The translations under genes and the position numbers were made by a program. From Tyzzerella sp. (lineage in GTDB: Bacteria > Bacillota > Clostridia > Lachnospirales > Lachnospiraceae), in NCBI GenBank assembly GCA_017416155.1, contig JAFQDE010000002.1, positions 1 through 33,236 on the forward strand: DNA of 33,236 nucleotides, written 5' to 3'. Every line of letters begins with the position of its first letter. Position 1 is the stretch's first letter. Shown here one piece after another: positions 1 to 33,236 of this stretch. Under the pieces are notes generated by a model. The model was not told the DNA's origin and made no database searches. It saw only the letters and a program-made list of their open reading frames with translations.

Positions 1-141
1 GTCGATGTTCATTTCCTCAAAATATAAATAAGTAAAGATGTCTGCTGCTGATAAAGAGCCGCCCGGATGTCCGGCCTTTGCACTATGTACAGAGGTGATG
101 ATACCCTTGCGGACTTCATTTGCAATTTTTTGAAGTTCTAA
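1..141. repeat. left arm of a 141-bp exact inverted terminal repeat
   Basis: Bases 1-141 are the exact reverse complement of 33096-33236, the last 141 bases of the window. Identity stops precisely where the two transketolase genes differ (third codon, ACT versus AAG). The other ends of the repeat lie outside the window. The length of exactly 141 suggests an assembly-graph overlap rather than a biological terminus. Confidence 0.95.
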
Positions 142-150
142 AGTCTGCAT
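1..150 (-). CDS. tkt: transketolase, N-terminal part (5' end only, runs off the left edge)
   Basis: Reading leftward from the ATG at 150-148, the 50 visible codons begin MQTLELQKIANEVR and carry the GHPGGSLS motif typical of the thiamine-diphosphate domain of transketolase (pentose phosphate pathway, two-carbon transfer between sugar phosphates). A good ribosome binding site (AAGGAG in reverse, 161-166) precedes the ATG. The gene is cut by the window edge, so whether it is a split N-terminal subunit or a full-length enzyme cannot be seen. From codon 4 onward it is identical at the DNA level to the gene starting at 33087, but upstream sequence and the first codons differ (MQT versus MNK), so two genes with separate leaders are likely. 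Confidence 0.85.
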   Translation of the reverse strand, partial: MQTLELQKIANEVRKGIITSVHSAKAGHPGGSLSAADIFTYLYFEEMNID

Positions 151-171
151 AATAACTATTCTCCTTTGAAT

Positions 172-207
172 TGTTAATAAATGTTATAATCATAACATTC
201 CATAACA
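172..207 (-). promoter_or_regulatory. four-hexamer phased operator of the transketolase gene
   Basis: Hexamers start every 10 bp: TGTTAA at 172, TGTTAT at 182, ATAACA at 192 and ATAACA at 202 (plus strand). Read on the gene's strand this is TGTTAT-N4-TGTTAT-N4-ATAACA-N4-TTAACA, beginning one base after the -10 box. The inner pair forms a perfect inverted repeat with 8-bp arms (180-187 and 192-199). The same layout follows the -10 box of the dehydrogenase operon (1927-1962). Position over the transcription start suggests repression; the protein that binds it is not shown. Confidence 0.7.
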
Positions 208-208
208 G

Positions 209-237
209 ATTTTAAACACAAATAGAGGAAGTGTCAA
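209..237 (-). promoter_or_regulatory. sigma-A-type promoter of the left transketolase gene
   Basis: On the reverse strand TTGACA (237-232), 17-bp spacer, TAAAAT (214-209). This is a perfect -35 with a good -10, about 60 bp upstream of the ATG at 150. Confidence 0.75.
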
Positions 238-430
238 GTGAAGTTTGAGATGATTGTCATATTCCTAGCATCGGCTATCATTGCCTTTCAATGAAAGATA
301 AAAATACTCTTGATGAAAAATGCAATAAAGACTATAATCGGAATACAAATTCAAATATTCAAATATTCTTAATAACAAGTTTTGGCAGTTCGCCGATTTA
401 TTTCTATGTTTGAACAATTAAATAAAGGAA
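238..430. other. intergenic stretch without recognised features
   Basis: AT-rich sequence between the leftward transketolase promoter and the hicAB promoter. It holds a two-and-a-half-copy ATTCAAAT tandem at 349-368 and a 14-codon hydrophobic ORF at 250-294 with no ribosome binding site. Neither is convincing as a functional element. Confidence 0.5.
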
Positions 431-460
431 TTGACACCATATATGACACCGTAATATAAT
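431..460 (+). promoter_or_regulatory. hicAB promoter with TGACACC direct repeat
   Basis: TTGACA (431-436), 18-bp spacer, TATAAT (455-460), then AGGAGGA at 461-467 and the hicA ATG at 478. TGACACC occurs twice, at 432-438 and 444-450, inside the -35/spacer. That is a plausible autoregulatory binding site for HicB, since HicB proteins usually repress their own promoter (family knowledge). Confidence 0.7.
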
Positions 461-477
461 AGGAGGAAGAATTATTT

Positions 478-732
478 ATGTCAAAGTGGGATAAATTATT
501 ATATCGAATCAAAAATTTGTCGTCAGATTTGCGATTCGATGAATTAAGGAAGGTACTTGAAGAGTATGGTTACATAATGAATAGCCCCCAAAGTGGAAGT
601 AGTCATTATACATTTAGAAAAGCGGGTTGTAGGCCTATCACTATTCCAAAGCATAAAACAATAAAAAAAGTATATGTTGAAATGGTAAAAGGTATTGTTG
701 AAAGTGAGGAACAAAATAATGAAAACAATTGA
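478..732 (+). CDS. hicA: HicA-type mRNA interferase toxin
   Basis: 84 aa. HicA toxins are small RNases with a double-stranded-RNA-binding-like fold that cleave mRNA when not bound by HicB. The protein shows the family layout: an N-terminal helix (LRKVLEEYGY), then a G-S-S-H-Y-T-F segment holding the catalytic histidine (about residue 43), then IPKHKTIKKVYVEMV. It is somewhat longer than minimal HicA proteins (about 60 aa) because of an N-terminal extension. The start has AGGAGGA ten bases upstream. The last 14 bases overlap the antitoxin gene, the usual toxin-first order. All expected catalytic features seem present, so it is probably active. Confidence 0.85.
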   Translation: MSKWDKLLYRIKNLSSDLRFDELRKVLEEYGYIMNSPQSGSSHYTFRKAGCRPITIPKHKTIKKVYVEMVKGIVESEEQNNENN

Positions 733-1081
733 TTATTATATGAATTTACCTTATAGAATGGAAATTATTCCTGATAAGGAGGAGGGAGGATATGTAGCAT
801 CCTTTCCTGACTTGCCGGGATGTATTACTATTGGCGACACAATTGAGGAAACAATACAAAATATTATTGATGCAAAAAAAGTATGGTTAGAATCAGAGTT
901 AGAAATAGGAGCGACTATACCAGAGCCAGATGATTTAAAAGAATATTCCGGACAGTTTAAATTGCGGCTTCCAAAAAGTCTGCACAAACAACTTGCAGAA
1001 AAATCGAAAATGGAAGGTGTTAGCATGAATCAATATTGTGTATATTTGCTTTCGATGAATGACGCTTTAAGCAGAGTATAA
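719..1081 (+). CDS. hicB: HicB-type antitoxin with C-terminal ribbon-helix-helix/HicB DNA-binding segment
   Basis: 120 aa from the ATG at 719, which lies inside the end of hicA and has GTGAGGA just upstream; an in-frame codon at 695 lacks such a site. The N-terminal part has the HicB core (YRMEIIPDKEEGGYVASFPDLPGC), a degenerate RNase-H-like fold that caps the toxin. The C-terminal part (about residues 80-115, FKLRLPKSLHKQLAEKSKME followed by GVSMNQYCVYLLS) is a HicB/Arc-type DNA-binding domain. It forms an operon with hicA and probably autoregulates the promoter at 431-460. Confidence 0.88.
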   Translation: MKTIDYYMNLPYRMEIIPDKEEGGYVASFPDLPGCITIGDTIEETIQNIIDAKKVWLESELEIGATIPEPDDLKEYSGQFKLRLPKSLHKQLAEKSKMEGVSMNQYCVYLLSMNDALSRV

Positions 1082-1156
1082 AGAAACGATTGCCATGTAT
1101 GATTTCTGAAAGCCTTAACGTATATTGTGGTTTTGATAAGTATAGGAGGAAGAAGA

Positions 1157-1870
1157 GTGAAGTTTGAATATGTATCAAATGCAGGAATAATGCTTGAAGT
1201 GAGCGGGAGGCAAATAGGAATCGATTGTTTATGCAAAGATTCCACAAAATTATATCAAGACACACCACCTCAAATCCGTGAGGGATTAAAACCAGACATC
1301 ATTATATTCACACATGAGCATGAAGATCATTTTTGCGCGGAGTATGTGAAGGAAGTGTGGGAGAGAAATCCAAACATGCAAATCTATTCCACCAAGAGAG
1401 CGATAGAGATTATGCAAGGAGAGAATATTCCATTCACCAATCTTCATCAATTAGCAGACGGAGAGGTGCTGGAATTTGAAAGCTTATACATTAAATTTAT
1501 GGAAAGTGTCCATGAAGGTGAGCAATATTCAGATGTTCAGAATTTTACTCTTCTTATAAATAAGGAAGATAAGAAATTGGTAGTAACCGGCGACGCAATG
1601 CCATGCAAGGAGTTATTCGAAAGAATCAGCAAGTGGTCATCTCGCATTGATTGGTTCTTTGCACCATTCCCGTATGTGGGCTTACGTTCGACGAGAAAGT
1701 TGATAAGTGAACACCTAGATATCGAGAATATTTTCGCCCTACATCAACCACGACCGGAGGCTGATAAGCAGGGTTGGGTAGCCAACACGAAGCGAGTGTG
1801 TGAGGTGGCTAAGGATAGCTTGCCACAGCCGATTTTCCCTGAAAAACTTGGGGAATGGTATTGTATGTAA
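1157..1870 (+). CDS. metallo-beta-lactamase-fold hydrolase
   Basis: 237 aa from GTG at 1157, chosen because AGGAGGA (1144-1150) sits 6 bases upstream; an in-frame GTG at 1127 has no such site. The protein carries the zinc motif HEHEDH (residues 53-58), a later histidine in SVHEGEQ, TGDAMP with the bridging aspartate, and ALHQPRP with the last histidine, so the metal centre looks complete. This resembles the UlaG/YtnP-like branch of the fold, but the substrate cannot be read from sequence. It stands alone between hicAB and the dehydrogenase operon, with no clear terminator after it. Confidence 0.8.
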   Translation: MKFEYVSNAGIMLEVSGRQIGIDCLCKDSTKLYQDTPPQIREGLKPDIIIFTHEHEDHFCAEYVKEVWERNPNMQIYSTKRAIEIMQGENIPFTNLHQLADGEVLEFESLYIKFMESVHEGEQYSDVQNFTLLINKEDKKLVVTGDAMPCKELFERISKWSSRIDWFFAPFPYVGLRSTRKLISEHLDIENIFALHQPRPEADKQGWVANTKRVCEVAKDSLPQPIFPEKLGEWYCM

Positions 1871-1897
1871 AAAAGTACATAAATAGCAAAATAATTC

Positions 1898-1926
1898 TTG
1901 ACAAAAGAAGGATAAGGATATACATT
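1898..1926 (+). promoter_or_regulatory. promoter of the 2-oxoacid dehydrogenase operon
   Basis: TTGACA (1898-1903), 17-bp spacer, TACATT (1921-1926). The operator at 1927 begins immediately after the -10 box; the E2 start codon follows 80 bp downstream behind GGGAGG. Confidence 0.72.
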
Positions 1927-1962
1927 TGTTATGAAATGTTATAAATGCAACAAAATCTAACA
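1927..1962 (+). promoter_or_regulatory. four-hexamer phased operator of the dehydrogenase operon
   Basis: TGTTAT at 1927, TGTTAT at 1937, GCAACA at 1947 and CTAACA at 1957, each separated by exactly 4 bp. The arrangement, phasing and position right after the -10 box match the transketolase operator (172-207 read in reverse). The first two hexamers and their GAAA/GGAA spacers are nearly identical. Candidate regulator: the DeoR-family protein encoded at 7562 in the same operon (inference). Confidence 0.65.
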
Positions 1963-2005
1963 TTTTATAATAAAAATCATACACAAAATAAGGGAGGAAC
2001 AAAAC

Positions 2006-3649
2006 ATGGCAGAAGGCGTATTAATGCCAAAGGCTGGTATCACCGTTGAAGAATGTGTGATTACCGAATGGTTGAAAAAACCAGGCGACCAAGTTGCAGT
2101 GGGCGATATTCTTTTCACCTACGAAACAGACAAAGCAACATTTGAGTGCGAGTCTACAGCAGCAGGAACATTGCTCGAAATCTTCTATAATGATGGAGAC
2201 GAAGTTCCAGTATTAGTAAATGTATGTGCAATCGGAAATCCAGGTGATGATGTATCCGCATTAAAAGGAGCATCTGGGGAGGCAGCACCGGCAGCAGCGG
2301 CTCCGGCACCAGAAGCAGCACCAGCACCGGCAGCAGCACCGGCAGCACCGACAGGTCCTGTAGCACAGGGAGTATTGATGCCAAAGGCTGGTATCACAGT
2401 TGAGGAATGTATCATTACAGAGTGGCTGAAAAAAGTAGGCGACCAAATTTCAGTAGGTGATATCCTCTTTACATATGAAACAGACAAAGCAACATTTGAG
2501 TGCGAGTCTACAGCAGCAGGAACATTGCTCGAAATCTTCTATAATGATGGAGATGAAGTTCCGGTATTAGTAAATGTATGTGCAATCGGTAACCCGGGAG
2601 ATTCCACAGTAGGATTAAGAGCAGGAGAAGAAGCACCTGTAGCAGCACCAGCAGAAGCAGCTCCGGCAGCAAGTGCAGCACCTGTTGCAGCAGCGACACC
2701 TGTGGCAGCGGTAGCGGCAGCAGCTAATCCAGATGCAAAAGTATCTCCAAGAGCTAAGATGATCGCAGAGACACTTGGTGTTGACCCAACTCAGGCAGCT
2801 CCAACAGGTCCATACGGACGCGTAATCGAAAGAGACGTAAGAGCACTTGCACAGGCTCAGGCACTTTCGCCTGCAGCAGCTCCAGTAGCAGAAGCAGCAC
2901 CTGCAAAAGCAGAGGCACCAGCAGCGGCTCCAGTAGCAGCAGCTCCGGAAGCAGATTATGTTGATGAGAAATTCTCAGCAATTCGTAAAGCAACTGCAAA
3001 AGCAATGGTTCGTTCGCTCAGCACAATGGCTCAGCTTACACACCAGCATTCATTCGATGCAAGTACAATCTTGAACCTCAGAAAACAGCTTAAGGCAAAT
3101 GGTGAAGCAATGGGTATGCCAAACATCACAATCAACGACCTTGTTATGTTTGCAGTATCTCGTGTAATCCTGAACCACCCACAACTGAATGCTACAATGC
3201 CTGAGGAAAACATGATTCGTAAATACAATAACGTACACCTTGGTATGGCAGTAGATACACCAAAGGGACTTATGGTTCCGACAATTTTCAACGCCAACAA
3301 GTTATCTCTTGCTGAACTTTCTATCGAAGCAAAACGTCTTGCAAAACTTTGCCAGGAAGGAAAAGCAACTCCGGACATGTTATCAGGAGCAAGCTTTACT
3401 GTTTCTAACGTAGGTTCACTTGGCGTAGAAGTATTTACACCAGTAGTTAACCCACCACAGGTTGGTATCCTTGGTGTATGCGGTACTACAACACGTATCA
3501 AAGAAGTGAATGGAGAAATCAAGACATATCCGGGAATGAATCTCTGCTTGTCATATGACCACAGAGCATTAGACGGAACACCGGCTTCTAAGTTCATGAA
3601 AGAACTTTGCCAGGCACTTGAAAACTTCTCATTATTAATGATGAAATAA
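2006..3649 (+). CDS. pdhC: 2-oxoacid dehydrogenase E2, dihydrolipoamide acyltransferase with two lipoyl domains
   Basis: 547 aa. E2 forms the core of the dehydrogenase complex and passes the acyl group from E1 to CoA by lipoyl arms. Domains in order: lipoyl domain 1 (about 2-80, lipoylated lysine K43 in ETDKA), Ala/Pro linker, lipoyl domain 2 (about 120-198, K161), Ala/Pro linker, peripheral subunit-binding domain (about 240-285, VSPRAKMIAETLGVD), linker, and catalytic acyltransferase domain (about 320-547) with the active-site motif DHRALDG near the C-terminus. The start has GGGAGG upstream. It is the first gene of the operon, which is unusual because E1 normally leads. Acetyl transfer is most likely; other 2-oxoacids or acetoin cannot be excluded. 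Confidence 0.9.
   Translation: MAEGVLMPKAGITVEECVITEWLKKPGDQVAVGDILFTYETDKATFECESTAAGTLLEIFYNDGDEVPVLVNVCAIGNPGDDVSALKGASGEAAPAAAAPAPEAAPAPAAAPAAPTGPVAQGVLMPKAGITVEECIITEWLKKVGDQISVGDILFTYETDKATFECESTAAGTLLEIFYNDGDEVPVLVNVCAIGNPGDSTVGLRAGEEAPVAAPAEAAPAASAAPVAAATPVAAVAAAANPDAKVSPRAKMIAETLGVDPTQAAPTGPYGRVIERDVRALAQAQALSPAAAPVAEAAPAKAEAPAAAPVAAAPEADYVDEKFSAIRKATAKAMVRSLSTMAQLTHQHSFDASTILNLRKQLKANGEAMGMPNITINDLVMFAVSRVILNHPQLNATMPEENMIRKYNNVHLGMAVDTPKGLMVPTIFNANKLSLAELSIEAKRLAKLCQEGKATPDMLSGASFTVSNVGSLGVEVFTPVVNPPQVGILGVCGTTTRIKEVNGEIKTYPGMNLCLSYDHRALDGTPASKFMKELCQALENFSLLMMK
2123..2199 (+). repeat. 77-bp exact direct repeat within E2, first copy
   Basis: Identical to 2477-2553, 354 bp (118 codons) downstream. 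It covers the lipoylation site region of both lipoyl domains. Identity even at third codon positions points to recent duplication or gene conversion. Confidence 0.92.
2477..2553 (+). repeat. 77-bp exact direct repeat within E2, second copy
   Basis: Second copy of the 2123-2199 sequence, in lipoyl domain 2 around K161. Outside the exact block the domains still match closely at the protein level but diverge at synonymous sites. Confidence 0.92.
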
Positions 3650-3662
3650 GGAGCATAAGAAA

Positions 3663-5027
3663 ATGGTAAAATCAGATGTATTAGTACTCGGCGGTGGTCC
3701 GGGCGGATACCTTGCAGCAGAACGTGCTGCACAGGGTGGTAAGAAAGTAACTCTGATTGAGAAACGTGCACTTGGCGGAACATGCCTCAACGAAGGATGT
3801 ATCCCATCAAAAGCACTTCTTAACTCAGGAAAACTCTACGAGCATGCAAAAGAAAGCGAAGTGTTCGGTGTAACAGCAGAGAATGTAAAAATCGACCACT
3901 CAAAAGTTGTTGATCGTAAAGATAAAGTAGTAAAAATGCTTGTATCAGGCGTTGGCGCTACGATGAAAGCACACGGCGTAAACGTTGTTATGGCTGAAGG
4001 TGTGATCAAAGGAAAAACAGCAGACGGATTTGTTGTAACAGCAAACGGCGAAGAATATGCAGCAGATAAATTAATCCTTGCTTGCGGTTCTGTAGCAGTT
4101 GTTCCACCAATTCCGGGACTTCGCGAAGGTTTGGCAGACGGATTCGTTATGACAAACCAGGAAATCCTTGATATGAGAACAGTTCCAAAACACTTAACTG
4201 TAATCGGTGGTGGTGTTATCGGTCTAGAGCTTGCATCATACTTCAACATGATTGGTGTAGAAGTTGCAGTAATCGAAATGTTAGATAAGATTGCAGGACC
4301 TACAGAGAAAGAAATCTCTACAGCACTTCTCAAAGAATACAAGAAAAAAGGAATTGATTTCAAACTCTCTTGTAAGGTTACAGAAGTTGGAAAAGACTGC
4401 GTAGTTTACGAAGAAGCAGGCGAGATCAAGACTATCAAGACAGATGCAGTTCTCTGTGCAATCGGAAGACGTGCACTTACTCAGAACATGGGTATCGAGA
4501 ACCTTGGTGTATACATGGAAAGAGGAGCAGTTGTTACAGATGACAACATGCAGACAAACGTTCCTGGAGTATACGCAGTTGGTGATATCAATGGTAAAAT
4601 CATGTTGGCTCACACAGCATACCGTGAGGCAGAAGTTGCTGTGAACCACATCTTAGGTAAGAAAGATTACATGAGATACAATGCAATTCCATCTGTTATC
4701 TATACACAGCCTGAGATTGCAAGCGTTGGTGAGACAGAAGAAAGCGCAAAAGCAAAAGGTATGGATGTTAAATGCGTGAAGGCAACAATGAAGATGTCTG
4801 GACGTTACTTGGCAGAAGTTGAAAAAGGCGATGGATTCTGCAAACTAGTAATCGATACTAAGAAAAACTGCTTAGTAGGATGTCACATGATCGGAAGCTA
4901 CACATCAGAAATGATTTACGGTGCAGCTCTTATGATTGAAAAACAGATGCCAATCGAACAGATTAAAGAATTGGTATTCCCACATCCAACAGTCTCTGAA
5001 GTAATCAGAGAAGCATTGTTTTTATAA
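3663..5027 (+). CDS. lpdA: dihydrolipoamide dehydrogenase (E3)
   Basis: 454 aa, full length for the family. E3 reoxidises the dihydrolipoyl groups of E2 using FAD and passes electrons to NAD+. Visible features: N-terminal FAD-binding GGGPGGYLAAE (from residue 10), redox-active disulfide C41-LNEG-C46, NAD-binding GGGVIGLELA near residue 180, a second FAD contact (YAVGDINGK), and the C-terminal dimerisation domain ending with the catalytic HPTVSE motif. It lies 13 bp after E2 with GGAG upstream. Unlike some E3 proteins it carries no N-terminal lipoyl domain. Confidence 0.95.
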   Translation: MVKSDVLVLGGGPGGYLAAERAAQGGKKVTLIEKRALGGTCLNEGCIPSKALLNSGKLYEHAKESEVFGVTAENVKIDHSKVVDRKDKVVKMLVSGVGATMKAHGVNVVMAEGVIKGKTADGFVVTANGEEYAADKLILACGSVAVVPPIPGLREGLADGFVMTNQEILDMRTVPKHLTVIGGGVIGLELASYFNMIGVEVAVIEMLDKIAGPTEKEISTALLKEYKKKGIDFKLSCKVTEVGKDCVVYEEAGEIKTIKTDAVLCAIGRRALTQNMGIENLGVYMERGAVVTDDNMQTNVPGVYAVGDINGKIMLAHTAYREAEVAVNHILGKKDYMRYNAIPSVIYTQPEIASVGETEESAKAKGMDVKCVKATMKMSGRYLAEVEKGDGFCKLVIDTKKNCLVGCHMIGSYTSEMIYGAALMIEKQMPIEQIKELVFPHPTVSEVIREALFL

Positions 5028-5055
5028 AAACCAATAAGAAAAGGAGATTTTAGAC

Positions 5056-7539
5056 ATGCCAAAATCATTATATGTTGATCCAAATAAGATGCGTGCTGAA
5101 GGAAAAATCCAGTTTAAAGATATCCCAGTAAACGTATACAAAAAATCAGTAAAAGAAGAATTAAAAGAAGGTAACTTTACAAAAGAAGATTTAATCCGTA
5201 TCTTCCGTGATATGACAATCTGTCGTGAATTCGAAGATATGTTAAATCAAATCAAAACACAGGCTAAATATGCTGATGTTGAGACTACATATCCGGGTCC
5301 GGCTCACCTTTCTCTTGGACAGGAAGCAGCTGCTGTAGGACAGGCTTATTTATTAGGAAAAGAAGACTTCACATTCGGTAGCCATAGAAGCCATAGTGAA
5401 ATTCTTGCAAAGAGTTTATCATGTATTCAAAAGCTCAGCGATGAGGAACTTATGGAAGACATGAAGAGCTTCTTCGACGGAGCTACATTAAACGGTATTC
5501 TTCAAGACAGCAAAGCTGGAGATGATGTAAAAGAATTAGCAATCGAATTCATCCTTTACGGAGCACTTTCAGAGTTATTTGCTCGCGAAAATGGTTTCCA
5601 CAAAGGACTTGGTGGTTCAATGCATGCATTTTTCCTTCCATTCGGTGTTTATCCAAACAACGCATTGGTAGGTGGTTCTGCAACAATCACAACAGGTGCA
5701 GCTCTCTTCAAGAAAGTGAACGACAAAGAAGGTGTATGTATCGCTAACTTAGGTGATGGTTCTATGGCTCGTGGTCCAGTTTGGGAAGCACTTTCATTTG
5801 CAACTATGGACCAATACAAAACACTTTGGGAAGAAAGCAAAAACGGTGGACTTCCACTAATCTTCCACATCAATAACAACAGTTATGGTATGGGTGGACA
5901 GACATGTGGTGAAACTATGGGTTACGGCGAACTTGCACGTATGGGTGCAGGTGTTACTGAAAGCCAGTTACACGCAGAAAGAATCGATGGTTACAATCCA
6001 TTAGCAGTTATCGATGCTTACCGTCGTAAATTGCCATTGGCTAAGAGCGGTGAAGGCCCTGTATTCTTAGATGTAGTAACATACCGTCTCCTTGGACACT
6101 CTACATCTGACCAGAATGCATACAGAACAAAAGAAGAAATCGATGCTTGGAAAGAACAAGATCCATTGGTAACATACAGAAAAGCACTTGTAGAAGCTGG
6201 CGTTGCTGATGACAGCGTATTCGAAGAAATCTGGGCAAAAACAAGAGAAAGAATGGCTCGTATCTGCCGCTTAGCAGCTGATAAAGAGAAAACACCATAT
6301 CTTGATTTTGTGAAAGATCCTGCAATCGTTGAACGTATGATGTACAACAACGGAAAACAACGCAGTATGGACACAACAAGAGAAGCAGCCGTAACAGGAC
6401 CAAAGGAAAGCTGTAAACGTTACACAGATATTCTTAAGAAAGTTCGTACACACTACGATGCAAACGGAAAAGAAGTAAGTGCTATGAAACGTTACAACAT
6501 CCGTGATGCTATCTTTGAACCAATGTTCAATAAATATTATGAAGACCCAACACTCATCTCTTATGGTGAAGATGTTCGTGACTGGGGCGGTGCATTTGCT
6601 GTTTACCGTGGATTTACAGATGTAATTCCTTACTCAAGACTATTCAACTCACCAATTGCTGAAACAGCTATTGTTGGTACAGCAGTTGGTTACACAATGT
6701 GCGGTGGACGTGCGGTTGTTGAACTTATGTACGGTGACTTTATCGGATGCTGTGGAGATGAAATCTTCAACCAGATGGCTAAATGGCAGGCGATGAGTGC
6801 AGGTATCCTCAAGATGCCATTAGTACTCCGTGTATCTGTTGGTTCTAAATACGGTGCTCAGCACTCTCAAGACTGGACAGCTATGTGTGCTCATGTACCG
6901 GGACTTAAGGTTTGCTTCCCTGCAACACCTTATGAAGCAAAAGGTTTGATGCAAGCTGCTCTTAACGGAACAGACCCAGTTGTATTCTTTGAAAGCCAGA
7001 GAATCTACGATATTGGTGAAAAATTCCATGAAGGCGGAGTTCCGGAAGGTGAATATGAAATCGAGATCGGTGATGTTAACATCGTTAAACCGGGTTCAGA
7101 CATCACAATGCTCACAATCGGTGCAACTCTTTACCGTGCATACGAAGCGGCAAAAGAGTTAGAAGAAAAATATGGAGTATCTGTAGAGTTAATCAACTTA
7201 CACAGCTTGGCTCCACTTGATTACACAAAGATTATTGAATCTGTTAAGAAGACAGGTAAAGTGGTTATGGCTTCTGATGCTTGTGCAAGAGGTTCATTCC
7301 TTGATGATGTTGCTAAGAACATTACAGAACTTGCATTTGATTACTTAGATGCACCTCCTGTAATCGTAGGAGCTCAGAACTGGATTACACCTCCATTCGA
7401 GTACGATGAATTCTTCTTCCCACAAAAAGAGTGGATTATGGATGCAATTAATGAAAAGATTATGCCACTAGAAGGATACAAACCACTTACAAACGTAACA
7501 CCTGTAGAACAGATGAGAAAGTTGAAAATGGGTGTTTAA
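5056..7539 (+). CDS. 2-oxoacid dehydrogenase E1, fused alpha and beta subunits (probably pyruvate dehydrogenase)
   Basis: 827 aa. E1 decarboxylates a 2-oxoacid with thiamine diphosphate and acylates the E2 lipoyl group. Residues about 40-440 match E1-alpha: the TPP motif begins at G233-D-G and ends at the asparagine run HINNN (about 272). Residues about 480-820 match E1-beta (LISYGEDVRDWGG, then SPIAETAIVGTAVG). The alpha and beta chains, usually separate genes in alpha2beta2 E1s, are joined here without a stop or overlap. It lies 28 bp after E3 with AAGGAGA upstream. The substrate is an inference: pyruvate is favoured by the clean E1/E2/E3/LplA set, while acetoin or branched-chain 2-oxoacids remain possible because these E1s are related. 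Confidence 0.85.
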   Translation: MPKSLYVDPNKMRAEGKIQFKDIPVNVYKKSVKEELKEGNFTKEDLIRIFRDMTICREFEDMLNQIKTQAKYADVETTYPGPAHLSLGQEAAAVGQAYLLGKEDFTFGSHRSHSEILAKSLSCIQKLSDEELMEDMKSFFDGATLNGILQDSKAGDDVKELAIEFILYGALSELFARENGFHKGLGGSMHAFFLPFGVYPNNALVGGSATITTGAALFKKVNDKEGVCIANLGDGSMARGPVWEALSFATMDQYKTLWEESKNGGLPLIFHINNNSYGMGGQTCGETMGYGELARMGAGVTESQLHAERIDGYNPLAVIDAYRRKLPLAKSGEGPVFLDVVTYRLLGHSTSDQNAYRTKEEIDAWKEQDPLVTYRKALVEAGVADDSVFEEIWAKTRERMARICRLAADKEKTPYLDFVKDPAIVERMMYNNGKQRSMDTTREAAVTGPKESCKRYTDILKKVRTHYDANGKEVSAMKRYNIRDAIFEPMFNKYYEDPTLISYGEDVRDWGGAFAVYRGFTDVIPYSRLFNSPIAETAIVGTAVGYTMCGGRAVVELMYGDFIGCCGDEIFNQMAKWQAMSAGILKMPLVLRVSVGSKYGAQHSQDWTAMCAHVPGLKVCFPATPYEAKGLMQAALNGTDPVVFFESQRIYDIGEKFHEGGVPEGEYEIEIGDVNIVKPGSDITMLTIGATLYRAYEAAKELEEKYGVSVELINLHSLAPLDYTKIIESVKKTGKVVMASDACARGSFLDDVAKNITELAFDYLDAPPVIVGAQNWITPPFEYDEFFFPQKEWIMDAINEKIMPLEGYKPLTNVTPVEQMRKLKMGV

Positions 7540-7561
7540 TTGTAAGTAAGAGGTAGTAAAT

Positions 7562-8317
7562 ATGAATCAGATTCGTAGAGAAAAAATACGAAAATACATT
7601 CAAGAAAAGGGTGCCGTATCTATCAAAGAACTCACTGAACTCTTTCCAGATGTGAGTGTTATGACCATTCATCGTGACCTTGCAAAATTGGAGGAGGAGA
7701 GACTGATTATCCGTACCAGGGGAGGTGCCATGGCATTGAATTACCATGGTGTGACCGAAGGAAAGCTTGAGACCAGAATGCAGAGTAATGTTGTGGAAAA
7801 ACGCGATATCGCTCAAAAGGCACTGGGGCTTATTTACACGGACAGTACGGTATTCTTTGACGCAGGGACTTCCTGCATGACATTAGCTCAGGCATTGCCT
7901 GATATTGAACTGAATATTTTTACTACGGCACCAAATATAGCAGTACAATTATCCCATTTAGTAAATCCTACGATTCATATGTGTGGAGGCACGCTGAACC
8001 GCGCAAACCAAGCGGTATCAGGTGCCAGCACACTGGCAATGTTGGAGCATATTAATATTGCAACAGCGTTTATCGGTGTTTCCGGTTATACGCCGGACGG
8101 TGGATTTACCTGTGGTAAGGAAGATGAGATGCAGGTAAAACGTCTCATTATGAAAAAAGCAGCTCGCAAGGTAATTCTTATGGACAGTTCCAAATGCGGA
8201 AAGATTTTCCCATATATGTTTGGGCAAATGGAAGATGTTGATTACGTCATCAGCGATGGAAACCTGCCAGAGGAATTTTTGAAACTTGCAGAAGAAGCGA
8301 ATGTAACTGTATTATAA
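7562..8317 (+). CDS. DeoR/GlpR-family transcriptional regulator
   Basis: 251 aa, normal length. An N-terminal winged helix-turn-helix (about 5-58, KIRKYIQEKGAVSIKELTEL, then MTIHRDLAKLEEE, then TRGGA) is followed by a DeoR C-terminal sensor domain (isomerase-like fold, DAGTSCMTLAQ near 100). This family normally senses sugar phosphates. It lies 22 bp after E1 and 15 bp before lplA, so it is probably cotranscribed with the dehydrogenase. Such placement suggests local control of this operon, and the phased TGTTAT operators at 1927 and 172 are its best candidate sites. That link is inferred, not shown. Confidence 0.88.
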   Translation: MNQIRREKIRKYIQEKGAVSIKELTELFPDVSVMTIHRDLAKLEEERLIIRTRGGAMALNYHGVTEGKLETRMQSNVVEKRDIAQKALGLIYTDSTVFFDAGTSCMTLAQALPDIELNIFTTAPNIAVQLSHLVNPTIHMCGGTLNRANQAVSGASTLAMLEHINIATAFIGVSGYTPDGGFTCGKEDEMQVKRLIMKKAARKVILMDSSKCGKIFPYMFGQMEDVDYVISDGNLPEEFLKLAEEANVTVL

Positions 8318-8332
8318 TCGAAAGGAAATCGT

Positions 8333-9346
8333 ATGAGGAATTATTTTGTAGAAAGCAACGAATATAATCCTTGGAAAAACCTGGCGATAGAAAAACACCT
8401 GGCTGACAGCGTTCAGTCAGGTGATTTATTATTCTATTTATGGCAAAACGACAAAACTGTTGTTATCGGACGCAACCAAAACGCACTCAGAGAGTGCAAG
8501 GCTGGGCTCTTGGAAGAAGACGGTGGCTATCTCGCTCGCAGAACTACCGGTGGCGGTGCGGTTTATCATGATATGGGCAATCTGTGTTTCACCTTTTTGG
8601 CTTCCCCGGAGCGCTATGACCTTGAGCGGCAGATGAAGGTGATTCAGATAGCATGTCGGAAGTTTGGTATTGAGACTGAGTTTTCAGGAAGAAATGATGT
8701 TATTACAAAAGATGGATATAAGTTCTCGGGAAATGCATTTTCGGTCAATAAGACATGTAAAATCCAACACGGGACATTGATGATAGATTTAGATAAAGAG
8801 AAGCTTTCGCGCTACTTGACTCCATCGGAGGAGAAGATGAAGGCGAAAGGCGTAAAATCAGTAGAGTCCAGAGTCTGTAATCTGAAAGACCTGAATGCAG
8901 AGATTACGGTTGAGGCAATGAAAATGGCACTTCTGGAAGCATTTACAGAAGTGTACGGCGAGTATGAACGAATCGGACTTGTGGAGGATGCAGATGCATG
9001 TACTTGTGCGGGATCGTGTGGTGTCGGCAATGTCAGAATATGTCGTTTAACAACGCAGGAGTTCCGTGAAATCTATGACTTATACGCATCCTGGGATTGG
9101 CGTTATGGCAAGTCGCCGGAGTGTGAAGTGGTTTACAGTAAACGTTTTTCATGGGGTGAAGTGCAGGTGCATCTGAAACTGAAAAACCTGTATATTGAAG
9201 AGTGTAAAGTGTATTCGGATTCGTTAGATGCGGAATTCCCGGATAAATTAGAAAAAGTGCTCCACAATCAGCGGTTCGACATGAAAGATGTGGAAACTGA
9301 TGATGAAAAAATAAGTGAGGTAATAAAATGGTTGGCGCAGGAGTAA
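8333..9346 (+). CDS. lplA: lipoate-protein ligase A
   Basis: 337 aa. LplA activates free lipoate with ATP and attaches it to the lysine of lipoyl domains, here presumably K43 and K161 of the E2 in the same operon. Visible features: the RRTTGGGAVYHD signature (about 69-80), GRNDV and the TKDGYKFSGNAF lysine region, and a C-terminal accessory domain (about 250-337). Between the two lies an unusual cysteine cluster (C223, C225, C229, C237) not expected in typical LplA. The start follows GAAAGGAAA by a few bases. It is the last gene of the operon, and its stop codon lies in the loop of the terminator at 9335-9358. Confidence 0.92.
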   Translation: MRNYFVESNEYNPWKNLAIEKHLADSVQSGDLLFYLWQNDKTVVIGRNQNALRECKAGLLEEDGGYLARRTTGGGAVYHDMGNLCFTFLASPERYDLERQMKVIQIACRKFGIETEFSGRNDVITKDGYKFSGNAFSVNKTCKIQHGTLMIDLDKEKLSRYLTPSEEKMKAKGVKSVESRVCNLKDLNAEITVEAMKMALLEAFTEVYGEYERIGLVEDADACTCAGSCGVGNVRICRLTTQEFREIYDLYASWDWRYGKSPECEVVYSKRFSWGEVQVHLKLKNLYIEECKVYSDSLDAEFPDKLEKVLHNQRFDMKDVETDDEKISEVIKWLAQE

Positions 9347-9358
9347 TCCTGCGCTTTT
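9335..9358 (+). terminator. rho-independent terminator overlapping the lplA 3' end
   Basis: Stem GCGCAGGA (9335-9342) with TCCTGCGC (9347-9354), loop GTAA, then TTTT. The stem encodes the last codons of lplA and the loop holds the stop codon. Confidence 0.85.
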
Positions 9359-9371
9359 CAAAAAGAAGAAA

Positions 9372-9390
9372 ATTGTATACAATTATACAA
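9372..9390. promoter_or_regulatory. palindromic operator candidate upstream of the TAXI TRAP genes
   Basis: Perfect 12-bp palindrome ATTGTATACAAT (9372-9383), also part of the inverted repeat TTGTATA-N4-TATACAA (9373-9390). It lies 17 bp upstream of the -35 box. TTGTATAC-type palindromes are common for GntR-family regulators, but no such regulator is encoded here. Confidence 0.5.
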
Positions 9391-9406
9391 ACATACAAAA
9401 AAGGTA

Positions 9407-9435
9407 TTGAAATATATGGAAAATGGTGATAGAAT
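9407..9435 (+). promoter_or_regulatory. promoter of the TAXI TRAP operon
   Basis: TTGAAA (9407-9412), 17-bp spacer, TAGAAT (9430-9435). A GGGAG ribosome binding site and the start codon at 9472 follow. Confidence 0.7.
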
Positions 9436-9471
9436 TTCTCATAAGATTATTAATAAAGGGAGAGATTTATT

Positions 9472-10455
9472 ATGAAGAAGAGATTACTTTCACTTTTGCT
9501 TGTAGTTGTGTTTGTGTTTGCACTTGTTGCATGTGGTAACACAGATGGAGACGGAGAAAAGAAAAAATCTACAAAAATGACAATGGGTACAGGTGGTACA
9601 GCAGGTACATATTATGGTTACGGCGGAGTTCTTGGACAATATATTAAGAACAAAGCAGGTATCGAAGTAACAGTTGTTTCTACAGACGGTTCTAAGGCTA
9701 ACATCCAAGGTATTGATGCAGGTAACTATCAGCTTGGTACAGTTCAATCTGACGTTATGGCATACGCTTGGGAAGGAACTCGTGCATTTAAAGAAGATGG
9801 AAAAGTGGATTCATTCCGCGTAGTTGCAGGTCTTTACGCAGAATCTGTACAACTTATTACAATGAAAAAAGATATTAAAACAGTTGCTGACTTAAAGGGT
9901 AAAACAGTTTCTATTGGTGCTCCTGGTTCAGGTGTGTACTTCAATGCAATTGACGTACTTGAAGCAGCAGGTCTTTCAGAAAAAGATATCAAACCACAGT
10001 ATCAGTCATTCGCTGACAGTACAGATGCTCTTAAAGATGGAAAAATTGATGCTGCATTTATCGTAGCAGGTGCTCCAACTCCGGCTATCACAGAGCTTTG
10101 CACAACAAACGATGCATATTTAGTACCAATCGATGGTGCTGTTTCTAAGAAACTTATGGATTCTTGCCCATTCTATACAGAATATGTGATTCCAGCAGGA
10201 ACATACGAAGGACAAGATAAAGACGTAACAACAGTTACGGTAAAGGCTACATTGATTGTAAGTGCTTCAGCAACAGAAGAAGATGTTTACAATTTAACAG
10301 CAGCTATCTTTGATAACATCGATGCGATTAAAGCAGAAAACGGAAAAGGTGCAGAACTTAGCGTCGAAAACGCTACAAGTGGTATGACAGTTCCATTCCA
10401 CAAAGGAGCAGCTAAGTATTTCAAAGAAAAAGGCGTTGAAGTTGAAGCAAAATAA
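9472..10455 (+). CDS. TAXI-family TRAP transporter solute receptor (lipoprotein)
   Basis: 327 aa. It captures a substrate outside the membrane and delivers it to the fused TRAP permease encoded next. The N-terminus is a lipoprotein signal (MKKRLLSLLLVVVFVFALVA followed by C21), so it is anchored to the outer face of the membrane. The mature part begins MTMGTGGTAGTYYGYGGVLG and continues with DLKGKTVSIGAPGSG, both hallmarks of TAXI (NMT1-like) receptors. The substrate is not readable; studied TAXI receptors mostly bind dicarboxylates or amino acids such as glutamate. A 12-bp hairpin separates it from the permease gene and may keep receptor expression higher. Confidence 0.9.
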   Translation: MKKRLLSLLLVVVFVFALVACGNTDGDGEKKKSTKMTMGTGGTAGTYYGYGGVLGQYIKNKAGIEVTVVSTDGSKANIQGIDAGNYQLGTVQSDVMAYAWEGTRAFKEDGKVDSFRVVAGLYAESVQLITMKKDIKTVADLKGKTVSIGAPGSGVYFNAIDVLEAAGLSEKDIKPQYQSFADSTDALKDGKIDAAFIVAGAPTPAITELCTTNDAYLVPIDGAVSKKLMDSCPFYTEYVIPAGTYEGQDKDVTTVTVKATLIVSASATEEDVYNLTAAIFDNIDAIKAENGKGAELSVENATSGMTVPFHKGAAKYFKEKGVEVEAK

Positions 10456-10473
10456 GCGTAGTAATGATTTCTT

Positions 10474-10500
10474 TGGCTGTGGCGAAATTCGTCGCAGCCA
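10474..10500 (+). terminator. intercistronic hairpin (attenuator or mRNA-stabiliser)
   Basis: A 12-bp stem from TGGCTGTGGCGA (10474-10485) and TCGTCGCAGCCA (10489-10500) with loop AAT and two G-U pairs. Only TTT follows, so it is a weak terminator at most. Such hairpins between receptor and permease genes often set their expression ratio. Confidence 0.5.
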
Positions 10501-10523
10501 TTTCAATGTAACAGGAGGTATCT

Positions 10524-12476
10524 ATGAATTTTTTTAAGAAAAAAGTTGCCACAGGACAACCGACAGAAGCAATGGATTTAGATGCAGTAATGAAGAAATT
10601 TGACCGTGAGTCCAATGTTCGTGTGTGGGAAGGTGTTCCGAGAATTCTAGTGAGTATTGTTTTGGCAACATTTGCTCTATTCTGTATTTATGTGACACTT
10701 TTCACCAGCTGGTTGGAGGAGATTCGTCTCACGTCATTTATGGCATTTATCATACTCATCGGTTATCTTGTGTTTCCAGTGAAAAAGGGACAGCAGAAGG
10801 TTAATTCAATGCCATGGTACGATTGGATACTCATGATTCTTGGTACAGGATCGTTCCTGTATTTCACATGTAATGCAATGAGCATTATTCAGCAGGGAAG
10901 TAGATTTGATTTTTATCAGGTGATTATCGGTATTGTTGGTGTACTTTCTTTGGCAGAGGTGTGTCGTCGAAGCGTAGGACTTCCAATTTTGTTTGTGGCA
11001 GGTGCGCTCTTAATCTATGCGCTTATTGTATTGCCTAACCCAACACTTAGTGGAAAACTTACATATATGATTTCTTACTTGTTCTACAGCAAGGAAGGTA
11101 TCTTATCAACACCGGTTAATGTGTGTTCGAAATTTATTGTCGTATTTATTATATTTGGTTCTTTTTTGGAGAGAACAGGTATTGCAGACTTTTTCATTAA
11201 TATTTCAAATGCAGTTGTAGGTGGATTCTCGGGTGGTCCTGCGAAGGTTGCCGTAGTTGCAAGTGCAATGGAAGGTATGGTTTCCGGTTCTTCTGTAGCA
11301 AATACAGTTGGTTCCGGTTCGGTTACAATTCCTCTTATGAAGAAAACAGGATACAAACCGGAGTTTGCAGCGGCAGCAGAGGCATCCGCTTCTACAGGTG
11401 GTCAGATTATGCCACCGATTATGGGTGCTGCAGCATTCTTAATGGCTGACTATGTTGGTGTTCCTTACAGTAATATCGTAGTTCGTGCGATTCTACCGGC
11501 AGTACTTTATTTTGCAGGTATCTTTATCGCAGTACATTTGGAGGCGAAGAAAGAGGGTCTTCGCGGATTGACAAAAGAAGAGTTACCTAAGATTCTTCCA
11601 CTTCTTAAGAAGGTGTATTTGCTAATACCATTGATTCTATTAATTTACTTAGTAGGAACCAGCCAACGTTCGATTCAATACGCAGCGGCGATTGCGATTG
11701 TTGCAGCGATTATCGTAAGTCTTTTTAATAAGGAAAATCGTATTACACCAAAGAAAATATTCGAGGCGCTTGCAGCAGGTGGTCAGGGTATGATTACAGT
11801 TGCGGCAGCTTGTGGTGTAGCAGGTATTATTGCAGGAACGATTACTATGACAGGTCTTGCAAACATGATGATTAACGGTATTGTTCAGTTGGCAGGAAAC
11901 CAGGTGATTATTGCATTATTCCTTACAATGCTTTGTTGCATCGTTCTCGGTATGGGTGTTCCGACAACAGCAAACTACTGTATTATGGCGGCAACTTGTG
12001 CTCCGATTTTGATTCGTATGGGTGTTCCGGCATTGGCGGCACATTTCTTCGTATTCTACTTTGGTATCGTGGCAGACTTGACGCCACCGGTAGCATTGGC
12101 AGCTTACGCAGGTGCGGCAATTGCTCAGGCAAATCCGATGAAGACAGCATTTACGGCAACAAAGCTTGCAATTGGTGCGTTTATCGTACCGTATGTATTT
12201 GCACTTAACCCTGCAATGCTCTTTATCGATACAACAGTAGGCGAGGTAGCATTAATTTGTATCACCTCACTCGTAGGAATTTTTGCAGTTTCATCTGCGC
12301 TTGAGGGTTATTTCTTACATCATATGAGATGGTATGAGAGAATCGTGTGTGTAATTGGTGGCTTGTTGCTCATCTATCCAGGTATAGTTACAGACGCAAT
12401 TGGTCTTGGAATGGTGGCAGTTGTTTTTGTTGCACAGATTCTGACAAAAAAGAAAAGCGTAAATGTTATGTCATAG
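10524..12476 (+). CDS. TRAP transporter permease, fused 4TM/12TM
   Basis: 650 aa, the usual length for the fused small (DctQ-like) and large (DctM-like) membrane subunits that go with TAXI receptors. The N-terminal roughly 50 residues are cytoplasmic, followed by about four hydrophobic helices (50-190) and then a DctM-type core with GGFSGGPAKVAVVASAMEG, SGSSVANTVGSG and ASASTGGQIMPPIMGAAAFL, typical of TRAP large subunits. It uses an ion gradient rather than ATP. AGGAGGT lies upstream of the start. The downstream terminator at 12501 closes this operon. Confidence 0.92.
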   Translation: MNFFKKKVATGQPTEAMDLDAVMKKFDRESNVRVWEGVPRILVSIVLATFALFCIYVTLFTSWLEEIRLTSFMAFIILIGYLVFPVKKGQQKVNSMPWYDWILMILGTGSFLYFTCNAMSIIQQGSRFDFYQVIIGIVGVLSLAEVCRRSVGLPILFVAGALLIYALIVLPNPTLSGKLTYMISYLFYSKEGILSTPVNVCSKFIVVFIIFGSFLERTGIADFFINISNAVVGGFSGGPAKVAVVASAMEGMVSGSSVANTVGSGSVTIPLMKKTGYKPEFAAAAEASASTGGQIMPPIMGAAAFLMADYVGVPYSNIVVRAILPAVLYFAGIFIAVHLEAKKEGLRGLTKEELPKILPLLKKVYLLIPLILLIYLVGTSQRSIQYAAAIAIVAAIIVSLFNKENRITPKKIFEALAAGGQGMITVAAACGVAGIIAGTITMTGLANMMINGIVQLAGNQVIIALFLTMLCCIVLGMGVPTTANYCIMAATCAPILIRMGVPALAAHFFVFYFGIVADLTPPVALAAYAGAAIAQANPMKTAFTATKLAIGAFIVPYVFALNPAMLFIDTTVGEVALICITSLVGIFAVSSALEGYFLHHMRWYERIVCVIGGLLLIYPGIVTDAIGLGMVAVVFVAQILTKKKSVNVMS

Positions 12477-12500
12477 AGATGGATTTTGTAATCTGTTAGT

Positions 12501-12533
12501 AGGCTTCCGCTTTGGCGGGAGCTTTCTTTTTGT
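12501..12533 (+). terminator. rho-independent terminator after the TAXI TRAP operon
   Basis: Stem AGGCTTCCGC (12501-12510) with GCGGGAGCTT (12515-12524, two G-U pairs), loop TTTG, followed by TCTTTTTG. Confidence 0.85.
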
Positions 12534-12545
12534 GTAGTATAACTG

Positions 12546-12575
12546 AAAGTCCCTATTTTGGACTTTTTTCTTTTG
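12546..12575 (+). terminator. second hairpin terminator upstream of the MFS gene
   Basis: Stem AAAGTCC (12546-12552) and GGACTTT (12560-12566), loop CTATTTT, then a T-rich tract. It overlaps the -35 region of the next promoter, so it could also act as a short attenuating structure. Confidence 0.55.
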
Positions 12576-12606
12576 GTTTCTCTGAAAAGTATGTTATACT
12601 ACATAC
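12573..12606 (+). promoter_or_regulatory. promoter of the MFS gene with an inverted repeat around the -10 box
   Basis: TTGGTT (12573-12578), 16-bp spacer, extended -10 TGT-TATACT (12595-12600). GTATGT (12589-12594) and ACATAC (12601-12606) form a perfect inverted repeat that brackets the -10 hexamer, as expected for a repressor site. Confidence 0.6.
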
Positions 12607-12632
12607 AAATGTTGCAATTTCAGGAGGGTATT

Positions 12633-13916
12633 ATGAAATTAAATTATAAGAGAACCATTTTAATTGGCCTTGCATTCTTAACCATCAGTGCGTTTTGGCA
12701 AATGTACGACAACGTGATTCCATTGATTCTTAAGAACACATTCGGTCTCGGTGAGACTGTGACCGGAGTCATTATGGCAGCGGATAACGTGCTTGCGCTT
12801 TTCTTGCTTCCGATTTTCGGTGCGTTATCTGATAAAGTGAAGACCCCGATTGGTCGCAGAATGCCGTTTATTTTAGGCGGAACTGCATTGGCATTTGTAT
12901 TTATTATGTTATTGCCATTCGCAGATCATACCGAGAATCTGATTTTGTTTGTAGTAGGACTTTTTGTCCTTCTCCTTGCCATGGGAACATATCGATCACC
13001 GGCAGTGGCACTTATGCCTGATTTGACACCAAAGGTGCTTCGTAGTAAAGCAAATGCAATCATTAATTTGATGGGCGCAGTTGGTGGTGTGTTTACATTA
13101 ATCATGATTAAAATATTAGTGGGAAAAGGTGACAGACCGAATTACTATCCACTTTTCACGGCAGTTGGAATATTGATGGTAGTTGGTGTAATTGTGCTTT
13201 TCTTTACTATCAAAGAAAACAAATTGCGCAAAGAGGTCGGCGTAGAGAGTGAGGCAGAGATAGAAGAAGATGTTTCGGATGATGCAAAGGTATCGGGACC
13301 GCTTCCGAAGGATGTAAAGAAGAGTCTTATTTTTATCCTGATGTCTGTTGCATTCTGGTTTATCGCATACAACGCGGTTACCACTGCATTTTCACGCTAT
13401 GCAACGCATGTGTGGGGATTAGAAGGCGGCGGTTATGCTGACTGTCTTATGATAGCGACTGTTGCAGCGATTATCAGTTACATTCCGATTGGTGCTATAT
13501 CCAGTAAAATAGGACGTAAGAAAACCATTCAAATCGGTATTGTGTTACTCGGAAGCTGTTTCCTTGTAGCAGCACTTTATCCTACATATCATGTGACAAT
13601 GGTAATCTTTTTTGCAATTATCGGTTTTGCATGGGCAGCAATCGGGGTAAACTCTTATCCGATGGTTGTTGAGATGAGTAAAGCAGGAGATGTTGGGAAA
13701 TACACAGGGTTATACTATACATTTTCAATGGCAGCGCAGGTAATTACACCGATTCTCTCAGGAGCACTTTTGGAGCATGTTTCTTATAGAACCTTGTTCC
13801 CGTACTCTGTGACATTCTGTGTACTTGCATTTATCACGATGAGCCAGGTAAAACACGGCGATTCCAAACCGATTCCGAAAAAAGACATTTTGGAAAATCT
13901 GGATGTAGATGATTAA
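12633..13916 (+). CDS. MFS transporter, probable sugar permease (SLC45/sucrose-transporter-like)
   Basis: 427 aa from the ATG at 12633, preceded by CAGGAGGG; an in-frame upstream codon at 12558 lies before the promoter and is rejected. About twelve hydrophobic helices are visible. The loop LSDKVKTPIGRRMPFILGG between helices 2 and 3 is the MFS signature, and TYRSPAVALMPDLTPK with LRSKANAIINLMG is characteristic of the SLC45-like glycoside/sugar branch. A charged cytoplasmic loop (EVGVESEAEIEEDVSDDAK) splits the two six-helix halves. Substrate inferred only as a sugar or glycoside. The phosphodiesterase gene follows 18 bp later, so they are likely cotranscribed. Confidence 0.85.
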   Translation: MKLNYKRTILIGLAFLTISAFWQMYDNVIPLILKNTFGLGETVTGVIMAADNVLALFLLPIFGALSDKVKTPIGRRMPFILGGTALAFVFIMLLPFADHTENLILFVVGLFVLLLAMGTYRSPAVALMPDLTPKVLRSKANAIINLMGAVGGVFTLIMIKILVGKGDRPNYYPLFTAVGILMVVGVIVLFFTIKENKLRKEVGVESEAEIEEDVSDDAKVSGPLPKDVKKSLIFILMSVAFWFIAYNAVTTAFSRYATHVWGLEGGGYADCLMIATVAAIISYIPIGAISSKIGRKKTIQIGIVLLGSCFLVAALYPTYHVTMVIFFAIIGFAWAAIGVNSYPMVVEMSKAGDVGKYTGLYYTFSMAAQVITPILSGALLEHVSYRTLFPYSVTFCVLAFITMSQVKHGDSKPIPKKDILENLDVDD

Positions 13917-13934
13917 ATATAGAAGGTAATTTTT

Positions 13935-14738
13935 ATGATGATTTTGATTATTGTTTTAGCTGTTTTGGCGAGTTTATATTTGTTCTTGGTTGCACCGCGT
14001 ATGTTTGGAAAACCGGACCGCAGTGTGTTGATGGGCGTACACTATGCCCATAGAGGATTATTTGACAATGAGTCAGATGCACCGGAAAATTCACTGAGCG
14101 CGATGCGGAAAGCAGTGAAGGCCGGATATGGAATCGAATTCGATGTGCAGCTTACTAAGGATGATGTTCCGGTGGTTTTCCATGACGCCTCTTTAAAGCG
14201 TATGTGTGGTGTGGATGGGAAAATTTGGGAATATACATTGGAAGAATTAAAGAACATGAAATTGGCAAAATCTAATGAAACGATTCCAACCCTGGAGCAG
14301 GTGCTTCGAGTTGTGGATGGCAAGGTTCCGCTTATCGTTGAATACAAGATGGATCGAGTGGATACCAAGGTGTGTGAATTTGGAAATGCACTGTTGGAAA
14401 AATATGAGGGCGTGTACTGTATCGAGTCCTTTCATCCGTTTGCAGTAAAATGGTATCGTAAACATCGTCCGGATGTGATTCGTGGACAATTATCGCAAGA
14501 TTTTTCAGAAACAGACTATAAAGGAATTCAGTACTGGGCAATGACACATTTGTTACTTAATTTCTTGGCAAGACCGGATTTTATTGCTTACAACCATAAG
14601 GACAAGGATATTTTTTCGCGACGCCTGTGCGCGCAGTTAGGAGCACTGTCGGTTGCATGGACAATTAAAAACAGGAAACAATATGAAGAAGCAAAACCAT
14701 ATTTTGACTTAGTAATATTTGACAGTTTTATTCTCTAG
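13935..14738 (+). CDS. membrane-anchored glycerophosphodiester phosphodiesterase
   Basis: 267 aa. It hydrolyses glycerophosphodiesters to glycerol-3-phosphate and an alcohol. A single N-terminal hydrophobic helix (about 2-20) anchors it. The GDPD motifs are complete: HRG (from H39), APENS (E51), the metal site EFDVQLTKD and the second catalytic histidine in VVFHDASL; the C-terminal half has VEYKM, SFHP and AWTIKN. The family is common in Bacillota, where it may recycle phospholipid head groups or lipoteichoic acid fragments. Two adjacent ATGs (13935 and 13938) are possible starts. Confidence 0.88.
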   Translation: MMILIIVLAVLASLYLFLVAPRMFGKPDRSVLMGVHYAHRGLFDNESDAPENSLSAMRKAVKAGYGIEFDVQLTKDDVPVVFHDASLKRMCGVDGKIWEYTLEELKNMKLAKSNETIPTLEQVLRVVDGKVPLIVEYKMDRVDTKVCEFGNALLEKYEGVYCIESFHPFAVKWYRKHRPDVIRGQLSQDFSETDYKGIQYWAMTHLLLNFLARPDFIAYNHKDKDIFSRRLCAQLGALSVAWTIKNRKQYEEAKPYFDLVIFDSFIL

Positions 14739-14753
14739 AGGATATGTTATAAT
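14719..14753 (+). promoter_or_regulatory. probable promoter of the flavodiiron gene
   Basis: TTGACA (14719-14724) and TATAAT (14748-14753) are both perfect hexamers but 23 bp apart. With an 18-bp spacer the -10 would be TATGTT (14743-14748). The elements overlap the end of the preceding ORF. GAGGAGG and the start codon follow. Confidence 0.45.
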
Positions 14754-14783
14754 GAGACTTTAAAGAAACGAGGAGGACAACAC

Positions 14784-15944
14784 ATGAAGGACGTGACAAT
14801 TACAGATTCTATTTTATATGTAGGTGTAGATGATAAGACGATTGATTTGTTTGAGAGTCAGTATGAGGTTCCAAATGGAATATCATATAACTCTTATGTG
14901 ATTTTAGATGAACGGGTTGCCTTGATGGACACCGTTGATGCGAGAGGCACGGCGGAATGGCTTGTGAATTTGGACAAGGTACTGGCTGGGAGAAGCATCG
15001 ATTACTTAGTGGTTTCTCACATGGAGCCGGATCATGCAGGAAATATTAAGAATCTTATTGACAGATATCCGAAAATGCAGATTGTGGGAAATGCAAAGAC
15101 ATTTGCCATGATTCCTCAATTCTTTGATGTGGATATTACAGACCGCAGTGTCATTGTCAAAGAAGGCGACACATTGAGTCTTGGAAAACATACACTTCAG
15201 TTCTTTATGGCTCCGATGGTACATTGGCCAGAGGTTATGGTGGCTTATGAGCAATCTGAGAAGATTTTATTCTCAGCAGATGGATTTGGTAAATTCGGTG
15301 CGTTGGATATAGACGAAGCTTGGACATGTGAGGCAAGAAGATATTACTTCAATATCGTTGGGAAATATGGTGCACAGGTACAAGCATTACTTAAGAAGGC
15401 GGCAGCACTTGATATTCAGATGATTTGTCCTCTTCACGGACCAATCCTGAAAGAAGATTTGGGATACTATATTGGAAAATACGACCTATGGAGCAAATAT
15501 GAACCAGAAGATGAAGGTGTGTTTATTGCTTACGCATCTATTCATGGAAATACAGCAAAAGCTGCAAAGAAACTTGCTGAGATGCTGGAAGTAAAAGGCG
15601 CAAAGCGTGTTGCTATCGCAGACCTTGCAAGAGATGATATGGCAGAAGCAGTGGAAGATGCGTTCCGTCATGATAAGCTTGTTGTGGCATGTTCAACCTA
15701 TGATGGCGGATTATTCCCATGTATGGAAGACTTCTTATCTCATTTAAAAGCAAAGAATTTCCAAAAGCGTACGGTTGCACTTTTGGAAAATGGTAGCTGG
15801 GCACCAATGGCAGCGAAGAAGATGAGAGAATATCTTGAAGGAATGAAAGAGATTACAATCTGCGAGCCTGTTGTGACGATTAAGTCTGCGATGAAAGAGG
15901 ATACTTTGAAAGTGATGGAAGAGTTGGCAGAGAAGTTAGTATAA
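14784..15944 (+). CDS. fprA: flavodiiron protein (FprA-type oxygen/NO reductase)
   Basis: 386 aa, normal for class A. It reduces O2 to water or NO to N2O, protecting anaerobes from oxidative or nitrosative stress, with electrons supplied by rubredoxin or a related carrier. The N-terminal metallo-beta-lactamase domain (about 1-250) carries the diiron ligands H79-x-E81-x-D83-H84, a histidine in MVHWPEVM, an aspartate in SADGFGKFG and a histidine in CPLHGPIL. The C-terminal flavodoxin domain (about 253-386) begins IAYASIHGNTAKAAK, the FMN phosphate loop, and has STYDGGLFPCM. No fused rubredoxin or flavin reductase domain is present. Its own terminator at 15952 makes it monocistronic. Confidence 0.93.
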   Translation: MKDVTITDSILYVGVDDKTIDLFESQYEVPNGISYNSYVILDERVALMDTVDARGTAEWLVNLDKVLAGRSIDYLVVSHMEPDHAGNIKNLIDRYPKMQIVGNAKTFAMIPQFFDVDITDRSVIVKEGDTLSLGKHTLQFFMAPMVHWPEVMVAYEQSEKILFSADGFGKFGALDIDEAWTCEARRYYFNIVGKYGAQVQALLKKAAALDIQMICPLHGPILKEDLGYYIGKYDLWSKYEPEDEGVFIAYASIHGNTAKAAKKLAEMLEVKGAKRVAIADLARDDMAEAVEDAFRHDKLVVACSTYDGGLFPCMEDFLSHLKAKNFQKRTVALLENGSWAPMAAKKMREYLEGMKEITICEPVVTIKSAMKEDTLKVMEELAEKLV

Positions 15945-15951
15945 GATGAGT

Positions 15952-15977
15952 AAAGGTCCTGTATTCAGGACCTTTTT
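15952..15977 (+). terminator. rho-independent terminator after fprA
   Basis: Perfect 10-bp stem AAAGGTCCTG / CAGGACCTTT with loop TATT, then TT and C. Confidence 0.9.
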
Positions 15978-16001
15978 CTAGAGAAATTTCAAAAAAAGCA
16001 G

Positions 16002-16030
16002 TTGACATTTGGAATTCAGCATGATATTAT
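16002..16030 (+). promoter_or_regulatory. promoter of the tRNA-Phe/tRNA-Gly operon
   Basis: TTGACA (16002-16007), 17-bp spacer, TATTAT (16025-16030), 39 bases before the first tRNA. Confidence 0.85.
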
Positions 16031-16068
16031 TCATCTTGTGCTGAGAAACGGCAACAAAAGGATAACAA

Positions 16069-16141
16069 GCCCAGATAGCTCAGTTGGTAGAGCAAGGGAC
16101 TGAAAATCCCTGTGTCGCTGGTTCGATTCCGGCTCTGGGCA
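16069..16141 (+). tRNA. tRNA-Phe(GAA)
   Basis: 73 bases, discriminator A, no encoded CCA. Acceptor stem GCCCAGA/TCTGGGC, D arm AGCTCAGTTGGTAGAGC, anticodon stem AGGGA/TCCCT with loop CTGAAAA (anticodon GAA at 16102-16104), and T loop GGTTCGATTCC are all in place. Confidence 0.97.
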
Positions 16142-16167
16142 TTTAGCCTTAATTGAATAAATAGTAT

Positions 16168-16238
16168 GCGGGTGTAGTTCAATGGTAGAACACCAGCCTT
16201 CCAAGCTGGATACGTGGGTTCGATTCCCATCACCCGCT
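16168..16238 (+). tRNA. tRNA-Gly(TCC), 3' end used as an integration site
   Basis: 71 bases, discriminator T, no encoded CCA. Acceptor GCGGGTG/CACCCGC, anticodon stem CCAGC/GCTGG with loop CTTCCAA (anticodon TCC at 16200-16202), T arm GGGTTCGATTCCC. From 16217 the sequence is shared with the direct repeat at 22633, so the element's left end restores a complete tRNA gene. Confidence 0.97.
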
Positions 16239-16243
16239 TTTTT
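16217..16243 (+). repeat. attL, 27-bp direct repeat in tRNA-Gly
   Basis: The 27 bases from GGTTCGATTCCC through CACCCGC and six Ts are identical to 22633-22659. The repeat covers the T-loop-to-acceptor half of tRNA-Gly, the classic target of tyrosine recombinases. Confidence 0.9.
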
Positions 16244-16251
16244 TATTGCTC

Positions 16252-16296
16252 TGCAGTAAATACGAGAAAGCCTTGTATTTACTGCATTTTTATTTT
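16252..16296 (+). terminator. terminator after tRNA-Gly, supplied by the element
   Basis: 12-bp perfect stem TGCAGTAAATAC (16252-16263) / GTATTTACTGCA (16275-16286), followed by TTTTTATTTTT. It lies just inside the element and replaces the chromosomal terminator. Confidence 0.85.
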
Positions 16297-16335
16297 TGGT
16301 GTGTAGTTTGATGTGTGTGAAAATGGGTGAAAAAA

Positions 16336-16354
16336 TGTTTACACTTTTTTACAC
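16336..16354 (+). promoter_or_regulatory. putative arm-type integrase site, left end
   Basis: TGTTTACACTTTTTTACAC, a double TTTACAC repeat, recurs in the same orientation with one substitution and small spacing change near the right end (22554-22575). Paired repeats near both ends of an integrative element are typical arm-binding sites for a tyrosine integrase. Confidence 0.45.
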
Positions 16355-16366
16355 TCATAGATGGGA

Positions 16367-17719
16367 CTACATATTCAAGCATTTTTCAAGTTCTTTTCGT
16401 TGATGTTCATCTGAATACCTAGAAAAGCAATAATGCTTTATATACGTTTTTACGTCCTTGTGTCCGCTATATTGCATAGCGTCCTTCAGATTGATGTTTG
16501 GATTGTCGGCAATCTTCGTTAGGCAGGTTTTTCGTGCTTTGTGGTTACTCTTTCTGACAATGCCTAGTTTCTTGCAGTATTTCTTGTACTTGTTGGAAAT
16601 AGACTTTGATGTAATACGGTTGCCACGATAGAGGAAAATATAATCTTCCGCTTCGCAGGAGTACCCATGTGCTACATTGTGTTCCTTGACTTTCGCAAAC
16701 AGTTCCAATGCGGAAGAAACAACGTAGATTGTTCTGCAACCTGCTTCTGTCTTGGTATGTTCCACAACCTTTAAATGACTGTGCCATGTTCCGTCAGTTG
16801 CTTGTTCGTATTGTCTTTGTTCCATACGTCTGATATGTAAGTAGTGGTCTTTGAGGTCTTTCCATTTCAATGCGACAAGTTCGCTTACTCTCAAACCGAG
16901 AGAAAAGTTGATTGCTACTGCGATTGATGAGGAACAATGCTGATACGTTTCAAAATCGTGGATTGCAAGCGCCTTTAACTGTTGCTCTTCATTCTCATTA
17001 AACACTTCATATTCTGCGTCTTTCTGTTCCGTTGGAGTAAACAGGGCAGAATTGATTTTGAAGTTGTTAAATGGGTTTGAAGGTAGTTCTTCAAGTTCTA
17101 CGAGATAGTCAAGACTTTGTCTAATGATGACAGTCATATTGTAATATAGTTTCTTCGTCAGTTTCTCTGAAACGATTTTTGCTTTTGCCCAATTCTTCAA
17201 TTCAAAGGTAGTCAGTTCTACAATCGGGCGTTCTACAATCTTGTCATTTTCATAGAAGCGTTTCCAATCGTGATTGATTCGCTTCATATAACTTGAATTG
17301 TTGGTATCGTTCCACTTATAAGCAAACCATTCCGGAAATAGTGTCCGTAGAGTTAAACGTTTCCGCTTTTCTGTATAATCCTGTGCTTTGTAGAACTCTA
17401 CAATCGCTTCTTCAAGGTCTTCCCATTTTCGTTTTGCAATCGGCTTCGTTTTACGAGGACTTGTATCGTCTGGTAAAAAAGAGTGCCAACGTCTGTCTGA
17501 TTCATAATATTTAGTTGTATATTGCTCCATGTGTTTTTTGATGATAGTTTCTCGTTCTTTCTTTTTCATATCTTCATTTTCAATCGGAGCATTGACTTGT
17601 TGTGGAATCATCATACCTTCGAAAAGAACTTCTTGCAAGCAGTTTTTGATGGTTTCAGGTGAAGAAGTGTATTGTTCGGGAATAAAACAATCTTGGACAA
17701 TCGGTCTACGTATTATCAT
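16367..17719 (-). CDS. int: tyrosine recombinase (site-specific integrase)
   Basis: 450 aa. It catalyses integration into and excision from tRNA-Gly by a covalent tyrosine-DNA intermediate. About 110 N-terminal residues are charged and not recognised. A core-binding SAM-like domain follows (about 115-235), then the catalytic domain (about 250-450) with R277 in LGLRVSELVALKW, the TKTEAGCR lysine region, SNHKARKTC (H-x-x-R), GH at about 420 and the nucleophile Y430 in KHYCFSR. All catalytic residues are present, so it is probably active. It is unusually long at the N-terminus. Its start overlaps the end of the upstream small gene by 14 bases, indicating coupled translation. The stop lies about 125 bases inside attL. 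Confidence 0.92.
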   Translation of the reverse strand: MIIRRPIVQDCFIPEQYTSSPETIKNCLQEVLFEGMMIPQQVNAPIENEDMKKKERETIIKKHMEQYTTKYYESDRRWHSFLPDDTSPRKTKPIAKRKWEDLEEAIVEFYKAQDYTEKRKRLTLRTLFPEWFAYKWNDTNNSSYMKRINHDWKRFYENDKIVERPIVELTTFELKNWAKAKIVSEKLTKKLYYNMTVIIRQSLDYLVELEELPSNPFNNFKINSALFTPTEQKDAEYEVFNENEEQQLKALAIHDFETYQHCSSSIAVAINFSLGLRVSELVALKWKDLKDHYLHIRRMEQRQYEQATDGTWHSHLKVVEHTKTEAGCRTIYVVSSALELFAKVKEHNVAHGYSCEAEDYIFLYRGNRITSKSISNKYKKYCKKLGIVRKSNHKARKTCLTKIADNPNINLKDAMQYSGHKDVKTYIKHYCFSRYSDEHQRKELEKCLNM

Positions 17720-18146
17720 TCTTCTTCACCTGCCTTTCTAGTTGATGCTTTTTCTTTGCTTTATTGTAGCGGTTGCGGAGAACGTTTTTTCCTGCCCCAA
17801 CAATCTTTTCTAGTTTTCCGATTGTAGCCAAATCGTAATCAATGAGATACACAAGATAATCATCAGTAAGTTCTTTCCCGTCAAAGTTATAAGTTTGTTT
17901 TTTACGACCTGCTTTTTTGAGTGTTTTCTCTTCGAGAAACGCAACACGTTTTTCAAGGTTTGCAACGGTCTTTGTAAGGTCAGATATAATTTGAATCATA
18001 CGTAGGTGTGATTCTTTAAGGGCAGGAATTGTGTCAGGTCGATAGACGGGGATTTTGATGATTCGTTCCAATTCTTCGTTCCTCATACTCTTGTAGCTGT
18101 CTTCGTGTTGCAATGTTGAAATATTTTCTTTTTGGTAACTTTCCAT
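17706..18146 (-). CDS. small basic coiled-coil protein upstream of the integrase (function unknown)
   Basis: 146 aa from ATG at 18146, with AAAGGAGA ten bases upstream on the reverse strand; a TTG seven codons earlier overlaps that site and is rejected. Residues about 45-80 look like a short coiled coil (IISDLTKTVANLEKRVAFLE), followed by a basic linker (KKAGRKK) and a C-terminal helical segment (YLIDYDLATIGKLEKIVGAG, then KNVLRNRYNKAKKK) that could be a helix-turn-helix. No family was recognised. Overlap with int suggests a recombination accessory protein (excisionase-like) or regulator; this is inference from position and composition only. Confidence 0.7.
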   Translation of the reverse strand: MESYQKENISTLQHEDSYKSMRNEELERIIKIPVYRPDTIPALKESHLRMIQIISDLTKTVANLEKRVAFLEEKTLKKAGRKKQTYNFDGKELTDDYLVYLIDYDLATIGKLEKIVGAGKNVLRNRYNKAKKKHQLERQVKKNDNT

Positions 18147-18935
18147 GTTAATCAATTCTCCTTTCAAAGTTACTTTGAAGATTGGTAAACAATCTCAATT
18201 AATTTATTACATTGTTTTTTAATGGATTTTTGTGTTGAAATGTGGTGTTTCTGAAAAAAATAAAAATGTAAGTCAAAAATATAGTAATTATGTGATAAGT
18301 AAATAAATGTGCGAAATCGGTTGATTTCAAGAAATAAAAAAGCAAATCAGAAAGCGGATGTGATTGCTTTCAAATTTGCTAATTGTGATTTTAAAATATA
18401 ATAGTGTGTTAAATGTAAATTTATTTTGTTACTAATATTGTAGCAAATTTTTGGAAAACCGCAATAGATTTATAAAATTTTTTGAGTTTCTGTAATTTGA
18501 ATTTTGTATTGCGTATGCGTGGTGTTTTTGTGAGAAAATTTTCAAAAATAATTGAAAAATAAAAATCTAAACGTTTTTTAAAAAAGTAAAAAAATTTGCA
18601 CTTTAATTGGTGATGTTGATACAGATATTGAACATATAATATGCTTTTGGTATCCTATCCTAAAAACAATATGGCATTACAGAGGTGGAAAGGTCAGTTG
18701 ACAGATTTTCAATAAAAAATGAAATTGAAGGTTTTAAGAAAATTCATCGATTTTTATACATCATACATACTAGTTAGAAAAATCGAATTCTGCTTGTTTT
18801 GAGATAAGTATATATTTTTTGCAACTTTGCATGAACTAGTTGGGATAATGTAGTGACTTTTTAAATTGCAGAAAGACAATATCTAAAAAATGTGTTATAT
18901 TGAAAGTAAAGAAATTTGAATGGGGGTGCGTTGTT
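18147..18935. other. long AT-rich non-coding region inside the element
   Basis: 789 bp between the divergent int module and the methyltransferase, without an ORF of convincing quality. It holds a reverse-strand terminator-like hairpin (18342-18379), an inverted pair AAATTTGCTA (18373-18382) / TAGCAAATTT (18442-18451), and many A and T tracts. It could contain divergent promoters, an origin, a small RNA or element-control sites. Confidence 0.5.
18342..18379 (-). terminator. terminator-like hairpin in the leader of the int operon
   Basis: On the reverse strand GCAAATTTGAAAGC (18379-18366) pairs with GCTTTCTGATTTGC (18355-18342), 12 of 14 matched, loop of 10, then TTTTTTATTTC. It points toward int but lies about 195 bases upstream of the first start codon, so it would act as an attenuator or end a small RNA. 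Confidence 0.5.
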
Positions 18936-19733
18936 ATGCCAGCATTGAAAGGATTGGGATGGACGTTTGATACGGTAGCGTCTACGTATGAGAAGTTACG
19001 CCCTGGTTATGTGAAAGAATTGTATCAGACGTTGCTTGACTATATTCCTATTAATGAAAATAGTAATGTGGTTGAGGTTGGAAGTGGTGGAGGACAAGCG
19101 ACCGCTCCAATTTTAACGACTGGATGCCAATTGACAGTAGTGGAATATGGAGAACAGTTCTCTGAATTGCTAAAAGATAAGTTTAAGGAGTATCAAAAAT
19201 TTTCAGTAATTACAGGTAAATTTGAAGATACAGTGTTTGAGGACAATGCCTTTGATTTGGTGTTTTCCGCATCTGCATTTCATTGGGTGCCAGAGAAAAT
19301 CGGATACGAAAAGGTGTTTTCTATGTTGAAAAATGGAGGTGTTTTTGCACGTTTTGCGAATCATCCGTATCGTGATAAAGGAAATCCTACACTTTCACGA
19401 GAGATAGATGAGATTTATGACCAATATTACAATAAATATTACAATAAAGAACGTGAAACAATATCTGAATATACGGAACAACAGGCAAAGGAGCGAGCAA
19501 TGATTGCAAGCAAATATGGCTTTTCAGATATTAGATACGAATTATTTTATCGGGAACGTGTATTTTCCGCAAAAGAGTATATTGAACTTCTTGGAACATA
19601 TTCAGACCATATTGCAATTGAAGAAGAAATTAGAACAGAGTTCTTTACAAAAATCGAAGAAGCAATTAATAAATATGGTGGTATAATCACTATTTATGAT
19701 ACTATTGATTTACAGTTAGCAAGAAAACGATAA
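18936..19733 (+). CDS. class I SAM-dependent methyltransferase
   Basis: 265 aa from ATG at 18936, which has GGGGGTG about 8 bases upstream; an in-frame TTG at 18900 lacks a site. The SAM-binding motif I is VVEVGSGGGQATAPIL (about 37-52), followed by an acidic residue in VVEYGEQF, then DLVFSASAFHWVPE (motif IV/post-IV of the Methyltransf_11/25 group, about 108-121). The C-terminal half is helical and charged. It resembles small-molecule methyltransferases (trans-aconitate-like group); the substrate is unknown. It is the first forward cargo gene of the tRNA-Gly element, with AT-rich codon use unlike the flanking operons, consistent with transfer. Confidence 0.85.
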   Translation: MPALKGLGWTFDTVASTYEKLRPGYVKELYQTLLDYIPINENSNVVEVGSGGGQATAPILTTGCQLTVVEYGEQFSELLKDKFKEYQKFSVITGKFEDTVFEDNAFDLVFSASAFHWVPEKIGYEKVFSMLKNGGVFARFANHPYRDKGNPTLSREIDEIYDQYYNKYYNKERETISEYTEQQAKERAMIASKYGFSDIRYELFYRERVFSAKEYIELLGTYSDHIAIEEEIRTEFFTKIEEAINKYGGIITIYDTIDLQLARKR

Positions 19734-19821
19734 AATTCAGCTTGCGGAATAGACAAATTCAAATTTTTATTATTATGCTCAGGCATTTTAATAAATATAA
19801 GAGAAGGAAGGATGATGTATT

Positions 19822-19863
19822 ATGAAGATTAAATTTATAGGTGTTCGGAGGATGCACAGATAA
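19822..19863 (+). other. 13-codon ORF upstream of the acetyltransferase (leader or frameshifted remnant)
   Basis: ATG at 19822 behind GAAGGAAGG reads MKIKFIGVRRMHR then stop. Removing one base (a C in GTTCGG) would continue the frame as GVGGCTDKTFSYFHFGGKNM straight into the acetyltransferase. It is therefore either a short leader peptide or the frameshifted 5' end of a longer ancestral gene. Confidence 0.35.
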
Positions 19864-19897
19864 AACATTCTCCTATTTTCATTTCGGAGGGAAAAAT

Positions 19898-20338
19898 ATG
19901 AATTTTAAAACTATTACATCATCAGATGAGATGTGGAGTAGAGTAAGAAATTATGCAGAAAGTTGTTCATGGAAAGCAGGAAAATCATTAGCTAATGATA
20001 TGGATAATAATGTATTTGAAGACTGGGAAAGGGTTATAGTTGCATTTGACAATGAGAAAATATGTGGATATTGTACGGTTGCAAAGACAGACTGCATTCC
20101 GAATGTATGTTACACACCATACATTGGCTATATGTTCGTTGGCGAAGAATATAGAGGAAATAGGTTAAGCCAAAACATGATTCAGTATGCAATGGATTAT
20201 TTAAAGACGGTTGGTTTTGATAAAGTGCATATAGTGAGTGACCATGAAAATTTATATGAAAAATACGGCTTTCATATAATAGACCGTCAGATTGCTCCAT
20301 GGGGTTCAGAAGAAAAAATTTATTTGCAGAAATTGTAA
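19898..20338 (+). CDS. GNAT-family N-acetyltransferase
   Basis: 146 aa from ATG at 19898, which has CGGAGGG 7 bases upstream; the in-frame upstream codon at 19841 has none. The acetyl-CoA-binding motif A is present as VGEEYRGNRLSQNMIQYAM (about 85-103), and the end has HENLYEKYGFHIIDR, typical of GNAT proteins that acetylate small molecules or protein N-termini. Length is normal. Substrate unknown. It is part of the tRNA-Gly element, in the same direction as the methyltransferase but 164 bases after it and preceded by a broken short frame. Confidence 0.85.
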   Translation: MNFKTITSSDEMWSRVRNYAESCSWKAGKSLANDMDNNVFEDWERVIVAFDNEKICGYCTVAKTDCIPNVCYTPYIGYMFVGEEYRGNRLSQNMIQYAMDYLKTVGFDKVHIVSDHENLYEKYGFHIIDRQIAPWGSEEKIYLQKL

Positions 20339-20491
20339 TGATAGAAAAATTCAATTTGTAATGTTGACCGTTAACATTAATTTGGAACATGACTAAGTGA
20401 GTTAGTTAATACACAATTGTTTCATTTTGCAGGACAAAATATTTTTTGAGAGCATAGTGCATACTATATAACATAAAAGTTCCATATTGTT

Positions 20492-20520
20492 TTGAACAAG
20501 AAAAAGTGGTAGAATATAAG
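20492..20520 (+). promoter_or_regulatory. promoter of the 121-aa/HD gene pair
   Basis: TTGAAC (20492-20497), 17-bp spacer, TATAAG (20515-20520), then AAAGGGAGGA and the start codon at 20547. The pair therefore has its own transcription start. Confidence 0.65.
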
Positions 20521-20546
20521 AACTAATATAAAAGGGAGGAATATAT

Positions 20547-20912
20547 ATGTGCATTTACATTGGCATTGAAGATTTGGTAGCAAATGCTTTGATTGAATTG
20601 GTTGAGAAATCAGAAAAAAGAGAGGTATTATTTAAGGAATTAGATGACTATGGTGCTCAAGTTATAAAATATTTGAACGATAAACAAGAACAAGCAGTAT
20701 TAGTATTATCTAAAGAACGCACAAATATATTCCTGCACGATTATTCGGATTATTTTGAATTATTCACCAGCAATATGAATGAAGGAATTAGATTAAAAGA
20801 AGGTGTATCAGTAAATCAATTATGGAAAAAATTTAGAGGATATTTGTCTGTTGATGTAATGCTGGCATTTATGGATAGTGCCTCTGTTAGTGCATTGGGG
20901 GTATCGGCTTGA
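20547..20912 (+). CDS. unknown 121-aa protein coupled to the HD hydrolase
   Basis: 121 aa, GGGAGGA upstream. No family recognised. The N-terminus (MCIYIGIEDLVANALIELVE) is helical and is followed by charged helices, a beta-rich middle (QAVLVLSKERTNIFLHDYSDYFELF) and a C-terminal stretch with LWKKFRGYLSVDVMLAFM. No signal peptide, membrane helix or metal motif is seen. The stop codon TGA overlaps the TTG start of the HD gene (TTGA), so the two products are made together and may interact. Possible roles are a partner, inhibitor or sensor of the HD enzyme; this rests on coupling alone. Confidence 0.75.
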   Translation: MCIYIGIEDLVANALIELVEKSEKREVLFKELDDYGAQVIKYLNDKQEQAVLVLSKERTNIFLHDYSDYFELFTSNMNEGIRLKEGVSVNQLWKKFRGYLSVDVMLAFMDSASVSALGVSA

Positions 20913-22531
20913 CAAAATGTAAACGTTTCAAAGATCCCATCTATGGATATATAGATATTGATGAATTGATTATCTCTGATATTGTTGATACAGCGGGTTT
21001 TCAAAGATTGCGAAATGTTATTCAGACAAGTTATTCGCCGTTGTATTCATCGGCAGTACATAATCGCTTTGTGCATTCTCTAGGAGTGTATCATTTGGGA
21101 TGCATTGTGGCTGAAAATATAGCAAATCAAGCAGGCGAATTTGAAGAAGTAGGGGATATATCTAGATATTTGAAACTATTTGAGTTAGCTTGTCTTCTTC
21201 ATGATTTAGGACATGCTCCATTTTCACATACGGGAGAAGGATATTATCTTGAAAACGGAGAAAGAAGCTCTTTGCATGGAGAAATTATTGTATTGACTAA
21301 TGATTTAGATTTGGAAGAGGAAATTGGAAGTAAAAATTATAAGGCTGCGGCACATGAATTAATGAGCGTGATTGTGGCATTGAAAGACTACACATTTTTG
21401 TTTGAAAATGATGAAGAGAAAAGTTTTTTCGCAAGGTGTATTATCGGATATCCTTATGCAAAAAAAGAAGGACTAAAATATTCTCTTTTGAATTGTATTA
21501 TTTCATTACTCAATTCTTCAGTGATAGATGTTGATAAGTTGGATTATTTGATACGGGATGCATATATTACCGGATTTGATACAGTGTCTATAGATTATAT
21601 CCGTCTTTTGCAGAGTGTGAAGTTTGTAAAAACAGAAAATATTTACGAACTAATTTTCACAAAGAATGCCATTAGTGTTATTGAGAATGTTGTTTATGCA
21701 CATGATGCAGAACGTAAGTGGATACAAACACATCCGATTGTGCAATATGAATCTTATTTATTGCAGAGTGCAATTGAAACTTTGAAAAACAAATATAAGA
21801 ATGTAAATCTGTTTTCTTATGATGCACTATCGGAAAAAGGTGTAGAAATTTTTGAAGGATACAAAATTTCTTTGTTATGTGATGCTGATATCTTGTTTTT
21901 GATGAAGAATTTGGATGTTGATTCTGAAAAAGAATATTTTCAACGTAAAGACAGAAGACATCCATTGTGGAAGTCGGAAGCAGAGTATAAGGCAATATTT
22001 AATGTTGGATACACAGATAAAATTTTTGAAATTGTTGAAGAAGGGCTGGATGATTTATCCAATTACCTAAATTTTGTTTGCAAATCTCAAGAAATTAATA
22101 ACGAAGCTCTGTCAGCATGTGAACGAGATATTGAAAATGCTCAAAAACTTATGGAAGTAGATACAAATAATAAGGCAAATATAGAAGCTACAATCGCAGA
22201 GAAACAAAAGCACATGCGATGGTTATACGCATTAAAGCAATTTGCAGATGAGCAAAAACTGAAGTTTGATTTTGTAATTTTGAAAGCGGATCAGTTCAAT
22301 AGTGGATTTGCTAAAGATGCATTTGCTAAGATAAAAATAGAATTCAGTACATTGCAGAATCCATGTTATTTTGAAAAAGTCACGAATACACTTAAGGCAC
22401 AGAAGAGCGTTAGAGAAAAGTTTTTCTATTTGTTTTATCGTAGAGACAATAAAGAACAAAAAATTGATTTGAAAAAATTGGCAGTGTCTCTAGGAACAAT
22501 AGCAATGGAGGAGGCTTTTGATAATAATTAA
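20909..22531 (+). CDS. HD-domain phosphohydrolase (dNTPase/SAMHD1-like, COG1078 type)
   Basis: 540 aa. It starts with TTG at 20909 inside the previous stop codon, with GGGGGT 7 bases upstream. The opening FKDPIYGYIDIDELI with FQRLRNVIQTSYSPLYSSA and HNRFVHSLGVYHL is typical of the HD superfamily of dNTP triphosphohydrolases. Metal ligands: H56, H98-D99 in LLHDLGHAPFSH, and the late aspartate in DVDKLDYLIRD. The C-terminal third (about 385-540) is a charged helical region with likely coiled coils. Such enzymes remove triphosphate from dNTPs, and some defend against phages by depleting nucleotides. Here it is cargo of an integrative element, so defence is plausible but not shown; other HD substrates are possible. 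Confidence 0.85.
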   Translation: MTKCKRFKDPIYGYIDIDELIISDIVDTAGFQRLRNVIQTSYSPLYSSAVHNRFVHSLGVYHLGCIVAENIANQAGEFEEVGDISRYLKLFELACLLHDLGHAPFSHTGEGYYLENGERSSLHGEIIVLTNDLDLEEEIGSKNYKAAAHELMSVIVALKDYTFLFENDEEKSFFARCIIGYPYAKKEGLKYSLLNCIISLLNSSVIDVDKLDYLIRDAYITGFDTVSIDYIRLLQSVKFVKTENIYELIFTKNAISVIENVVYAHDAERKWIQTHPIVQYESYLLQSAIETLKNKYKNVNLFSYDALSEKGVEIFEGYKISLLCDADILFLMKNLDVDSEKEYFQRKDRRHPLWKSEAEYKAIFNVGYTDKIFEIVEEGLDDLSNYLNFVCKSQEINNEALSACERDIENAQKLMEVDTNNKANIEATIAEKQKHMRWLYALKQFADEQKLKFDFVILKADQFNSGFAKDAFAKIKIEFSTLQNPCYFEKVTNTLKAQKSVREKFFYLFYRRDNKEQKIDLKKLAVSLGTIAMEEAFDNN

Positions 22532-22553
22532 TTATTGAAATGACTTGGAATTT

Positions 22554-22575
22554 TGTTTACACTTTGTTTACACAC
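22554..22575 (+). promoter_or_regulatory. putative arm-type integrase site, right end
   Basis: TGTTTACACTTTG followed by TTTACACAC, the counterpart of 16336-16354 in the same orientation, 58 bases before attR. It starts right after the HD gene. Confidence 0.45.
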
Positions 22576-22617
22576 CCCAAGTCAATGCTCTGAAAATCCC
22601 CTTTCTATGCGGTTTGT

Positions 22618-22659
22618 CGGGTGATGGGTTATGGTTCGATTCCCATCACCCGCTTTTTT
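22618..22659 (+). terminator. terminator formed jointly by the element end and the tRNA-derived att repeat
   Basis: CGGGTGATGGG (22618-22628, element side) is the perfect 11-bp complement of CCCATCACCCG (22642-22652, inside the att repeat), with a 13-base loop and then C and six Ts. The two halves meet only at attR here, or in the excised circle at attP. Confidence 0.75.
22633..22659 (+). repeat. attR, 27-bp direct repeat of the tRNA-Gly 3' end
   Basis: Exact copy of 16217-16243, followed by TTGCT as on the left side after the T run. The rest of the tRNA is missing here, which marks the right boundary of the element. Confidence 0.9.
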
Positions 22660-22707
22660 GTTGCTTTAAATAAAGATGTAAGGAACAAATTCTTGAAATT
22701 GGTATAA

Positions 22708-22746
22708 ATAGGCATAATAAGTCAACACTTATTATGTCTATTTTTG
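22708..22746 (+). terminator. terminator, probably the original end of the tRNA operon
   Basis: 14-bp stem ATAGGCATAATAAG (22708-22721) / CTTATTATGTCTAT (22728-22741) with one G-U pair, loop TCAACA, followed by TTTTT. It has no gene of its own immediately upstream except the split tRNA-Gly end, so it likely ended the tRNA operon before insertion. Confidence 0.85.
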
Positions 22747-22782
22747 TGTGTAAACCCACGCACTTTTACCAAATATTGTTCG

Positions 22783-22800
22783 TTGTTATTCTTTTAACAA
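22783..22800. promoter_or_regulatory. Rex-like operator upstream of the DctPQM TRAP operon
   Basis: TTGTTATTCTTTTAACAA matches the clostridial Rex (redox-sensing repressor) consensus TTGTTAA-N4-TTAACAA at 13 of 14 specified positions. It lies 65 bases upstream of the dctP start. No clear -35/-10 pair was found around it. Confidence 0.5.
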
Positions 22801-22847
22801 AATGATACCATTTGGCTACATGACATATAAAGGAGGACTACTTATCC

Positions 22848-23873
22848 ATGAAGAAGATGAAAAAAGCAGGGTTTCTGCTCTGCCTAATCATGATAGGTGC
22901 ATTTGCTCTGACGGGTTGCAAAAGCACGGAACAAAAGAGAATTGTGCGCATTGGTCACAACCAGTCGACCAATCACCCTACGCATATAGGGCTTACAGCA
23001 TTTAAGGACTACATCAATGAGCATCTGGGAGATAAATATGTGGTGGAGGTATATCCGAATGAACTACTTGGTTCGCAGACAGACATGGTACAACTGACAC
23101 AGACGGGAGCGATTGATTTCTGTGTGGCAAGTAATGCGATTCTTGAGACTTTCAGCAAAAACTATGAAATCTTTAATCTGCCATATTTGTTTGCGAGTAC
23201 AGAGGCGTACCACAATGCCATGGATGATACCGAGTTGACCGATGAGATTTTTACAACGACGAAGCAGGCAGGATTTCTGGCAGTGACATGGCTGGATGCC
23301 GGAACAAGAAACTTCTATACCTTAGATAAGCCGATAGAATCACCGGCGGATCTAAAGGGTCTTAAGATTCGTGTGCAGCAGTCACCTACCAATATTGCGA
23401 TGATGAAGTTACTGGGCGGTTCTGCAACTCCGATGGGATTCGGGGAGGTATACACAGCACTCCAATCCAATATCATTGATGGTGCAGAGAATAACGAGAT
23501 GGCACTCACAGACAATGGACATGGGGATGTGTGTAAGTATTATTCCTATGATATGCATCAGATGGTGCCAGATATTTTGATTGGCAATCTCGCGTTTATT
23601 GAGGAATTGAGTGATGAAGAGAGAGCCATTTTTGAAGAAGGATACAGGATCCTGAATGAAACACAGCGTAAAGAGTGGGTAGAGGCAGTTGCAGCCGCAA
23701 AGGAGAAGGCGGCGAATGAGCAGAAGGTACAGTTTATTTATCCTGATCAGGAACAATTCAAAGAGGCATGTATGCCACTTCATGAATCAGTCTTAACGAA
23801 GAATGAAACATTGAAACCAATCTATGATAAGATTCAGAAATACAATGAGATGTATCCGTCTGTGGTAGAATAG
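22848..23873 (+). CDS. dctP: DctP-family TRAP transporter solute receptor (lipoprotein)
   Basis: 341 aa. It binds an organic acid outside the membrane for the DctQ/DctM permease encoded next. The N-terminus is a lipoprotein signal (MKKMKKAGFLLCLIMIGAFA then LTGC), giving a membrane-anchored receptor. The family motifs LKGLKIRVQQSPTNIAMMKLLGGSATPM (conserved arginine that holds the substrate carboxylate) and YTALQSNIIDGAENN are clear. AGGAGG lies 11 bases upstream of the chosen ATG; an ATG three codons later is an alternative. The substrate is probably a dicarboxylate or sugar acid. This is a different TRAP class from the TAXI system at 9472. Confidence 0.92.
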   Translation: MKKMKKAGFLLCLIMIGAFALTGCKSTEQKRIVRIGHNQSTNHPTHIGLTAFKDYINEHLGDKYVVEVYPNELLGSQTDMVQLTQTGAIDFCVASNAILETFSKNYEIFNLPYLFASTEAYHNAMDDTELTDEIFTTTKQAGFLAVTWLDAGTRNFYTLDKPIESPADLKGLKIRVQQSPTNIAMMKLLGGSATPMGFGEVYTALQSNIIDGAENNEMALTDNGHGDVCKYYSYDMHQMVPDILIGNLAFIEELSDEERAIFEEGYRILNETQRKEWVEAVAAAKEKAANEQKVQFIYPDQEQFKEACMPLHESVLTKNETLKPIYDKIQKYNEMYPSVVE

Positions 23874-23882
23874 GAGGCGCGT

Positions 23883-24371
23883 ATGAAACAGTTGAGAAAA
23901 TATTTGAATTTTGCATTGAATGCGCTGGCGGGAGGTAGTTTTCTTGCGATGGTGATTCTGACGTGCTGGCAGGTGTTTACCCGATATATTTTACGAAATC
24001 CATCTACGTGGTCAGAGGAAATGGTTTCTTACCTCTTTGCGTGGATGTCGCTTTTTGGAGCGTCGCTAGTAGTGGGGGAACGCGGTCATATGAACATTCC
24101 GATTGTGGTAGAACGTTTCGGCGATAAAGCAAGAAAATTTTTTGCAATCTTTGGTGAGATTGTGGCGTGTCTTTTCGCGGGAGTCATATTAGTGTATGGA
24201 GGAATCCAGATAACCAGTTTGGCAATGGGGCAGATGACTTCATCGCTTGGAGTGCCGATTGGTATTTTCTATGTGGTCTTGCCGCTTAGTGGGGCACTCA
24301 ATATTATTTACACCATATTAAATATAGTAGATATCGCCTCGGATTCCGAGGTGGCAGGAGAGGAGGCGTAG
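23883..24371 (+). CDS. dctQ: TRAP transporter small permease subunit
   Basis: 162 aa with four hydrophobic helices, the DctQ layout. The family segment WQVFTRYILRNPSTWSEEMV (about 25-44) is followed by FAWMSLFGASLVVGERGHMNI, both typical. It begins 9 bases after dctP with GGAGGCG as its ribosome binding site, and ends 3 bases before dctM, so the three subunits are made from one transcript. It forms the membrane complex with DctM; its exact role (scaffold or coupling) is known only at family level. Confidence 0.92.
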   Translation: MKQLRKYLNFALNALAGGSFLAMVILTCWQVFTRYILRNPSTWSEEMVSYLFAWMSLFGASLVVGERGHMNIPIVVERFGDKARKFFAIFGEIVACLFAGVILVYGGIQITSLAMGQMTSSLGVPIGIFYVVLPLSGALNIIYTILNIVDIASDSEVAGEEA

Positions 24372-24374
24372 GAT

Positions 24375-25676
24375 ATGGCATTTGAGGCTTTAGGAATTAT
24401 ATTGATTGTGTTACTGATTTTGCTTGTAGTAGGAGTGCCGATTTCTTATGCGATTGGTATTTCTTCTCTGGCGGCGATTTTATCAGTCGTTCCGCTCGAC
24501 ATTTCGGTTCTGACTGCAGCGCAGAGAACTTTTGTCGGAATGAGCAAGTTCAGTCTGACAGCGATTCCATTCTTTATCTTGGCAGGAAATCTAATGAATC
24601 AGGGCGGTATTGCGAAGAGATTGGTTGATTTTGTGTTGGCTATCTTGGGGAAACTTCCGGGTTCTCTTCTTGTAACCAATGTAGGTGCAAATGCACTTTT
24701 TGGTGCCATTTCTGGTTCGGCTTCAGCGGCAGCGGCAGCAGTCGGCAGTATGGTGCGAGATGGTGAAGAGGAACAAGGATATGATCCGGCACTATGTGCA
24801 GCGACAAACGCGGCGTCTGCTCCGGCAGGTCTTTTGATTCCACCGTCAAATGCGTTGATTACGTATTCGCTTGTTTCGGGGGGAACTTCTGTTGCTGCGC
24901 TCTTTCTTGCAGGATATATTCCGGGAATTATCTGGGCGTTGTGTTGTATTGTGGTAGCTGTACTTATCGCCAGAAAGAAGGGGTATCGCGGAACAACCGG
25001 AAAATTTGATTGGAAAAATCTTGGTGTAGCAACCTTGCGCGCGCTTCCGTCTCTGTCGCTCATTGTGGTTGTCATTGGTGGAATTGTAGCAGGTGTATTT
25101 ACGGCAACAGAAGGGTCTGCAATTGCGGTTGTGTATGCACTGATTTTAGGTATCTGTTATAAGAACATCACACTTGAATCTTTTTGGGAAATTGTAGTGA
25201 GCAGTGCAAAAATGAGTGGTATGATTGTATTCTTGATTGGTGTGTCAAATATTTTGGGTTGGGTGATGGCATTTACACAGATCCCTCAGGCAATTTCCGG
25301 CGCGTTACTTGGAATTACGAATAACCCGATTATTATTCTTCTGATTATGAATGTAATCTTGCTGATTGCGGGAACATTTATGGATGTTACTCCGGCGATA
25401 CTCATTTTCACACCCCTGTTTCTACCGATTGTGAAGACCTTTGGAATGAATCCAATTCAGTTTGGTCTCATTCTGGTGTACAACTTGTGTATCGGAAATA
25501 TCACACCGCCGGTTGGTAATACGCTTTTCGTTGCGATAAAGGTTGGCAAGACCAGTCTTGCAAAAGTTATGCCATACATGCTTCTTTATTACGTGGCGAT
25601 TTTGGTTGGACTTTTGCTTGTGACTTATGTCCCATTTGTTTCCATGGGATTACCGAATCTTGCGGGTATGGTTTAA
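24375..25676 (+). CDS. dctM: TRAP transporter large permease subunit
   Basis: 433 aa, usual length, about 12 hydrophobic segments. It forms the sodium-driven transport channel. Visible family motifs: VPISYAIGISSL, FFILAGNLMNQGGIAKRLVDF, GAISGSASAAAAAVGSM, APAGLLIPPSNALITYSL and the C-terminal GNITPPVGNTLFVA. The start codon follows GGAGGCG and overlaps the end region of dctQ closely. No terminator is seen between this gene and the NiaR-type regulator 83 bases downstream. Confidence 0.93.
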   Translation: MAFEALGIILIVLLILLVVGVPISYAIGISSLAAILSVVPLDISVLTAAQRTFVGMSKFSLTAIPFFILAGNLMNQGGIAKRLVDFVLAILGKLPGSLLVTNVGANALFGAISGSASAAAAAVGSMVRDGEEEQGYDPALCAATNAASAPAGLLIPPSNALITYSLVSGGTSVAALFLAGYIPGIIWALCCIVVAVLIARKKGYRGTTGKFDWKNLGVATLRALPSLSLIVVVIGGIVAGVFTATEGSAIAVVYALILGICYKNITLESFWEIVVSSAKMSGMIVFLIGVSNILGWVMAFTQIPQAISGALLGITNNPIIILLIMNVILLIAGTFMDVTPAILIFTPLFLPIVKTFGMNPIQFGLILVYNLCIGNITPPVGNTLFVAIKVGKTSLAKVMPYMLLYYVAILVGLLLVTYVPFVSMGLPNLAGMV

Positions 25677-25758
25677 ATTTTAGAATATATTGCCAATCAA
25701 CCGACCTTGGTGTAAACTATATATGAAGCGAAGTATTCAGAAAGGTAATGAAGTTGAC

Positions 25759-26310
25759 ATGGCACTGAGCGGGCAGGAACGAAGAGAACAGATATTAAAA
25801 ATATTAAGAAACAGTGGGCAGCCTGTTGCGGGTACGGATTTGGCGCGAAAATTGGAAGTGAGTCGACAGATTATTGTGCAGGATATGGCCTTGATTCGTG
25901 CAAATGGTGTAGATGTCATATCTACACACCGAGGATATGTGATTCAAGAATTCAATCAGGCAAGTCGCGTGTTCAAGGTGATTCACACAGATGATCAGGT
26001 AGAAGAAGAACTGAATCTGTTTGTGGATTTAGGTGCGAAAGTGGAAAATGTTTTTGTCTACCATAAGGTTTATGGTGTCATTAAAGCGGAGATGAATATT
26101 AAGTCCCGCCGTGATGTTCGCAAATATATGGAAGGCATTACAAGTGGAAAGTCTACAAACTTAATGAATTTGACCTCTAACTACCATTATCATACGATTG
26201 TGGCAGAGGATGAACAGACACTGGACATGATTCAAGAGGAATTGAGGCAGAAAGGCTTCTTGGCAAAATTGCAGGATTATGAGCCGGTAGATTTCTGGGG
26301 TGAAAAATAA
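25759..26310 (+). CDS. niaR: NiaR-type transcriptional repressor (HTH_11 plus 3H domain)
   Basis: 183 aa from ATG at 25759, which gives the usual NiaR length; an ATG at 25723 is possible. An N-terminal winged helix (ERREQILKILRNSGQPVAGT, then DLARKLEVSRQIIVQDMALIR, about 5-55) is followed by a 3H domain with histidines in FKVIHTDD, VFVYHKVYG and NYHYHTIVAED, the metal/niacin-binding set. NiaR senses nicotinic acid and represses NAD synthesis and niacin uptake genes in Bacillota. Here no NAD biosynthesis gene is adjacent; the neighbours are a TRAP operon upstream and adenosine deaminase downstream. The terminator at 26312 ends the transcript. Confidence 0.85.
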   Translation: MALSGQERREQILKILRNSGQPVAGTDLARKLEVSRQIIVQDMALIRANGVDVISTHRGYVIQEFNQASRVFKVIHTDDQVEEELNLFVDLGAKVENVFVYHKVYGVIKAEMNIKSRRDVRKYMEGITSGKSTNLMNLTSNYHYHTIVAEDEQTLDMIQEELRQKGFLAKLQDYEPVDFWGEK

Positions 26311-26311
26311 T

Positions 26312-26339
26312 AAAAAGAGAGTGTATGCTCTCTTTTTTT
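26312..26339 (+). terminator. rho-independent terminator after niaR
   Basis: Stem AAAAAGAGAG / CTCTCTTTTT with loop TGTATG, then further Ts. Confidence 0.88.
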
Positions 26340-26366
26340 GTTGTATAATAGTAACAGGTGATGAAA

Positions 26367-27329
26367 ATGAAAGTAGAATTACATTGTCATTTAGACGGTT
26401 CTTTAAACATTGACTTTGTGCAGGAACTATTAAAGGAACAGGGGATTGTTTATGAACGCGAAGAACTTAGAAAAAAATTAGAAGTAGTATCTGAGTGTAC
26501 GAGTTTAACAGAATACTTAGAAAAGTTTGAATTACCACTGCGTTGCTTGCAGACAAAAGGGGGACTGCGACGTGCTGCGTACGAATTAGTTCGGGATGTA
26601 TCGAAAGAAGATGTTCGATATATTGAGGTGCGTTTTGCACCGATGCTTTCTACAGAAAATGGGCTTAGTTGCAGAGAAGTGATAGCAAGCGTAGTAGAAG
26701 GCTTGAAAGCCGGTGAGCGGGAATACGGAGTATTTGCCTCTGCAATTGTATGTGCAATGCGCCATCATTCGTTAGAGCAGAATATGCAGATGCTTGTGGA
26801 GGCGCGTGAGTTTATTGGGAACGGTGTATGTGCCTTGGATTTGGCAGGAGATGAATCGGCATTTCCTACCAATTTGTTCCGAAGGCTATTTGTACAGGCG
26901 AAGGACTGGGGGATTCCGTTTACAATTCACTCCGGAGAGTGCGGAAGTGTGGATAACATTCGCGAGGCGATTATACTTGGTGCAAAACGTCTTGGACATG
27001 GAATTGCTTTGGAGAAAAGTCTGGAGCTACGCAAACTTTGTAAAGAAAAAGGGATAGGCATAGAGATGTGTCCGACCAGCAATTTACAGACAAAAGCGGT
27101 GAGTAGCTTGGAAAAATATCCGCTTGAGCAATTTTTGAACGAGGGCTTGTTGGTTTCTATTCATACAGATAACCGAACAGTAAGTGGAACTACCATGGAG
27201 AAAGAAGAGAAGTTGGTAAAGGAAGGACTGCAGATTTCAGAAGAGATGTTGTTGCAGTGTACAAGGAACGCAATTCAGACAGCGTTTGCAAGTAATGAAA
27301 TTAAGGAAGAACTGATGAGGAGGATATAG
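26367..27329 (+). CDS. add: adenosine deaminase
   Basis: 320 aa from the ATG at 26367, placed 6 bases after AGGTG; a GTG at 26358 and an ATG at 26361 are alternatives but overlap that site. It deaminates adenosine (or a related purine nucleoside) to inosine. Zinc and catalytic residues: HCHLDGSL (two histidines), the IHSGE motif (FTIHSGECGS, about 188-197), GHGIALEKS, EMCPTSNLQT and IHTDNRTVSGT (the late aspartate). Length is a little under the family's usual 330-350. TATAAT at 26344 may be its -10 box, close to the preceding terminator. It is followed two bases later by the PH-domain genes. Confidence 0.9.
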   Translation: MKVELHCHLDGSLNIDFVQELLKEQGIVYEREELRKKLEVVSECTSLTEYLEKFELPLRCLQTKGGLRRAAYELVRDVSKEDVRYIEVRFAPMLSTENGLSCREVIASVVEGLKAGEREYGVFASAIVCAMRHHSLEQNMQMLVEAREFIGNGVCALDLAGDESAFPTNLFRRLFVQAKDWGIPFTIHSGECGSVDNIREAIILGAKRLGHGIALEKSLELRKLCKEKGIGIEMCPTSNLQTKAVSSLEKYPLEQFLNEGLLVSIHTDNRTVSGTTMEKEEKLVKEGLQISEEMLLQCTRNAIQTAFASNEIKEELMRRI

Positions 27330-27330
27330 A

Positions 27331-27810
27331 ATGGAAAAATTATCTAAGAAAGCTTTGGGATGTATGTATGTGGCGACTGCCTTATGGAGTGTTATTCTGC
27401 TGGTAGCAATTATTGTAATTTATGTTTTCTGGTTCATCCCGGAAGATATTATGGTTGGGAAAGTGCTCTCCCTTGTATTTGGGTTGCTTCTTGTAATCAA
27501 TTCCAGTATCAGCCCGTATTTTCGATTCCATCGCTATCGATATCAAATTGATGACGAATTTATTGATATTCGAGAAGGATACCTGTTTGTGAAGCGAGAA
27601 ATTGTTCCAATTGAACGTTTACATAAAATGGAAACGATACGCGGACCAATCGATACTATGTTTGGAGTTGCAAAAGTGAAGGTAACGACTGCTGGTGGAG
27701 AAGTGGTCATTCGTTTTCTGGAACAGGAAAAAGCGGAACGAATTGCCGAAGGGCTCGGAAAATATGTCAACCACATTGTGAAAGAACAGAGGGGAAACGA
27801 TGGAGAATAA
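27331..27810 (+). CDS. YdbS-like membrane protein with bacterial PH domain
   Basis: 159 aa. Two N-terminal hydrophobic helices (about 10-34 and 40-60) precede a bPH2 (DUF304) domain: RYQIDDEFIDIREGYLFVKR, IVPIERLHKMETIRGPIDTMFG and VKVTTAGGEVVIRFLEQ, typical of the YdbS family. It begins one base after the add stop codon. The next gene starts inside its last codons (11-base overlap), the same YdbS/YdbT pairing seen in Bacillus, where these membrane proteins have been linked to stress resistance. The molecular function is not established. Confidence 0.85.
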   Translation: MEKLSKKALGCMYVATALWSVILLVAIIVIYVFWFIPEDIMVGKVLSLVFGLLLVINSSISPYFRFHRYRYQIDDEFIDIREGYLFVKREIVPIERLHKMETIRGPIDTMFGVAKVKVTTAGGEVVIRFLEQEKAERIAEGLGKYVNHIVKEQRGNDGE

Positions 27811-29275
27811 AATAAGATTTCGGAATCATTTTTCAATCGTCTTACCAAATCTGAAGAAAATTATATGGATGATTGTGTTCGCGTTTGCCGGTGCATTTAT
27901 GCAGGAAGATTTGACAGAAGCTATTGTAACAGTTGCCACATGGATTGCTATGATTGTTGTCATTATTGTATGGCAAATTATTGTTTGGAGAAAAACGTGG
28001 ATTACAATTGGAGATAACAGCATTGTTATCGAGCGAAACACAAGGGTTAGTCGGAAGAAAAATACAATTGGAATTGCAAACATATCAAATGTGAATTTGG
28101 AGCAAAGTCTTTTTGCTATGTTACTTGGGACTTGTAAGATAAAATTGGATACAAACAGTCTTTCAACAGCCAATGCCACAGATGTAACGATTGTTCTTAA
28201 AAAGAAGCAGGCGGAGGAATTAAGAGCATTATTGATGCAAAGGATAAGAGGAGAGAGTTCACAGAATGAAGAACAGATAGAAGAGCTATGTGCTGTAGAT
28301 AAAAGAATTCATGTGAATGTGGGAGATATTTTTTTGCACGGAATCTTCTCATCTCGTTTCGTGTATGCTATTTTTATTCCTTTGCTTCTTGTTTTAGAAT
28401 TTGTTCCGGAAATGAGTGCGGAAGATATCGATTTTGTCATGCAAGAAGTCAATGACTTTGCCACAGCTACAATTGGTACGACATTGATTGTTTTAATTGC
28501 AGTTGTATCATGGATGATATTGAGTATGGGCTTTGGCCTAGTTAAGACGGCAGTCAAATATTGGGATTTTCATATTGAAAGAAACGAAGACAAACTATTA
28601 TTACAGTATGGCTTGATGAAGAAAGTAAATTACTCCGTGCCGGTGGATAAGATTCAGGCTGTTATCATCAAACAGTCGCTTTTGGCAAGAATATTTAAGC
28701 ATTACATGGTTGAAGTTGTTAATGTCGGCATGAATGATGATGAAAAAGAAACACAAAGCTTTTTACTCCCGTATGCAGGAAGGAACTTATTGGAAGAGCG
28801 CATGCAGATGCTTTTGCCGGAATTTGTGCCATGTTTACAGTTAAAAGCAAAGCCGCAACCGAAAAGTATATGGGTTGTATGGATGGTGTCTGTGCTGATT
28901 TATCTGTTTGTTATGTTAGGTATCCTGTTAGCGATAGTGGAATTTGTGCCAGAAATGTTAGGAATTACATGCAGTGGAATCATTGTTTTAAGCGTGGCAT
29001 TTTTTGTGGTTAAATGGATGAGTTATAAGACAAAAGGTGTCGGATTTGATAAAGAAGTTTTGCTTTCGGTTACAGGTGCTTTTTCGAGGCAATATATCTA
29101 TATGAAATATGATAATATACAGTACCTTATGTTGAAACAAAATTTCCTTGCTAAGAGATTCGGAATTCAAAAAGGTGTGGTCATGCTTTTGGCATCTCTT
29201 GCAAATCAGACACAAGAAATACCGTATTTTTTCGAGCATGAAGTGGAAAACATAAAAGGAAAATTATTGAAATAA
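27800..29275 (+). CDS. YdbT-like membrane protein with repeated PH domains
   Basis: 491 aa. Three bPH2 repeats alternate with pairs of transmembrane helices: helices near 15-55, PH repeat 1 (ITIGDNSIVIERN ... IANISNVNLEQSLFAMLLG), helices near 185-250, PH repeat 2 (WDFHIERNEDKLLLQYGL ... VDKIQAVIIKQSLLARIF), helices near 355-410, PH repeat 3 (KGVGFDKEVLLSVTG ... YDNIQYLMLKQNFLAKRFG). AGGGG lies upstream of the ATG. It overlaps the YdbS-like gene and surely acts with it. No terminator directly follows; the frameshifted ORF and the bidirectional terminator at 29431 come next. Confidence 0.87.
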   Translation: MENKIRFRNHFSIVLPNLKKIIWMIVFAFAGAFMQEDLTEAIVTVATWIAMIVVIIVWQIIVWRKTWITIGDNSIVIERNTRVSRKKNTIGIANISNVNLEQSLFAMLLGTCKIKLDTNSLSTANATDVTIVLKKKQAEELRALLMQRIRGESSQNEEQIEELCAVDKRIHVNVGDIFLHGIFSSRFVYAIFIPLLLVLEFVPEMSAEDIDFVMQEVNDFATATIGTTLIVLIAVVSWMILSMGFGLVKTAVKYWDFHIERNEDKLLLQYGLMKKVNYSVPVDKIQAVIIKQSLLARIFKHYMVEVVNVGMNDDEKETQSFLLPYAGRNLLEERMQMLLPEFVPCLQLKAKPQPKSIWVVWMVSVLIYLFVMLGILLAIVEFVPEMLGITCSGIIVLSVAFFVVKWMSYKTKGVGFDKEVLLSVTGAFSRQYIYMKYDNIQYLMLKQNFLAKRFGIQKGVVMLLASLANQTQEIPYFFEHEVENIKGKLLK

Positions 29276-29290
29276 AAGGGGAAAATTAAG

Positions 29291-29421
29291 ATGGAACAGA
29301 AATTAGTAAGAGCACTGGAGATTATCGAATTTTCTATCCGGAGGATGCACATAGACCGGGACTTTGTGTGAATAATACACCGGGGAAGGTAAAGAAGATT
29401 TTGGCGAGGATATTAATCTGA
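29291..29421 (+). pseudogene. frameshifted small ORF of unknown function
   Basis: ATG at 29291 behind AAAAGGGG reads MEQKLVRALEIIEFSIRRMH and stops at 29369-29371. If one T were added in the TTTT run near 29330, the frame would continue EFFYPEDAHRPGLCVNNTP and GKVKKILARILI to a stop at 29419-29421, giving about 43 residues with protein-like composition. It may be a broken small gene, a strain variant or a sequencing error. No family recognised. Confidence 0.45.
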
Positions 29422-29430
29422 AAAAGAAAT

Positions 29431-29465
29431 AAGGGTGTGGATAACTCAAAATATCCACACCCTTT
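29431..29465. terminator. bidirectional terminator between the ydbT region and map
   Basis: 13-bp perfect stem AAGGGTGTGGATA / TATCCACACCCTT with an 8-base loop. A T-rich tract follows on the reverse strand (TATTTCTTTTTC), so it best ends the map transcript; it can also stop forward transcription. Confidence 0.82.
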
Positions 29466-29473
29466 GTATTATC

Positions 29474-30289
29474 TTATTTCGTCAGGACCTCAATTCCAGT
29501 CTCTGTCACCAGAACCATATATTCGATTTGGGCTGACAATCCATCATCTTCTGTATACACGGTCCAACCATTTTCCTCATCGATAAAGAAATCAGGACTT
29601 CCTTCGTTAATCATTGGTTCTATGGTAAACATCATGCCTGGCACTAGCACCATCTCCGTGCCTTTTGGAGCAACATAACTTACGAAAGGCTCTTCATGGA
29701 ATTCAAGCCCTATTCCGTGTCCGCCAATATCCTCTACAACAGAATATCCGTTTTTTTGTGCGTGACTATTAATAGCATGCGCAATATCACCGAGATGTCC
29801 CCAAGGTTTTGCGGCTGCAAGACCAAGCTCCACACATTCTTCCGTAACTTTCAAGAGCTTTGCTGCACGTTTCGAAACTTTACCAATAGCAAACATTCGG
29901 GAGGCATCTGAATAATAACCATCCAATATAGTAGAGACATCCACGTTAATGATGTCACCTTCTTGCAAAATTACATTTTCATCCGGTATTCCGTGACAGA
30001 TTTCATTATTGAGAGAGGTGCACACGCTTTTTGGAAAGCCTTCATATCCTAATGGTGCAGGAATGCCGCCATGTTGTCTTGTGTAATCAAACACTAACTT
30101 ATCTATATCTGCTGTGCTCATGCCCGCACAAATGTGTTTTGCAACATGGTCTAAGATGGCGGTATTGAGGGTAGCAGATTTTTTAATTGCATTAATCTGT
30201 TCCGGTGTTTTTAAAAGACTTCTGTCAGGAACGATTTCTCCCTTTGTGCCTAAGTCTATCAGTTTGTCGTAGAGTTGTTCTTGAGTCAT
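29474..30289 (-). CDS. map: methionine aminopeptidase, type I
   Basis: 271 aa. It removes the initiator methionine from new proteins. The five metal ligands are visible in order: D in INVDVSTILDGYYSDAS (two aspartates), H in GHGIGLEFHEEP, E in MFTIEPMINEG and E in AQIEYMVLVTE. The N-terminal segment of about 35 residues before LLKTPEQINAIKKSA is longer than in E. coli but lacks the zinc-finger SEC-C motif seen in some clostridial forms. The gene is the only chromosomal one on the reverse strand in the interior of the window, with its own promoter (30326-30354) and terminator. AAAGGA lies upstream of the ATG. Confidence 0.93.
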   Translation of the reverse strand: MTQEQLYDKLIDLGTKGEIVPDRSLLKTPEQINAIKKSATLNTAILDHVAKHICAGMSTADIDKLVFDYTRQHGGIPAPLGYEGFPKSVCTSLNNEICHGIPDENVILQEGDIINVDVSTILDGYYSDASRMFAIGKVSKRAAKLLKVTEECVELGLAAAKPWGHLGDIAHAINSHAQKNGYSVVEDIGGHGIGLEFHEEPFVSYVAPKGTEMVLVPGMMFTIEPMINEGSPDFFIDEENGWTVYTEDDGLSAQIEYMVLVTETGIEVLTK

Positions 30290-30325
30290 GATTATAATCC
30301 TTTTTCATTTGTTCTAGTCTTGAAT

Positions 30326-30354
30326 ATTATAACTCTCTTCTATACATAATGCAA
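30326..30354 (-). promoter_or_regulatory. map promoter
   Basis: On the reverse strand TTGCAT (30354-30349), 17-bp spacer, TATAAT (30331-30326), about 37 bases before the ATG. Confidence 0.75.
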
Positions 30355-30365
30355 ATAAAATAGCA

Positions 30366-30394
30366 TTGCCACAAAACGTGAAATGGGGTATACT
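30366..30394 (+). promoter_or_regulatory. dnaX promoter
   Basis: TTGCCA (30366-30371), 17-bp spacer, TATACT (30389-30394), then AAAGGAGGAAGG and the start codon at 30422. It lies back to back with the map promoter. Confidence 0.72.
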
Positions 30395-30421
30395 ATAAGT
30401 TAAGGGTAAAGGAGGAAGGAT

Positions 30422-31981
30422 ATGTCATACACAGCCTTATATCGAAAGTTTCGTCCGGGGGAATTTGACGAAGTCAAAGGACAGGACCATATTAGTCAAA
30501 CATTACAAAATCAAATAAAGGCCAATCGTATCGGACATGCGTATCTTTTCTGCGGAACCAGAGGAACCGGTAAGACATCGGTTGCGAAGATATTTGCAAA
30601 GGCAGTAAACTGTCAGCATCCGGTGGATGGAAGTCCTTGCGGCGAGTGTGAGATGTGTAAGGCGATTAGTGCAGGCACATCCATGAATGTGATTGAGATT
30701 GATGCCGCATCAAATAACGGCGTGGATAACATTCGTGAGATTCGCGAGGAAGTTGCATATCGTCCGACTGAAGGGAAATACAAGGTTTACATTATCGACG
30801 AGGTGCATATGCTCTCTATAGGTGCATTCAATGCATTGCTTAAGACATTGGAGGAACCCCCAGAGTATGTTATCTTTATTTTGGCAACAACGGAAGTACA
30901 CAAGATTCCGATTACGATTTTGTCCAGATGTCAGAGATATGATTTCAAACGTATTACAATAGATACGATTGCAGCACGTCTGTCAGAATTGATGGATAAG
31001 GAAGGTATCGAAGTAGAAGAAAGGGCAATCCGATATATTGCAAAGATAGCAGATGGTTCTATGAGAGATGCATTAAGTCTTCTCGACCAATGTATTGCAT
31101 TTTATCTAGGACAGAAATTGACTTATGATCATGTGCTTGAGGTACTTGGAGCTGTTGATACAGAAGTATTTAGCAAGCTTCTTCGGGAGATTTTGCGCAG
31201 GGATGTTGCAAAGGTACTTGGTATACTCGAAGAGCTCATTATGCAGGGACGTGAACTTAGTCAGCTTGCAACAGATTTTACCTGGTACATGCGCAATCTT
31301 CTGTTGGCAAAGAGTTCCGATAGCATGGAGGATGTGCTGGATGTTTCTACAGAGAATCTGGCACAACTAAAAGAAGAGAGCGAGATGGTGGATTACGATA
31401 CCTTAATTCGATACATCCGCATTTTTTCAGAACTTTCTAATCAGTTAAAATATGCAACACAGAAGCGAGTGATGCTGGAAGTGGCACTGATTAAACTCTG
31501 CAAGCCGGAGATGGATGTGAATCAGGATAGCCTCCTTGACAGAATCCGCGCAGTTGAGGAAAAAGTTGAGAAAGGCGTTTCCTCTCCCAGAACTGAAGTA
31601 GTGTATGTGAATCGAGGCGAAGAAGCCGTGAAGCACACAAAACCGGAACTTCCGAAAGCTTTGCACGAGGATGTGCAGAAGGTGGTACAGAACTTCCCTG
31701 CCATTCGGAATCAGGCATCCGGAATGCTCAAGGTGTATTTGAAGCAGGCACGTCTCAGTGTTGGCAATCAAGACCAATTATTATTGGTGTTCGAGGATGA
31801 AGTAGCTGCAGGGTTCGCAGGAACAGAGGGACATAAGGAAGAGATTCGTTCTCTCATTGCAGATAAGATTGGAAAGACGATCGAAATCGAAGTGCGTCAC
31901 GTGGAAGAAGGACGTAGATTCGAGGACAGTTTTGTCGATATAGAAAAATTAATTCAAATGGATATCACGATTGAAGACTAG
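30422..31981 (+). CDS. dnaX: DNA polymerase III subunit gamma/tau
   Basis: 519 aa. It is the ATPase motor of the clamp loader at the replication fork. The AAA+ domain has Walker A GTRGTGKTS (45-53), a zinc-binding cysteine set (C in AVNCQHP, then CGECEMC), Walker B VYIIDEVHM, sensor 1 in ILATTE and the SRC motif LSRCQRYDF. The collar domain follows to about residue 360, then a less conserved tau-type tail. AGGAGGAAGG is upstream. The gene leads the conserved dnaX-ybaB-recR cluster. Confidence 0.95.
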   Translation: MSYTALYRKFRPGEFDEVKGQDHISQTLQNQIKANRIGHAYLFCGTRGTGKTSVAKIFAKAVNCQHPVDGSPCGECEMCKAISAGTSMNVIEIDAASNNGVDNIREIREEVAYRPTEGKYKVYIIDEVHMLSIGAFNALLKTLEEPPEYVIFILATTEVHKIPITILSRCQRYDFKRITIDTIAARLSELMDKEGIEVEERAIRYIAKIADGSMRDALSLLDQCIAFYLGQKLTYDHVLEVLGAVDTEVFSKLLREILRRDVAKVLGILEELIMQGRELSQLATDFTWYMRNLLLAKSSDSMEDVLDVSTENLAQLKEESEMVDYDTLIRYIRIFSELSNQLKYATQKRVMLEVALIKLCKPEMDVNQDSLLDRIRAVEEKVEKGVSSPRTEVVYVNRGEEAVKHTKPELPKALHEDVQKVVQNFPAIRNQASGMLKVYLKQARLSVGNQDQLLLVFEDEVAAGFAGTEGHKEEIRSLIADKIGKTIEIEVRHVEEGRRFEDSFVDIEKLIQMDITIED

Positions 31982-31992
31982 GAGGTAAGAAC

Positions 31993-32349
31993 ATGGCAAA
32001 ACGTGGAGGATTCCCGGGAGGAGCAATGCCGGGAAATATGGCAAATCTTATGAAGCAGGCTCAGAAGATGCAAAGACAGATGGAAGAGCAGGCAAAGGAA
32101 ATGGAGACAAAGGAATTTACTGCAACAGCAGGTGGCGGTGCAGTTGAGATTACAGTTTCCGGAACAAGAGAAGTTCTCAAGGTGAAATTAGATGAGGAAG
32201 TTGTTGATCCGGACGATATCGAAATGTTGGAAGATTTGATTGTAGCTGCTACAAACGAAGCGCTTCGTAAAGTAGAAGAGGCTTCTGCATCAGCAATGTC
32301 AAAACTTACAGGAGGACTTGGAGCAGGAATGCCGGGGATGCCGTTCTAA
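31993..32349 (+). CDS. ybaB: YbaB/EbfC-family nucleoid-associated protein
   Basis: 118 aa. A small dimeric DNA-binding protein normally encoded between dnaX and recR. The glycine/methionine-rich N-terminus (GGFPGGAMPGNMANLMKQAQ) leads into a long helix (KMQRQMEEQAKEME), then the beta-sheet core GGGAVEITVSGTREVLKVKLD and VVDPDDIEMLEDLIVAATNEAL, all family hallmarks. It begins 11 bases after dnaX with AGGAGGT. Its last codons and stop lie in the first arm of the hairpin cluster at 32342-32452. Confidence 0.95.
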   Translation: MAKRGGFPGGAMPGNMANLMKQAQKMQRQMEEQAKEMETKEFTATAGGGAVEITVSGTREVLKVKLDEEVVDPDDIEMLEDLIVAATNEALRKVEEASASAMSKLTGGLGAGMPGMPF

Positions 32350-32452
32350 GTCGTGTCCGACTTAGAACGCTCCGCGCGGATGCGCAGGGGCACGGACAAG
32401 GTAATTATTGCTTCGCAAACGTGCCCCGCGCACGAGTTTGCAAGCAAACTCG
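32342..32452. repeat. GC-rich cluster of palindromes between ybaB and recR
   Basis: Hairpin 1: CGTTCTAAGTCG (32342-32353) / CGACTTAGAACG (32358-32369), 12 bp perfect, loop TGTC. Palindrome CCGCGCGG (32372-32379). Hairpin 2: TGCGC-A-GGGGCACG (32381-32394) / CGTGCCCCGCGCA (32420-32432), 13 bp with one bulged A. Hairpin 3: CGAGTTTGC (32433-32441) / GCAAACTCG (32444-32452), 9 bp. No T tract follows. The GC content contrasts sharply with the surroundings, so it looks like an inserted palindromic repeat rather than a simple terminator. Confidence 0.75.
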
Positions 32453-32470
32453 TTATAGGAGACCCATCAG

Positions 32471-33067
32471 ATGGATTATTACAGTAGTCAGATTAGCAAA
32501 CTAATAGAAGAATTGTCGAGATTGCCGGGAATTGGTACGAAGACTGCTCAGAGATTGGCATTTCATATTATCAATATGCCAAAGGAACAGGTAGAGCAGC
32601 TTGCCGGCACGATGACAAAAGCACGTGAAAATGTGCGTTATTGCAAACAGTGTTTTACACTGACAGATCAGGAACTCTGTCCGATTTGCAGCAATGCGAA
32701 GAGAGACTCTAAGACTATCATGGTAGTTGAGACGACAAGAGATTTAGCGGCTTATGAGAAGACCGGAAAATACGAAGGCGTCTATCATGTGCTTCACGGA
32801 GCTATCTCACCGATGCTGGGAATTGGACCTGGAGATATTAAACTCAAAGAACTTATGGAACGACTTCACGGAGAGGTGGATGAAGTTATTGTTGCGACCA
32901 ACTCCAGTCTGGAAGGGGAGACAACAGCGATGTACATCAGTAAGTTGATCAAACCAATCGGAATTAAGGTTAGCAGAATTGCGAGTGGAGTGCCGGTTGG
33001 CGGTGACTTGGAATATATCGATGAGGTTACGTTACTCAGAGCTCTTGAGGGAAGAACAGAAATCTAA
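32471..33067 (+). CDS. recR: recombination mediator protein RecR
   Basis: 198 aa, the standard length. RecR works with RecF/RecO to load RecA at DNA gaps. Visible: N-terminal helix-hairpin-helix ([20 protein letters not shown], about 12-31), the C4 zinc finger C-KQC...LCPIC (about 57-75), then a Toprim domain ([18 protein letters not shown] through [19 protein letters not shown]) and the C-terminal [25 protein letters not shown] precedes the ATG. It is separated from ybaB by the palindrome cluster and followed 19 bases later by a transketolase start, so the three may share a transcript. Confidence 0.96.
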
Positions 33068-33086
33068 TAAACATTAGGAGGACATC

Positions 33087-33236
33087 ATGAACAAGTTAGA
33101 ACTTCAAAAAATTGCAAATGAAGTCCGCAAGGGTATCATCACCTCTGTACATAGTGCAAAGGCCGGACATCCGGGCGGCTCTTTATCAGCAGCAGACATC
33201 TTTACTTATTTATATTTTGAGGAAATGAACATCGAC
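33087..33236 (+). CDS. tkt: transketolase, N-terminal part (5' end only, runs off the right edge)
   Basis: 50 codons are visible from ATG at 33087, with TTAGGAGG upstream, beginning MNKLELQKIANEVR and containing GHPGGSLSAAD. It lies 19 bases after recR without its own clear promoter, so it is probably read through from dnaX or recR. From codon 4 the DNA is identical to the left gene (1-141, reversed). The left copy has its own operator-controlled promoter, so the two copies, if both are real, would be regulated differently. Truncated by the window edge. Confidence 0.85.
   Translation, partial: MNKLELQKIANEVRKGIITSVHSAKAGHPGGSLSAADIFTYLYFEEMNID
33096..33236. repeat. right arm of the 141-bp exact inverted terminal repeat
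   Basis: Exact reverse complement of 1-141. It starts at the first base after the two differing codons of the transketolase gene and continues to the window edge. Confidence 0.95.

Follow-up and report, generated by a model that had tools for sequence, protein, structure and literature searches.

The dehydrogenase island and its phased arrays

The window, by which we mean the whole stretch of DNA that was analysed, is an entire contig (C16 of the assembly) of 33,236 bases. It carries a gene island organized around a 2-oxoacid dehydrogenase operon in the order E2-E3-E1-deoR-lplA, with a second, divergent promoter facing a transketolase gene at the contig end (Table 1). The lipoate–protein ligase is present in 13 of 19 clustered sequences, and the metallo-beta-lactamase-fold hydrolase (cluster 6) in 6 of the 19, several of these sequences being cut short. 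E1 and E2 score below all curated NCBIfam cut-offs, including the pyruvate-specific ones (best E2, 348.4 of 722 bits; best E1, 229.2 of 321 bits), and their substrate, whether pyruvate, acetoin or another 2-oxoacid, is therefore not assigned. A HicA/HicB toxin–antitoxin pair sits between the transketolase-side array and the hydrolase; since HicB has no match at the corresponding locus of one related genome (G007, L029) or in a fragment of another (G097, L089), the pair looks, from these sequences, like an insertion. Directly downstream of the ligase, at 9472-12476, lie genes for a TAXI-type TRAP transporter binding protein and then a large, likely membrane protein.

Table 1. Coordinates of features in the window, with the basis of each assignment
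Feature	Position	Strand	Basis or detail
Transketolase N-terminal gene, 5' part (50 codons), runs off contig	1..150	minus	NCBIfam and Pfam matches, below cut-off for the fragment
Predicted transketolase-side operator, TGTTAT-ggaa-TGTTAT-gatt-ATAACA-ttta-TTAACA	207-172	minus	direct reading
Transketolase promoter	209..237	minus	-35 TTGACA 237-232, 17-bp spacer, -10 TAAAAT 214-209
HicA/HicB toxin–antitoxin pair	478-1081		PF07927; HicB families
Metallo-beta-lactamase-fold hydrolase	1157..1870	plus	domain search
Dehydrogenase operon (E2) promoter	1898..1926	plus	-35 TTGACA 1898-1903, 17-bp spacer, -10 TACATT 1921-1926
Predicted dehydrogenase operon operator, TGTTAT-gaaa-TGTTAT-aaat-GCAACA-aaat-CTAACA	1927-1962	plus	direct reading
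E2, dihydrolipoyl acyltransferase, two lipoyl domains	2006..3649	plus	NCBIfam/Pfam domain search
E3, dihydrolipoyl dehydrogenase	3663..5027	plus	TIGR01350 above cut-off
E1, alpha-beta fusion of 2-oxoacid dehydrogenase	5056..7539	plus	NCBIfam/Pfam domain search
DeoR-family repressor, proposed reader of both operators	7562..8317	plus	PF08220 and PF00455, linkage, fold match
Lipoate–protein ligase (lplA), last gene of the conserved module	8333..9346	plus	TIGR00545 above cut-off
Other transketolase copy, 5' end, behind recR, without array	33087..33236	plus	sequence comparison

Both arrays are read directly from the sequence as quartets of hexamers in steps of exactly 10 bp, just as an earlier sequence-only reading of this DNA had described them. 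That reading also placed them at the same distance from the -10 box in two unrelated promoters, a statement that needs some adjustment: the distance agrees to within one base (a gap of one base at transketolase and of none at E2), and the promoters, though they do differ, are divergent, lie about 1.75 kb apart and flank one gene island. With up to three mismatches allowed, the quartet pattern is found at just these two places in the window (each matched on both strands), against a mean of 0.01 matches in shuffled windows (n = 100), and no third place came up in a scan of the assembly (2,067,222 bases, 84% complete) at the same threshold. Scored on the 20 letters of their half-sites, the arrays reach 20 and 19, and the runner-up place in the window reaches 15.

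Two probable copies of transketolase

The first 150 bases of the window (minus strand) and the last 150 bases (plus strand) both begin a transketolase, identical from codon 4 on; in other words, the contig ends are near-identical transketolase 5' ends in inverted orientation. To judge from these ends, the genome probably has two transketolase copies at which the assembly broke, and the same break is seen in G007 (C43 and C94). A Pfam search of the window's own assembly returned no full transketolase copy and one weak match on C28. An assembly that omits the repeat should give just this outcome, and the second copy is for the same reason a probable one.

The array adjoins the island copy of transketolase, and the recR-linked copy is without one. 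The island copy has the same arrangement in G097 and G007, where the array scores 19 and 17 of 20 letters, respectively (with one mismatch in three of the four half-sites in G007), and where the -35 box, the spacer length and the -10 box of the promoter are the same as in the window. The other examined copy in these genomes scores 12 of 20 (G097) and 10 of 20 (G007) and has no array. A broader survey of 27 genomes, 26 of which had at least one match, gave 39 transketolase matches; 30 of these came with loci, and all 30 were examined. Among the examined loci, all in other genomes, the array is present at two (L093 and L094), both beside the dehydrogenase; the other 28, which include the duplicates L099 and L100, score 13 or less. 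Three related genomes, the window's own (G000), G007 and G097, have the transketolase array, and it was found in no other. The sequence-only reading had made transketolase a target of the shared operator, and it does have an array at its promoter; the copy concerned, however, looks like a second one beside the dehydrogenase and is not the recR-linked gene, and its co-regulation looks like a lineage-specific, local addition as far as the compared sequences go.

Linkage of the array to a DeoR-family gene

The protein encoded at 7562..8317 scores above the cut-offs for the N-terminal DeoR-type winged helix (PF08220, 56.5 bits against 21) and the C-terminal DeoRC sensor domain (PF00455, 149.5 bits against 31.8), and below that of the E. 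coli DeoR equivalog (NF007961, 110.1 bits against 244). A structure model built with 18 sequences (mean pLDDT 88.9) has E. coli DeoR (7L6L) as its best fold match, followed by ribose-5-phosphate isomerases (RpiA). The string MT[IV]HRDL is present in 17 of 18 aligned DeoR proteins.

A scan of genome contigs with the DeoR protein gave 18 loci, including the G007 contig (L029), which together with the window and a locus in G022 (L027) make up 20 distinct loci; these are related to each other and do not represent 20 independent events. The DeoR relatives at these loci are 65-86% identical to the window's protein, and deoR lies directly before E2 in 18 of them (L030 to L046 accounting for 17), the exceptions being the window and L029. 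Two checks had been proposed along with the sequence-only reading, for conservation of the array upstream of orthologous operons and for its co-occurrence with orthologues of the DeoR-family protein, and both came out in favour of it. TGTTA half-sites phased at 10 bp stand at the dehydrogenase operon promoter in 20 of 20 loci (strong in 18 and weak in L042 and L043), and no DeoR relative among them lacks the array. The shared operator is thus supported, with the qualification that the conserved unit is TGTTA and not the full TGTTAT hexamer. When the quartet pattern alone was searched, with DeoR not used, it matched a site in another genus (G022); 3 bases separate the end of this site from a deoR gene with 73% identity to the window's. 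Of 22 distinct genomes, 12 have an exact TGTTA triple, 12 sites in all, and the coordinates put every one of these immediately in front of deoR (duplicate assemblies with identical coordinates, G429 = G370 and G436 = G255, being counted once). In the two weak loci, the repeat before deoR reads TGTTA(G/T)-N4-TGATAT-N4-TGTTAG with one mismatch in the middle unit, and no TTGAC was found before these deoR-side repeats. A quartet of 18 of 20 letters lies between deoR and E2 in both (L042, 10820-10905; L043, 10775-10860), which suggests a separate internal promoter.

Among the 10 genomes of the genus, the same two carry DeoR (E <= 1e-30) and E2 (E <= 1e-60), and among 397 genomes of the family, DeoR is found in 4 (E <= 1e-70) and E2 in 8 (E <= 1e-120). 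Four of the eight E2-bearing genomes have DeoR together with the array: the window's genome, G022, G255 and G370. Two genomes with the dehydrogenase, G197 and G243, have neither an array (scores of 10 and 13 of 20) nor a DeoR match. In G358, the gene for a 34-35% identical DeoR immediately precedes E2, and upstream are degenerate TGTTA repeats spaced by about 20 bp (L069, 590-670), which is suggestive only of a possible distant version of the same switch.

G097 carries both arrays, and DeoR was not found in this 61%-complete assembly, whose contig breaks off early in E3, 58 residues of which can be read. An alternative hypothesis would therefore be that a different DeoR-like or unrelated regulator from outside the island reads the arrays, with the local DeoR controlling something else. 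Arrays with no visible DeoR in G097 are in line with this. We nevertheless consider such an outside regulator unlikely, as DeoR, the dehydrogenase and the array are found together at 20 loci, exact TGTTA triples are found only before deoR, and the half-site matches that of E. coli DeoR.

A register grid fixed to the promoter

With the first base of the -35 box as origin and the start of each hexamer as its register, the window, G007 and G097 occupy 29/30, 39/40, 49/50 and 59/60. The loci L027 and L030-L032 occupy 10, 20, 30, (40), 50 and 60, where 40 is a one-mismatch TGTGAA and L030 is without 60, and L044-L046 occupy 10, 20, 50 and 60, with the last unit turned round. In L033-L041 the registers are 10, 20, 30, 51-52 and 61-62, an offset of one to two bases between two blocks that takes them off the exact 10-bp grid. 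A 17-bp spacer fits best in 22 of 22 promoters (16-18 tried), and in the genomes with deoR first the second half-site overlaps the -10 box. Within the window's group, made up of the window, G007 and G097, the array keeps its distance from the -10 box; over the wider set of loci it is the phase relative to the promoter that is kept, apart from the offset in L033-L041, on registers that differ between lineages.

This geometry also bears on the possibility that the arrays are Rex sites and thus serve redox control. The inner pair TGTTAT-N4-ATAACA resembles the Rex consensus TTGTTAANNNNTTAACAA given in PMC8457756, in which TGTTA also occurs, and Rex is encoded in the window's genome. In the window's group, an inner pair with Rex spacing stands at registers 40/50, and L027 and L030-L032 have a degenerate version of it (TGTGAA-N4-ATAACA); three promoters (G007 E2, G097 E2 and G097 transketolase) match 11 of the 14 consensus letters. 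However, none of 27 regions exceeds 11 of 14 letters of either form of the Rex consensus tried, and the two in the window match 10. Furthermore, L033-L041, with blocks 21-22 bp apart, are without a Rex-type inner pair and keep the direct repeats, and Rex accounts neither for these direct repeats nor for the linkage to deoR. Rex as the reader of the arrays is thus disfavoured by geometry, and we regard it as very unlikely. Its distribution does not discriminate between the readings, because 8 of the 10 genus genomes, all 10 of which have Rex, are without the dehydrogenase island and have no dehydrogenase promoter to compare. Given the Rex-spaced inner pair, dual control by DeoR and Rex at the promoters of the window's group would still be compatible with the sequences.

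Column identities taken from 19 promoters in four groups are 0.81-0.91 in the half-sites, 0.52-0.72 in the spacers and 0.31-0.34 in the 60 bases before the -35 box. In 23 of 27 regions there are half-site pairs with the same orientation and an exact 10-bp step, 48 in all, against a shuffle control with a mean of 0.04 and a maximum of 1 in 500; the four regions with no exact pair are L042, L043, the G007 transketolase promoter and G358. A smaller count, with the G007 transketolase promoter, L036, L045, L046, two internal sites and G358 left out, gives 41 pairs in 18 of 20 regions. An explanation of the repeats by common descent or by the AT-richness of promoter DNA, with no operator at all, can hardly be right: the region does look AT-rich to the eye, and the loci are related to each other, but neither would be expected to leave half-sites better conserved than spacers and flanks, such an excess of pairs over the shuffles, or the array at two differing promoters of one genome.

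Extent of the regulon

A three-hexamer pattern with one mismatch (23 genomes, 21 distinct) gave 10 distinct matches off the island, compared with 16 for the reversed control. A TGTTA triple (24 genomes, 22 distinct) gave four, all with a mismatch (G000 C10, G007 C68, G438 C11 and G440 C41), compared with five for the control. The sites in G000 and G007 (L125 and L126) share no neighbouring gene by eye. Off the island, a near-identical TGTTATTTTATGTTATT motif is present in L144 (G440) and L145 (G438). Across the family, a loose pattern matched in 11 of 397 genomes and its reversed control in 9; it lies at the dehydrogenase operon in four (G000, G022, G255 and G097) and elsewhere in seven (G275, G280, G223, G273, G160, G424 and G371). 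Away from the island, therefore, the patterns match roughly as often as their reversed controls, and the loose pattern alone is not specific. A wider regulon was rejected on this ground, and the regulon looks local. At two loci, L052 (G275) and L055 (G280), phased repeats rich in TGTTA precede genes that look by eye like FeoB-type iron transporters, and these repeats are possibly sites of a different regulator.

A proposed local switch

We propose, with a probability of about 0.85, that both arrays are operators of the DeoR-family repressor predicted at 7562-8317, which would control its own operon and, in this lineage, the adjacent divergent transketolase copy. The sequence-only reading had singled out the same protein, a choice for which conservation, linkage, the position of the array before the protein's own gene in relatives, and identity of the half-site with that of deo all argue. 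The gene lies inside the operon that the protein would control, so that autoregulation may be expected. The arrays, their conservation, their linkage to DeoR, their position at promoters and the domain content of the protein come directly out of the computation, and from them we infer binding, repression, an oligomer and a ligand. DeoR-family repressors act over the -10 box and answer to phosphorylated intermediates, according to PMC12632272. Here, each TGTTA half-site would be read by one winged-helix domain, and with half-sites one helical turn apart, several domains could lie on one face of the DNA. A repressor that adjoins or covers the -10 box and the start region would block RNA polymerase by promoter occlusion. 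Release would come about when the RpiA-like C-terminal domain binds a ligand, which is probably a sugar phosphate or an intermediate.

The proposal thus provides a regulator and an operator for a 2-oxoacid dehydrogenase island that few members of the family possess (8 of 397 sampled genomes with E2). It suggests that the dehydrogenase answers to a signal of the sugar-phosphate type, and that the co-controlled transketolase is a spare copy. The further idea of the sequence-only reading, that the regulator links pentose phosphate flux to acetyl-CoA production, is a conjecture, with E1 and E2 reaching no curated cut-off that would mark the enzyme as a producer of acetyl-CoA. In the open-access literature, we found no paper that combines DeoR with the dehydrogenase. 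If DeoR is the reader, could the operator be a ruler, a grid of about one turn fixed to the -35 box on which DeoR assembles cooperatively over four to six half-sites, with neither phase nor promoter changing as lineages move by two turns to other registers? The two assemblies of this genome, separated by about 1.75 kb, might then bridge, and a pentose-phosphate signal could switch both the dehydrogenase complex and a dedicated second transketolase. We put this forward as a speculative and rather unlikely extension.

Comparison with known systems

Clostridial Rex operators share with the present arrays the TGTTA half-site and the spacing of the inner pair (PMC8457756), but they are single palindromes, TTGTTAA-N4-TTAACAA, of which at most 11 of 14 letters are matched here, and they leave the direct repeats unaccounted for. 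Within the DeoR family, tandem repeats are mentioned for the AxgR site in PMC8579813, and the motifs of DeoR-family RhaR regulators are described in PMC3870299 as repeats with a period of 10-11 bp. In the same paper, purified RhaR of Chloroflexus aurantiacus bound a 38-bp fragment with four tandem sites and was released by L-rhamnulose. RhaR of C. aurantiacus and other DeoR-family RhaR proteins thus resemble the present system in their tandem half-sites with a period of about one turn, and differ from it in the half-site (TCGAAA), in the target, a rhamnose operon, and in having a tandem repeat where direct and inverted units are mixed here.

A further close likeness is to E. coli DeoR and deoCABD. 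The deo operators, taken from K-12 DNA, are TGTTAGAATTCTAACA, 659 bases before deoC, and TGTTAGAATACTAACA, 60 bases before it; the E. coli operator string had no match in the searched papers. They share the TGTTA half-site and an inverted pair at a 10-bp step (TGTTA-N6-TAACA), as in the inner pair at transketolase. The repressor site lies over the -10 box in E. coli as well (PMC12632272), and the C-terminal fold of DeoR is shared with the model of the window's protein. In contrast, the deo operators are single inverted pairs, whereas a single promoter here has between four and six registers in phase, with units in direct and in inverted orientation, and the target genes differ from the dehydrogenase island. 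One-turn-phased operators of the DeoR family are already known and the present switch looks like a solid but fairly ordinary local one, of which the promoter-locked register grid is the least ordinary aspect.
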